Positions 1 through 64,000 of a stretch of DNA of 64,000 nt are shown piece after piece. The stretch covers positions 15,513,701 through 15,577,700 of the forward strand of contig NC_092662.1 in the NCBI RefSeq assembly GCF_032118995.1, read 5' to 3'. This stretch comes from Asterias amurensis (Eukaryota > Echinodermata > Asteroidea > Forcipulatida > Asteriidae). The notes beneath the pieces were generated by a model. It saw only the letters and a program-made list of their open reading frames with translations. It made no database searches and had not been told where the DNA came from. A program made the position numbers and the translations under genes. Numbering within the stretch: position 1 is the first letter of the stretch; each line of letters opens with the position of its first letter.

Positions 1-215
1 CATCTGTCACTCAGTGACGCTCAACATTTAGTATTTTGTTCCTGCAAACTATGTGGGACTACATTCGAATAATGAGACCAATCTTTAGCACCATGTTAAG
101 CTTTACAAGGTGCTGTGGCGCAATATGCAGCCAATGAAAAAGAGAAGAAACATTTTCCCTTGTGCTGGTAACTCCTTCACATGTACGTCCTGTAGCCTTA
201 GAGGGTCTTTCTCAG
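1..215 (+). mobile_element. SINE-B fragment
   Basis: The left edge carries a SINE-like unit: a TATGTGGGACTAC block, then a stretch with TTTACAAGGTGCTGTGGCG and a GCAGCC tail. The same blocks recur at 5040-5335, 9505-9590 and 15590-15730, and in reverse at 58230-58400, so it is a dispersed repeat. The copy is incomplete and lies in an intron of EXOSC2. Its class is inferred from size and spread only. Confidence 0.5.
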
Positions 216-262
216 GATTTTTCGCTGTTTGTAAAAAGAAACCTTAGTCACAAAACACTTAC

Positions 263-2742
263 CTTCCCATATTTCAAACTTCTTGTGTGTATTGACAAAG
301 CACCGTCATTAAATACAGACTGCACCTCCGCCTGGTAAGTATAGTTAAGGCAAAACAACTGAACGACAAATAAATCCCAATATAATGGATTGTTTGAAAG
401 ACAAAACTGAGCTATTTCATTTAATTTCAAACAGTTTGTTTATCTTAAAAGAACTTGAGGTTATAATGATTGGTCAATTCATTGGGGTCAAAGTTGAAAG
501 GATACACTGACGAGGTCACCCTCAGCGAGATACTCTCTCATCAACAATTCATCTTCCGCAGATCGTCGTCTCAACTCCCCACCTGGCAGATTGACGGCAG
601 AGAGCATCAGGGCGGAATTAAGTCTAGAGTTGGTGTCAACTTTCCATCTTTTTTGGGCAACCTGAAATTGAGCAAAGTTAGATTTTCCTTTTTAGTAATA
701 AAAATACAGAGTATTGTCAGTTATGCAAACTAATTGCACAAAAAAGAGGAAATGGCCGAACTTTTTGTCCAGTTTTCTGTGGCACCATTTTGAAAAGAAA
801 AAGAGCTGAAAAAGAGCTGATCAGCTGACAAGTGGCAAGCCTGTATTCAACTGCACCAAATGTTGGTGAATAGGCACACAACATAGAACCTTCACACAGT
901 AAAGAAAGACAACAATTACAAAAAGCCCTATTGTACAAGTGAGTTTTCAAACTAATTTTAAAAGTTTCAATACAATAAATATTACAAGTTTGTCGTGGTA
1001 ACTCATTCCAGAGAGTGGGTCCAACACGCAAAAATTACCTATCTATCACCCCATGATTTTCTGCTCAATTTTAAGGAACAATAAGGTGATTTTTTACAAT
1101 TGATTCTTGACTTTGTTTCTAAAAAGGCATGCCTTTTATTAAACATTGTTAGACGATACCTTAATAAATAAAAATCATTTGTAAGAAGTTATATTTTACC
1201 TCTGTTATTCTACCAACCACAACGTCACCAACTTCACCATTGTATCTGAAATAGAACAAATGAAACAAATACCATGATTTTCCAAATCAGAATAAAACAA
1301 ACAAACTTTGTAGGAACACTTAATAATAGCTATTTTTAGAAAATATCTTGCTTGTTATACATCTACCCTGTTATCCTATTGTAATAACAAAACACAAATC
1401 CTTACAATGAAACTTAGAAAGATATTCCAAACATCTCAGGATAAACTCAATGCAATTCAATGTAAATCATAACCAAGCTCACCTTGTTGGGCAGTTGTGG
1501 CCGTCTTTTAACAAAGTCGCGACTATGATAAGACTGATGTTAAAATGTAGCCACAACAGCCCAACAAGGCTGGCTAGTCATAACCCCCAAGTCTTGTATT
1601 AAAACAAAAATTAAATTGTATCCCTTACAATGGAAAGTTGACAATTGTGTGACAAACATTTTAAAGAGACATATTTTTACCTTGTTTTCAATGGCTTGAC
1701 ACAAATGAGTTTATTGACTGTTTCCACGACGCCAGCAACAGAAGCATGAAGTTGATCGTCATCAAGGTAGGTTCCATGTCCTCTGTTGAATTGTCAAATT
1801 ATCACTCAATTAAAAGTAACATTTATTACAATAACTTGTGCCCCATTATTCTAACTGTTTATTAAGAACAAACAAGCGGTTTCATCTTATTCACTCGCTG
1901 CAATGTAACGGTTATTTAATTTAAAATTGGTGACAAAGAACAAGAGGTTTAATTTTTTTTTAACGGGAATAACGGCAATGTAATGTTTACTATAAAAAGT
2001 AATCTACAACTCGGTACACAAAAACAATTCTAAACTGTGAAATATAGTATCAAGGTCAACTGTTTTGTATAGTATAATAGTTAAACTTTGTTAATTCAAT
2101 TAACCAGTTTCATTTATACTTCATTTGATTTCTGATTTATTGCACTTAAATTCACTTTAAAAAAAAATTAAAACTAAAATGAAAAATAATGCATAAAAAT
2201 GATGTTATACTAAGTGTAAACAAACAATAAATTAATTTTTTTTAAATGGACACATTATCATTGATAAATAAAATAGGTGAAATTTATACCATAAAAAGGG
2301 GGAAAAGGCAACCAAAAGCCATCTAATATGTACAATGCAAAAATCAAGACAAAAAGTGTCGAGGACAGCAACAACAACCTAATTCCATTTTCTTGACTCC
2401 TGACTTGTGGTTGGTGGTGGCCGGCCGGCCGGCGGCGGCTGGCCTCTTGGCCATTCGCGCCGCCGACAGCGACGAATCACACAGCGACACCCACGACGGG
2501 CAAGATCAAGAAGAAGGAACGGAGCAACACAACAAAGTTTAAAATAAAGTGGGTACACTTACACCGCAGTAAAATACAAAGTAGGCCTTCTTGTTTCAAT
2601 TCACATAGATAGTTAAACATTGTATTTACCTCATAAAGTCAGTATCCGATGTTATTACATCTCCTGGTGTCACCAAACGCTTAGGTTCTGTAAAAGTTTT
2701 TGGAGACTTTCGCTTCCTTGCTGCTCTGATGGGGGCCGCCAT
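263..2742 (-). CDS. EXOSC2: Exosome complex component RRP4 (EXOSC2), 5' part
   Basis: EXOSC2/Rrp4 is a cap subunit of the RNA exosome, binding RNA at the entry of the nine-subunit barrel through S1 and KH domains. Visible exons, 5' to 3' on the minus strand: 2742-2630, 1782-1681, 1245-1200, 661-506 and 331-263. All junctions keep frame and give 162 codons. The start at 2742 is chosen because MAAPIRAARKRK aligns with the short human N-terminus; an upstream in-frame ATG at 2847 would add 35 unmatched residues. Diagnostic stretches are VTPGDVITSDTDFMR, HGTY, VNKLICVKPLKTR, YNGEVGDVVVGRITE (S1), VNLPGGELRRRS and DGALSIHTRSLKYGK. The last visible exon ends in GT at 262, and the remaining KH-domain exons must lie left of the window. 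The start codon sits in a YY1-like context (ACATGGCGGC). Intron 4 looks U12-type. Identification is certain; the far end is missing. Confidence 0.95.
332..505 (-). other. EXOSC2: Probable U12-type (minor spliceosome) intron of EXOSC2
   Basis: This 174-nt intron begins GTATCCTTT, the U12 5' splice-site consensus, and carries CCTTAAC (350-344), the U12 branch-site core. The branch adenosine is about 13 nt from the terminal AG, within the usual U12 range. The flanking codons (DLVS / AEVQ) match human EXOSC2, so the boundary is secure. No other intron I modelled in this window has this 5' signature. Confidence 0.85.
717..1031 (-). mobile_element. LINE remnant: C-terminal end of ORF2 plus 3' UTR
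   Basis: The reverse strand reads VGPTLWNELPRQ, then FKISLKTHLYNRAF. This G-LWN-LP ... FK-LKTHL pattern is typical of the C-terminal tail of non-LTR retrotransposon ORF2 proteins. The following sequence (about 731-850) resembles 56173-56290 in the same orientation, including an AAAAGAGGAAATGGCCGA block. Both sites are therefore read as 3' ends of one LINE family. Only the extreme 3' end is present, as expected for 5'-truncated insertion. Confidence 0.55.
2408..2475. other. GC-rich patch in EXOSC2 intron 1
   Basis: A roughly 70-bp block with tandem GGCC units (GGCCGGCCGGCCGGCGG) and CGCGCCGCC lies in otherwise very AT-rich intron sequence. It is close enough to the promoter to be an island-like regulatory piece. 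It could also be an inserted fragment. No coding role is seen. Confidence 0.45.
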
Positions 2743-3185
2743 GTTGAAGTGCGCCCTCTTTCCTCGCAAACGCTTCACTTTAACAATAATTCTAATTTTG
2801 TCGAGCATAAAATATTGTCTTCGATGATGAAATCGCAATGCAACCATAATAAAAAAGCATCAAACTTAATTTAAGGTTTACTTTACTTGGAATAATGTAA
2901 GTTCTATATTTACATTTTGACATAAACATGAACGAAAATTATTGCATCACTTTGCCGAGGACGGTACTGAGCGTGCGCAATGACCGAGTTGACATGCGTC
3001 ATGCACGTCTCACGCAATCACAGGGACCGTCTGCTAGCTCCGAACTTGCCCTCAAAATCTTCTATAAAAAGTGTGTTTTACAATAGAAAATCAGTCAGAT
3101 CATTGACGAAATCTTGATTTTGGTGGAAGAATAGACACCCACTCTTCATCGCTTATTTTGAGGTTAATTTCATATCAAATTAACC
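2743..3185. promoter_or_regulatory. Bidirectional promoter between EXOSC2 and VARS1
   Basis: The two start codons face apart, 443 bp from one another, so this segment must hold both promoters. For VARS1, TATAAAAA lies at 3063-3070, about 116 bp before the ATG, giving an expected start near 3095 and a 5' UTR of roughly 90 nt. A CpG-bearing patch at about 2955-3025 is the likely shared core. For EXOSC2 the ATG itself overlaps a YY1-type motif. Promoter activity is inferred from position and motifs. Confidence 0.6.
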
Positions 3186-6100
3186 ATGGAGGAGAGTCCG
3201 GAAGTGAAGACCACGGAGTCGATTCCAGCAGCGGGCGCAGCTGGAGCTGCTGCCGGGGACGGCCAGCCAAAGACGGCAGCGCAGCTCAAGAAGGAACAAG
3301 AACGAGAGGCTAAGAAACAGGCCAAGTTGGAGAAACTTCGACTGAAGCAAGAGAAGCTGGCAAAACAGCAAGCAGATAAGCCAGCAAAAGCTGCGGTATG
3401 AAACTGATGATTATTGGTTCAAAAATCATTTAGACCTATTTAATTTTAACTTCAATTTAAATGAATAAACTGAAATCAACTTGTAAACTTTTCAACAGTA
3501 TTTTTTTAGTGAGGTTTTTAAACCGGCAGTAGGGGTGGTTTGTGTATGATTTTAAAAAGATATCAGATCATCAGATCATGTAATAAGTGGTAGTTAATTA
3601 AAAACTGTTGGAATCCCAACATTATCTTTTGTCCTCAGCCATGCAAATAAAATAGTGCAAGTTTAACAATTATTTTATAAGTATATTTTAGCTACACTGA
3701 CAATGCATGCTAGCTAAGTCTTTGAATATTTTCGCTTTGAAGCAGCAGCATCATCTGTCAAAATTACCTGAATTTGTTCAGATTTGGAGAACAAATTAAT
3801 AAACAACATATCTTTGGTGAAAATCGGTTTATGCAACTATAAAATTAAAGAAATTGCCAAATATAATTATGAGTTTTGACATATTTGACAGAAAAGCAGA
3901 AATTGTTTTGTTAAAACCTGATCATATTTAAATTTAATGTTATCAAATTCTTCAAATCTCATCACTCTAGCTAAGCTACATTTTTGATTTTTTCTGAAAA
4001 AAAACAGGGCAAGGAGAAGAAAGAGAAAGTGGAGAAAGTGTCCGTTACGTATGATATACAAACACCAGCAGGAGAGAAGAAGGGTAAAAATCTTGTCGGA
4101 TCTTAAAATCTTGGAAAACAGAATTACAGTAGCTGATTTCACCAAACTTTACGCAAATGCGTAAGTCCACTTGCCCAACGTTTATGGAGCAACTTGCACC
4201 ATAAAGGTTCTGTAAGTGGACTAACGCAGTTGTGTAAAGTTCTGTGAAATCGGTGGCCTGTATGCTTCATTTTCTAAAGGGCAAGACAACACGGCATTTT
4301 TCCTCGGTAAAGGGCACCCTATGACAATGAGGAAACTGTAAAATTTGTCTGCACTGTAGCATTTCAAGGGCACCAAGACAATGACCAGGGGCATGGAGGC
4401 AATAGCCTTTGATGCCTCTTTGAAGTATCAGGCCTGCACTCTGTGTGCAAAGGAAAGTGCATTGACCCACACTAGGGAAAATAGTTTTCCTCCATTAAAA
4501 CAAATCTTTGGCAGAACCCTGCCATCCTTCCCAAAGAACAATTGTAACCTATATCTGATCAGAAAACCATAGCCTAATAGTCGGTATAAAATAATCAAAT
4601 CTAACCAATCACAATTTGTTGACTAAACACTAGTGATATTGTTGAATCCAAGTTGTTACTTATAGGCTTACCTGTTTTCCATCGCAGTAAGATTAATTCC
4701 AACCTCCCACTGTTGTTGATTTTTGCCTCAGTTGTTGCCACTGTTTTCCATCTGATTCTGATCTTAACTTTCCACATTCTGATTGTCTGCTTCTTCATTT
4801 GGTGTTTTCATTCTTAATTTTGCATGCTCATCAATTGTGTCCTCTTTTGGCTGGACCTAATAAGATAGGAAAAACAAGATTTTAATGATGATAACTTGGT
4901 ATTTGTAGATGTGAGTGGACCCTTACCTGACGCCTACAGTCCATCATATGTTGAAGCAGCCTGGTATGCATGGTGGGAGAAATCTGGTTTCTTCAAACCG
5001 GAGTATGGTGTAAGTAACAAATAACATCAAAGTCTTATATGGCGCACGTATCTACCGAACAAGGTACTCATCATGGCGCCGAGTATATACAAACTTGCAG
5101 AATGTTGGGTAATTGCAGTGATGAATTTTGAGACCCAATTATTTAGCAACTTACAAGGGTTTACAAGATGCTACGGCGCATATAGCAGCCACAGCCAGGA
5201 ACACCGGGGCGAACCCCTTCTTTTTTCAAAAAGTGCACTGGGTTACACAACACATTAGACCAACGGCTTTACGTCCCATCCCATCCGAAGCAATGGTTAA
5301 GTGTCTTGCTTAAGGACACAAGTTTTACGGCTGGGGTTAGACAATCCTATTTGTTATAAGTCGGAACCCAACTTCATAAAAGTAGAAAATACCGCTTAGC
5401 AAACATTTCTTTGCTAAGCAAAAAAATAGTAGGGCATCCGTCACAACAATGAAAACTAAATGGAATTTTGGACGGTTATCGAGTTCTGCTTAGCAAGATT
5501 GTTCTGTGCTGAGCAAGTTTTTGTGCTTACACGCTTAATGAAACTGGGCCCAGATAATCTTCAGGCAGCCTGCTCAGACCGTTGCAAGATCCCAATTATT
5601 TGAGTAATCAAAGAACTGTTGATACAAAAAAAGACGGTTAATTCATCCAAATCTCTTGATTTTTTATTAAATTATTGAAATCTCTTTAATCTTATTTGAT
5701 TCAGAGGAAGAGTGTGAAGGAGCCGAACCCGAAAGGTGTGTTCATGATTTGTATTCCACCACCCAACGTTACCGGCAGCCTGCACGTTGGTCATGCATTA
5801 ACTAATGCCGTTGAGGACACCCTAACTAGGTGGTAAGTATTTATTTCTGGATTCTCTCCATGCACTAGTTATGTATATAGCGCATCAGACCAATACGCGC
5901 TTAGCGTATTGAATTGATCTGCGCAGATTGCTTGCCATTTTATGTGGCCTAACATTGACACCAACAAAATGTGTACCCATGATTGTGTTTGTGCTGTCCA
6001 AAAACAAGAACTTTTCAAATGTTTTTGATAATTCTTTTTAGGCATCGTATGCGTGGAGAGACTACACTATGGAATCCAGGGTGTGACCATGCCGGCATCG

Positions 6101-9100
6101 CCACACAGGTCGTAGTTGAGAAGAAACTATGGAGAGAGAAGAAACTATCCAGACACGATTTGGGAAGAGAGAAGTTTGTTGAGGAGATCTGGAAATGGAA
6201 GAATGAGTAAGGAGTAACCTCTGCAAGATTCATAAACATTCATACTTTTAGACAATTATAAGATTTTTTTATATTAATTTCCAAAAAGAGGAACTAGGCA
6301 AGAAGTAAGACTAAGACAACAAGCCTGAAATGACACGGAGACCATGGCCCAGTTGCCCTGCTCTTGGCCTTGGTGCCCCTTCAAAAGTTTCAAGAAAGAA
6401 CACAATGACCACTGAGGCCATGGCCCTGTTGCCCTGCCATGTTGCCCCCTCAAAAGTTTTAAGAATTAAGACAACCAGCCTGAAAACACACACAGACCAC
6501 TGAAGCCATTTACTCTGCTGCCCTGCCGCCGTTGCCCTTCCTTGGTGCCCCTTCAAAAACTTCCCATTGACTGCAAGATTTTCCAAAGGAAGTGCCCTTT
6601 GCAAAACGAAAATGGCCCTGGGGCCGATCTCACAAAGATCTAAGATTGATCGTAACTGCTATGAAAATGGTGGTGTCACAATACAAACTACTATGGTGAT
6701 ACTGAAAAATTGTTTTGCGATGAATTTTATTGCTTTGTGAAAGCGGCCCCTGCCCTTTCAACATGTTCAAAGATGAAATTCCATGCCTGAAAACCACTTC
6801 CCTTTGATGGTTTGGAAAGTTATTTCAGTAATGATCTGATTATCCAACTAGGAAAGGAGACAGAATCTACAACCAGCTTCGTCTAATGGGCTCGTCTGTG
6901 GACTGGGACCGAGCATGTTTTACCATGGACCCCAAGCTGGTTAAGGCTGTACAGGAGGCCTTTGTCCGAATGCACGACGATGGAACTATATACCGTAGCA
7001 ATCGTCTGGTTAACTGGTCCTGCACACTGAAGAGTGCTATTTCGGACATTGAGGTTAGTTAAGCTGTCATTGATGTCGGACATTCATTCTTGCGATGTTC
7101 TGTTCTTAACGAGAATTCAAATGTTTGGGATAAGTGGTAACTGCAATTTGGCTTTAAGATAAGAAGTTTGAAATGGCCTAGATTTGATTTCATCCACCTA
7201 CTGAAACACAAATGTTAGCACAAAAGCACAAAACAAAACAATGAGCAATGAAAAGGTTACCAGCAAAAATACTGTGTCATGTACGTACCATTTACAACTG
7301 GTTTCCTGCATACTTTTGCTAAGCAGGAAATTATTAAGCAACTTATTAAACAATTCTGCTGGTAAACTAATTCTGGTTAGCATAATTTTGTGCTTTAGCA
7401 GGTCTATTAATGGGCCCTCGTCAAACCTTATTAATTTTATTTTGAAAGCAGTGTTTTTTCTTCAAAACACACCAACTAATTCTGACAATTTCTGTTATAA
7501 ATATGCTTTGACATGACAGGTAGAGAAGCGAGAGTTGCCAGGCCGAGCCTTGCTGTTTGTACCGGGCTATGAAGAGAAGGTTGAGTTTGGAGTACTTGTC
7601 TACTTCGCCTACAAAGTAGAAGGATCTGGTAAGCCAACACTAAAAACAAATGTACAGACTTTCTAATAAGAGAGGCCAGTCTGCCTGACTTACCTAAAAG
7701 AATGGTTTTTAATATTCCTCACAGGTTTACATACAGTGTACTGTATTATGGGTGTGTTTGATTAGTTTCCTTTGGTCGACCCCAAGTGCTCACTCGGGTG
7801 AGCCCCTGACAAGAGCTAATCAAACGATCACTCATGCTCTCGTGGTGCATCATGCACCTCGGGCCAGCCCCAAGTGACCCGTTCTACAAGCAGGGCACAT
7901 GGGGCTGACCCGGTTGAGCCCCTGGAATGACGTCAAAGTTATTTGAATGAACGACTTTGGGAAGCTAATCGAACGCACCAGTAGTATTCAAAGCAAGGTT
8001 ATTTAAGCGAATATTCTTTGTGTTTGGTCACAGATGATGAGATCACCGTTGCAACAACTCGTATTGAGACGATGCTAGGAGACACAGCCGTCGCCGTTCA
8101 TCCGAACGATGAACGCTTCAAGCACATGCACGGCAAGCGTGTCATCCATCCATTCCGCAATTGCTCTCTGCCCATTGTCTGCGATGAATTCGTCGAGCAG
8201 GAATTCGGAACTGGTGAGTTGAACTTTGTAAAACCACTTAACTTTTTGCCGGATTTCTGGCGTTCTGATAAAGGTAGCGTCAGATATTTGAAGTAACCTA
8301 TCTCTGTGAAATTATTTATATATGCAAAACCACTGATTTAACTACTAGTTATTTTGCTTCAAGGAGAGTAAATGGTAAACTAATCAGTTTACCCCAAATT
8401 GTGGCATGTCATTTACTTTTAGAAGCCTATAGATAAAGAGCTATATGTCTAGTTATTATTCTCCTTCTTCTTCTTCCTATCCCCCTAGGTGCTGTGAAGA
8501 TTACCCCAGCCCATGACCCCAACGATTACGATGTCGGAAAACGTCACAACCTGGAATTCATTACAATGATTACTGATGATGGGAACATCACTGATATCTG
8601 TGAGCAGTTCAAGGTAAAAGATTGTCAGGGTTTTTATGGGGCTAGCGCTTTGTTCAGAACCCCCATGGGTAGGTTTAAGTTGACACTTTGGGTAGGTTTA
8701 AGTTGACACTTTGATATACCTGAGGGAGCATCTGCCCGGAGTGTCAAGGGTATTGGGTTCAAATCTTAAAGGAACACGTTGAACACACATTGTTTTCCTT
8801 TTCCTTTGCGAACTTACACGGTCGGCCATTTATGGGAGTCAAAAATTTGACTCCAATAAATGGCTGACCGTGTTAGTCGACGAGGTAAAAGGAAAACCGT
8901 GCAATTTCGAGGCATGTTTGTGTGGATCATTGTATTCTACTTGTACAACATCTTTCTTACCATATGCATTTTATAACAAACGGTTACAAAGGCTTTTCAA
9001 AGGCCAACTCGACCGATCCAAGGCAACGTGTTCCTTTAATGAGTACCATTTGATTTTTCTCTCATCCCATGTTTGGTTATCTCAGTTATATGGTGATCAG

Positions 9101-12100
9101 GCATCAAACCCAATCAAATATTGTGTTTGTTACTTTGATAACAAAAAACCTTTATTTGAATCACCAATTAAAAGCTGACCTGAGATTGCCTATGACAAAC
9201 TGGGATATGAACTCACTGGTTAGTAAAGGAGCAGTTTTAAACACAATCTTTCTTACCTGATCAAAAGTTCATGAAATGTAAACAGGTGGTTTTGGGCACC
9301 ACTGTCATTTACTGACACAAATATCTACAACAATTTTACAGTTTCTTGTGTATAATGCATCTTCTTATTTGTTGTGCTATCAGGGGATGAAGCGATTTGA
9401 AGCTCGTAAGGCTGTGTTAGCCGCTCTGAAGGAGAAGGGTCTCTACAAAGAAACAAAAGAGAACCCTATGGTTGTTCCTATCTGTAGGTGAGTCAAATTC
9501 CTGAGATGTATCTAGCTATGTATCAATTTATGAAGGTCCTGCGGCGTACTCAGCAGCCACTGCCAGCAACACTGGGGCAAAACCTGTTCTCTTAAAGGAA
9601 CACGTTGCCTTGAATCGGCTGAGTTGGTCTATAAAAAGCGTTTGAAACCGTTTGTTATGGAATGCATGGTTAGAAAGATGTTTTAAAAATAGAATATATT
9701 GATCCACACAAGTATCACTCAAAATTGCACGGTTTTCTATTTACGTCGCGAACTAATACGATCTGCCATTTATGGGAGTCAAAAATTTGACTCCCATAAA
9801 TGGCCGACGGTGTTAGTCGATGAGGTAAAAAGAAAATCACGCAATTTCGAGGCATATTTGTGTAGATCATTGTATTCTACTTTTACAACATCTTTCTACC
9901 CATATGCATTTTATAACAAATGGTTACAGGATGCTTTTCAAGGACCAACTCAACCGATCCAAGGTTACGTGTTCCTTTAACAATAAGCTTAAATGTGTTC
10001 TTTTACATGCATTTACACAACTCAGTGGAGGTCCAGTCTGAAGGATGCGGCAATAATGGTTTGTGGCTTGCTTTAGGACACAAGTGCCAAGGCCAGGGGT
10101 TGATTTCACAAAGAGTTAGGACTAGTCTTATCTCGAGTTAGGACCATATACTCAACCTAACTTAAAACTATCCATGCAATTTGTATATCTCATAGGACTA
10201 GTCCTAAGTTAGGACTAGTCCTAACTCTTTGTGAAATCGACCCCTGGATGCAAACCCACACTCTGCTGATCTTTAACAGATGTTGTGTCCGGTGTTTGAA
10301 CGGCTCTGCCACGACTCATTTATTTGCACGGGATGCTGAGGCCAAGACTAATGTAATGAATGTTCATTCGTACTAAAGGGTACAATAGGAACCTCCTCAC
10401 CGATATGACATAATGGCAATTTGTATGGTCTCCATTCCAGCCGCTCCAAAGATATTGTTGAGCCTCTGCTTAAGCCACAGTGGTATGTGGACTGCACAGA
10501 CATGGCCGCAAAGGCTATCAAGGCTGTAGAGGAAGGCCAGCTCAAGATTGTACCAGACATGCACATCAAGACATGGAACAACTGGCTGACGAACATCAGG
10601 TCAGTGTGTGGTTCAAAATTTGTATTTTATTTATTCATGACGTACCAGGGCCCAATTTCATAGAGCTGCTAAGCACAAAAATTTGCTTAGCATGAAATTT
10701 CCATGCGAGCAAACAACAACTTAATACCAGTAACAAGCAATATGCAACAAATGGAAATTTGGTTGGCAATCCTGTTTTTATCAAGGAAGAATTTCGTGCT
10801 AAGCAAATTTTTGTGCTTAGCAGCTCTATGAAATTGGGCCCTGAAAGCACAATTAGTGCCATTAACAGAATGGGTTTGAGAAGAAATGTTTAGTTTTAGA
10901 TGTGGGAGGAAAACCCCAAATGAGGAAAACCCACGCAATCAGGTAGGGGCTGAAAACCCAATCCACATGCGAGGCTCCGGTCTGAGGTAAGATTCAAACC
11001 AGGGTCCACTGGTAGTTTCCCTCTAGTAAGGGGCACTAGTAGGAGAAAAACGTAATTTTGTATTGAGACCTTGCAAAGGGCACCTCAGCAAAAGCACAGG
11101 GCACCACAGCAATTGTTGTGCGTGCCATGGATTAATTTGAGGCCTTAACCTTTTTAAAGTAATCGCACAACATCGGTAAACAGTATTGTCCAAAGGCCCC
11201 CACTTTGTGTATCACAACTTATATATAAAATAACAAACCTGTGGAAATTTAGGTACAATCGGTCTTCGGAGTCGGGAGAAAATAACGGGAAAACCCACCC
11301 TTGTTTCCGCACGTTTCACCGTGTCATCACATGTGTTTTAAATAAATCTGTTATTCTCGATATCGAGAATTGATGAGAATTGATAATTGTGTTAATGTTT
11401 TCTCAAAAAGTAAAGCATTTCATGGAATAATATTTCAAGGGAAGTCTTCATACTTCTGTAAACCCTGTAAGTTATTTGTAATTTTTTTGTTCTGTTCAGA
11501 AAATGTCCAATGGCTTTAAATAACAAAAATAGTGGCTTCTTATATAGTGCTCAAATCCATCACTCACTGCTCTCATGGTGCTCCAACATTACCCCTAGTT
11601 ACTGTAAAAGTATCAATTCAAATTAAGAAAGCCCAAACTGTTGTTTATGTTATTGTTATTGTTTGTTTTTTTTTATCTAGGCAATGGTGCATCTCTCGTC
11701 AGCTTTGGTGGGGCCACCGTATCCCGTGTTATTTTATCACTGTCAGCGATGATAAGGTCCCCGCTGGTGATGTAAGTCACAATGTGATTCGTTTTAATTC
11801 AGCAAATAGTGCTGTCATTTTTGCTTTTTCAGACTACTAGACTACTATCATTAGGCGATCTAACTGTCTGTTTACCTCCTGATCTTTCAATGAATTCTTG
11901 AACTTTCTTGAGATGATTGAAGTAAAGGGTTTGTTTAAAAAAAAGGGGGGGAGGGGACAAGCGGGGATGCTACATTTGTGTAAAGTAGGATTTGAAACTT
12001 TGTATGGTGGAAATACGAGATAGTGTTAGGTTTGCGGTAAAGCCATGTAATGATAATATCTAAATAAGTTGGGGTGGTTCTGAAAGGAACCATTGGTTTT

Positions 12101-15100
12101 AACTCGACGCTTCAATCAGTATGCTCTGATCGTCTTCAGAAGAGCATACTGATCGTAACGTCGAGTTGAAACCAACTGTTCTTTTCAGAACCACCCAAAC
12201 TCTTTTAGCATTATTAGAGATTACCATAACATTGTGTTACCTCAAACCTTTACATTTGTGTATTTCTTACATATGTGTACATTATAATTTTATGTTTCTA
12301 TTCTGACAGAACGTGGACAATAATTACTGGGTTAGTGCCAGAACAGAAGCCTTGGCTTTGGAAAAAGCTGCAAAACGATTCAACGTTCCAGCTGAGAAAA
12401 TCTCACTCAAACAAGGTACCAATATAAACCACAAGGGAAACTGACTGGGTAAATTTGTAAATGATTTTTTTGGGTTGAGTAAAGAATTGACTAGAGTGGG
12501 ATTCGAACCAACGACCTAAATTGACCTCAAACAAGGTACGGTACAGACTATATGATTTGGGTGTCAAAGCCAACATTGATCCAATATATACAAAATATCA
12601 GAAGAATATTTGTATCTCTGATATTTGCCTCATATTAACTTATTCATCATTATCCCTGTCCACCAAAACAATTTCGCAGACATTCTATTGACAGTATGTA
12701 GCGCTTCAGAAAAAGCTTAAATCATGAAAATTGGTCTTCAGTCCTGAGCCCAGAATTTCATGACCACTTTTTAACCTTTTGCACAACATTTATATTCCTC
12801 TTGACAAACACTCTCCAACAAAAAAAACTCAACAAAGATCGCAATAGATTTCCCTCAATCTTCTTAAATCCATCAATCATAAACACAAGCTTTATCGTAA
12901 ACCAAAAACTTAAGATGACAATTCGGTAACATGTATTTCTTTTCACTTTCTTTCTAACAGATGAAGACGTACTTGACACATGGTTCTCATCAGCACTTTT
13001 CCCATTCTCCATCTTTGGATGGCCTGACAAGGTAAACTCTTCTCCCAATTTTTTTTAAATTGTTAAGAAGACATAGCCAATACAAAGAGAAAAAACAACT
13101 TCTAATTGATATGTTGACTTTTGTACTCTGATTGACCTTTGACCTTTACAGACTGAAGACCTTGAAGTCTTCTATCCTGGTACCCTTCTAGAGACTGGTC
13201 ACGACATCCTCTTCTTCTGGGTAGCTCGCATGGTGATGTTTGGAATCAAGCTGACAGACAAGCTACCATTCAAGGAGGTGTACCTCCATGCTATGGTCAG
13301 AGACGCTCACGGACGGAAAATGAGTAAATCACTCGGGAACGTCATCGATCCGATTGATGTTATCACTGGTATCACACTAGAGGTAAGATTCTAAACTAAC
13401 GATGACTAGATCAAGCTAGTTGAAAGTTGAGACCAATTAAGAACTCACACATATTAGCAATCATAACAGCATATGGCTGAGCGGTTAAGAGCACCAGATT
13501 CAAGCTCTGGTGTTTGATCAGCAGAGTGTGGGTTTGAATCCCGGTCAGGACACTTGCTACGCAAAATTGGGTAGGTAGTGCTCTCTGGTCTACCGGCTAG
13601 GCTTCAGAGTGATGATACCCAAGCCTACATCCGTATGGACTGTAAAAGGGGTAACCCTATTTCAGCCCTAGGAGTTGGTGGCAACGGCCTCTGTAAAAAA
13701 ATAGTTGTAGCCCACACCTTGAAGTGGCCTTCCGGCCTTGTGTGTCTGGGGACTTTCAATAAAAAAATAAAAAAATAAAATAAAAAAAATAACCCTGAAC
13801 TCTCCAACTACAGTTCTCCTTTCAGATTAAATTTCTTTTTAAGAACGATATTGCACAATGCGGTATTTTATTCGAGTAAAAACATAAGACCATCAGGTTT
13901 GTCTCCCACTAAAATCACAGTCAACTTTGAGCCCTGATTATGCTAAAGCAAATTTATATTTGTTGTATTGTTTGTTAAAGAATCTTCACAAGTTACTTGA
14001 CAATAGTAACCTTGATCCGAGAGAGATTACCAGAGCCAAGAACGGCCAGTCAGTGGACTACCCCAATGGTATACCAGAGTGTGGAACAGACGCATTGAGG
14101 TTTGCTCTGTGTGCATACACAGCACAGGGTAAGCAAAGTTCACTGATCAGAAATAAAGTTAGTCATCTGGGTCCAATGTCATAGAGCTGCTTTTAAAGCA
14201 CAAAAAGCCACTAAGCACGACAAAGTCATGCTTACCAGAATTACCAGCCTAAATAACATTTCACTTGTACAATTTGTGACTGGCACTCTGCTCTTTCCTA
14301 AGAAATTGTTAAGCAACATCTTCTGCTCGGGCCTTGTTGTTTGTTGCCACAAATGGCAATCGGGCTAGGGTAGTGGTATCTGTCCTCGCCTTCCACCTAA
14401 TAGGACCTTGGTTCAAATCCTGCATGGGCTCTACAGTATGTGGATTTGGTTATATTCCCTACCTGATTGTGTGGATTTCCCAGGAAATAATTCTCTGGGG
14501 TTTTCCTCCAACATCTAAAACTGAACCTAGTCTAGTTATTAAGTTTGCTTTTCTGAGAATCCTTGGCTTCGCAACAAGAATTATTATGAGGTGAGGTTTT
14601 AACTAGTGTTGGTTCTGAAAAGAACAGGGCCCAATTTCATAGAGCTGCTAAGCACAAAAATTTGCTTAGCATGAAATTTCTGCCTCGATAAAAACAGGAT
14701 TTCCAACCATATTCCCACATGATTTTCAGTATGAGCAAACAACAGCTGAATACCAAATACGCAACAAATGGAAATTTGGTTGGTAATCCTGTTTTTATCA
14801 AGGAAGAATTTTCACGCTAAGCAAGTTTTTGTGCTTAGCAGCTCTATGAAATTGGGCCCTGGTGGTTGACATCTCAATAATTTGATCAGTATGCCCTGAT
14901 CGTCTTTAGGAATGACAGAATTCATATTAAATACCAAAAGCCAAAAATCTTGAGCAATGGCACTTTGTTTCCTCTTGTTGCAGGTCGTGACATCAACCTT
15001 GATGTTCTACGTATTCAAGGCTATCGATTCTTCTGTAATAAACTCTGGAATGCCACAAAGTTTGCTCTCAAGGCTCTCGGGGATGACTTCAAGCCAGTCC

Positions 15101-18100
15101 CGGAGTTCAAGGTGAGTGGAAGTGTCTCTAGAAGGGTGCAAAGGTAAAAGTCTTGCAAGCAAAGGTTCAATCATTTGAAGCGTTAAGGTCATGATCTCAT
15201 GGAATCAAAAAAGAACCTTTCAAGTAAGCCTTTCTTTTTTTCTGAGTTTCATTCTCTCGTATCGCTTGGTCCAAAAGGGTATCAACATGGTGTTTTAACG
15301 GCATAAAAGCATAGATTATGCTCTTTTCAAATGTATCAATGTACAAACGACTGATCACACTACATTTAAGAATCGGAACAGTGAGTGTTGCTTAACGTTC
15401 CTATCTTTGTGTTTTGATCTGCAGTCAAATGGTTCGGAGAGTCACATAGACAGGTGGATTCTGAGTAAGCTAGCCAGCGCTGTGAAGGTCTGTGAGGATG
15501 GGTGGCCAGTCTATGACTTCCCTGGTATTACGACAGCTATCCACTCCTTCTGGCTGTATGACCTTTGTGACGTCTACTTAGTAAGTACCAACATTAATAT
15601 CCGTCACAACACTTATTGGGCACTTAATACGGTCGTTTCTAAGGGCACATTCAGTATTTTCCTGCAAGAAGGTATGTGGGACTATGTTTGAATTATGAGA
15701 TCTACTCCTTTAACACGGCATCATGTAGGTTTACAAGGTTTACAACTCTTTGTGAAATCGACCCCTGGTGTCACCGAATGGGACTCAAACCTACACTCTG
15801 CTGATCAGAAACACCAGAGTATGAGTCCCGTGCTCTTAACCACTAGGCCACGACACGACAGTTTTTTGTCCACACCTCAGCTAGGCATTCAAGTTGTAAA
15901 AATTCATCATCCCACTCTCTCTTCAGGAATCCATCAAAGCCTCTACTGCGAGGATCTGACTCCACTGTGGTTGATATTGATTGGTCAGACAGTAGGAGGG
16001 TTGACTATTCAATGGTCAGACAGTAGGAGGGTTGACTATTAAATGGTCAGACAGTTGGAGGTTTGACTATTGAATGGTCAGACAGTAGGAGGGTTGACTA
16101 TTAAATGAGGGTTAACAACATTCCTTATTCCCTTCTCTCTTCAGGAATCAATCAAGCCTCTTCTTAGAGGATCTGACTCGCCAGCTCTTGCCAACACTCG
16201 TCAGGTTCTCTACACCTGTCTGGATGTAGGTCTGCGTCTCATCTCACCCATCATGCCGTACCTTAGCGAGGAACTCTACCAGAGATTACCGCGAAGGACA
16301 GAGAATGAACCTCCGAGTATATGTGTCACTCCATACCCAGAAACAGCTCAGGTAGGACCCCCCCCCCCTACACAGATTAGGAAAATGGTGCACAATGATA
16401 AAAGTTTCAAGTCACAGACGGGTCCTTGAGGAACACCAGGCAGTTCAAGACTGCAACCAAACCAATGACAGCAATAAAACAAACTATCGTTTGTTGATAA
16501 GAGTAATATACGAGTTGCAACGTCTATTTATAACACTTCAATTGGTTGTTTTCAGAATCCGTTCTACAACGAGCAGCTAGAGGCCGAGGTCACATTGGTT
16601 CAGGACATCGTGGGTAAAGCACGATCAATGAGATCAGACTACAATCTCACCAAGCAGAAGATTGATAGTAAGTCTACCGTGTAGCTTTTTTTTTCAAATG
16701 AAACCAAGTTTCTCAGCATTTAGAGGTATTATACAGGATTTATAGAGCTGGGGGAGGGGGCATTATATCACTCAAGTCATGAAATACTTTTGACTTTTGG
16801 ATGAACAAATGCAACACAATTAGCAAGATACATTTGTTTATTGAGAAAGACTTGGACACTAAAAGCTGGGTATATCAGGTTAAAAATGCTACAGAAAAGC
16901 AGGCACTGAAAGAGTTAATAAATAGCTTTCTTATTCTTATTTTTTAGCTTACTTGAGATGCACTGACCAAGCTGTGGCAGATACTCTCAGCCAATACCAA
17001 GATCTGATCATCACACTATCATCGGCATCAGCCGTGCACTGCCTCGTTGGAACAGCGCCCCCTAGTGGCTGCGCCATGGCAACCGTATCGGACAAATGTG
17101 AAGTGCATCTGCTACTCAAGGTTTGTAAATCAACCAATCAACACAAAGAAACGACTTTTGCTTATCATTAATTAAAGGGGCATGAAGATTTTGTACATGA
17201 AAGCAGATGGAATTCATTTCTGAGGAGATAACGATCAAAGAAATATTGATGAAGAAAAATTCAGAGCTACCCACCAGGCTAGGTCGGTGGTCTAGTGGCG
17301 AGACATCTGCTCTAGCAATGCAAATGATATAGGTTTCAATCCCACCCGAGTGATTTGCCTGTGGATTTTTGTTCACAGAACTCGGGCAAAGTACCGAGTG
17401 TTTTTATACACATTGGTGTAAGGGTAGAAACAAAATGTAAGAAATATTTTTTTATTTCACAGGGGTTGATCGATTCAGAGAAGGAGATTGTCAAACTAAC
17501 TCAACGAATTGAGAAGTTAGAAGTGCAGCGGAATAAACTCCAGCAGGCCATGGCTGTTGCTGACTACGCTACAAAAGTGCCACAAACTGTGCAAGATAGT
17601 AATAAAGAAAAGGTACAAACAGGGGTTGTCATTAACACAGTATCGCAAGAGTGTTTCATTGTGAGCATTCCTCGCTCCTAACAAAATCCAACACCATAAA
17701 CTCAACACCCAAACTGTTGGACTTGCTGAATCCTAACTCCAGTCAGTGTTATGTACATGTTGTAGCCGAGCCTTCAACTCAACACCCAGACTCGCTGAAC
17801 CCTAACTCCTGTGAGTGATTATTAACTAGGGTCCTGTTTCACTCCAACAAAACAAAAAACTCCACACTCCAAACTCAACACCCAAACTATTGGACTCGCT
17901 GAACCCTAACTCCTGTGAGTGATTGACTAGGGTACTGTTTCACTCCAACAAAATCCAACAAAAATTGATAACTCAACACCCAAACTGTTGGACTCCGATT
18001 ATGGTGGTGTGCCTGGTCCCATATAAAGCATGGTCAGTTTACTGTACTAGTGCAGCTAGCTGACCAACAGAATCAAGAAACATATTGCTGGATTTTGAAG

Positions 18101-18226
18101 GACAATTTTTCCAAAATAATGCCTTGAAAATTTCATCCTTTGTTACAGATGGTCCAATCAGAAAATGAAGTAAAGAAACTCCAAGATGCGATGGCTATGT
18201 TCCGCTTGGTCGGCCAGGAGAATTGA
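3186..18226 (+). CDS. VARS1: Valine--tRNA ligase, cytosolic type, 23 coding exons
   Basis: This class I synthetase charges tRNA-Val and edits misactivated threonine. Exons: 3186-3395, 4008-4083, 4909-5009, 5705-5832, 6042-6206, 6852-7053, 7520-7628, 8034-8213, 8489-8613, 9384-9487, 10441-10599, 11681-11771, 12310-12415, 12961-13031, 13152-13382, 13981-14128, 14984-15111, 15425-15580, 16145-16351, 16556-16667, 16948-17120, 17463-17612 and 18149-18226. All introns are GT-AG, all phases agree, and the total is 1069 residues ending in TGA. The HIGH motif is HVGH (156-159) in [13 protein letters not shown]; the KMSKS loop is at 665-669. An editing domain ([12 protein letters not shown]) and a C-terminal coiled coil (from about 993) follow the family order. 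The N-terminus is a Lys/Glu-rich helix ([19 protein letters not shown]) like the linker of human VARS1, but the roughly 200-residue GST-like domain of the human protein is absent. The cytosolic call rests on that linker and the lack of an obvious mitochondrial presequence. Confidence 0.97.
4134..4252. mobile_element. MITE-F copy (palindromic)
   Basis: Inverted arms begin GATTTCACCAAACTTTAC and end GTAAAGTTCTGTGAAATC. The arm sequence is shared with other MITE-F units in the window. It lies in VARS1 intron 2. Confidence 0.6.
4260..4450 (-). repeat. Repeat G copy
   Basis: The unit carries AAGGGCACC, CAAGACAATGACCAGGGGCA and AGTATCAGGCCTG blocks. The same blocks occur at 58655-58815, and looser relatives at 6305-6616, 19400-19575, 34490-34640, 60290-60440 and 60925-61060. 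It is a dispersed, diverged repeat of unknown class. Confidence 0.45.
5040..5335 (+). mobile_element. SINE-B copy
   Basis: It contains TTTACAAGATGCTACGGCGC, then GCAGCCACAGCCAGGAACAC and a 3' part TTAAGTGTCTTGCTTAAGGA. This is the fullest plus-strand copy of the unit seen at the left edge. It lies in VARS1 intron 3. Confidence 0.5.
5361..5552. mobile_element. MITE-B copy
   Basis: It shows the CTTAGCA/TGCTAAG arm blocks and ends with AATGAAACTGGGCCC. It is adjacent to the SINE-B copy in VARS1 intron 3. Confidence 0.55.
6300..6616. repeat. Repeat G cluster
   Basis: Three or more degenerate units built from GGTGCCCCTTCAAAA and ACCACTGAGGCCATGGCCC blocks lie side by side in VARS1 intron 5. Internal repetition with drift suggests old tandem growth. 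Confidence 0.4.
6617..6750. mobile_element. MITE-F-like copy
   Basis: It begins GGGGCCGATCTCACAAAGAT and ends TTGTGAAAGCGGCCCC, with an internal CAATACAAACTACTATGGTGA block shared with 26880-27014 and 34655-34804. It lies in VARS1 intron 5. Confidence 0.5.
7195..7417. mobile_element. Degenerate MITE-B copy
   Basis: It has AAGCACAAAA and GCTAAGCAGGAAATT blocks and ends in AATGGGCCC. Arms are worn. It lies in VARS1 intron 6. Confidence 0.35.
7749..7980. mobile_element. Single-copy palindromic MITE-like unit
   Basis: Terminal arms GGTGTGTTTGATTAGTTTCC and GGAAGCTAATCGAACGCACC form imperfect inverted repeats of about 20 bp around a GC-richer core with GGGTGAGCCCCTG blocks. No second copy was seen in this window. 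It lies in VARS1 intron 7. Confidence 0.5.
8766..9039. mobile_element. MITE-C copy, shortened left arm
   Basis: TTAA lies at both ends (8766-8769 and 9036-9039). The centre is a hairpin on GGAGTCAAAAATTTGACTCC and CCATTTATGG. The right arm is full (TGCATTTTATAACAAACGGT, CCGATCCAAGGCAACG), while the left arm is much shorter than in the other copies. It lies in VARS1 intron 9. Confidence 0.75.
9505..9590 (+). mobile_element. SINE-B fragment
   Basis: GAAGGTCCTGCGGCGTACTC and AGCAGCCACTGCCAGCAACA match the SINE-B body. It is cut off on the right by MITE-C at 9592. Confidence 0.4.
9592..9980. mobile_element. MITE-C copy, near full length
   Basis: It is TTAA-flanked at 9592 and 9977. The two arms are near-complementary over the whole length, so the element folds as one long hairpin centred near 9788. 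It lies in VARS1 intron 10. Confidence 0.8.
10093..10246. mobile_element. MITE-F copy
   Basis: Terminal arms run from CCAGGGGTTGATTTCACAAA to TTTGTGAAATCGACCCCTGG, with GTTAGGACTAGTCCTA-type inner repeats. It is close to a perfect palindrome and lies in VARS1 intron 10. Confidence 0.7.
10648..10841. mobile_element. MITE-B copy, long arms
   Basis: It starts GGGCCCAATTTCATAGAGCT and ends in the inverted complement. Both arms carry AAGCACAAAAATTTGCTTAG. The inner parts GGAAATTTGGTTGG and AATCCTGTTTTTATCA are shared with 14627-14859 and 41926-42163. It lies in VARS1 intron 11. Confidence 0.75.
10870..11030 (-). mobile_element. SINE-C copy
   Basis: The reverse of AGATGTGGGAGGAAAACCCC and a tRNA-like B box at the far end (reverse of GATTCAAACC) match the plus copy at 14345-14590. 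It lies in VARS1 intron 11. Confidence 0.5.
11154..11519. mobile_element. MITE-D copy (reverse orientation)
   Basis: TTAA lies at 11154 and 11516. The central palindrome ATTCTCGATATCGAGAAT and the ACCCACCCTTGTTTCCG block match the copies at 30728 and 52431. It lies in VARS1 intron 11. Confidence 0.75.
11986..12262. repeat. Repeat E copy (palindromic)
   Basis: It is built on GATCAGTATGCTCTGATCGT blocks and GGTTCTGAAAAGAACC arms. The two halves are inverted copies around 12128. Related units lie at 14600-14912, 41815-42260, 48740-48885 and 53330-53610. Outer ends carry GAAACTTTGTATGG and a GTGTAAAT-type flank. Confidence 0.6.
13468..13797 (+). mobile_element. SINE-A, tRNA-Leu-derived, with A-rich tail
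   Basis: The 5' part is a tRNA-Leu-like head: A box TGGCTGAGCGGTTAAGAGC, anticodon arm CAGATTCAAGCTCTG with a CAA anticodon, a long variable arm and B box GGTTTGAATCC. About 190 bp of unrelated body follows, then a tail of AATAAAA repeats. Head plus body plus A-rich tail is the plan of a pol III SINE mobilised by a LINE. It is in VARS1 intron 15, same strand as the gene. Confidence 0.8.
14170..14332. mobile_element. Degenerate MITE-B copy
   Basis: It begins GGTCCAATGTCATAGAGCTG and ends TCTGCTCGGGCC. Inner CAAGCA/GCTTAC blocks are weak. It lies in VARS1 intron 16. Confidence 0.35.
14345..14590 (+). mobile_element. SINE-C copy
   Basis: A tRNA-like head (B box GGTTCAAATCC) is followed by TGTGGATTTGG, GGGGTTTTCCTCCAACATCT and a short tail. 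Minus copies lie at 10870-11030 and 33805-33905. It lies in VARS1 intron 16. Confidence 0.55.
14627..14859. mobile_element. MITE-B copy nested in Repeat E
   Basis: GGGCCC termini at both ends with full CAAAAATTTGCTTAGCA-type arms. The flanks GGTTCTGAAAAGAACA and TGGTGGTTGACATCTC are the two sides of a Repeat E unit, so MITE-B inserted later. Confidence 0.7.
15590..15862. mobile_element. SINE-B fragment (+) joined to a SINE-A head (-)
   Basis: 15660-15730 has the SINE-B block GTATGTGGGACTATG. The segment 15765-15862 is the reverse complement of the tRNA-Leu head (TGGCCTAGTGGTTAAGAGC). Two insertions lie back to back in VARS1 intron 18. Confidence 0.5.
15912..15963 (+). pseudogene. Partial duplicate of VARS1 exon 19 with its 3' splice site
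   Basis: The sequence CTCTCTTCAG / GAATCCATCAAAGCCTCTAC, then GCGAGGATCTGACTC, repeats the acceptor and first roughly 35 bases of the true exon 19 (16145 onward: GAATCAATCAAGCCTCTTCT). The acceptor at 15925-15926 is intact. One extra base shifts the frame, and the copy then reads into TGA. It has no matching donor, so it is a decoy or dead half-exon. Confidence 0.75.
15981..16110 (+). repeat. 31-bp tandem repeat, about 4 units
   Basis: The unit TGGTCAGACAGTAGGAGGG + TTGACTATTNAA repeats four times with few differences. It lies between the duplicate and the true exon 19 in VARS1 intron 18. One unit has GTTGGAGGT in place of GTAGGAGGG. Confidence 0.9.
17281..17455 (+). mobile_element. SINE-D, tRNA-derived
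   Basis: A tRNA-like head (GGTCTAGTGGCGAGACATCT, B box GGTTTCAATCC) is followed by CCACCCGAGTGATTTGC and ACATTGGTGTAAGGGTA. Matching copies: 58040-58200 (+) and 23400-23545 (-). It lies in VARS1 intron 21. Confidence 0.65.
17680..18000 (+). repeat. Irregular minisatellite in VARS1 intron 22
   Basis: Units of roughly 80-100 bp contain CTCAACACCCAAACTGTTGG, GCTGAACCCTAACTCC and CTGTTTCACTCCAACAAAA. About four diverged units are present. Confidence 0.75.
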
Positions 18227-18349
18227 CCTTTGAACTGTGAAAGGTCATAGTTCAAATAAGTGTGCAACAAGATGTATTACAGAAGGCAAGGACTCAAGGG
18301 CTATTATATACACTTTATAAATAATTGCTCTTAATAAGCTAAGAACAAA

Positions 18350-18355
18350 AATAAA
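18350..18355 (+). terminator. VARS1: Candidate polyadenylation signal of VARS1
   Basis: AATAAA lies 124 nt after the stop codon. Later AATAAA hexamers near 20028 and 20500-20620 mean longer 3' ends are possible. This is a motif call only. Confidence 0.45.
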
Positions 18356-18943
18356 ATTCCTACATATAATGAGTTGGAGATTTATGAATGTTTTCAAAGT
18401 ATTAGGCTGGGTATTCATTTGGTAATGATCTCAAACTGTCTAGTGTGTAATTTCTATCTGTTATAAAGATGGTATGTCAGTAGGCATCCTCTGAAATGAT
18501 TTTGTCTGAAACGCCCCCGCTAAAAAGAATTCATGAAAAATATTTTAATCATCAATGGAAGTGCCCTTTTCCTCTTACAGATGAAATTCAAGGCCTGGCT
18601 GTAAACACAAACAAGGAAAGACTATAATTTGAATATGCATACTTCAATGTAAATGAGGGCCAAAGTTTTGGACCTTTTTGTCAGCATTGAATCTCAATCC
18701 TGTTTTACATTCAATTTTGTGCCTTTTACTACAGCCACTTCATTTTGATACTTTATTTATTCCTCGATCAAAATACTTTATAAGAATGTTGTGGATGTTT
18801 TCACATAAAACCATGTCACTTGCTTCACTTAGCGTGGTTTCGCTGTACTGATGGGTAAAACATGCCTGGAATATGTCACAATGGTGGTGTGCCTCTTCAA
18901 TATTACTCAAAGGGGGAAAGTCAAAAATTTGTCCCCGTATTGC

Positions 18944-19309
18944 TTAAAGGCAGTGGACACTATTGGTAGTTACGCAAAATAATTATTGGCATAAAACCTT
19001 TCTTGGCGACGAGTAATGGGGAGAGGTTGATGGTATAAAACATTGTGAGAAACGGCTCCCTCTGAAGTGCCATAGTTTTCGAGAAAGAAGTAATTTTCCA
19101 TGAATTTGATTTCGAGACCTCAGATTTAGAATTTGAGGTCTCGTAATCATTCATGTGACAAGGGTTATTTTTCTTTCATTATTATCTCGCAACTTTGATG
19201 ACTGATTGAGCTAAAATTTTCACAGGTTTGTTATTTTATGCATATGTTGAGATACACCAACTGTGAACGCTAGTCTTTGACAGTTACCAGTAGTGTCTAC
19301 TGCCTTTAA
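18944..19309. mobile_element. MITE-A copy, full length
   Basis: TTAA at both ends, termini AGGCAGTGGACACTATTGG and an imperfect inverted complement. The central hairpin pairs TTTCGAGACCTCAG with TTTGAGGTCTCG. It lies downstream of VARS1. Confidence 0.85.
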
Positions 19310-20820
19310 TCATTAATAGAAGAATAAATTATTACAGCATATATTTGAGCAGAAGTTTTTGTGCGGATATGAATCATTTTAAACAGAAGACTTTTAAGTC
19401 TGAATTTCTTCAACAGATGCCCTAGGTCTGGAATTTCTTGGAGGTCATGGTCTTTGTTGGTCTTAGCCTTCGTGCCCCTTCAAAAGTTTCCCGCAAAAAT
19501 ATGTTTTAATGGAAGTGACCAATGCAAAATGAAAATGACCTTGCCCCCTCATAGATGAAATACCAGGCTGGATATGCCCCCTCCCCCCCCCCCCCCCCCC
19601 AAAAAAGAAGAAAATAAATTGCACAAAGTTACTTTCATTATTTTTGCTGGGTTAGGGGAGTACCTATTTTTTTTTTTTGGTAATCTAGTGTATTTCTAAA
19701 TCTTGCTTTTATTTGGAGGTAATATTTTTAGTTTATTTATTCAAAGCGCCTTCTTTAATGGAGTAAACTTCTTACCAATATCACATGCCTTTATTGTGTT
19801 GTGATATCTTTGGTATAAATCTAAAATACTGATTATGACAGAGTTGTACCACAAAATATGTCAGCTTTAACTTAAAGTTACTGAGGTTATTTACCAAATA
19901 TGACAGTGGATTTTGATTGATATGGGGCTGTCCTCTTTCAAGATTGCTTTATTATTTAGATTTAATTTTCAGATCAGATGAACTACAAGAATTTATGTTA
20001 AGCTGTTTTAATAGTGAGGGTTGGTAAATAAATGCGCATTTTTTGTAAATGTAATGAGTGTACTATTCTGAAGTATCACACATCTGGTATGCAAACTTTT
20101 CGGATCAAGGGAGGTTCACTACTCAACTCAATTTAATTCAAAAAACTTTATTCATCCTCAACAGGCAATTACATCAGTTGGCCAGCTCCATAAACAAACA
20201 ATAGTTAGGGCTAGAAATTGGCAATTATACACTTTGAAGATTTTGACTAAAAAGTTGATGCACCATTGTGTGCGCTGCCACTTTGTGTAGATCTTCTAGA
20301 TACACCATTTGTAATCTGAACTAATTGAGGATGTTCATGTTTTTACTCAAGGATGATGAATCCTTTAAAATGTAACTTAATCAATTTCTTGACTCGGGGG
20401 TTGTTCTACTTAAATGCAATTCTTAAGATATGTCTTTAAGCAAGTATATGGAATGTAGATGTTATAATTAAAATACATATTCAAATTTGAAACCATCAGT
20501 GAAATAAATTACTTTGCAATGTAACTTCAAATGAAACGTTTGTTTGAGAGTATTTTTCATTAAAATGAGATGGGTAAGGTACGATTATTGAAAACTATTT
20601 TGTACTGGGGTGGGGAAATAAAGTTTGAAGTGGCAGCAATGCTGTCATTTTTAGAAGTTGATTTTTAAAAAATGTAAATGTCTTTTTGTTTGTTTTTTTG
20701 GCCTGGGATAATAGTTGTTCCATTCTCTTCAGTGGGTACGATTAATTATTAAAATTGCTGATCACCAAGTTGGCCCCAACCACAGTTTAATTCCCAAGTT
20801 AGTATGTTTTTATCCTGAAT
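19310..20820. other. Gene-free stretch, probable VARS1 3' flank
   Basis: No coding region is supported. It holds a weak Repeat G patch (19400-19575), an uninterrupted C run (about 19585-19600) followed by A-rich DNA, and several AATAAA hexamers. The rest is AT-rich and featureless to me. Confidence 0.5.
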
Positions 20821-20823
20821 ATC

Positions 20824-20831
20824 TGACGTCA
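20824..20831. promoter_or_regulatory. Perfect CRE palindrome
   Basis: TGACGTCA, the full CREB/ATF site, lies 220 bp left of a paired CCAAT palindrome (21051-21116). A promoter role is inferred. Confidence 0.35.
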
Positions 20832-21050
20832 CACTTCGAGGCTCTGGCTGTTACGCCAGAGAATCCCCATCCATAATCACCTTTCACCAAGATTCATTTC
20901 ACACGTATGGACACACGCCGCCAAACCCTACATACATGACAACATTACATGCAAGTACATGTACATGTACATCATAATATGTTCATCATAATACACAGTG
21001 CACACGTCACTTTAACTTAGCAGACGACCGAAAGTAAGGTTTCCACATCT

Positions 21051-21116
21051 GTGTTTTGATTGGTCCGAGGCGATGTTGGCAGCTGCACCCAAATCACCTT
21101 GGACCAATCAAAACAC
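21051..21116. promoter_or_regulatory. Inverted CCAAT-box pair
   Basis: Perfect 16-bp arms GTGTTTTGATTGGTCC (21051-21066) and GGACCAATCAAAACAC (21101-21116) face each other across 34 bp. Each holds an NF-Y type CCAAT core. No gene start was found beside it. Confidence 0.45.
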
Positions 21117-21521
21117 TGCACGTTTATTCAATGAAATCATGCTGTTTTGTAGGCCTTACGAGCAAGGCGACATGTACTCTCTTTGCTAATATTATGGTCA
21201 TATAAACCTCGCCCAAAGAGGAGGGCAGCTGTTTGTGTCATGCTAATTGCGTATAACATACGATGATTTGGTACAAAACTAGCTAAAGTACAATCCGCTT
21301 AATCTATATTATAAAAAGGCAAAATAGAAATAATGTTAAAACTTGTGAACTGTATTTACAAAGGAACTCGGTTATAAAGGAATGTTGTGTGTAGAGGGAT
21401 GTGGTACGACAATGGATGAGGCCATATTGGCATTTCTCGTGTGGAAATTGCAAAGTAGAATAGTATGTTGGAACACTCTTTTTTTCAAACAAATCCCTTA
21501 CAGTCCCAAAACCGGATAACT

Positions 21522-21641
21522 TTTTCTGTATCGTGCCACCACTTATTCACTACTTTTTACAAAAAGGGATATTTCGTTGAGGTAAATTAGATACTATATT
21601 ATTTTATATCGAATGAAAAAAATGGTGGCGTGATACGGAAA
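21522..21641. mobile_element. MITE-E copy
   Basis: Arms TTTTTCTGTATCGTGCCACC and GGTGGCGTGATACGGAAA flank a core with GATACTATATTATTTTATAT. It is nearly the same as 63822-63941. Confidence 0.7.
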
Positions 21642-22099
21642 CCCTCCCCCCCCCCCACTTTTTTGTTTTTTTACTTACAGCGCCAAGTTTGAATCCGCTC
21701 ACGTGGTTAAAAAGTAGTCAATAATTTCTGCAAAAACTAGGAGTTTACCGTTAGACAATATTTAAAGTTGGCCGTCTTTGATTTAAGGCAAAAAAGCGTC
21801 ATATAACACTTGCCGTCGGGGTCCGACGGCCTTTTTCTGCTGTTGCCATACACTGGACACCGTCGCGTTGTATCCAAAGCGGGCTAGTCGTAAGTTGGGC
21901 ATATGAACAAAGTGTTTACCGAAAGTGAAAGACAAAACAAACAAAAACCTCAAATTTTCACCTTTACATCCATGTACAAATAGAAATAAACTCACCAAGG
22001 ACTTCTACAACATCTTTGAAGCAAAAATGAGGCGTCTGTCGTGGCGAAATGTTGCATAGTATAGAAAGATGATGACGATGATAATGTTCCTACTCGAAA

Positions 22100-22345
22100 T
22101 TCTCCACATTCTCAAATCCACGTGAGTCGCGAAAAGGGCGGACATTTTAAAAGTGACCACTTCATTGTTGCGCACGCGCACAAGTGCATTGCGCCTATTA
22201 TTTCTACGGCGGAAGAGGGCGTGGTAGCCGTTCTGGAAAATACTAAAGTTTCTTTCAGGAAAATGTGGAATTGTATCTTAATAAGTGAATTGGGGAGAAT
22301 AAGGAAATGTCAGATGAGGATTTGATGAACAATAAATCTATACAA
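22100..22345. promoter_or_regulatory. Orphan promoter-like patch
   Basis: It holds AAAAGGGCGGAC, a perfect NRF1-type TGCGCACGCGCA (22169-22180) and an ETS-like CGGCGGAAGAGG within about 100 bp. AATAAA follows near 22332. On the plus strand a 67-codon frame opens at 22122, with no match I recognise. It could drive a short transcript or belong to an unseen gene. Confidence 0.35.
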
Positions 22346-22568
22346 TAATTCAAATATCAATAATCATCATTTATTTTGTATTTTGATAATGAAAAAGTTT
22401 GCATTTGATGCCAAAAAAACATACAGAAAAGACTGACCCATTTGGCAAAAATTACAATCAAGAAATATATCACTCCATCATTAATCAATTAATTAGTTAA
22501 AGTTACATCCAAAAACAAGGCATCATGCATATTAAACCATAATCTCGGGTAAGCAGGGGAAAAAAGTA

Positions 22569-22747
22569 GGGCCCAGTGCTCAAATTCATAAAGCCTGTAA
22601 GCACAAAAACTTGCTTAGCACAAATGTTGCTGATCAGGGTAACCAGGCAAAATACCATGCTGTGACTGGTAACCTGGTCATCTCTTGCTTAGCCAATAAA
22701 TTTCCTAAGCACAATTTCCTGCTAAACAGCTTAATGAAATCGGGCCC
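22569..22747. mobile_element. MITE-B copy
   Basis: GGGCCC termini, AAGCACAAAAACTTGCTTAG arm and TAATGAAATCGGGCCC end. Confidence 0.65.
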
Positions 22748-23399
22748 TGATGACAACATCATTGTGTGATTAAAAACAGAACATATAGCTCAAAATCATA
22801 GATACAGGCACACATTGTTCATTAGGGAAAATATAATGCCAAAGATTTGTTTGAGAAAAACAAACAACAGTGCAGTCCTTATTGGGAGTTTCCACTAAAT
22901 TAGTGTAAAATGTATCAACCCCAAAAACTCGTCATTTTGCCAATTGCTCTTTATGTGCAATAGGTCCTGTGAAAACTTAGAAACTTCACTCACACATGCA
23001 CAGCCAGTTTCTTTTAGGATATTTCTTTGGTGGGGTCAACAAATTAAAACATAAATTGTCTTTATTTTTTTCTAAACAAAAGTAAGGACATCTCTATGGA
23101 TGTACAATGGTAGAGGTGTATGGTGAGTACACTACTCTTTAGAACAATACATGGAGTACCCTTCCTCTCATATCATATAACATCTACCAGATATTTTTTG
23201 TATTTTTTTGCAACCTCAAATAAGCAGGTGCGTAGTTTTCAGACATTTTGTGATTTGAGTGATTTAAATAAATGATTCTGGTGATAAACATTGGGGAATT
23301 TAAAGGAAGGAGTTAGGAGGATTTCGAACTAAATCAAATTTATAGTTATATAATAGATAACAAATTTGCATCGGGGATAAAGAATATTAATTTTGTTTT
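22748..23399. other. Gene-free stretch
   Basis: AT-rich DNA with no coding or repeat signal I can support. It may be part of a long DOLPP1 3' UTR, since it lies downstream of that gene, but nothing proves this. Confidence 0.3.
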
Positions 23400-23545
23400 T
23401 TACTCATACACCGATGTGTGTTAGCAATGTATACTCGGTTCTTTCCCGAGTCCTGTGAAAACATATCAAAGGCATATTACTCGGGGGGGGGGGAATTTAA
23501 ACCCACGTCTCTTGCAATTCCAGAGCAATTTTCTAGAGCAGTTTG
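23400..23545 (-). mobile_element. SINE-D copy, reverse
   Basis: Reverse complement of the SINE-D body: CACCGATGTGTG, TCTTTCCCGAGTCCTGTGAA, TTACTCGGG, then a reversed B-box region. A run of Gs interrupts it. Confidence 0.5.
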
Positions 23546-23848
23546 TAGTTGTTTATAAACAGAGCAGTGACCTATAATTCACAAAACAAACTTATTTATT
23601 TGCATAATTTACTGAAAATTTTGGTCCATTTTTCTTTGAACAGAGTTGCAAACAAACAAATCTTGAAGGACATTGCAAGTTACAATCACTCCGTAAATCT
23701 TCGACTTAAACACCGTTACCCCTTTTCTTCTAGTCAAGAAAATGGAACAAATCAACTGGCTCCTAAACATTTCCATTAATTGCTTTGTTCTATGGTCACA
23801 GTTTGTACCTTTAAACCTGTAGCCAGCTTTGCTTAGTAGTACATACCC

Positions 23849-24014
23849 AAGCCCAATTTCATAAAGCCTGTAAGCATACAAGTTTGCTAAGTAAAGAAAA
23901 TCCTGATGCCATCCAGTTTTACATTGTTGCAAATGGTGCCCCGCTCATGATTTGCTAAGCAAAGAACATTGCTAAGTAGTGTTTTCTGCTTAACCGCTTT
24001 ATGAAATTGGGCCC
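23849..24014. mobile_element. MITE-B copy
   Basis: GCCCAATTTCATAAAGCCTG start and TATGAAATTGGGCCC end with TTTGCTAAG inner blocks. Confidence 0.65.
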
Positions 24015-24168
24015 CTGTAACCTTTGTTTACAAAATGAGTGACCTTGTACCTTCAAGGGTCTTTCTGGCAGGCAAGATACTGCACTGACAATCTGGGAAG
24101 TTTTACGTTTGGTGCCATAACTTCCACATAAATTCAGGAGTTATACAAGTAAAAGCTGCACTTATTTT

Positions 24169-24284
24169 GAGAGGTGCCTCCTTTCTTCAAATCAAAAATT
24201 AATCAAAATCAGACAGTGCAATCTCCGAGAGGTGCCTCCTTTCTTCAAATCAAAAATTAATCAAAATCAGACAGTGCAATCTCA
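24169..24284 (+). repeat. Exact 58-bp tandem duplication
   Basis: Two adjacent copies of a unit starting GAGAGGTGCCTCCTTTCTTC and ending CAGTGCAATCTC show no mismatch that I can see. This implies a very recent duplication or an assembly artefact. Confidence 0.9.
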
Positions 24285-24578
24285 AAAAAATAAATGATTT
24301 CATATTTTCGTTCACTGTGCTGTGTACAAATCGTGCCTGCAGAAAGCCCATGCTCTGTGGCTCTTTTGTAAATATGGGATGTCATATGTCACATGATCTA
24401 TTCATTCAAACCTTAAAGCCTTTCGAGCATTCCTTCTCAATGTCCAGGAGGCTGGCATAGTAACACTCCCAATGAATTTAAGGAAACTTAAAATACTTCA
24501 AAATGAGCAAACAAACCTGATTGGTGGAATGGAGTAAGTTAGAATCTTCCAATCAGATTACAAATGGCATAAATAACC

Positions 24579-24967
24579 TTAAAGGCACTGGACACTATTG
24601 GTAATTACTCAAAATAATGATTAGCATAAAAACTTACTTGCCAACGAGCAATGAAGAGCTGTTGATAGTATACCACATTGTGAGAAACGGCTCCCTCTGA
24701 AGTAACGTAGTTTTCAAGAAAGAAGTAATTTTCCTCTTACATTTTATTTCAAGACCTCTAAATTAGATTTTGAGGTCTCAAAATCAAGCATCTGAAAGCA
24801 CACAACTTCATGTGACAAGGGTGTTTTTTTCTTCCATTATTATCTCGCAACTTCGACGACCACTTAAGTTCACATTTTCACAGGTTTTTTATTTTGTGCA
24901 TATGTTGAGATACAGCAAGTGAGAAGACTGGTCTTTGACAGTTACCAAAGATGTCCAGTGTCTTTAA
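24579..24967. mobile_element. MITE-A copy, full length
   Basis: TTAA at both ends; termini AGGCACTGGACACTATTGG and CCAAAGATGTCCAGTGTCT. Central hairpin on GACCTCTAAATTAGATTTTG. Confidence 0.85.
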
Positions 24968-25364
24968 AGCCTACTTGATAATTTGGTTGATTATTGGTAA
25001 TAACTAAATGAAAGTGTAGCAATAATATTTCTTGCCTGAACATTGTCTCGCGTGACATATGGCCCTAAATTTGCAAGACCCGTTAATAATTGCAAAATGT
25101 ACTCACATTATGAAAATCTGTTAGGGTTACCCTACCCTGTGTTTAAATAATTAAAAAAAACAGTGCGTGGTCAAACCATTAATAATATATTTAAAAAAAA
25201 AACGCTCATCAAAAATTTTGCTCATTAAAAAATAAAGTTGATTGAAATATAATCAACTTGTCAATCAATCAATAAATCAATCAATATTTAGTTGATATCA
25301 GCCTGATCCAAAAAGCATTCGATTTTGCAGCGACATGAAAAGAAAGACTCATGTTTGTTATCTG

Positions 25365-25561
25365 GGGCCCAGTTTCATAAAGATGTTTAGAAGAAAATTT
25401 TGCTTAGCAAATTCCTTTGCTAAGCCAAGGAAATGAGTGGGTTATCGGTCACAGCACTGGTAATGTACAATACTTTGGTTGGTAAGCTATTTTTGCTAAG
25501 CAAGAGTTTTCTGTGCTTAGCAAGTTTTTGTGCTTGATACATGCTTTATGAAATTGCGCCC
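25365..25561. mobile_element. MITE-B copy
   Basis: GGGCCCAGTTTCATAAAGAT start, TTATGAAATTGCGCCC end, TTTGCTAAGC blocks inside. Confidence 0.65.
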
Positions 25562-26056
25562 TGGCAGTTTTCCGCTCTATACCTACATGTTCTACCTCTC
25601 GGTTGTAGGCCCCATTGATTTATACACTCAAGTCACTTATGGCAATGATAAGTCAGATGACAGAGAATTTAACTCAAATCTTAAAATGACTGCTTACTTT
25701 CTTTAAGAGACCCCCACATTAACAAACTGCTTAGCAGACAAACATCACTCCAAATTGGTCATGTTAGATTCCATAACCGAAATTCCATAGTATAGGCTTA
25801 AATGTACTTAACATGACAGTTTCCTTCAGGAAATTAAATTGCATGTCAATCATTTTGCAGAGGGCCATTGCACATCAAAATACAAATCACTGCATTTCAA
25901 CTTGTAAACTGATAAGCACGGTTTTTCATGCCAAGTGGGTTTAACTGAGAAGCCAGTCATGTACTGTAGATTGTGGTATATCATGGTATATGTTCACCGA
26001 CAGATAAACTATTTTTGATGCTAAAACAGCTTTTGCAGTTTGCTTGTGCCAAACCG

Positions 26057-26180
26057 GGGCCCATTTTCATTGAGCCGCTCAAGCAAAAAATAATTGCTTA
26101 AAAATTGTCTGCTAACCTTTCCATCGACTAACTAATTTCTTGTACATTATTGGCTCACTACCATAGTAATTAGTCAAAGA
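26057..26180. mobile_element. MITE-B left-end fragment
   Basis: GGGCCCATTTTCATTGAGCC and an AAAATAATTGCTTAAAA arm are present, but the right end is missing. Confidence 0.4.
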
Positions 26181-26673
26181 TAATTGTATTGTGTTTTATT
26201 TTATTCCGAAACCAACACAAACACCATAACCCTGGGTAGGATGTGTTTGTATGTGAGATATTCACCAAGTTGTTCGCCATGTGAACAACATGTTTTACAC
26301 ACAGAAAAGGGATGTGCATGCCGTGTGATTACGTACACACTGACATTATTTGGGTCATCGTGAAACCTGAATATTTGACCTACATGTACGTTTACTCTCT
26401 TCTATCGCAATGTATTACATGCATCTTTGGGGATGTGTGGCTCTTAATAAAAAAGAAAATTATTGAGCTACATATATACACTCCTTCCTGTCATACTCAA
26501 TAACTTGTTATTTTTTAGAACATCATCACGTCAGTGCCAAAACAGCGCATCTCCTAAAATAGCACTTACTGTATGTTTCATGCAAATTGAAATTGTCAAA
26601 ACATTGTACCTAACTTAATTTATTTTAAATATATTTTCACAGTCGTTCATGGTGGTCTGTTTCTGTTCCCTAT

Positions 26674-26679
26674 TTTATT
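26674..26679 (-). terminator. DOLPP1: Candidate polyadenylation signal of DOLPP1
   Basis: TTTATT on the plus strand (AATAAA on the minus) lies about 630 nt past the DOLPP1 stop. Others occur farther left, for example near 22371. Motif only. Confidence 0.3.
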
Positions 26680-26879
26680 TTACGTAATCTTTAATGTATG
26701 CTTTAATTTTCTTTCCTAAGATGATTCTATTTTAATTGTTAACTTTGTACATATCAGATTGTTTTTATATAGGCTATATGAATATTTCTAATTGGTTTTT
26801 TTGTATCCTTTCCTGTAATTGGCGGCTCGTCCGCTGTTGGTTTGGTCAATAAATATATAATATATATAAAATAGCCATG

Positions 26880-27014
26880 GCTCGATTTCACAATTAATCT
26901 TAACTGCAAATCAATTGTAGTTGCCAAACAGTGTGATGTCACAATGCAAATCACTATGGTAATACTGACAATTTGTCTTGCGATGAATTTGATTGCTTTG
27001 CGCAATCGAGCCCA
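26880..27014. mobile_element. MITE-F-like copy
   Basis: GCTCGATTTCACAATTAATC start, inner CAATGCAAATCACTATGGTA and GCGCAATCGAGCCC end; sister of 34655-34804. Confidence 0.55.
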
Positions 27015-27309
27015 GGGTGTACACACAAAACAAGAATGCGCCGAGATACAATGTTTTGCAGGGAGAATTTCCGCGTGCCATTGTTTGCAAAAATGAGATA
27101 CAACTTTTTGGTACTGACGTGACGATATGTGTCTCTTCGTGAAATTGGTGACAATGAGTCATGAGTAGTTTACGTGACTTGATGAAGGCAGTAGAGGGAG
27201 ACAGTAGAGGGGGGTTGGTTCTCGTCAGTAGAGGGGGGTGTTCTCGTCACAACTTTGATCAGGAATATTGACATCTGTCACGCCACTCATCCTGAAAGGC
27301 CTCTCTTAG

Positions 27310-30300
27310 TCATGATATTTTGTTGCCGCAGCCCTGCTTCCGTTGTCTTGTTCTGAGATAAATGAAGAAGAAAAAAACCGAATAAGATCCGAGTTAGCAT
27401 TGTGTTTCTTAAAATTACAGTCTACAAATTTTATAAAGCAGAAAATACTGCTTATCAAATTTCATTGCTAAGCAAAATTTAAATGGGCACCAGTCACGAC
27501 AGCGTAAACTTAAGGTATCTTTGGTTGGTAACCTGTTTCTGTTAAGCAATTCCTTTCTAAAATAACAAATCTGTGATAGTTTGGACTCAACTGGTCAAAG
27601 AAGTTGGAAGAGAATAATCAAAGGAAAAACACCCCTGTTTCACAAATTCGTATGCTTTCAGATGCCTAAGAAAAGGCTTCAGGCCTGAAGTCACTTAATA
27701 CTTGTGTGAGAAATTACCTCTTTCTCAAAAACTTTGTTACTTCAGGGAGAGCAATTTCTCACAATGAATTATACTAAAAGTATCAACAGCTCTCCGTTGC
27801 TCGTTATAAAATATTTTGAGTTATTATCAAAAGTGTCCTGCCGTCGATTTCACAAAACTCTTCCTAACTTAAGACTTATCTTAGGACTAAGGACGAGTCC
27901 CAACCCTGCACTGTAGCATGGGGACCTTACGACTCATCCTAAGTTAAGACGAGTTACTCTTCCTAACTCGAGATAAGACGAGTCCTAACTCTTTGTGAAA
28001 TCGACCCCAGTGCCTTGACTATAATTTAGTTTTGGAGATGGATAGGGTTAAAGGAAGGTCTGGTTAATCACCTTGCTTCTGTTCTGGCATTGGTATACTC
28101 AAACCAGAGCACATTAGGAATGAGAGTGGAGTCACGCAGCATCAACATCTCAGATATTCTCCAGGAGACGACTTGTGGGTAAAGAGGGGTCAGGAAAATC
28201 TGCAAAGAAATCACAAAGACACAAGTTTAAATGAGTGCAAAAAAAGGTAAAGGCAGTGGACACTATTGGTAATTACTCAAAATAATTGTTAGCACGAAAC
28301 CTTACTTGGTGACGAGTAATGGGGAGAGGTTGATGGTACAAAACATTGTGTGAAACGGCTCCCTCTGAAGTGCCATAGTTTTTGAGAAAGAAGTAATTTT
28401 CCACAAATTTGATTTTGAGACCTCATATTTAGAACTTGAGGTCTTGAAATCAACCATCTAAACGCACACAACTTCCTGTGACAAGGGTGTTTTTTCTTTC
28501 ATTATTATCTCGCAACTTCGATGACCGATTGAGCTCAAATTTTCACAGGTTTGTTATTTTATGCATATGTTGAGATACACCAACAGTGAAGGCTAGTCTT
28601 TGACAATTACCAATAGTGTCCACTGCCTTTATGTGTAAAATAAAAGCTAAATAAGTGTAACACTCCACAGTTTGTTTTTAAATGTGGGTTAGAATGCTGA
28701 CCTGGTCAGTTGCAACACTGTTGTCCTTGAGCAAGGAATTGTATCATAATTGTTTCTCTCCGCCCAGGATTACAAATGGCTAACAGCGAGAGGTGCCGTG
28801 CTCAAGGGCTTTAGTGTCATACAGAGATTCAAACACACTCTGCTGCCGACAAAACCAGAGTTAGGGTCCGGTGAACCAGACCCCTCAGCCACAACAAACC
28901 AAAAATGCAAAATCGACGCTCACTTAACTAGGCACGCACCATATCTTTATGCATTTTGACTTGGCAATGGGCAGATTGAAACCACAAGTGAAGCCCAGTT
29001 TACTTCAGGCGGATGTGGATGTGATAGCAATTCGGACGTCACAAATTTGCAACAAATACTTCACAATGGTTGAGCTGTGCTGTGCTCAACTCCTGTCACT
29101 GCAAAAACAGCCTTGTGATGCCAAAATTCGCTTTGCAAATTCACAGGAAGTGTGAACCAGGCACTACGTCTAGGATTAGTTACTTCACTGATTTATTGTT
29201 GATTAAAGGAACATGTTGCCTTGGATCGGTCGAGTTGGTATTTGAAAGGCGTTTGTAACAGTTTTTTATAAAATGCACATGGGTAGACAGATGTTGTAAA
29301 AGTAGAATACAATGATCCACACAAACATGCCTCGAAATTGCACAGTTTTCCTTTTACCTCGTCGACTAACACGTCGGCCATTTAAGGGAGTCAAAATTTT
29401 GACTCCCATAAATGGCCGACCGTGCACAGTAAAAGGAAAACCACGCAATTTTGAGGCAAAATTGTGTGGATCATTGTATTCTACTTTTAAAACATCTTTC
29501 CAACCATATGCATTTTATAAAAAAGGGTTACAGACGCTTTTTATAGACCAACTCGTCTGATCCAAGGCAACGTGTTCCTTTAATATTTGGAGGGTCTTTT
29601 ACTCACCTCATTAAAAGCAAACCAAGGCACTGCCAATATGGTGCCAAGTAATGCTCCACACACCACCTGTCTTACAGTGTGGTAGGCAAGATACACTCTG
29701 CAATCACAATAATAGTAATAATAATATGGAACATTTATAATGCCCACACATCCACAAAACAAATGCTCATCGCACATACAAAGCAAAATAGATGAAAACA
29801 AAAACAGCATAACATGTACATAATATATTGGATTTGAGCAATGCATGGTGAGGTATCAATATCTATATGGTTTGCGGTAACACCGTGTATCTACTTGCCA
29901 GGTAGAGTTTGTTCTTAGAGAACTGTCTTGCTTTATTCTACTACTGCGGAGTAAATGTTTGGGGGTTCGGTTCAATTTAAGAACTGACTCTGCAGTAGTA
30001 CAGTTCATCACGATCCTAAACGCTAAAGTAGTAGTCCCAGCCTATTTTTCTATTCCATCCGCCCGGGTAATAGTTAAATAGCAGGACAGTTCTTTTCAGA
30101 ACTGAGAAGTCTGCCGAACCCCCCGCACTGATTCTTTACTTACGGTAAGCAGAGTCATAAAATTGGGACCTGGTATCTAGTCTACCAGAAATGGCAACAA
30201 TTTTGACAACCGACACAAATGTTTTCAACAAATGTTTCAGGGACAGGAAGGACTTTGGACTCGGACAAATAGGGACTCAGATTCAGTGGGGAGGAATAGG

Positions 30301-33300
30301 ACCGGGTTCTTACCTGCTAAAACTAACAATCAGTGCTAACATTGTTGCTCCAATGGCTAGGCAATGTTTCCACGCTAACTCTAGTAGACTACTGGAGCTA
30401 TGCTGCTGTAGTCCTAGCCTGAAAAGCAACAAGAATCAGTGTCAGTACAGTCGTCAACTTGAAAGACAAATTGTTCAAGTCTTTTCTTAGCCTTTGAGAA
30501 AGATATCAAATATTAAACAACAACTTTAACTAAAGGCATCGCTCCAGAAGTGTAGTGTCAACACTGCATCCTGGGAGGAGCAGGCAGGAGATCGAGCCTC
30601 ATGGAGGCAATTATTGCACAGAGGCACTGCTAGCTTTGAAACAAATCGACTAGCTCATGCAACCGCTAAGCGACAGCAGAGAAAGGAGGGGGAACGAGAA
30701 AAACATCTCCATGGTCCAACCCTCCCTTTAAAGCCATTATACACTTTCGGGACAGGAAAAAAAATATAAAAAAATCACAGATTTACAGGAAATGATGAAA
30801 GACTTCTCTTGAAATATTATTCCTTGAAATGCTTTACTTTTTTAGAAAACATTAAAACAATCTAAATTCTCGATAGCGAGAATTACGAATTTATAGTAAA
30901 CACATGTCATGACACGGCGAAACGCGCAGAGGCAAGAGTGGGTTTTCCCGTTATTTTTCACAGGTTTGATATTTTATATATTAGTTGTGAAACACAAAGT
31001 GTGGGCCTTGGATAATACTGTTTACCGAAAGTGTATAATGGCTTTAACTACAACCTGTGACATCTGCTTTGTGGCGAGCAGATCGGACTTTTGAGTCATC
31101 GACGGAGCCACCTGAGGCACAAACTACTTAGTAACTTTGTTTGCCTGTGAAGAACATCTTCCTCGACATCGAGGGATTGCCTTTTAAAACGCCCAAAAAT
31201 CCTTTTTCTCAATTCTGTCATTTGTAATGGCTGAATATAAAAGTTGAGCGGACTTACCTAATGTAAATAAAGAGGACAGTGTAGACTGCAAAGAACCACA
31301 TGAACTGGGAATGACTCGATGGCATGCCATACTCTGAGAAGAGTAACTCTTGATTACCTGCAATACAAATATAGAAACAATATCAGATTGTAAGCTGACA
31401 TACAAACTTCTTGTAAACCAAATGCAAGAACTGCAGTCTTGTGGTAGAAAGAAATAATCAACACTTTATTTATCTGTCTGTTCTTAAAGACAGTGGACAC
31501 TATTGGTAATTGTCAAAGACCAGTCTTCGTACTTGGTGTATCTCAAAATATGCATATTGGTCGTTGAAGTTGCGAGATAATAATGAAAGAATAAACACCC
31601 TTGTCACACGAAGTTGTGTGGGTTTAGATGGTTGATTTCGAGACCTCAAGTTGTAAGTCTGAGGTCTTGAAATCAAATTCGTTGAAAATTACTTCTTTCT
31701 TGAAAACTATGGCACTTCAGAGGGAGCCGTTTCTTACAATGTTTTATACCATCAACCTCTCCCCGCTACTCATCACCAAGTAAGGTTTAATGCTAACAAT
31801 TATTTTGAGTAATTACCAATAGTGTCCACTGCCTTTAAAGGTACTGGACACCTTAGGTACAATAATTGTCAAAGACCAGAATTCTCACATATTGTTTCCC
31901 ACGAATAAAATAAAAAATCTGTGAAATTTTGGACTCAATTGATCATTGAAGTTGCAAGAGAATAATGGTAGAAAAACACCCTTGTTGCACAATTGTTTGT
32001 GCTTTCAGATGCCTAATAAAAGGCTTCAGGCCTGAAGTCTTTTGATATTTGAGTGAGAAATTACCTCCTTCTGAAAAACTACATTACTTCAGACTAGAGG
32101 GAGCAGTTTCTCGCACTGTTTGATACTATCAACAGTTCTCCATTGCTTATTACCAAGTAAGTTGTTATGCTAACAATTTTATTTAGAGTAATACAAACCA
32201 ATAGTTTCCAGCGCCTTTAATTGGTGTATTTACTGACAAATATTCTTGAAAGGGAAGAGTTTTTCAAGAAAAACAATGATATTTACCTCTAGCTGGTCTT
32301 GGTTCCTTGATGATATGTTTAGTAATCCAGTTGACCATCTCATTAAATAAGATTCCACACAAGAATGTTACCTGATCAACAAGAACAAAATACAAAAAAA
32401 AAAAAAATTGAAAATAACTGTCTCTTTAAACCATCGAAAGCTGCTGTAGGCAGCATCAGTTAATTTCCATTCATTTTTAGAGAGATTACCAAAACGTATA
32501 CCTTCCCTTTAAAGACCTTGGACACTATTTAATTGTCAAAGACCAGTCGTCTCACTTGGTATAACTCAACATATGCATAAAATAACAAACCTGTGAAAGT
32601 ATGAGCTCAATTTGTCTTCGAAGTTGCAAGATAATAATGAAAGAAAAAACACCCCTGTCACACGAAGTTGTGTGCTTTCAGATGCTTGATTTTGAAACCT
32701 CAAAATCTAATTCTGAAGTCTCAAAATCAAATTCGAGGAAAATAAGGTCTGTCTCAAAAAGTATGTTACTTCAGTGGGAGCCATTTCTCACAATGTTTTA
32801 TACTAACAGCTCCCCATAACTCGTTACCAAATAAGTTTTTATGCTCACAATTATTTTGAGTAATTACCAAAAGTGTCCACTGCCTTTACACAGATCAAAA
32901 GACGTTTCTCAAGATGTAGTATAAGACTTGATGACAGCAATGAGGGCTGCTTGGCAATTACAAGACTTTTACCGTCACAGCGCCTACAGAAATATTCCTG
33001 TCAGATATTTTGATTCTCTAATGGATTTTTGGCTCCATGAGGGAAGACGATTCTTTCCCGCTTCAATATTTACCTTCCAGGGCCCAATATCATAAAGCTG
33101 TTAAGCAGAAAATTCTGCTAACAAATATCTTGACTAAGCAAGAATTACCAGGGTACCAGTCCCAGCAATGGTAGCTGTATGGTACTCGGCTGGTAAACTA
33201 TTTTTTTAAAGCAAGATATTTTTGTGTTGAACAAGTTTTTGTGCTTACATGCTTTATGAAATTGGGCTCGGGCCGCAATTTTATAAAGCTGCTTTAAGCA

Positions 33301-36300
33301 AAAAGTAGCTAAGTACAAAAAATGTTGCTTACTAGAAACTGGTTACCAGCCAAAATTCCATTTGGTTTACATGGCTGCAGCTGGTGCCCCACTCATTTCT
33401 TGATAAGCAAACAAATTTGCTAAGTAGTAATTTCTGCTTAACAGCTTCATGAAATTAGGCCCATGTTGTTACATTATGTGAGCAAATCTTACCGTATGCA
33501 ATTCCCTTCTGAAGAGAATTAATGTTGCAAAACTAACTAGAATGATGACAGGTGATAGGCTGATGTAAGCTAAGGCCTTGCCGATGATGTCACCTGTACA
33601 GTAAACAAAATAAATAAATAAACAAATAAGATACATGTAGTTTATAGAAATGACAACTCATGCCTGTAATGCCTCGTTTTTTAAAAGAATAAAAGCACCA
33701 AGGCATTTTCTCTTTGGAAAAGGGCAACCATGCTTGGTGGATTTGGATATTCTCACTGCTCTTATTATAGACGAACAAGAAGAAAGAAAACAACGACTAA
33801 ATTTCAGTTTAAGATGTGGGAGGAAAACCCAAGAGAATTATACCAGAGAAAACCCACGCAGTCAAGTAGGGACTGACAAGATTGCAAGATTATCACGCGG
33901 AACGCAATTCATACCTATTAGCGCCTAATCTATCTCTAAGCGCGCGCACGTACACACAACCCACGTGCAACAGACTCTTCACAAAGTTTTTGAAAAAAAT
34001 ATTTCAAACCTCAAATTTTCAACTGTCAAAGTGTCTGTAATTGTATTTTTTTAATGTTTTTTTAATTAAAGGGCATTTATCAATGGGAATAAAAGAGTAG
34101 TGACTCGTTCTTAAACGTCCGATTAAAACCTTGCAGGATCGTTGCCGTGAGCTAAATGCCCTGGCTTCGGCTCGGGCCTTTATCACACGGCAATTCAAAC
34201 TCGTAAGAACTCGTCGCTACCCTTTTATTCTCTTTTTTACAGCCAGGCTCTGGGGTATTTTCCATGTAATCCTACATGTATGGTCGTTCTGTTTTAATTC
34301 AAAGAAATTATTTTTGAAAGAGTTTGCCTTTCCAATACAAACTCTAAATTCTAGCCCTGAATTTGTAAATATTCGTTTTATTTTTGAATTACCATTCCGA
34401 GCTTTTGCGGCAATAACATCAACATCTTATAACCACGGAGGGAGAAAGCAAACAACAAGACTCCAGTTGCATTTTTAAGACATTCAAGACTTCAAGGGGC
34501 ACAGCAATTTTCCTGTTGTAAAGGGCACTTCTGTGAGGGAAAACTAAAATTTGTATTGAACTTTGCATGGGGCACCAAAGCAAAAGCGCAGGGCATCACG
34601 GCAGTTGCCACGGGTGCCGTGGGTTACTTAAATTATTGTATTGCCCCAGGTTTTGGGCTGACTTTCACAAAGAGCTGAAATTGATCTTTACTGCAAATCA
34701 ATCGCAGTTGCTAAGTAAAGTGTGATGTCACAACACAAATCACTATGGTAATACTAACAATTTATCTTGCGATGAACTGTATTGCTTTGTGCAATTCAGC
34801 CCAGGAATTTTATCTTTGAACATGTTGAAAGGGCAAGGCCATTTTCATTTTGCAAAGGGCACTTCGATTGGAAAATCTTAAAGTCAGTGAAAAACTTTAA
34901 TTCCAGGCCTGCTGTCTACATCTCTAAACCTCATGTGGAAAGTCTGACTCATAATAAGACAAACTATTTTTACTTAATGGATCGAGTCCGGCATGTGGTT
35001 TGGCGTTTCTAGGCAATCATCAAGAAAGCCTTGCAGACAGTTTCTAGACAAGCATGACTGACTGAATGTGAATGCCATGGAGGGTTGACACAAGTGTTTT
35101 AGACATTACCCAGGGACGCTTTTAGTGTCGCCACCACTTCTTTACGCCAGAGATCAAAGCCAGAGTATTTCCATTTTTATCAAATACTTGGAAAATATAA
35201 AACGAAAACAGATTTTATGTCTGGACTTTTTGTATTGAGCATAGAAGATTTGAAATTTAAGCGTCTCTAAAACTATCATGGTGTTTTTTTTGGAAAGGTA
35301 CAAAGTAAATTTAGCTTTCACATGTGGAATTCTCTTATCATTGAAAATTAAGTGACTCTCAGAATATTTTTTTTTTATGTGCATTCTTTACAAGTGTATA
35401 TTTCACAATGTCTATTTTGATTCTGATGAAGAAGCCCCATCAATGCATTTAAAAAGACATTTTGACACGAACGTTGCGCCATCCTTTAAGGATCAATCTA
35501 ACAGAAAAGCTTGGAAGTTAAATAAACAAAATGTCTTGGGAAAACATTCGCAAGGTATCTTTACATCCCATAAGCACAGTAATGATTCATCTGAACTTAA
35601 TACCCCCCCCCCCCCGACGTGATCTACAGGCACCATCCGTCAGTCAAGATCAATGTCTACTTGGACCAATTGCTAAAAGCTCCGTTCAAGACACGGTAAA
35701 CCATGATGCTTGTTACCATTAGCTGATTAAAGATGAACTAACTCAAGAAAAGGGCGTGTCTCGAGGATGGATGACTTAAAGACACTAGAGACTTTTGGTA
35801 ATTGTCAAAGACCAGTCTTCTCACTTTGTGTATAAATGCATAAAATAACAAACCTGTGAAAATTTGAACTCTATTGGTCGTCGAAGTTGCGTGATAATAA
35901 TGGAAGAAAAAAAAACACCCTTGTCAAAGGAAGTTGTGTGCATTCAGATGCTTGATTTTGAGGTCTTGAAACCAAATTCGTGGAAAATTACTTCTTTCTC
36001 GAAAACTACATTGTACATGTACTTCCAATCCAAGGGAGCCGTTTCTCACAATGTTTTATACTACATGTATCAACCTCTCTCCATTACTCGTTACCAAGAA
36101 AGGTTTTATGCTAACAATTATTTTGAGTAATTACCAATAGTGTCAACTGCCTTTAAAGAGATTGAGGGATTGTGAATATTGGAAATATATTTTATGTAAA
36201 GATGAGAAATTTACAATCATCACAACCTGTCTCAGGTACTTTATACATAAGATTATTTGACATTCAATGTTTTTTTAAACTATGGTGCATTGTTGGCCCA

Positions 36301-37931
36301 AATTTCTGAAGGATTGCCAAAGTATGCTGAATGAACTTGGTCCTGGGAATTTTTTCTACTGGGTGTTTATCTTTGGTTTTAAAAGCCCTATTGTACAAAC
36401 TGGGGCAATGCAAACAGTCTTTAAATAAATTGTGTATTTTGTGAGTTTGATCTGGAAGAAAAAAGGATAATAAATGTTGGTGCTCTCCCATCCAGTGACG
36501 TTGTATCTGTTGACTTGTAGTAAATTGAAAAAAGTATTGTATTAATTGGATTCCAACTATTGTAGCTGTGCCGTACTATTTCCACCGTTGTTATTATAAA
36601 CATGGTGTTGATGGGAAATAGTTTTAACCAGGAAATGTGACCCTCTAAGACCAAGTTGGTCTGTAGTGAAGGAAATATTTTCGAGATTTAAGATATGTTT
36701 GCAGATCCTTGTTTTACTTTTTACTTATCGGCTGCAATTTGCGAGAAGACATCAAACAGTTATGTTTTCAAAAAATTGTTTTTGTTACAATCCTTCTACA
36801 AATGCAAACGAAACAGACTTTGTGACTAGAATAAACAAGTTAGGAAAACTGCATTGAAACGAATGTTTACTGAGCTTATTAAAACATCAGCTGGCAAACT
36901 AGTATGTTTTTAGTATGAGGGGAAACAAAGAAGGAAATTGGGTCACACAACTTTTCAGCCTTTTGCTGCATGACAAAGATTGAGGAAATTACAATAGCTT
37001 CACACAAAGAAAACATGTGTAATATTGAATCAGTGGCTTTTATTGAAAAAAGGTATCATATACGTATACTGTATAAAGGGCCAAAGTGGCACGGTTGGCT
37101 TGTGTTTAAAGCGCTCGCCTCTCACCAAGGTGACCCCGGTTCGATTCCCGGTCGGGGCCATATGTGAGTTGAGTTGTGCATTGGTTCAAAAATCAAACAC
37201 TTTCGATCTTGGCTGTGCTCCGTGGTCATAATGGGTTGATGTGGCTGGCAGCTGAATGCGCCCTTGCATGCCTGCTTCTCGAACACGTTGTAGCCGCGTC
37301 CTTCACAATTCATCTCTAGCTGCGAGTAAGGACGATTAGCCCCCCAAATTATTATTATGTCTCCAACTTTGGGACAATGATAAAAAGCATGGTTATTGTG
37401 CCCCAAAATACACCTGGTTCCAGTAGTCAAGTTTGTTCCACAACTTTTCTGTACGCCTATAAATCAATCAATGTTGAATAGAATGATGATGACACCCCTA
37501 ACTTGCGAGTGAGCTGCGCCCTCCATCCCAAAAAGCAGAGGTTCTTCCGACCCTGTTAGACATGACATGCATGCGCTGCGACATGTTTTGTTTGTGCATT
37601 CCTTTTTTAGAGAAAGCCCAAATTAAATGTAATTTTTGTGTAAATTTGCCAAATATTTAATAACCTGCTAGTAAACAATTAATACAAATTCTTCTTAGAT
37701 AATCAATAACAACAAAGCAGGCAATGGTTTGGTAGTAAATTAAATTAGAGTACACAAATAGAGGGCGCCCTCCCTAGCCATACAGGCCACACCGTACCCG
37801 CAAAAACACAGGGTGTGTTTGCTGCAAGAAAACACTCATTACTTACCGTCGGGATACTCAACAAAAGTAAGGGAAACTGGTCGCCATCGCACGTCCGTTT
37901 CGGCAGTGGGTTCTCTACCTCCCCCCTCCAT
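27310..37931 (-). CDS. DOLPP1: Dolichyldiphosphatase 1, 8 coding exons
   Basis: This ER membrane enzyme removes a phosphate from dolichyl diphosphate left by oligosaccharide transfer, recycling the lipid for N-glycosylation. Exons in order: 37931-37847, 33593-33493, 32371-32287, 31357-31258, 30418-30314, 29697-29607, 28199-28072 and 27352-27310. Phases agree and yield 245 residues (human about 238). PAP2 motifs: K-EPRP at 80-88, PSSHS at 103-107, and SRVYLAYHT at 158-166, with His106 and His165 as expected catalytic residues. As in human, the third motif lacks the usual Asp. Hydrophobic segments ([41 protein letters not shown]) fit a polytopic protein. The last exon codes only 14 residues ([13 protein letters not shown]), recognised by similarity to the human tail NRQRKLG. 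If intron 7 is retained, the donor itself supplies a stop (AGG TGA). Confidence 0.95.
27415..27838. mobile_element. MITE-B fragment joined to truncated MITE-A variant
   Basis: 27415-27556 has TTTATAAAGCAGAAAATACT and TTGCTAAGCAAAAT blocks of MITE-B. From about 27570 the MITE-A variant seen at 31835-32220 follows (AAAGGCTTCAGGCCTGAAGT) and stops at AAAAGTGTCCTG, where MITE-F begins. It lies in DOLPP1 intron 7. Confidence 0.55.
27839..28010. mobile_element. MITE-F copy
   Basis: CGTCGATTTCACAAAACTC to CTCTTTGTGAAATCGACCCC, with inner CTTAAGACTTATCTTAG-type repeats. It stands about 60 bp from the donor of DOLPP1 exon 7. Confidence 0.65.
28247..28631. mobile_element. MITE-A copy, full length
   Basis: AGGCAGTGGACACTATTGG to CCAATAGTGTCCACTGCCTTT with a central GAGACCTCA/TGAGGTCTT pair. 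Flanks are GTAA and TTAT, worn forms of TTAA. It lies in DOLPP1 intron 6, 48 bp from exon 7. Confidence 0.85.
29203..29583. mobile_element. MITE-C copy, near full length
   Basis: TTAA at both ends and a long hairpin centred on GGAGTCAAAATTTTGACTCC. It stands 24 bp from the donor of DOLPP1 exon 6. Confidence 0.8.
29838..30140. repeat. Repeat H copy
   Basis: Blocks GCGGTAACACCGTGTATCTA, GTAGAGTTTGTTCTTAG and GCCCGGGTAATAGTTAAATA also occur at 44395-44640. There the second block is in the same orientation and the first is inverted, so the two copies have different arrangements. It lies in DOLPP1 intron 5. Confidence 0.6.
30728..31047. mobile_element. MITE-D copy
   Basis: TTAA at 30728 and 31044, AAGCCATTATACACTTTCGG terminus and its inverted complement. 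It is shorter than the other two copies in its second half. It lies in DOLPP1 intron 4. Confidence 0.8.
31484..31838. mobile_element. MITE-A copy abutting a second copy
   Basis: Full ends; the right TTAA (31835-31838) is also the left TTAA of the next element. It lies in DOLPP1 intron 3. Confidence 0.85.
31835..32220. mobile_element. MITE-A variant, second of an abutting pair
   Basis: It begins AGGTACTGGACACC, has a central GGCTTCAGGCCTGAAG palindrome in place of the GAGGTCTC pair, and ends AGTTTCCAGCGCCTTTAA. This marks a distinct subfamily, also found truncated at 27570-27838 and 45260-45478. Confidence 0.75.
32509..32888. mobile_element. MITE-A copy
   Basis: Left TTAA intact, right end CCAAAAGTGTCCACTGCCTTTA. 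Central AAACCTCAAAATCTAATTCT hairpin. It lies in DOLPP1 intron 2. Confidence 0.8.
33078..33464. mobile_element. Two adjacent MITE-B copies
   Basis: The first (33078-33270) runs GGGCCCAATATCATAAAGCT to ATGAAATTGGGCTC. The second (33271-33464) runs GGCCGCAATTTTATAAAGCT to ATGAAATTAGGCCC. They abut 28 bp from DOLPP1 exon 2. Confidence 0.65.
33805..33905 (-). mobile_element. SINE-C fragment
   Basis: AGATGTGGGAGGAAAACCCA and AACCCACGCAGTCAAGTAG match the reverse of the SINE-C body. It lies in DOLPP1 intron 1. Confidence 0.4.
34490..34950. repeat. Repeat G fragments around a MITE-F-like copy
   Basis: 34490-34640 and 34810-34910 carry GGGCACTTC and AAAGCGCAGGGCA blocks of Repeat G. Between them, 34655-34804 is a MITE-F-like unit (GGGCTGACTTTCACAAAGAG ... 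GTGCAATTCAGCCC). The order suggests MITE-F inserted into a Repeat G unit. Confidence 0.4.
35776..36156. mobile_element. MITE-A copy
   Basis: TTAA at both ends; AGACACTAGAGACTTTTGGT start and CCAATAGTGTCAACTGCCTT end. The left half of the central hairpin is shortened. It lies in DOLPP1 intron 1. Confidence 0.8.
36160..37080. other. Unassigned DOLPP1 intron 1 sequence
   Basis: AT-rich intron DNA without a coding or clear repeat signal. Short open frames here have no recognisable protein. Confidence 0.4.
37083..37440 (+). mobile_element. SINE-E, tRNA-derived
   Basis: The head has GTGGCACGGTTGGCTTGTG, GCGCTCGCCTCTCACC and a perfect B box GGTTCGATTCC followed by CGGTCGGGGCCA. About 250 bp of body (TCCGTGGTCATAATGGGTTG, AAGGACGATTAGCCCCC) makes it a SINE rather than a tRNA gene. 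It lies in DOLPP1 intron 1. Confidence 0.6.
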
Positions 37932-38894
37932 GGTCTTTCGGCAGCTGTAATCACTCAAATTTGTTCTTGTCTCAAGAAATTAAAACCCATTCCTGAAGTG
38001 AAGTTCGAGAATCTACTGTGTGTTTATACGCCGTTTCTGTGTGTGTCGTGGTGGTGTGCACGCATCCCATGCAGTGCATAATGCGTGGCCGGAGTGAATG
38101 ATTTTTGAACGTGTACTTGGGCCAATGATTATTGCAATGAAACAAACAGTAAATCTAGAAACTGCAGTATAACTTTTTTTAGCTTAAGAAATTGTTTTGA
38201 TTGTATGTGAACAAACAACAGTAAATCTTAGCTTTGAAATAAACATTAAAAAAGTTAATTCAAAAGCATAATATTATATTTATTTAGGAAAAAATAATTT
38301 AATTGAAAAAAAAAATCATCTTGGGCCCTTGAATTTTTTACACATTCTGTAAAGTCAAAACTAAACACGAGAAATTCTGAAATTCTGCTCCCGCTGCAAC
38401 TACTTCTGCATCATTTAGTCGAGTGGCCGGGTGTCTTCCATTAAAAAAAGGGGGAAATCTTGCCCTGTGACCTCCTTCATTGCAATCGAAGTGCAGACAT
38501 ACAAAATGAGATAGTAGGTCCCCCATCCCAGACCCCCACGCACCCCAAAATTGTGTCATAGCTCTTATAGTCATACCTCTGTTTACATCAAGTGTATGTT
38601 TAAATTGATTATCGTCGTTAACCATTTCTCTTTCCTCAACGCGATCTTTCAGCAAGTGGGATATTCTATTATATAGGGGGTGTTACATATATTTGTAGTC
38701 CATTAAAACAATAATTTTTACGTTAAAATATGCTTTAAATTTCTTTATTGTTATATATTTTTGCTTGAAATTGTCCTTTTTACTGCAATGAAATAAATTG
38801 ATGAGCTCTTATATACAAAAACATGTTTAACAAATAATGAATATATTTTACATACTCTGTACTCAAAATGAAAACTTCGAACCACAAATCCAAG
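37932..38894. promoter_or_regulatory. Bidirectional promoter between DOLPP1 and QTRT1
   Basis: The two start codons face apart, 963 bp from one another. The QTRT1 ATG sits in a YY1-type motif (CCAAGATGGCAGCC). The part near DOLPP1 has a purine tract and CG dinucleotides, and the middle is AT-rich. No TATA box stands out. Confidence 0.5.
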
Positions 38895-41800
38895 ATGGCA
38901 GCCCCCATAACCAAAACACCCCAAGCGCTTTCGCTGAAAGTTCTCGCTGAGTGTAGCACAACAAAAGCAAGAACATGCAAACTGAAACTTCCACATTACA
39001 CAGTAGACACTCCAGTCTTTATGCCTGTTGGAACCCAGGGAACTATGAAGAGTTTAACGACGTCACAACTCGAAAATGTTGATGCTCAGTTGATACTTGG
39101 GAATACGTATCATCTTGGAATGCGGCCGGTTAGTTTGTTTGTTTGTTTACTTTGTTTACTTGTTTGTTTGGATGATCCTCCCGAGTAAGCAAAACTCGGG
39201 GAACTCCCACAAGAGCAGAGGGTATTTATTATTACCACCAAGCTGCCATCCAATTGCCAATCTCTGTATTATGGTATAGAAACATTGGTTTAAAATAGCG
39301 TTTATGATTATGAACTGCGCAAATCAAGAATTTCGAAGAGATTATGATTTTAATTTTAGTAATTATAAATATAATTACCTTTTCTAGACGGCAATAAATT
39401 CTAGTCATTCGTGAAAATTGTGGGTAGCTTATCAATCATTCATGATTCGTTTAATTTTTATTAAAAATACCAAACAAACAAGTCAAAATACTAATTAAGA
39501 AGAGTTTACCGAAGAGTAAGTGATGTGAATGTAGCCTTGTTATGGTAGGATTCGAACCCATAACCTTATTATGTTATGCTTGCAAGTCCTGCAGTCTAAA
39601 CCACTGGACCAAGGTGGACCAAGGTGCCCCCGCCCCCATTTCCCTGAGCCTGGCCCCCTTTTTTTTTGTTTAAGACTATCTATTTCCCGGGCTTCTTGAG
39701 GGTGGTGACACAATAATATTATTATGGCCCAACATTTCGAATCTAATTTAACTAGATCAATTGTTATCAATCATTCATTGTTATTGTTCAACAGGGTCCA
39801 GAACTTCTGGAAAAAGCTGGAGGTCTTCACAAATTCATGAACTGGAAAAGAGCATTGCTCACGGTATGTGCAATTCAAACAAAAGTGGAAAAGTTCTGTT
39901 TCATGCCACCACTTTTTTATTCATTATGAAAGAAATTTAATCAAAAAATATATTTCTTTTTGTGAAAAATGAGTGAAAAAGTTGTGGCAGGATCGAAAAA
40001 GTTTTACAAAAGCTACTGACACTGTTCAGCCATATATATATATATTTCTTTTTTTTAAGTTTAGAATAGTAACATTCTTCTTGACTTTTATAATCTTCCC
40101 TGAAATCTTCTTATAAAACTTCCATTTCTCTTTCTTACCCCTTGTAGGACAGTGGAGGATTCCAGATGGTTTCGCTCGTCAAGCTGGCAGAGATTACCGA
40201 AGAAGGGGTCAAATTTCAGTCTCCATACACAAAGGAAGAACTTTTGCTGACCCCTGAGAAGTCTGTTGAAATCCAGGCTAGCATCGGAGCTGATATCATC
40301 ATGCAGCTTGATGATGTTGTCCACAGTTTAACCACAGGGCCCAGAGTCGAAGAGGCCATGTATAGGTAATGCCAAAGGTCAAAGGTTTTGATCATAACAG
40401 CTCAAGTCTTTTGACTTAAGTCTTAATAAGCTTTAGGCAAGGTTTGAATAGGTGGCTACAGCTACGGCTTGACTTCTGAGTCATCATGCATTAGGTATAG
40501 GTAGTCCTACAACACCTGCCAATTCGGATACGGCCTTACCTTAACTTTGTACTTGACTTGAGAGCAGAACCAGTCATCTTGTCATTTCACTGGTACACCA
40601 GCAGCTTTCTCCCTAAACAAAGGTCAACTGGCCAAAACCCAGCTAAACATCGCGAGCACCGCAGATACCGTGACAATTCTTTTCAAGTGTTCCTGCTTGC
40701 TAGAACACTTAAAAATAGGGATGCATTTTCAAAGCTGAACTTGCCAGTTGGATTACTTGGAGAGAACTAGCAATTTGGCCAGCGGACAACTGTTGAGGGA
40801 GAATGATGACATTCACACCATTGTCTCCAAAATGGCAGTCTTACAACTAGAATCTGATACTTGATACTTGATGAAGTAATCCCTTTACAGCTGGTAAAAG
40901 CTAAACTGGGATGATGTGCTGTGCATGACGCTCCTGCACTGAAAGCACTGAAACATTGTATCCAAATGAAAACTTGAGTTTTTGTCGGTTTTCTTTGACA
41001 GGTCTATCCGCTGGTTAGATAGATGCATCGCTGCCCAGAAACGCCCTCATGAACAGAATCTCTTCGCAATCATCCAAGGAGGTTTAGATTCTAAGCTAAG
41101 GACTATCTGTGCTAAAGGTGAGTATGTTCATCATTTAAGGAGCATCTCAAAGGTTGGAATGTTAGGAACGTCCGATAAGGGATTCTCCTGTACTTATTAA
41201 CAAAATGATGCAGTCTAGCGGAACGTTCTGTTAGTCCAATGGATTGCAGGCATGTATCAAGAGGAGCGTTCTCAGCATGAATGACTTTTGAGACGCTGGC
41301 TCCCTTACTTTTAACAGAAAACAGTTTTACAAATTTGTCAATTATATAATGAGTGAATCGTTACATTAACAACAACAAAACAAATACCAACTTTGAAGGA
41401 TCTGAAATAAAACTTGAAGAAAATTACTTTTTCTACTGCTGCCTAGCAGTTCATTAGAAGTCTTCTCTGTTTGGGTTTTACAAGTGTGAAAGTTCAGTGC
41501 TTCACAAGTTTATGTCGTTTTGTACCTTTTTCATCATTGTAATTAAGCCACCAAGCTTCAAGTATGATTTTCGATTGCAGAAATGGTTAAGCGGGACACC
41601 CCTGGCTACGCCATTGGAGGGTTGAGTGGTGGAGAAGAGAAAGAACATTTCTGGAAGATGGTGACTTTGTCGACGGATATACTGCCGAGAGATAAACCTC
41701 GATACTGCATGGGAGTTGGGTGAGACATTCATAAGATGCCATGAGACCTAACATGATCGATCCAAATCTGGGACGAATTGGCTTAGGGTTCGAAGACAAC

Positions 41801-44227
41801 CACAGGACTTGTTACTCAAAATGTTTACTGGTTTGCGAAAGCACCATGTGTAAATCTCTTTTACTACCAGTTAATCTATAAGGCAGTACTCAATAACAGA
41901 GTCCAGTAATCTCCTGAAGACGATCACGGCCCAATTTCATAGTGCTGCTTAGCACAAAAATTTGCTAAGCATGAAATTTCTTCCTCGATAAAAACAGGAT
42001 TACCAACAAATTTTCCACATGTTTTCAGGATAACAGCTGAATACCAGCAACAAGCAATATGCAACAAATGGAAATTAGGTTGGTAATCCTGTTTTTACCA
42101 AGGAATAAATTTCATTGTGAGCAAATTTTTGTGCGTAGCAGCTCTATGAAATTGGGTCCAGATTATACTTGTCAAGTGAAACGTTGCAGTGTCAACCACT
42201 AGTTATTTTCAAAACCATCACTACCCAAAAGCGATTTACACATGGTGCTATGGCAAACCTAAATTAACTATACCACATCTCAGATGTTATGTTGAATGGA
42301 AATAAATGCTTTTATCTTGTTTTTTTTTCTTTTTAGATATGCTGTTGATTTAGTTGTGTGCTGTGCATTAGGAGTGGATATGTTCGACTGTGTGTACCCC
42401 ACAAGAACAGCTGTAAGTATTAAAGCTAGTTATTAAGAAAATTCTGTAACTTTTGAAACGTTTCTTCTGGCCTCACTTGAGGCTCCGTAAATAATTCATA
42501 GAGTTTTCAGCACAGGAGCCTGACCTGAGCCAAGGAAAAATTAACGACAAAAGAAAAAAGCTTAGAACATTACTCCTTGTAACGCAACTCAGTTTCACAG
42601 AGCTGCTGGATGGCTTACTCTGCATAAGTACACTGCGCAAGTTTCCATTTCATAGCACTGCTAACTGCAAGCACACAAAAAGGCATGCTGAGCCTTTTGG
42701 TGCTTTCTGTATGAAGATGAATGACATAACAATGCACATCCATGGTGAACGTGCAAGCAGGCTGCCAAATCTTCTTGCTTACCTGTGAAAAATGGTTATG
42801 CTTAAGCAAATTTGTCTGCAATAGTTAGCCTTAGAATTTGCTTACAGTTAAGCAGCCCTATGAAATTAGCATCTGGTTCACACAAGTCCTCTTTCTTTCT
42901 ATCTCCCTTCCACCCCACCCTAGAGATTTGGTTCAGCCCTTGTAAGATCTGGTCAGCTCCAATTACAGAATAAGCAATACGCCAAAGACTTCCGACCAAT
43001 TGATGAGAATTGTCGTTGTTCTACCTGCTTGAACTACACCAGGGCTTACCTCCACTCCATCGCTGGAAAAGAGACTGTGGCATGCCAGATCATCAGCGTA
43101 CACAACATCAAATTCCAGGTGTGTAATAACCTGAAGAATATTCATCTTTGCATGGTTAAATGGTATAGCCCCCTCTATAGTGAAGTGGGATTTCCTTATA
43201 ATGGTGCTAATTTAACATAGCTTGAATTCGGGAGAAAAGTTCAAAGACCACAGGGCTTGTAACTAAAAATGTTCACTGGATCAGAAATTTGCGTAGAAGA
43301 CCCGAATCAAAATGAGACCAAAAATTAAGAGCACTAAGAAAGACATGTCAGCGAGGATTGATCTCATCTGTCTTTATGGGTATTAAAGGCAGTGGACACT
43401 ATTGGTAATTGTCAAAGACTAGCCTTCACAGTTGGTGTATCTCAACATATGCATAAAATAACAAACCTGTGAAAATTTGAGCTAAATTGGTTGTCCGAGT
43501 TGCGAGATATTAATGAAAGGAAAAACACCCTTGTCACACGAAGTTGTGTGCATTTAGCTGGTCGATTTCGAGACCTAAAGTTCTGAACCCGAGGTATCAA
43601 AATCAATCTTGTGGAAAATTTCTTCTTTCTCGAAAACTATGGCACTCCAGAGGGAGCCGTTTCTCACAATGTTTTATACCATCAACCTCTCCCCATTACT
43701 TGTTACCAAGTAAGGTTTTATGCGAATAATTATTTTGAGTAATTACCAATAGTGTCCACTGCCTTTAAGTGAACATTACTCAACAAAATCTAATGGTATC
43801 TATCAGACTCAATGTCAACATTTGTTCATAATTTGTTTCTATTCAAGATTTTACACAGTGTATTGTTGTTACTCAATTGAAAATTTACTGAATTCCAAAA
43901 AGTTTGTTTACAGTTCAACTGACATTATATACCAAATGTAATGTAAATTTAAAACTTCAAAGGTCTCTCTGTCCAGGTTGCCAACGTGTATTTTGCGATT
44001 GGGCCATCAGACCGTATCTCTGGTGCAAAATCATCCAAATTAATGACATCCTTTTTCTGTCTTTCCTCTAGATGGATCTTATGAGAGATATACGACAAGC
44101 CATCTTAGATGATCGCTACCCGGACTTCATCAAAGACTTCATGAAAGTCGTTTATCCTGCTGGGGATTACCCTACATGGGCTGTAGACTCGTTAGCATCA
44201 GTTAATGTAGCTCTAAATACAGGCTGA
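38895..44227 (+). CDS. QTRT1: Queuine tRNA-ribosyltransferase catalytic subunit 1, 8 coding exons
   Basis: With QTRT2 this enzyme replaces guanine-34 of Asp, Asn, His and Tyr tRNAs with queuine. Exons: 38895-39128, 39795-39863, 40148-40365, 41002-41117, 41581-41719, 42337-42412, 42924-43118 and 44072-44227. Phases agree, 400 residues (human 403). Key residues: Asp102 in DSGGFQM, nucleophile Asp276 in [14 protein letters not shown], and the zinc site Cys314, Cys316, Cys319 with His344 in [21 protein letters not shown] and FAIIQGGLD are family signatures. The ATG at 38895 is chosen for its strong YY1-type context; an in-frame ATG at 38868 would add nine residues (MKTSNHKSK). It appears complete and functional. 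Introns hold MITE-A, B and E and Repeat E. Confidence 0.96.
39536..39612 (-). mobile_element. tRNA-like fragment
   Basis: The reverse strand has an A-box-like TGGTCCAGTGGTTTAGACTG and a B box GGGTTCGAATCCTACC. The arms do not fold into a clean cloverleaf, so a SINE head or tRNA relic in QTRT1 intron 1 is more likely than a working gene. Confidence 0.4.
39891..40010. mobile_element. Diverged MITE-E copy
   Basis: GTTTCATGCCACCACTTTTT start and AAAAAGTTGTGGCAGGATCG end; the core has drifted from the other two copies. It lies in QTRT1 intron 2. Confidence 0.5.
41815..42260. mobile_element. Repeat E copy split by MITE-B (41926-42163)
   Basis: The outer parts carry AAAGCACCATGTGTAAATCT and ACACATGGTGCTATGGCAAA, the two ends of Repeat E, and CTGAAGACGATCA before the insertion. 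The inserted MITE-B has CAATTTCATAGTGCTGC and AGCTCTATGAAATTGGGTCC ends. It lies in QTRT1 intron 5. Confidence 0.65.
42589..42872. mobile_element. Degenerate MITE-B copy
   Basis: CAGTTTCACAGAGCTGCTGG start and AGCAGCCCTATGAAATTAGC end, AAGCA blocks inside; 51 bp before QTRT1 exon 7. Confidence 0.45.
43383..43768. mobile_element. MITE-A copy, full length
   Basis: TTAA at both ends, both termini complete. Related arrangement to 54008-54608. It lies in QTRT1 intron 7. Confidence 0.85.
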
Positions 44228-44394
44228 CCAGACTTTGAAAAAACTGTATGATAGTTGTCTAAATCTTAAGAAACCTCCTTATCGGTTTTAAGTACTTCTG
44301 AGTTTACTCCAAAAAACGCTTCATTTGAGAGGACATACTTCAGCAGAGATGTTAATGTAGCTCGAGATACAAGCTGACCAGGCTCCAACAAAGA

Positions 44395-44640
44395 CTTCAC
44401 AATCCTATAAGCTAAAGTAGTAGTCCCAGCCTATTTTCTATACCATCCGCCCGGGTAATAGTTAAAAAGCAGGACAGTTCTTTTCAGAACTGAGAAGTCG
44501 CTCAAACCCCTGAACATCTACTCCGCAGGAGTAGAATAAAGCAAGACAGTTCACTAAGAACAAACTCTACCTGGCAAATAGATACACACACGGTGTTACC
44601 GCTAACCAAATATACATTGATACCTCACCATGCAACGCCT
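44395..44640. repeat. Repeat H copy
   Basis: AGTAGTCCCAGCCTATTTTC, GCCCGGGTAATAGTTAAAAA and the reverse of CGGTAACACCGTGTG. It lies in the QTRT1 3' flank; compare 29838-30140. Confidence 0.6.
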
Positions 44641-44774
44641 CAAATCCTATAGACTTCATTATAGTTGTCTAAGTCCTGAGAAACCTCCTAATCTGGTTAA
44701 AATACTTCTTGGAATCGAACTCCGAGATTCAATTAGAGAGGAAACGCCTTCAGAGGTGTCATGGAATTTTAATA

Positions 44775-44900
44775 ACTGTTTAATAACTAGTTCTTATATA
44801 GCACATTTCACAAAGCCATAAAATTGCGCTTTACATTAGTGCCCTGGTCATTGGGACAATTACATTCCTTTAATTACTGTCAGATCACTGAAATCCATTT
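44775..44900 (-). mobile_element. SINE-A type 3' fragment
   Basis: TTATATAGCACATTTCACAA and TGGTCATTGGGACAATTACA match the 3' body found at 49605-49895 and 59845-60285. Confidence 0.45.
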
Positions 44901-45002
44901 TTAATACCAACTTTTTTTCTTCTTATTATCGCATGTAGAAAACAATACTTTTTTAATGTTCGAATTTTTTCTGTCTTCGTCAGAAAAAGACATTATTGTC
45001 CA

Positions 45003-45008
45003 AATAAA
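45003..45008 (+). terminator. QTRT1: Candidate polyadenylation signal of QTRT1
   Basis: AATAAA 776 nt after the stop codon; a second lies near 45072. If used, repeat H would be in the 3' UTR. Confidence 0.45.
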
Positions 45009-45259
45009 ATCAAGTAATTTTTATACTAAAACAACCTGTTGATCATGAGTTATTTTGTGTGTGTCTTTCTAAAATAAACATTTTACAACTTTGCAGAGTA
45101 CAAACAAAAACTTATTAAAGAGCACAGAAATGTACCTTTTCCCTACCTGGTAATATAAAACATGTCTACCAAAATTACATTTAAATTTCCCAAAGTTTCA
45201 CGCATAACCCCTGCCAAAATTACTTTACTTCCTTACAAAGTGCATTGCAGTATTACATT

Positions 45260-45478
45260 TTTGGAGAGAAATTGGGCTCAATTTGGTCATAGCATTTGCA
45301 AGAGAATGATGATAGAAAAAAACACCCTCGTTGTATGACTTTTTGCGCTTCAGACGCTTAATAAAAGGGCAAGGAGGTTGTTCGTTACCAAATGAGTTTT
45401 TATGCTATTTATTTTGAGTTTTTATGCTATTTATTTTGAATGATTATACCAATAGTCCTATAGTGTCCAGTGCTTTTA
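45260..45478. mobile_element. Truncated MITE-A variant
   Basis: GGGCTCAATTTGGTCATAGC, AAAAACACCCTCGTTG and GTCCTATAGTGTCCAGTGCT are MITE-A right-side blocks; the left end is gone. A 22-bp part with TTTTTATGCTATTTATTTTG is doubled in tandem. Confidence 0.5.
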
Positions 45479-45479
45479 A

Positions 45480-46774
45480 TTACTGAGATTAACTGGCAGT
45501 TGGATGGCTAAAATGAGATTTACACATGGTACATGCTACCGCAAATAACCTGTTATACCCCTACACGTAAAGTTTAAAAATCTAACTTTATTTGAGTTGC
45601 CTGTATATACAAGGCCTATGCTTTTCCCCCTGCAGCAAGGCCACAGCTTTGTCCTTTTCTCTCGGAAGTGTACGCAGCAAAGTCTACAGCCCCATTATAT
45701 TGCGTAATCCATTTTTCCCATTCATACCAATTATCACCCGAGTGAGCACTGACATCAACAAAGGGGCCTATACTTAAATCCACTAGGTCGATTCCTGAAG
45801 AGCCTTCGCTATGAATAGCAGCTACGCACTTAATAGAGAATAAAAATCATTAACCCGCTGAACGGTTACGGACAACACACTGCATGGCAACGTCTCACCA
45901 GTCAGACCCACAGACTTAATAACATTAAAACAATCGATATACGTCTTTACGTGCAAAAGCAAACGTTTACGAAGATTGAGGAGTTCATCAAATAATGGTG
46001 CTATCTTCTATCGCCAAACCTGTGGAGTTGTTACCACTGTAAAACACGGACTGGTGGAGTCTATGGGTGTTACTGTTGCTACCATAGTTCATTGAGCTTT
46101 ACAAGGTTGTTTTTACTCAAGTTCCATGAAAATCGAAGTAGTGACTAGTAAGTCAAACATTTGTATATGTTTAGTGCCAATATGACGTTCACGTGTTGAC
46201 ATAAGACTTTCCCATTCAACAAGCTTCCGTTCGCGATTTTGTTCATACGAAGTAACGACACCATTTGGGAGAATAAGATCACACTTTTTACATCAGTTAA
46301 CGGGATTCAGTTTTGAGGCTTTCTTGTTGCATAGTGCGGCTTGTTTATCCTTTCTTCCATTGAAGACAACTCGGATCATCTTCGCCTGGATGCTTCACTG
46401 TGATGTTTGTTGAATACAAGGTTCTACAATCGGATCAGCCCTTTGGGATTTAAGGAGATATCTATCGCTAGTAACAGACCAATCTGAAGCAAGTGGTACG
46501 GCTAGACATCTTTATTGGACCTTGGTGATGAGGTCGTCTATAAACGTATAATTATAGTGAAGTTCGCCAACTTTAGTGTGAAAGGGATTAACAGTTTGCT
46601 GAAACTGCTCCTAACCATATCAAGACTTTAATCTCCTGAAGTTTGAGAAAAGGTCAAGAACCTAAGATCGTATGTGAGCAAGGACTCTTACTTAGCTTAT
46701 ACAGTAGCAACGATTCCAAAGGAATGGGAAGATGACTATGTAAGGCAAGGACAGCAATAGGATAAACAGTAATC
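45480..46774. other. Intergenic stretch upstream of the IQ-motif gene
   Basis: No coding region is supported. A short SINE-B scrap lies near 46060-46120 (ATTGAGCTTTACAAGGTTG). The 5' UTR and promoter of the next gene must lie here, but no TATA box or clear start is visible. Noncoding upstream exons are possible. Confidence 0.45.
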
Positions 46775-49700
46775 ATGGGATCAGGTTCTTCCAAGAAGAA
46801 ACAGGAGACAGCAAGGAAGGTTACCAACGTGGTCAAGTGAGTACACAACTTGTGATTTTCAGGCATACTGATTGTGCATAAAATTACATTGTTCCTTTAC
46901 TAATTTTTGTGGGTTTACTGTCTTAATGTTTTGCAATTTTACTCTTTGGATAGTCCTGTACGGTTCTTGTATTTTCATTTGTATGGATTGCTGTATGTTT
47001 TTCTGTTGCAAATTTTTAATATTTTTTTTTTATGCGCTTGTGTACATTTTATGGAATGGGCGCAATATAAATAAACAAATTATTTATTTATTTTATTTAT
47101 AGTATTAATTTGGTCCTTGGAAAAAAGTACGAATATCGGATTGAGTACAACTGGGCTGACCTACAGCATTGTGGGTGTAGGCTTTGTATAGACTGTTTAC
47201 TTCGGGCCTTTTGAATAAACAAATCTGATTTATCCAGGGCAAAAAATCGGAAAGCAGACTAAAGTAAGAAGAATATGCCTGGATTTGTGAGTAACAATTC
47301 ATGAACCAACTAACCATATTGGTGTAGTCGTCACTTCGCTCTTGTACATGTATATGTGAAAAGTTTTTAAATGTAAAATTCTGGTTTACTGGCCCATTTT
47401 TCCACCACCTTTTTATTTTCAATTTGTAATATTTTTTTGTAATGTAAAATTGTTGTAATTCAGCCTTTGTATCTACGAGGACAGTTTTTTTTAATTAACC
47501 ATTTTATCCATAACCGTATCTTTCTATAAAACAGCGTAGCCAATGCTTTTCAGGATGCGGGGAAAAGGTCAGACGAGAAGAAGTCTCTTCAGACTGCTGG
47601 AGACAGACAAGACGAAGAAAAAGGAGTGAACAATGGAGAGGTTGTTCATCAAGAAATTTCAAATGAAAAAGGTCGGTTTATAAAAATTATTGAATTACAA
47701 GACATGGAATTTATGGGGTGTTCTTTAAAGTTATTGGAAATGAAGTAGTTGTTGCTACGAAGACCTATGCAGTTTATTTTTGTAATCATTGCCTTCCATC
47801 AGACAAACACGTCTATTTGTTATAGAATACTTGTGTAGTACCCGGCAAGGAGACATCAAATCTGTTCCTGGTCACTTTTTTCTTTTTTAAGAGTCATACA
47901 CCAATACATGTATTTAGTTTGACATTGCCGCGAGTACATTTTCTAAACTTTATATTTCACTATTATATCCACTTTAGAAAAGCAACCACTTCAGCAGAAC
48001 GGTGATGTGAGTCACGTGTTGGTACCCGACCCACCAATAGAAAACGGAGTAAATGATGACGATGCTAATGCTGATGAGCTGATGCTAAGCCATGCATCGG
48101 TTAAAATACAGAGGTAACTGCAGAGGACACATTATGATTGTTTTTATTTTTTTAGCAGATGTAATAATTGCATCAAGAATATTAGATTTTCTGATATTTC
48201 AAAGAGGCAACGAATAATAGGCGATTGCCTCCATGCCCCCTAAAAATATTATAGAGTGTAGTCAACCTGCGAAATGTATTCGATGACAATATTATTTTCA
48301 CTCTCATCTGCAAAAGGTGAAAGTCAATCCAGAATGGTAGCAATGGAAAGCATCGATAACTGCCACTTGGACAATAAGTTCATCATGTAAAAGGAAATTA
48401 ACAATTTAGGTGATTGCTATGGCCTTTTGTGCATTAAGTGCGGCTAAATTGGAGATACCAAAACCTTGGACGTACAAAGTGATTCTTTGCAATCAGTGGA
48501 CATAATCAAACTAGAAGGAGACTCTCTTTAACACGAAGAAGGTTGTCTGATTTTATGAAAAAATTATGAGTAGAAATCTGAGTAATTTGGAGGTTTATAT
48601 TTGCAGTGTGTTTCGTGGCTACCAAGAGAGAGCCCTAAGAAGGAAAGAGACTGAAATGGCGATTAAAATACAACGGTGAGTGGAACAACATGGCGACTTT
48701 TAAGTGTTTATAAACACCTCACATACATCATCAATAATGAAGTCTGATTTGAAACTTTGCATGGAGATTTGAGATTTGCGGTCGCACCATGTGTAAATCT
48801 CTTTTGTAGCGTTGGTTCTGAAAAGACCGGTGGTTGACGATCCAACGTTTCGATCAGATGCTCTGATCGTCTTCAGGAGAATTTTGAGTGGTGACTGTTG
48901 TGTAATATTGTTTTTATTATTTCTGGTTTTGAGGGGGAAACACGGGTGATAAATTTGGTCTATAAATATTCACAATCTTTTTCTTTAGGATTTACCGACG
49001 TCACTCGTCTCAAAAGAAGGAGGTCACAGAAGCCGCTGTAATGGAAACGATAGCCGAGGTAACCCCTGTACCTGAAGAAGCACCGGCAATAGAAGAGCCA
49101 GCACAAGGTACTAAAAATCACTAGAATTAAACCGGCAATAAAGGAGCCAACACATGGTACTAAAACCACTAGAATTTAACCGACAATAGAACAGCCAACA
49201 AATGGTACTAAGACCACTCGAATTTAACCGACAATAGAAGAGCCAACACATGGTACTAAAATCACTAGAATTTAACCGACAATAGAACAGCCAACACATG
49301 GTACTAAAACCACTAGAATTTAACCGACAATAGAACAGCCAACACGTGGTACTAAAATCACTAGAATTTAACCGACAATAGAACAGCCAACACATGGTAC
49401 TAAAATCACTAGAATTTAACCGGCAATAGAGCCAACACATGGTACTAAAATCAAAAGAACTTAAACAAGAAACCGAAATTCACCGACAACAGAGAGGAGC
49501 CAACATATGGTACTAAAACCACTAGAACTTTAACAAGATACCAAAATTCACCAGCAATAGAGAGGAGCCAACACATGGTACTAAAACCAACAGAATTTAA
49601 CAAGGTGTGATTATAATAATACAAAATTCTTATTTAAAACGCATTTCACAAAAACCGTCTCAATGTGCTTTACATGAGTGTCCTTGTCATTAGGCCAATA

Positions 49701-52700
49701 ACATTCCTGTCTCATCTCACTACCATGGTGCTCCAAAGGCTTTTTCAAACACAATATCAACATCTACGCTCTCATGTACCCATTTCATATCACTGGTGAA
49801 GAGAAGCAATTGCAGTAAAAAGTATCTTGCTCAAAGACACAGGTGTTACGGGTGGGATTCGAACCCACACTAAGATGACTTAACCAGCAAAACTTGTAGC
49901 GACCGAAATAAACAGGAAGCCTTCAACAGAAAAACGAATAACCATGAATTATTTTGTTTGGTATTTTGCAGATAATTGCGAGCCTGATCCGTGTAAGGCC
50001 ACCAAGGAATGGCTCGAAAAAACACCAACAAAGACTAACGTCAAAAAACAAATTGTTGGAGTTGGTAAGAAATTACTTTCATTATTTGACCCAATATTTG
50101 TGATTTGATGTAATTAATAGGTTGGCAAACTATCGTCTGGTAAAGCTGTATTTTTTTAGGTATTAAGGCAAGGTACACTTTTGGAAATTTCTCTACAAGT
50201 TAATGGCACTGGACACTATTGGTAATTACTCAAAAATAATTGTTAGCATAAAATTAACGATGTAACAAATAACGGAGAGCTGCTGTTAGTATAAAACATT
50301 ATGAGAAACAGCTCCCCCTAAAGTAACGTAGTTTTGAGAAAGAAGTAATTTTTACCTAAAGTATTAGAATTGAACTCGAGACCTCAGCTTAGGTCTCGAA
50401 TTCAAGGCATCTGGAAGCACACGAATAGTGCAACAAGGGTGTCTTTTCGTCCATTATTCTCTCTCGACTTCGACGACCAACTGAGTTCAAACTTTCACAG
50501 TTTTTTTTTTGTTTTGCATAAAATATGTTGAGATACACCAAGTGAGAACACTTTGACAATTATCGAAAGTTTCCAGTGCCTTTTATAACCAAAAAAACTT
50601 GGTTATAATATAAACAAATTGTGAGAAACGACACCCTTTGAAGTAACGTTTGTGTAGTTTTAGAAAAGGGGTCATTTTCACCTCACAATTTGAAAATGGG
50701 AAAAGGCTTCTAATGACAAGCCTTTCTCATAAATCTGAAAACAGCGTGTAAAATGTGTTTTTTCTTTTCTTATTTTCTTATAACTTTGATGACCGAGTGA
50801 GCCCAGATTTTCACAGATTTGTTATTTTATGCATACGATGGGTACACCAAGTGAGGATAGTGGTTAAGTTGACAACTACCAAAAGTATATTACTGCATTT
50901 AACAAAATGCCAAGGAATTGCAAAGTTTTGTTAAAACATTCAGCAGTTTTTAACCAAATATATTTTCATTTCTGACACGGCAGGACAACAGACCAAGGAG
51001 GATTTCATTGCATTCCAAGACGAAATCACAGAATTGAAATGGTACGCTGAACAACAGTTAGAGAAAGCCATTTGTGGAAGTGAATTCGTGGGGCCAAAAA
51101 TTGTGGTGAGTTCAAGTCAACAAGATGCCTAGTCTTGAAGTCAAGACGGTAATTGTTAAGCGCGGTGTGTAGTTACAGCGCGGCGTAGCTACGGGGACGA
51201 TGCACACACCCTCGATCCCAGTATGTGTGTGTGAGTCAGTTAGAGCTGCCTCGCGCTACTTACGACTGTTGCATGTGTTGCATGGAATTTCTACCATGAT
51301 AAAAACATGACTATATAACAACCAAATTTCCACATGATTTTCAGGATGACGAGCAAACAACAGCTGAATACCGGTAACAAGCAATATGCAACTCATGGAA
51401 ATTTTGTTGTAAATCCTGTTTTTATAAAGGAAGAAATTTCATGCTAAGCAAATTGTTGTGCTTAGCAGCTCTTTGAAATTGGTGTTGTCGGCAGCAGAGT
51501 AATGGTCAAAACCTGGTAACATGAGTGTTTACTTGTACTCTCTTTTTTCTGCAGTTGGTTTCGTCAAAGGTGCCGAAAGGCGACTTGTTGACGAAGATCG
51601 TGAAAGATAATGTTCTTATATTTCACTATGTAAGTTGATTCTTTAATTTCAACAAACAATAACTTAATTTAATTCTTCTCAAAATTTAAATAAACGTATT
51701 TGGAACTTGAAAACAATTTGTTTTGTCAACCTTTTCACAGTTTGTTTGTCTAATTTTTTTCACGTCATTCATCTAATAGAAAAATGGTAATCACGAAGTT
51801 ATAGTGATAGAAATTACAAATGCCAATATTTAATAATTGCAAATGTCAATGTATAATAATAACTATTTAATTTTTAACTTTCCCCCAGGATTTCAAAAAG
51901 GATACGTTTGATAATTTGCTAGGTAAGAATTCAAGTTTACAAAATATCAACTCTTAATAATTCGACACATGATTGTGCATCAAGTAAAACTGTGATCAAA
52001 ATGTACTTTAAAATATTTGTATATATCTTTGGAAATTTCAATTTATTTATTCATTCATGTTGTTCACCTGATCCACAGAAAACATTCATGTTAATCTCGA
52101 GGCTTTCAAACCGGGGAGTAAAGCTAGATCGATCTGCATTTATTGCCAGGTAATTATTTGTTTTTAGAAATAAAAAGTATTAAGTAAATATTTTGGCGTT
52201 TTGTACGATATATTGGTGCAATGCTTGGTTAATTTTGATAATATTTTGACTTTATGCCTGGTTTAACTTTGTACAATATTTTGACGTCATGCTTTGCTAA
52301 CTTTGTACAATATTTTTGCGTTATGCTCGATTAACTTTGTACCATGTTTTAGTTGTTTGTTTTGCTGATTTTGTACAATATTTTGACGGTATGGTATTTT
52401 CTTTGTACAATTTGTTTACTTCATGATTTGTTAAAGCAATTATACACTTTCGGAACAGAAAAAGAAAAAAAGGTCACAGATTTACAAATAACTTACAGGG
52501 TTTACAGAAGGTAATGGTGAAAGACTTCTCTTGAAATATTATTCCATGAAATGCTTTACTTTTTGAGAAAACATTAAAACAATTATCAATTCTCGATGTC
52601 GAGAATTGGGTTTTTATTGTAAACACATGTCATGACACGTGTCACGTGCTGAAACAAGGGTGAGTTTCCCCCGTTATTTTCTCCCGACTCCGATGACCGA

Positions 52701-54989
52701 TTGAGCCCAAACTTTCACAGGTTTATTATTTTATATACAAGTTATGATACACGAAGTGTGGGCCTTTGGACAATACTGTTTACCAAAAGTGTCCAATGGC
52801 TTTAACTTTGTAGATAATTTTGACTATTATGCTCGGTTAACTTTCAATACAATTCTCAAATTTATGCTTGGTTTCAGGGTGGTCCTGGTTTCCTGTACAT
52901 TAGAAGAGGAAAAGTCGTTACTGTCGCAAAGTTGAAGAAAGAAAGAGAACAGGATCAAGTCAGGTATGCCAAGATTCAATTTAACATCAAAGGAAAGAAA
53001 CTAATTTGTAAGCAACATTTACTTAAAATTGGGCCATGATAATATGACTAAGACAACTAGTAATTGAATTTCAATGATGAATATTAACATCAGTCGAAAC
53101 AGACAAAGACTTGATTTTTTGCAGTAACCTCGACTATAGTTTTTTTTTCTACAGTGCATTTTGAAAAATTTCTTTACACTATTCACTCTCAAAGGTTCTT
53201 CAAGGAAATGGGCAAGCTCATGTCAAAGAGAGAACCTGCAAAGTCTGTCATACACGTGATGGGATGTAACATGCTTGGAAACGAGAAAGGGGAACAGGTT
53301 TGTAAATCTAGCAATTACTTTGTGTATTACGTAGGATTTGAAACTTTGCATGGTGTGGAGTATAATCATGCGAGGTTTTGAGGTAGCACTATGTGTAAAA
53401 CTCTTCAAAGAGTAGTGGTGGTTCCGAGAAAATCCCGTTGTTTGACAAATCAACGTTTCGATCAGTATGCTCTGATCATCTTCAGAGCATATGCCTAACT
53501 GATTGAAACTCTGAAGAGGATCAGAGCATACTGATCAAAACGTTGAGCTGTCAACACCGGTTCTTTTCGGAACCACCATTAGTCAAAAGAGATTCACACG
53601 TGCTACAGCAAAAACTCACCCGATTTTGTATATTACCTCATTTACATTTGAATTCCAATCCACCATTGTGTGACAACAAAAGTCTCTACCCATCCATGAT
53701 GAAGTTTGCTGAATGGAAAGGTCAAGGTTTACTGAGTATTTCAATTAGTTTTACTTGCATGCTTGGTTACCTATACAAAACATCATAACAAACCTGACAA
53801 ATGAGTTATTTAAAATGCATTTCACTGCCACATGATATGACCCATTCTAAAAATGTTGCCTTATCACAGCATGAAATAAATATTGTACTTTTCTTATTTT
53901 TGCACCTTCCAGCTCTTTACTCATCTTCAAGGAATCATGAAACCAAATATTGTTCGATTTGAGGCACCCCTCGAACTATCGCCTGCAGGTATGTATCTTT
54001 AAATCTTTTAAAGGCAGTGGACACTATTGGTAATTGTCAAAGACTAGCCTTCACAGTTGGTGTATCTCAACATTAGTCTTGAAGTCAAGACGGTAATTGT
54101 TAAGCGCAGTGTGTAGTTACAGCGCAGCGTAGCTACGGGGACGATGCACACACCCTCGATCCCAGTATGTGTGTGTGGGTCAGTCGCAATTAGAGCTGCC
54201 TCGCGCTACCTACGACTGTTGCATGTGTAACATCGCACTGTGACTGTTGCATGAAAGGCAGACAAAATAGGCAGCGCCAAACGACTTGTCATCAAGTCTA
54301 TCTCAACATAAGCATAAAATAACAAACCTGTGAAAATTTGAGCTCAATCGGTCATCGAACTTGCGAGATAATAATGAAAGAAAAAACACCCTTATCACAC
54401 GAAGTTGTGTGCGTTTAGATGGTCGATTTCGAGACCTCAAGTTCTAAACCTGAGGTCTCGAAATCAAATTCGTGGAAAACTACGTCTTTCTCTAAAACTA
54501 CGGCACTTCAGAGGGAGCCGTTTCTCACAATGTTTTATACCATCAACCTCTCCCCATTACTCGTCACCAAGTAAGGTTTTATGCCAATAATTATTTTGAG
54601 TAATTAATCATTCAATAAAGGAACAAGTTGCATCAGATTTTAGAGGTAAACAAAACTCGTGGAATATTAATTTACGATAGGCTAACTTCATTTTTCAAAA
54701 CATTTAGGATAGAAAAATTCGACATTTCCAAGACGGTTCAATGATAATTCAAAACAGATATTTCGAATTTATAAGAAATTTCTTTCAAAGCTATACTTCT
54801 CCTGACAAATTATGTTTTTAATTTCTACCATAGGTCCTTCTGGTGGGTAACCAGTTTGCAATAACTTTTTCTATTTTTTATTTTTTTTTATTTTGAATAG
54901 GTGTGGAAATGGTTGAAACATACTTCGACTTTGAGAAATATAAGACATGGCGATCGAACAAGCATCTGAAGTTAGACTTGGACTTATAA
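46775..54989 (+). CDS. Myristoylated IQ-motif protein with a DUF4347-like domain
   Basis: I do not know a named gene for this. Exons: 46775-46836, 47535-47671, 47978-48113, 48607-48675, 48989-49107, 49972-50064, 50984-51105, 51555-51629, 51889-51922, 52079-52149, 52878-52963, 53195-53297, 53913-53988 and 54901-54989. All splice sites are GT-AG, all phases agree, and the result is 423 residues ending in TAA. The N-terminus MGSGSSKKK fits N-myristoylation (Gly2, Ser6, basic run). Residues 20-105 are acidic and likely disordered. IQ motifs at about 110-120 (IQSVFRGYQER) and 133-143 (IQRIYRRHSSQ) predict calmodulin binding. Residues about 245-390 resemble DUF4347: KIVLVSSKVP, then SICIYCQGGPGF (301-311), then SVIHVMGCNMLGNEKGEQLF (352-371). 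The His expected before Gly-x-Pro-Gly is Gln306; Cys359 is kept. The gene model is firm; the domain call is from memory of the family pattern, and function is unknown. Confidence 0.88.
48740..48885. repeat. Repeat E copy
   Basis: GAAACTTTGCATGG, GCACCATGTGTAAATCTCTT, GGTTCTGAAAAGACC and GATGCTCTGATCGTCTTCAG in order; single, non-palindromic copy in intron 4 of the IQ gene. Confidence 0.55.
49083..49605 (+). repeat. 48-bp minisatellite spanning the exon 5 / intron 5 boundary
   Basis: The first unit starts inside the exon (CCGGCAATAGAAGAGCCAGC) and contains the true donor (CACAAG/GTACTA). Seven further units at 48-49 bp spacing follow, then about three longer ones of 63-68 bp. Each copy repeats ACAATAGAACAGCCAACACA and GGTACTAAAA. 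The donor becomes ACATG/GTACTA in the copies, still with GT. It makes a long open frame on the minus strand only because 48 is a multiple of three. Confidence 0.9.
49605..49895 (-). mobile_element. SINE-A copy, reverse
   Basis: Body blocks AAACGCATTTCACAAAA, TGCTCCAAAGGCTTTTTCAA and CACTGGTGAAGAGAAGCAAT, then a reversed B box (GGATTCGAACCC) and GATGACTTAACC. Same unit as 57678-58000 in the other orientation. It lies in intron 5 of the IQ gene. Confidence 0.6.
50162..50902. mobile_element. TTAA element split by a MITE-A copy (50200-50586)
   Basis: Outer ends are TTAAGGCAAGGTACACTTTT and CCAAAAGTATATTACTGCAT + TTAA. Inside its left end sits a MITE-A with termini TGGCACTGGACACTATTGG and TTTCCAGTGCC. 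The outer element is MITE-A-like in its right half (GATGACCGAGTGAGCCC, TTTTCACAGATTTGTTATTT). It lies in intron 6 of the IQ gene. Confidence 0.65.
51131..51285. mobile_element. MITE-G copy, truncated right
   Basis: AGTCTTGAAGTCAAGACGG start and ACGATGCACACACCCTCGAT core match 54072-54298 almost base for base, but the right end is missing. It lies in intron 7 of the IQ gene. Confidence 0.7.
51290..51484. mobile_element. MITE-B copy lacking its left end
   Basis: CAAATTTCCACATGATTTTC, GAATACCGGTAACAAGCAAT and AGCAGCTCTTTGAAATTGG; the left GGGCCC arm is absent where MITE-G stops. Confidence 0.55.
52160..52430 (+). repeat. Degenerate short tandem repeat in intron 10 of the IQ gene
   Basis: A unit like TTTGTACAATATTTTGACGT + CATGCTTGGTTAAC recurs five or six times at about 45-55 bp spacing, and once more after the MITE-D insertion (52806-52870). 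MITE-D therefore landed inside the array. Confidence 0.6.
52431..52805. mobile_element. MITE-D copy, full length
   Basis: TTAA at both ends; central ATTCTCGATGTCGAGAAT. It interrupts a tandem array in intron 10 of the IQ gene. Confidence 0.8.
53330..53610. repeat. Repeat E copy (palindromic)
   Basis: Two inverted halves around 53485, with GTTCCGAGAAAATCCCG and CGGTTCTTTTCGGAACCACC. Outer TAGCACTATGTGTAAAAC and ACACGTGCTACAGCAAAAA ends pair. It lies in intron 12 of the IQ gene. Confidence 0.6.
54008..54608. mobile_element. MITE-A copy split by MITE-G, right end lost
   Basis: It starts with TTAA and the full left terminus. It is interrupted at 54072-54298 and resumes with AGCATAAAATAACAAACCTG, then ends at TTTTGAGTAATTAA without the final CCAATAGTGTCC. 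It lies in intron 13 of the IQ gene. Confidence 0.8.
54072..54298. mobile_element. MITE-G, complete, with 10-bp target duplication
   Basis: The insertion is flanked by TATCTCAACA on both sides (54062-54071 and 54299-54308). Without it the MITE-A host sequence reads through. Ends TAGTCTTGAAGTCAAGACGG and CGACTTGTCATCAAGTC are imperfect inverted repeats. A 9-10 bp duplication with inverted ends would fit a Mutator-like element; the superfamily is inference. Confidence 0.8.
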
Positions 54990-56160
54990 GCAATTCTACC
55001 GCCACGGTAGTCCTTCATCTGCTGTACATTTATGAAATACCCCCATTTTGAACGACGTTTGATGCATGGTTTTTATAACAAAACGACACCAAAGAACTTG
55101 TACGTATCGCATTTGTTTTTCTGTACATCAAACTGCCAATGTCCTAGCGCTTTTCAATGAGGAATTTTTTTTCTTCTGAATCGATAAACAAAAAATCCTT
55201 ACAAACCAACAATCAGAAAAACTTTTGAGGAATGGCAAGTCAAAAAGTGCAAGAAAAAATTGCGCATTATATCCGCCATGTGCGTGTAGAGAGCCTTGAC
55301 TTCATGCTTTGTATCGTATTGGTGTACAGTAACTGTTCGAGATGAAAGTGACGTTATAGGGCCTTGTCACGCAACTTTTGTGGGCAACTTTAAGGCAACC
55401 AACTGCAGTGCATGCTATATGGAACACTTTGGTTGTACATGAGTTATTTTTCAACCAGTGTTATAGGATCACGTCGAATTGTGTACATTTTTACATAGCA
55501 TCTAATTGCAATGCGAGTCTGTAAATATTGTTAGAATGTATATAATTTTTGTTAAGATTTTGTATATTTAGGTAACACATTCCATTTGTGCAAAGTTTTT
55601 GGACCAAATTTGACCAAAATTGTATGAACTAAAGATCTGTTTTGTATGCTCGCTGTGGCTGTGAAAAGTTGTAGAACCGAAATAATGATTAATGCTGAAT
55701 GAGTTTACAATTTAACTGCGAGGGATTTAAAAGTTTATCAAAAGGATTGTGTTGTGATTAGAAACTGGATCCATATATTTGAAAATAAATCCCAAGAATT
55801 TAAAAATCAAGTCTTAAAGATTTAATTTTAAATTTGATAACGAATTGATCCCTTATTAAAATCGATTGGGTTAACTTTTCAACCCCTTCCAATTTACGTA
55901 CTTTTACGATTGTCAAAAAACATAAACAATAAACATTGTTTGAAACGTTAGTGCTATATACCATTTGGTGTGACATATCTTTGAAACTTTGACAAGAGTA
56001 AGATTTCTTTCTCTAAACTAAAAAACATCAACAACCAGAGACCACAAATTCTTCAAGAACATGATCAGTTTATTGTTGTTCATTCCAATATGAGCACAAA
56101 TTAATCGACTCTGATGGTAGAGATAAGTTATAATAGATGACAGACGTGCAACTTTCTAAT
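54990..56160 (+). other. 3' UTR and flank of the IQ-motif gene
   Basis: No coding signal. The first good poly(A) hexamer is AATAAA at 55784-55789, giving a 3' UTR near 800 nt; another lies near 55929. The sequence is AT-rich, without repeats I recognise. Confidence 0.5.
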
Positions 56161-56172
56161 TGCAAAACAAAA

Positions 56173-56530
56173 GAGGAAATGGCCGATCACACTAAACCTT
56201 TGTAGTGTTTTACAGTTATTTTATGCCACTGTTTTGAAAAGAAAAGGTGGAAACCAGCTGACCGGCTGAAAAGTTGCATGCCTGTGAGGAACAGAGAGTG
56301 ATGGTTTGAAGAATATGTTGTGAATTTTACCGTCCATCGAAATGGTAATAAAATACCGCATGTCAGCTAGCAGCCTATGATGCATGTCAGATGTTTTTCC
56401 CATAGTATTCGGCAAATAGTGACCAATTTCACTTCCATTTGTTTGTAATCCAGTGATTTTGCCTCTCCAGCTGAAACCGCCATTCAATTTCACTTTTGAC
56501 CCAAGCGATTTTATATGTAGTTCCACTCAA
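56173..56530 (-). mobile_element. LINE 3'-end fragment
   Basis: AAAAGAGGAAATGGCCGATC, CACTGTTTTGAAAAGAAAAG and GAAAAGTTGCATGCCTGT parallel 731-850, the 3' tail of the LINE relic in EXOSC2. No ORF2 motif is left here. Confidence 0.4.
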
Positions 56531-57030
56531 TACAACTTATAATGCGTTCTTTTAATAGCCATGCAAACAGTCGGCATTCAATTTAGCAAAGCAGGTGCAA
56601 CTAGAGAACCTATCAGGCACACTGCTATCAGATCATTACATGTACTTTCATTTTCGTTTTGCGTTTTTGCGAATCAACAGTTTTTGTGGAGATTGAAGGA
56701 GTCATTTAAACTTGGAAGTTTCTTTTCATTGGTCATGCGGCAAGTCGTACTTATAACTTTTTAGCCAAACATTTATATTAAAACTCTCAAAGATGATTAC
56801 TTACTAAACACACACAAGAATTAAATTCTTTTGAACAAAAAGAAGAATATAGTTAAGTAATTTGTTTTGTTTCATAGATGCACAACCCTCATATACCGTC
56901 CAGTAACACCCAAAGAACTGTGAACAAACAACACTAAAAAATATATAATATAAAAATAATTACATCTAGAAAATAGACAGAAGTTATCTTTTGTAGTGTT
57001 AAGATGAGATGAAAGATAATTTACTTGTGA

Positions 57031-57047
57031 TTTATTATGATTTTATT
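57031..57047 (-). terminator. PRDX6: Candidate polyadenylation signals of PRDX6
   Basis: Two TTTATT hexamers (AATAAA on the minus strand) at 57031-57036 and 57042-57047, about 230 nt past the stop codon. Confidence 0.55.
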
Positions 57048-57271
57048 TAAAGAAAAATGCAGAGGCACTTCTTGTAACCTTATCCCCTGACTAATTAACT
57101 CAAATATGCAAATTTATGCAAACTAAACACAATTTAAAAAGTGTCGATCAAATCATACAAACCAATGTCTTTTTTCGCACAAATTGGTGGGACAATCTGA
57201 TTGGACACCCCCTGTCTCCTGAATGCAGTCGCCCACTGCATAGTAACACAGTGCAGAGTGATGGGTTTACT

Positions 57272-60200
57272 CTACTCTGGCTGAGGGGTGTAGCGGAGGT
57301 AACTCTTCCCGGAGGGGACTGGCTTCATTGTCACCCCCTTGGGGAACAGCTTTGGAATGTCTTCCTGCTTGACAGAGGGTATCACCATGCAATCTCCCCC
57401 TTGCTGAAAAAAAACAAAGAAAAAACAGCTTTGTTTTAGGAAAATTACACAATTGGTAAGAAAGAAAACCTCACTAAGATCACAGATTTACATAAAACTT
57501 ACACGGTCAAATGATGATGATAACAGAAATCATCACTTGAAATATTTCTGTTAACTAGTATTTCTACAATAGAAGAGGTCAACACCGGCTAGAAGAAAAC
57601 AACTTTGTTGTAATGTATTAACCACAACGGCAAAATAACAACACCATAAATAGTACAGGTAAAACACTAAGACAGAAGGTTGTCATGGCCGAGCGGTAGA
57701 GCACCGAATTCAAGTTCTGGTGATTTAGTCATCAAAGTGTGTGGGTTTGAATCTCGTTTGCGACACTTCTCTTCACCCAATTTCTTCTCTTCACCCAGTG
57801 GTACAAGTTGGTACCTGCCAGAATAGAGGTTGATAATGTGTTTGAAAAGGCCTTTGGAGCGCCACAGCAGCCCAGGGCTGTAGACTCCCAGCAGGGAGCT
57901 GATAAAGGTTACAGGAATGTTATTTAACCTGATGACTAGGGCACAAATGTAAAGCGCATTGAAGCGTTTTCTGTAAAATGCGCTTGTATCTATCAAATCT
58001 TTGTGGTATCTGCTGTTGATACATAGGATTCCAACTGCCTTTAACCACAGGGCTATCTATGTAGTCTAGTGGTAAGACATCTGCTCCAGCAAATCAAAGG
58101 TCATGGGTTCAAACCCCACCCGAGTGATTTGCATACAAATCGGGAAAGTACCAAGTACACAGCGCTTATTACACATCGGTGTAAGGGTAAAACCAAACTA
58201 TATTCTTTATCCTTGAAGCAAAACTAACATCTAATTATTATAAATATTGGCAGCATGTTGTTCCTCAGCACCTTGTAAACCATTACATGGTGCTATGTAA
58301 AACGAGTAAATCTCATAGATCAAATGTAGTCCCACATACCTTGCAGGTATGCTAGAGCGCCTTGAGCGCCACTGAGTGACAAATATGAGCGCTGCAAGAA
58401 GCCACCATTGTATTATTATGTGCTTCTCATCAAATTATGGAACATTATGGACTAGACGGGGGTGGGTCATGTTACTTCTTCCATGGTTACAGTAACCACA
58501 GCTTCCTGTTAAACTTTATTCTTGCTTTGACCTTGGCCAGTCACCCATTCTAACTAGAAAAGCTATGTCTAGACCAGGGGCCTTATTTTACGAAGCTGTA
58601 GAAAATACTGCTGTGCACAGTCGCAACCATGGGTACACATTCTAGGGCCATATGCTTCTGTTTTTGAAAGGGCAAGGGCACCAAGGCATTTTCTCCTTGT
58701 AAAGGGCACCCTTTGTGGGAACTGTACATTCCTACTGGAGCAATTCCAAGGGCACCAAGGCAATGACCAGGGGGCATGGAGGCAATCTGCCTCAGTGAAG
58801 TATCAGCCCTGACAATTGCTCTTGTCCGTTTTATGAACAAGAGTTTGAAAACCACTGATGTCGCAGTTATCTCAATGGTATTTATATATCAATAAACAAT
58901 CCCTGTGTCAATGATGAGTACAAAGTGATTCAGTTTACCAAACATAAGATCTGCAAATGTCATGTCACATGTACTGTTTGGTATCCTGCTTATTTTTGCT
59001 AAGAATGATTAAGAAGAATTGTCAGTTTAAGCAGCTCTATGAAATTAGGCAGTGGGCTCACTGCCCAAATCTACCGTAAACCAAGTGGGAAATATTGCTT
59101 AGGGATTAGTTGATTTGCTAAGCTCAAAGTTAACAGTGAGTCAGTCCTGATAACACATGCTGCCAACATAGCAGTCAGAAATAGGGATATGGGGCCAGAT
59201 CTGTGTCTAAGCACCCACACCTACAGTCTATGAGGTGCTGAAAAGACCCCAAAATTATCATGCTACTAAATATTTCAATGGATTCAGGCATTTGTAAGAT
59301 CCAGAAAATTAAGATCACAGTCATAAGTTATTATGAAGGACAGCTTCATTACCAAATTCATATCTTATTTTTCAGTTGAATTTAGTATAACAAGATTTTC
59401 CGAACTATGGACTTTCCCTCGATTTGTTGCAGAGGGATTCTCCAAAGTAGGGACGGTCCCTAGAAAAAAAGGGACATTTGGAAGGTATGCATATTACATG
59501 TGAAGCAGTAAGGTTAAATAAATGGCAACTTGACCTCTGATGACATATTTGGCTGCAATTCAACATTCATGAGTAGTGTAGTACCGAAAGACAACGGTCT
59601 GGCAACTGGCCAGGAAGTCTGACACTACAGAATAACATTTCTTAAACTCATGTAAAGAAATGATGGTAGAGGATTTATGTAGTTTGTGAAAAACTGAAGG
59701 AAGACCAAACATTTATACGCAACAAGTGCTTAATATCAAACTCATCTCAAAACACAGGAATATGTGTTTGAGGAGTATGAAGTTTTGCATGGTGTTATTA
59801 AAAATTGAGCATGTTTTTATTTAATAATAACTACTAAGTGTAGTTCATGTAAAGTGCAGTTTAGAATAACGTATCAATGCGCTTTAAATTAGTGCCCAGC
59901 CGTCGATTTCACCAAACTCCTCGTAACTTGGGGTTAATCTTAGGACTTATGACGAGTTCAGTTCCGTGTCCATAGAGGTTAGGACGCACTGAACCCATCC
60001 TAAGTATTGAACGAGTTACTCGTACTAACTCGAGATAGGATTAATTCTAGTGTTTTGTGAAATCGGCTGCTGGTCATTGGACCAATAACATTCCTGTAAT
60101 CTTTCTCGTGTCTTTTGGGAGTATACAGCCCGGGCTGCCAGGGCGCTCCAAAGGCTTTTTAAAACACAATATCAAACTCTACCTTCGCAGGTACTCATTT

Positions 60201-62933
60201 CATTCACCTGGGTGAAGAGAAGCAATTATAGTAAAGAATCTTGTTCAAGTACACAAGTGTCATAACCAGGATTCAAACCACACCCAGATGACTCGAGGCC
60301 TTGAACTTTGTCTTGAAGGGGGCACAGCAATTCCCCTTTACTAAGAGGGTACTTATACAAGGAAACATCATTTATACAGGAAATGTGCACGGTGCACCAC
60401 AGCAAAAGCACAGGGCACAAGCGCAGGGCACCACGGAAAATGCGATCGGAGCACCCTGTTGAAAATGGTGCCTCTTTTCCAATTTGTCGCTCAGAATATT
60501 GGGGCAAAAAGAAGTGGCAGAGACTGCATCACTGTATTGAAGTATAAAGGAGATCCTCTCATGTACATGCCCAGTTACATCATAAATTATAATCATTATC
60601 TCAAAAAGCAAAGGTCGACAGACTAGAACACATAAAGTTTACACAATCAAGTGATATCACATAATGGGATTAGTCAATATCTAATCTCAGTAAATGCGAT
60701 AATCATTCTAAAATGCAAGATTAAAGTGAACAATACCCCGTTGGGCTGTAAGAGAGTTTGTTGCAGCAAGAATCATTTTATATTTAAAATAAAGTAACGA
60801 GAGTATTACCTGCCAGTTTGCAGGGGTCGCAACTTTCTTGGTCGCAGTCAACTGCAGGGAGTCCACAACACGTAGGATCTCACTATAAGAAAACACACAG
60901 AAAATTAGTGGAAATTCATCTTTGAGAGGGCAAGGCCATTTTGATTTGCCAAAGGGCACTTCCAATTGGGTAATCTTATGAGGAATATCTGTCAAAGGGG
61001 GCAACAGAGACTTAGGCCAAGACCAGGGGTACAGAGGCATTGCCCTCACTGTAATTCCAGGTCTATATAAATTATAGTTGGTTTAGTAAAATGGAAATAC
61101 CAATAAAATCCTTTTATAGTTGTCTGAATCAATTTCTTTGGTGAACTGTAGGTTAGTCTAGTGTCTGACTTGGAAATGATGACCTACAAATTGCCAGCCT
61201 AAGGGGCTGGAGTCTAGGCATATAAAGTATGGGGGAACTTACTCAAAGTTTCTGCCAGTCGTTGCTGGGTACAGAAGGGACAGTTTCAACTTCTTATCTG
61301 GGCCAACAATGAACACCTGTAAGAAAAAGGTTTACTATCAATTTGGCTATAAAGACGTACATCTCAAGTTAATCTAGAAAAACTCAACATGGCAGCTTCC
61401 TACTTCTTAGATTTCAATCGTATAAGGGGTTCAGAGTTCAAGCCTGACAGCTGGGTGGGCGAAGTGGGCCAAACTCGATCTACTTACTTTAAATGCAATG
61501 AGCAGTCGGAGGAAGGCCAGCATCGTCTCTCGTCAGCATCAACATGTTAAGGTTTACAGGGACGTGAACAAGAATATCTGACAATCCCAACTTGGGCTAA
61601 ACTTGATCAACAAACGAGGTGTTTTTTTAATCACGCAACGAGTAGTAACGGGAAGGCCTTGCTAGTCTTTCTCATCACTAATTCAACATGCCAAACTTTA
61701 AGTTTACGGGACGTGACCGAGAGCTCTGACAAGTGACAATCACAGCTTGGGCTAAACTTGATCTACAAACGAGTTTCGTTTTACTTACGCCAGGAGCAAT
61801 CAGGGAAGGCCAGCCGTCTCTTTCTAACACTAGGATTTAACATGCTCATTTTACGGTCTAAGGTTTGTACGTGACCAAGAGCTCTGATAATCACAGCTGG
61901 GACTTAACTTGATCTACAAACAAGGTTTTTTCTTTTACTTACGCAACGAGCAGTCAGGGGAAGGCCAGCCTTGTCTCTCTCATCGGGATCCAACATGCCA
62001 AACTTCACAGCCAGGTCGCGATTATCGGAAATGATTGGGAAAGGAAATTCCCCTGTCAGTTGAGAATCCGCTTGAATGTCCTGATGATACAAAAGAAGAT
62101 AAAAATGGTCAACTGTTAAAAAGTTTAGAGTTTGGATTGGAAATAAAAAGTTGCATCCTTTTGCTGCCGCTTCCAAGATTGTATTGTAAACTTTGGTGTG
62201 ATCCCTGGTGATTAGGGCAGATTTGGCTTCTGACTGGCTTCCCCAAAGATACTGACACAATAGGGAGACCGCCAATGTTAGGGCTAGATTGTTGGTAGAA
62301 CACCAGCACAATAATCCGGAGGTTGCAGGTTTAAGTCCAACCCTAAAATATTTTAGACTTCAACAAAATATTCAATGCTCTTAAAGGAACACGTTGCCTT
62401 GAATCGGTCGAGTTGGTCTTTGAAAAGCGTTTGTAACCTTTTTTTTATAAAATGCATATGTGTAGAAAGATGTTGTAAAAGTAGAATACAATGATCCACA
62501 CAAACATGCCTCGAAATTGCACGGTTTTCTTTTTAGCTTGTCGACTAACACGGTCGGCCATTTATGGGAGTCAATTTTTTTACTCCCATAAATGGCCGAC
62601 CGTGTTAGTTCGCACAGTAAAAGGAAAACCACGCAATTTCGAGGCAAACTTGTGTGGATCATTGTATTCTACTTTTAAAAGATCTTTCCAACCATATGCG
62701 TGTGATTAAAACGTTCACAAACACTTTTTATAGACCAACTCGTCCGATCCAAGGCAACGTGTTCCCTTAAACATACCTTAATCCAACCGTTGTGGCTGTC
62801 GACGTCATCAATGGACAAAGCAATAAGTTTCACATTTCTTTTTGTGAATTCCGGCACAAGTTTAGCTACAGTACCAAGCTCCGTTGTGCACACTGGGGTG
62901 TAATCAGCAGGGTGGGAGAACAGGATTCCCCAT
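57272..62933 (-). CDS. PRDX6: Peroxiredoxin-6 (1-Cys), first exon outside the window
   Basis: PRDX6 reduces peroxides, including phospholipid hydroperoxides, with glutathione, and in vertebrates also has phospholipase A2 and lysophospholipid acyltransferase activity. Visible exons: 62933-62777, 62080-61943, 61316-61243, 60882-60810 and 57403-57272 (TAG stop). They code about 191 residues, from Trp33 by human numbering. The catalytic Cys47 is in TPVCTTELG, with His39 in SHP and the conserved Arg in LTARC. Asp140 of the human lipase triad is kept (VGPDKK); Ser32 lies in the missing exon. The C-terminus YLRYTPQPE is diagnostic. The exon with the first roughly 32 residues should lie beyond 64000; I saw none between 62934 and 64000. 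MITE-C ends six bases into the first visible intron, and the next intron holds decayed copies of the preceding exon's end. Confidence 0.95.
57678..58000 (+). mobile_element. SINE-A type, tRNA-Leu head
   Basis: Head: ATGGCCGAGCGGTAGAGCAC, anticodon arm with TTCAAG (CAA), B box GGTTTGAATCT. The body AAAAGGCCTTTGGAGCGCC and 3' end GTAAAGCGCATTGAAGCG differ from the 13468 copy, so the tRNA head has been joined to at least two bodies. It lies in PRDX6 intron 5 (before the last exon), antisense to the gene. Confidence 0.7.
58040..58200 (+). mobile_element. SINE-D copy
   Basis: TAGTCTAGTGGTAAGACATC, B box GGTTCAAACCC, CCCGAGTGATTTGC, ACATCGGTGTAAGGGTAAAA. Best-preserved copy of this unit here. Confidence 0.7.
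58230..58400 (-). mobile_element. SINE-B copy, reverse
   Basis: Reverse of the SINE-B blocks: CAGCACCTTGTAAACC, ATGTAGTCCCACATACCTTG, GCCACTGAGTGACA. It pairs well with 1-110. Confidence 0.55.
58655..58815 (-). repeat. Repeat G copy
   Basis: TGAAAGGGCAAGGGCACCAA, CCAAGGCAATGACCAGGGGG and GAAGTATCAGCCCTG match 4260-4450 closely. Confidence 0.5.
58816..59840. other. Unassigned PRDX6 intron sequence
   Basis: A MITE-B scrap (58960-59050: TTTTGCTAAG, AAGCAGCTCTATGAAATTAG) is the only recognisable piece. The rest shows no coding or repeat signal I can support. Confidence 0.4.
59845..60285 (-). mobile_element. SINE-A type copy split by MITE-F (59897-60072)
   Basis: Left of the insertion, GCGCTTTAAATTAGTGCCC; right of it, TGGTCATTGGACCAATAACA, CTCCAAAGGCTTTTTAAAAC and GGGTGAAGAGAAGCAATTAT. 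At 44820-44860 the same body reads straight through, which places the MITE-F insertion inside the SINE. Confidence 0.6.
60290..61060. repeat. Repeat G fragments flanking PRDX6 exon 60810-60882
   Basis: 60290-60440 has CACAGCAAAAGCACAGGGCA twice over; 60925-61060 has AGGGCAAGGCCATTTTGATT and AGGCATTGCCCTC. Both are worn. Confidence 0.35.
61480..61942 (-). pseudogene. Three decayed tandem copies of the PRDX6 exon 61943-62080 end and its donor
   Basis: The exon's 3' part (plus strand ACTTACGCAACGAGCAGTCA, GGAAGGCCAGCC, CAACATGCCAAAC) recurs near 61500, 61640 and 61790 at spacings of about 140-158 bp. Each copy carries a donor-like stretch and a common intron piece (AACTTGATCTACAAACGAG). The copies have mismatches and small gaps and are not proposed as working exons. 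Confidence 0.75.
62381..62770. mobile_element. MITE-C copy abutting a PRDX6 splice donor
   Basis: TTAA at 62381-62384 and 62767-62770. Long hairpin centred on GGAGTCAATTTTTTTACTCC. The right TTAA touches the donor GTATGT (62776-62771) of exon 62777-62933. Confidence 0.85.
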
Positions 62934-62939
62934 CTGAAA

Positions 62940-63815
62940 AATGGAAGAGTCCACAGAGTCAAGTTGAGAAATATTTCTACTGCAAATCAAAGTTATAACT
63001 TAGGATAAGCCATGATGGTTTTGAATAAAATTCTTGAAAAAATGAAGAATAAAGAAAACTATCAGTTAAAAGTAATTTCAAATAATAATTTGTTTGTTTA
63101 AAAAATTGTTTTCCATAAGCAAGAGTCCACAGTCCAGATGATCAAGTGTTGAGTTAAACCAATTGTTTTTTTAAAAGTTATAACTTGATAGGGCCTATAT
63201 GAGAAACCCTTGTTTTATATTATTATAACTCTTGAAAACTACAGAAAAAAAAGAAAAACACTTTATATATCAGTTATTTAAATTTAAAAACATTACAACC
63301 TTGCTCATCATACTAAAATTTATTGCTTATAGGTCAATCTAAAACGAATTATAAATGTAAGCCTAGCTACGATTTTAAAACAAGGTTTTAGCGAGGATTG
63401 GGTAAAAAGAGTGTCCAAGTTTGCTAAAGATTTAAAAGTTGGTGTTTATATTGTCCACTTTATAAGAAGCCTAATAATATGTAAATAACATAAAACAGGG
63501 CGTCCACATTTAAAACAGGGTGTCCAAAAGACCCCCAGACACTCCTCTTGCTAACACTATGCCCGCTCCAGATTGTGGGCAGTATCTCAGAAACACTACG
63601 CACACTTCAAATGAATTTTTCACAGGCTAGTTTGATAGTTTTTATTTATATAGGATTAAAACAAGTGTTAGTTACAGACCATAGCTTGGTCTATGGTCAA
63701 ACACTGATTAAACTTGTAACAGAAAGGATTGAGTTGAGGGATCTAACCCTCGACAGACAAGGGTGTGCCCCTGGCAAAATTGCAAATGAATGAATCCACA
63801 TCTACAGAAAAAAGG
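62940..63815. other. PRDX6 intron 1 sequence, no feature seen
   Basis: AT-rich intron DNA. I looked for the first PRDX6 exon here on the minus strand and did not find it. A near-palindrome AGACCATAGCTTGGTCTATGGT at about 63677-63698 is the only local structure. Confidence 0.4.
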
Positions 63816-63821
63816 GATAAC

Positions 63822-63941
63822 TTTCCGTATGGCGCCACCACTTTTTCACTCATTTTTACAAAAAGGGATAGCTCATCGAGGTTAATTAGATACTATATTA
63901 TTTCATATCGAATGAAAATGTGGTGGCGCCATACGGAAACT
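63822..63941. mobile_element. MITE-E copy, best preserved
   Basis: Arms TTTCCGTATGGCGCCACCAC and GTGGTGGCGCCATACGGAAA are perfect inverted repeats of 20 bp around a roughly 80-bp AT-rich core. Confidence 0.8.
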
Positions 63942-64000
63942 TTTTTTGAAAAAAAGCATTGTATTCCTTAATATGACACAGCAAATTCAACTTATACAAT

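What the first reader, a model, noticed from the sequence alone, without database searches (positions are those of the whole stretch)
46775..54989. An animal gene joining an N-myristoylation signal, tandem IQ motifs and a DUF4347-like domain
The 14-exon model is consistent in phase and splice sites, so the protein is real. Its tail has the ordered signature I associate with DUF4347: a Rossmann-like opening strand (KIVLVSSKVP), a GGPG turn after a hydrophobic strand, and a strand leading into GCN-x-LGNEKG. I know that family mainly from very large bacterial surface and secreted proteins. A membrane-tethered, calmodulin-responsive version in an animal would be new to me.
Basis: partly seen in the sequence, partly recalled or inferred. 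Interest (0 to 1): 0.75.

Follow-up and report, generated by a model that had tools for sequence, protein, structure and literature searches.

The report
Starfish Jacob/NSMF with dead-protease-like domain
This starfish gene is the counterpart of Jacob/NSMF, a known protein that carries signals from the nerve-cell membrane to the nucleus, and its tail looks like a folded domain related to a bacterial protease-like family that has lost a residue its bacterial relatives keep, although a review calls the protein unstructured with a zinc finger there.

Summary
In detail: 14 GT-AG exons splice in frame into a 423-aa protein. The architecture is not new. The gene is the starfish NSMF/Jacob orthologue: 97% identical over its whole length to the Asterias rubens protein named NSMF-like, one locus found in this genome. 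Myristoylation signal, IQ-like helix and conserved tail are known Jacob parts.

Beyond the review I read in part: (1) the His of bacterial DUF4347 (26 of 28) is absent in all 119 NSMF tails examined (117 Gln), so the domain is most likely a pseudoenzyme; (2) the published "CH-HC zinc finger" is four residues of this domain, and the pattern mostly breaks outside vertebrates; (3) a myristoylation-type start occurs in echinoderms and amphioxus, where the review says mammals only. Databases already tag some NSMFs "DUF4347"; I found no paper discussing it.

The parts
46775..54989 (+). NSMF/Jacob orthologue, 14 coding exons, 423 aa
46775..46836 (+). exon 1; MGSGSSKKK start (46775-46801), N-myristoylation-type: Gly2, Ser6, basic run
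47535..47671 (+). exon 2, low-confidence linker
47978..48113 (+). exon 3; ends inside IQ motif 1 (residues 106-120, from 48094 and on into exon 4)
48607..48675 (+). exon 4; end of IQ 1 (complete IQSVFRGYQER), bipartite-NLS-like stretch starting at residue 123, start of IQ 2
48989..49107 (+). exon 5; end of IQ 2 region, linker
49972..50064 (+). exon 6, linker and start of helix
50984..51105 (+). exon 7; helix 195-236 (most of it) and, from 51094, first strand of the DUF4347-like domain
51555..51629 (+). exon 8, DUF4347-like domain
51889..51922 (+). exon 9, DUF4347-like domain
52079..52149 (+). exon 10; last codon 52147-52149 is Gln306, in the column of the bacterial His
52878..52963 (+). exon 11, GGPG turn, DUF4347-like domain
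53195..53297 (+). exon 12; codon 53265-53267 is Cys359, in the column of the bacterial Cys
53913..53988 (+). exon 13, end of the DUF4347 profile match (residue 381)
54901..54989 (+). exon 14, C-terminal helices of the folded domain, stop codon

Best explanation
The gene is the starfish orthologue of NSMF/Jacob, found as a single locus. By analogy with the vertebrate protein, the myristoylated N-terminus holds it at the membrane. The IQ helix overlaps a bipartite-NLS-like stretch, so a calcium sensor bound there (calmodulin, perhaps, in invertebrates; Caldendrin in vertebrates) would mask nuclear import until release. The tail is a folded, catalytically inactive DUF4347 domain that serves as a docking platform for partners. 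Shown here: gene model, orthology, order of parts, DUF4347 homology, loss of the His of the bacterial family. Predicted: the fold. Inferred: inactivity, sensor binding, membrane-to-nucleus traffic in starfish, and the docking role.
Confidence: 0.74

Rival explanations
1. The tail is still an enzyme: the Cys acts with another base, or the domain has a non-proteolytic activity in which Gln takes part.
For: The Cys is kept in 115 of 119 tails and Gln in 117 of 119, so the site is under strong constraint.
Against: The Cys is N in the sea cucumber P0007 and N or S in the five intact tails of the unnamed distant group, so it is dispensable in lineages that keep the rest; the His of the bacterial family is gone from all 119.
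Confidence: 0.1
2. The tail is a zinc-binding unit, as predicted in print for vertebrate NSMF (CH-HC, aa 413-465).
For: C-x5-H...H-x3-C over exactly 53 residues in 96 of 102 tails of the vertebrate set; the review reports the prediction and CREB binding to the C-terminal part (PMC8662305 section 7).
Confidence: 0.08
3. The DUF4347 resemblance is only a shared Rossmann-like pattern, not common descent.
Confidence: 0.05

Closest known systems
NSMF / Jacob (formerly NELF), vertebrate synapto-nuclear messenger
   Same: Order of parts: Gly2/Ser6 myristoylation-type N-terminus, low-confidence linker, IQ-like helix with basic bipartite stretch, conserved tail; database name of the orthologues.
   Different: Starfish has a complete IQxxxRGxxxR (IQSVFRGYQER) where Jacob is described as having two incomplete IQ motifs (PMC2253627, passages); 107 of 108 sequences of the vertebrate set lack the complete form, though 55 of the 108 differ only by Met for Ile (MQxxxRGxxxR) and 42 have IS in its place. 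Shorter linker; CH-HC residues not conserved.
Bacterial DUF4347 (PF14252), here in cyanobacterial proteins
   Same: Same region and motif columns; hhalign E 1.3e-6.
   Different: Bacterial copies keep Cys (28 of 28) and mostly His (26 of 28, 2 Glu); NSMF has Gln; the C-terminal GGxWxLE part is not matched; bacterial open frames around the domain are 678 to 8110 aa in 33 of 36 matches, leaving out one broken and two partial matches.
Tce1 (PA0256), Hcp3-bound type VI effector of P. aeruginosa (PDB 9qpe)
   Different: Carries a His186/Cys240 putative cysteine-protease dyad (PMC13323088, passages); NSMF lacks the His.
ECT2L, an animal protein with a solved chain (11xu)
   Same: A 103-aa stretch scores 30.5 bits for DUF4347; the chain matches the NSMF profile at E 7e-5 and the single tail at E 0.013.
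   Different: Different host protein; the aligned position reads SDG, not SHG or QGG.

Membership tests
NSMF/Jacob orthologue | End-to-end similarity with the named family and best database hit | tested here: met
   97% to A. rubens NSMF-like; 43-59% over 99-100% of the query to P0002 and P0004-P0007
NSMF/Jacob orthologue | N-myristoylation-type start (Gly2, Ser/Thr6) | tested here: met
   MGSGSSKKK; of 131 proteins 99 start Met-Gly and 96 of those have S/T at 6: 9 of 15 invertebrate deuterostomes, 4 of 8 distant, 83 of 108 in the vertebrate set. The hemichordate P0010 (MGTVLGKSR) is an exception. Modification itself not tested
NSMF/Jacob orthologue | IQ-like helix overlapping a bipartite NLS | tested here: met
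   PF00612 two stretches; bipartite-like RRKETEMAIKIQRIYRR at residue 123 of P0001; such a stretch near the IQ in 9 of 12 proteins tested
NSMF/Jacob orthologue | Caldendrin binding, calpain release, nuclear import | not testable with these tools
   vertebrate experiments only (PMC2253627, PMC8662305, passages)
DUF4347 (PF14252) | Pfam gathering score 24.6 bits | tested here: inconclusive
   24.0 for the whole protein, 26.8 for the tail alone; 6 of the 19 homologues carry a precomputed PF14252 (P0002, P0003, P0004, P0007, P0008, P0009), P0001 does not
DUF4347 (PF14252) | Similarity to bacterial members, independent of Pfam's own model | tested here: met
   hhalign E 1.3e-6 and 1.8e-6, 122 columns; shuffles 0.079 or worse; 112 of 119 tails at E 1e-3 or better
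DUF4347 (PF14252) | Common fold with a solved member | tested here: inconclusive
DUF4347 (PF14252) | C-terminal GGxWxLE part of the profile | tested here: not met
   match ends at profile position 120-122 of 164: the claim is homology of the core domain, as a divergent branch, not full-length membership
Active clan-CD-like cysteine peptidase | His after the third and Cys after the fourth core strand | tested here: not met
   Gln306 for His; His in 0 of 119 tails: not filed as a peptidase
Clan CD (caspase-like) fold | Specific fold similarity to caspases, legumain or CHAT | tested here: inconclusive
CH-HC zinc finger | Two Cys and two His conserved across the family | tested here: not met
   96 of 102 in the vertebrate set, 1 of 14 scored invertebrate deuterostomes, 0 of 4 scored distant; zinc binding itself was not testable

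The most novel reading that the evidence does not exclude
Jacob/NSMF (and ECT2L) carry inactivated DUF4347 domains of bacterial type that early animals acquired and turned into pseudoproteases: NSMF's tail keeps the groove to hold peptide ends. One bold form: it captures the calpain-made alpha-internexin fragment that stabilises the Jacob signalosome, so a dead protease reads the products of a live one on the way to the nucleus. In this view the complete IQ motif bound calmodulin in the ancestor and decayed when vertebrates switched to Caldendrin.
Probability: 0.15. Interest if true: 0.8.

Novelty: new member of a known kind. Interest (0 to 1): 0.5.

Why it matters
NSMF has been linked to Kallmann syndrome (abstract of PMC4792503 as listed; called still disputable in PMC11246878, passage) and to CREB shut-off, and a 2021 review describes it as having no known domain organisation and two putative zinc fingers, one in the tail (PMC8662305, section 7). 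Recognising a folded DUF4347-type pseudoenzyme there would give a construct boundary (starfish residues about 240-415), a surface to mutate, and a reason to recheck the zinc-finger model. It also extends the history of the protein: the myristoylation-type start occurs in echinoderms and amphioxus, whereas the review places a functional motif in mammals only.

Tried and rejected
The PF14252 search of the starfish genome found nothing: the domain is split over eight exons and the control genomes did not ring either, so this is no evidence of absence. Degenerate-pattern search for NSMF relatives in prokaryote genomes found none. A DNA search of one exon in phage records found none. TALE repeat chains head the PDB profile list (E 6.3e-6), ahead of ECT2L, but no single stretch of them passes, so they were dismissed as repeat artefacts. 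A caspase or CHAT relationship by fold was not accepted, because those rows tie with dehydrogenases, GluA N-terminal domains and a de novo design. The exon-fusion artefact idea was rejected by the full-length A. rubens protein and the shared order of parts. ECT2L in print: no paper holds ECT2L, axonem- and cryo-EM together; 80 papers hold ECT2L, and none of the 20 listed titles is about its structure. The third Foldseek job (viral library) was not used.

Rows dropped: L143 (partial) and L157 (two stops) were left out of the bacterial set, giving 28 of the 30 loci held, from 36 matches. The homologue set is not complete: one search listed the best 120 of 754. Six of 125 proteins lacked the start motif used to cut the tail and were left out, giving 119. 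P0016 (truncated) was left out of the invertebrate profile. P0016, P0096 and P0128 did not match the zinc-ligand pattern.

Full report
What is there. Fourteen exons between 46775 and 54989 on the + strand join with GT-AG introns and matching phases into 1272 nt, 423 aa; the other frames are full of stops. The whole-genome search puts all 13 matches of the protein at E up to 10 in this one gene (contig C15), so it is single copy at that sensitivity. The best of 19 database hits at E up to 10 is a 423-aa Asterias rubens protein at 97% identity over the full length, named NMDA receptor synaptonuclear signaling and neuronal migration factor-like; the other rows are starfish, sea urchins, sea cucumbers, a hemichordate, amphioxus, a fish and a bird, with the same name or uncharacterised, and two proteins without a name. 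The genome is therefore that of a starfish close to A. rubens and, by 13 differences, perhaps another species; the species is not proven.

What it is. NSMF is Jacob. I read passages of the 2008 paper (PMC2253627) and section 7 plus passages of a 2021 review (PMC8662305). They describe a myristoylated N-terminus (peptide GAAASRRR binding UNC119), Caldendrin binding at an incomplete IQ motif that carries a bipartite nuclear localisation signal, calpain release, nuclear import and docking to CREB. The review says that rodent Jacob has no known domain organisation, is largely unstructured, and has two putative zinc fingers, one of them CH-HC at aa 413-465.

The tail is a DUF4347-type domain. Pfam gives 24.0 bits for the whole protein and 26.8 for the tail against a cut-off of 24.6; 12 of 15 aligned homologues match at E up to 1, best 1.5e-6. 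Because the Pfam model may itself contain animal sequences, I built a bacteria-only set: DUF4347 was found in 8 of 13 genomes searched, and 28 domains were kept. Their profile compared with 16 invertebrate NSMF tails gives hhalign probability 90.6, E 1.3e-6 over 122 columns, and 89.8, 1.8e-6 with the full-length alignment. Twenty column-shuffled versions gave E 0.079 or worse, the reversed one 0.097. The vertebrate set of 102 tails gives 1.8e-5 (probability 78) and the five intact tails of a distant unnamed group 5.5e-4 (probability 30). hmmsearch with the bacteria-only profile reports 112 of 119 tails at E 1e-3 or better; seven, P0018 among them, are not reported. The match ends near profile position 121 of 164; the bacterial GGxWxLE part is not seen in NSMF.

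A dead active site. In the joint alignment the bacterial SHG His falls on Gln306 of NSMF and the bacterial YGC Cys on Cys359. Gln306 follows strand 300-304 and Cys359 follows strand 353-357 of the model. His: 26 of 28 bacterial domains (2 Glu), 0 of 119 NSMF tails (117 Gln, 1 Ser, 1 Met). Cys: 28 of 28 and 115 of 119; it is Asn or Ser in P0007, P0018 and P0019, with a gap in truncated P0016. Two further tails of the distant group, P0126 and P0127, have Ser and Asn, and P0128 has Asn by eye. The counts are dominated by vertebrates from a capped list (best 120 of 754), so they are not independent events. The reading is a pseudoenzyme used for binding; inactivity is inferred, not shown.

The zinc finger. 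The review's CH-HC at aa 413-465 spans 53 residues. In 96 of 102 tails of the vertebrate set C-x5-H...H-x3-C spans exactly 53 residues (5 more have Y for the first H, 1 was not matched). That these are the residues meant in print is my inference from the equal span. They are the Cys before the Gln, the residue after GGPG, the His of the fourth strand and the Cys of the former active site. Among 14 scored invertebrate deuterostomes one has CHHC; of 4 scored distant ones none. I conclude that it is probably not a zinc finger; a vertebrate-specific metal site in three dimensions is not excluded, since I had no coordinates.

Older than mammals. The review states that a functional myristoylation motif is present only in mammals. 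Of 131 homologues (all listed), 99 start with Met-Gly and 96 of these have Ser or Thr at position 6: 9 of 15 invertebrate deuterostomes (starfish, sea urchins, sea cucumber, amphioxus), 4 of 8 in the distant group, 83 of 108 in the vertebrate set. The hemichordate lacks it (MGTVLGKSR). The other 32 do not start with Met-Gly, several by eye being partial or alternative models. The complete [IVL]QxxxRGxxxR motif is present in 11 of 15 invertebrate deuterostomes and 3 of 8 distant sequences, several of the rest being cut short, but in 1 of 108 in the vertebrate set. Of those 108, however, 55 have MQxxxRGxxxR, a mild change, and 42 the IS form. So an ancestral calmodulin partner is a suggestion only. 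Motifs show potential, not modification or binding.

Literature. The word DUF4347 occurs in 4 papers of the library, none on NSMF by title; I read the passages in two of them (PMC8262886, PMC6744689) and saw the other two only in the listing. Further searches on NSMF/Jacob were seen as listings, apart from the papers named above and passages of PMC11246878; the library lacks most subscription journals. Databases do make the link: two fish NSMF-family entries are called DUF4347 domain-containing protein (P0038, P0064), and six echinoderm ones carry the Pfam label. So the homology is in machine annotation and, as far as I could see, not discussed in print.

Score. The gene itself is ordinary; the re-reading of the Jacob tail is useful and testable, hence a middle interest.

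Noticed in passing
window 49082-49604 (exon 5 end and intron 5): A 48-bp tandem repeat (49082-49464, 8 copies, 90% matches), followed by a 68-bp one, begins inside exon 5 and copies the exon's 3' end with its splice donor; 9 such donor-like stretches are found including the exon's own, each of the others a possible decoy donor.
   Followed up: partly
window 51130-51278 and 54074-54228: Introns 7 and 13 share a repeat, 93.5% identical over 155 columns.
   Followed up: partly
window 38841-39185 (+): Exon of a queuine tRNA-ribosyltransferase gene (TGT, PF01702, E 7.2e-19).
   Followed up: no
window 15299-17681 (+): Exons with a tRNA-ligase anticodon-binding domain (E 1.5e-7) and a valyl-tRNA-synthetase C-terminal arm (24.9 bits, cut-off 25.9), probably a valyl-tRNA synthetase gene.
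   Followed up: no
PDB chain 11xu_A1, about residues 288-390: ECT2L carries a DUF4347 stretch (30.5 bits, cut-off 24.6) and matches the NSMF profile (E 7e-5): a second animal family with this domain.
   Followed up: partly
P0018, P0019, P0126-P0131: A distant group without organism names has MG(S/A)IVS-type starts in four members and IQ motifs; its five tails all lack the Cys; three members (P0129-P0131) stop just after the first IQ as if the gene model were cut.
   Followed up: partly
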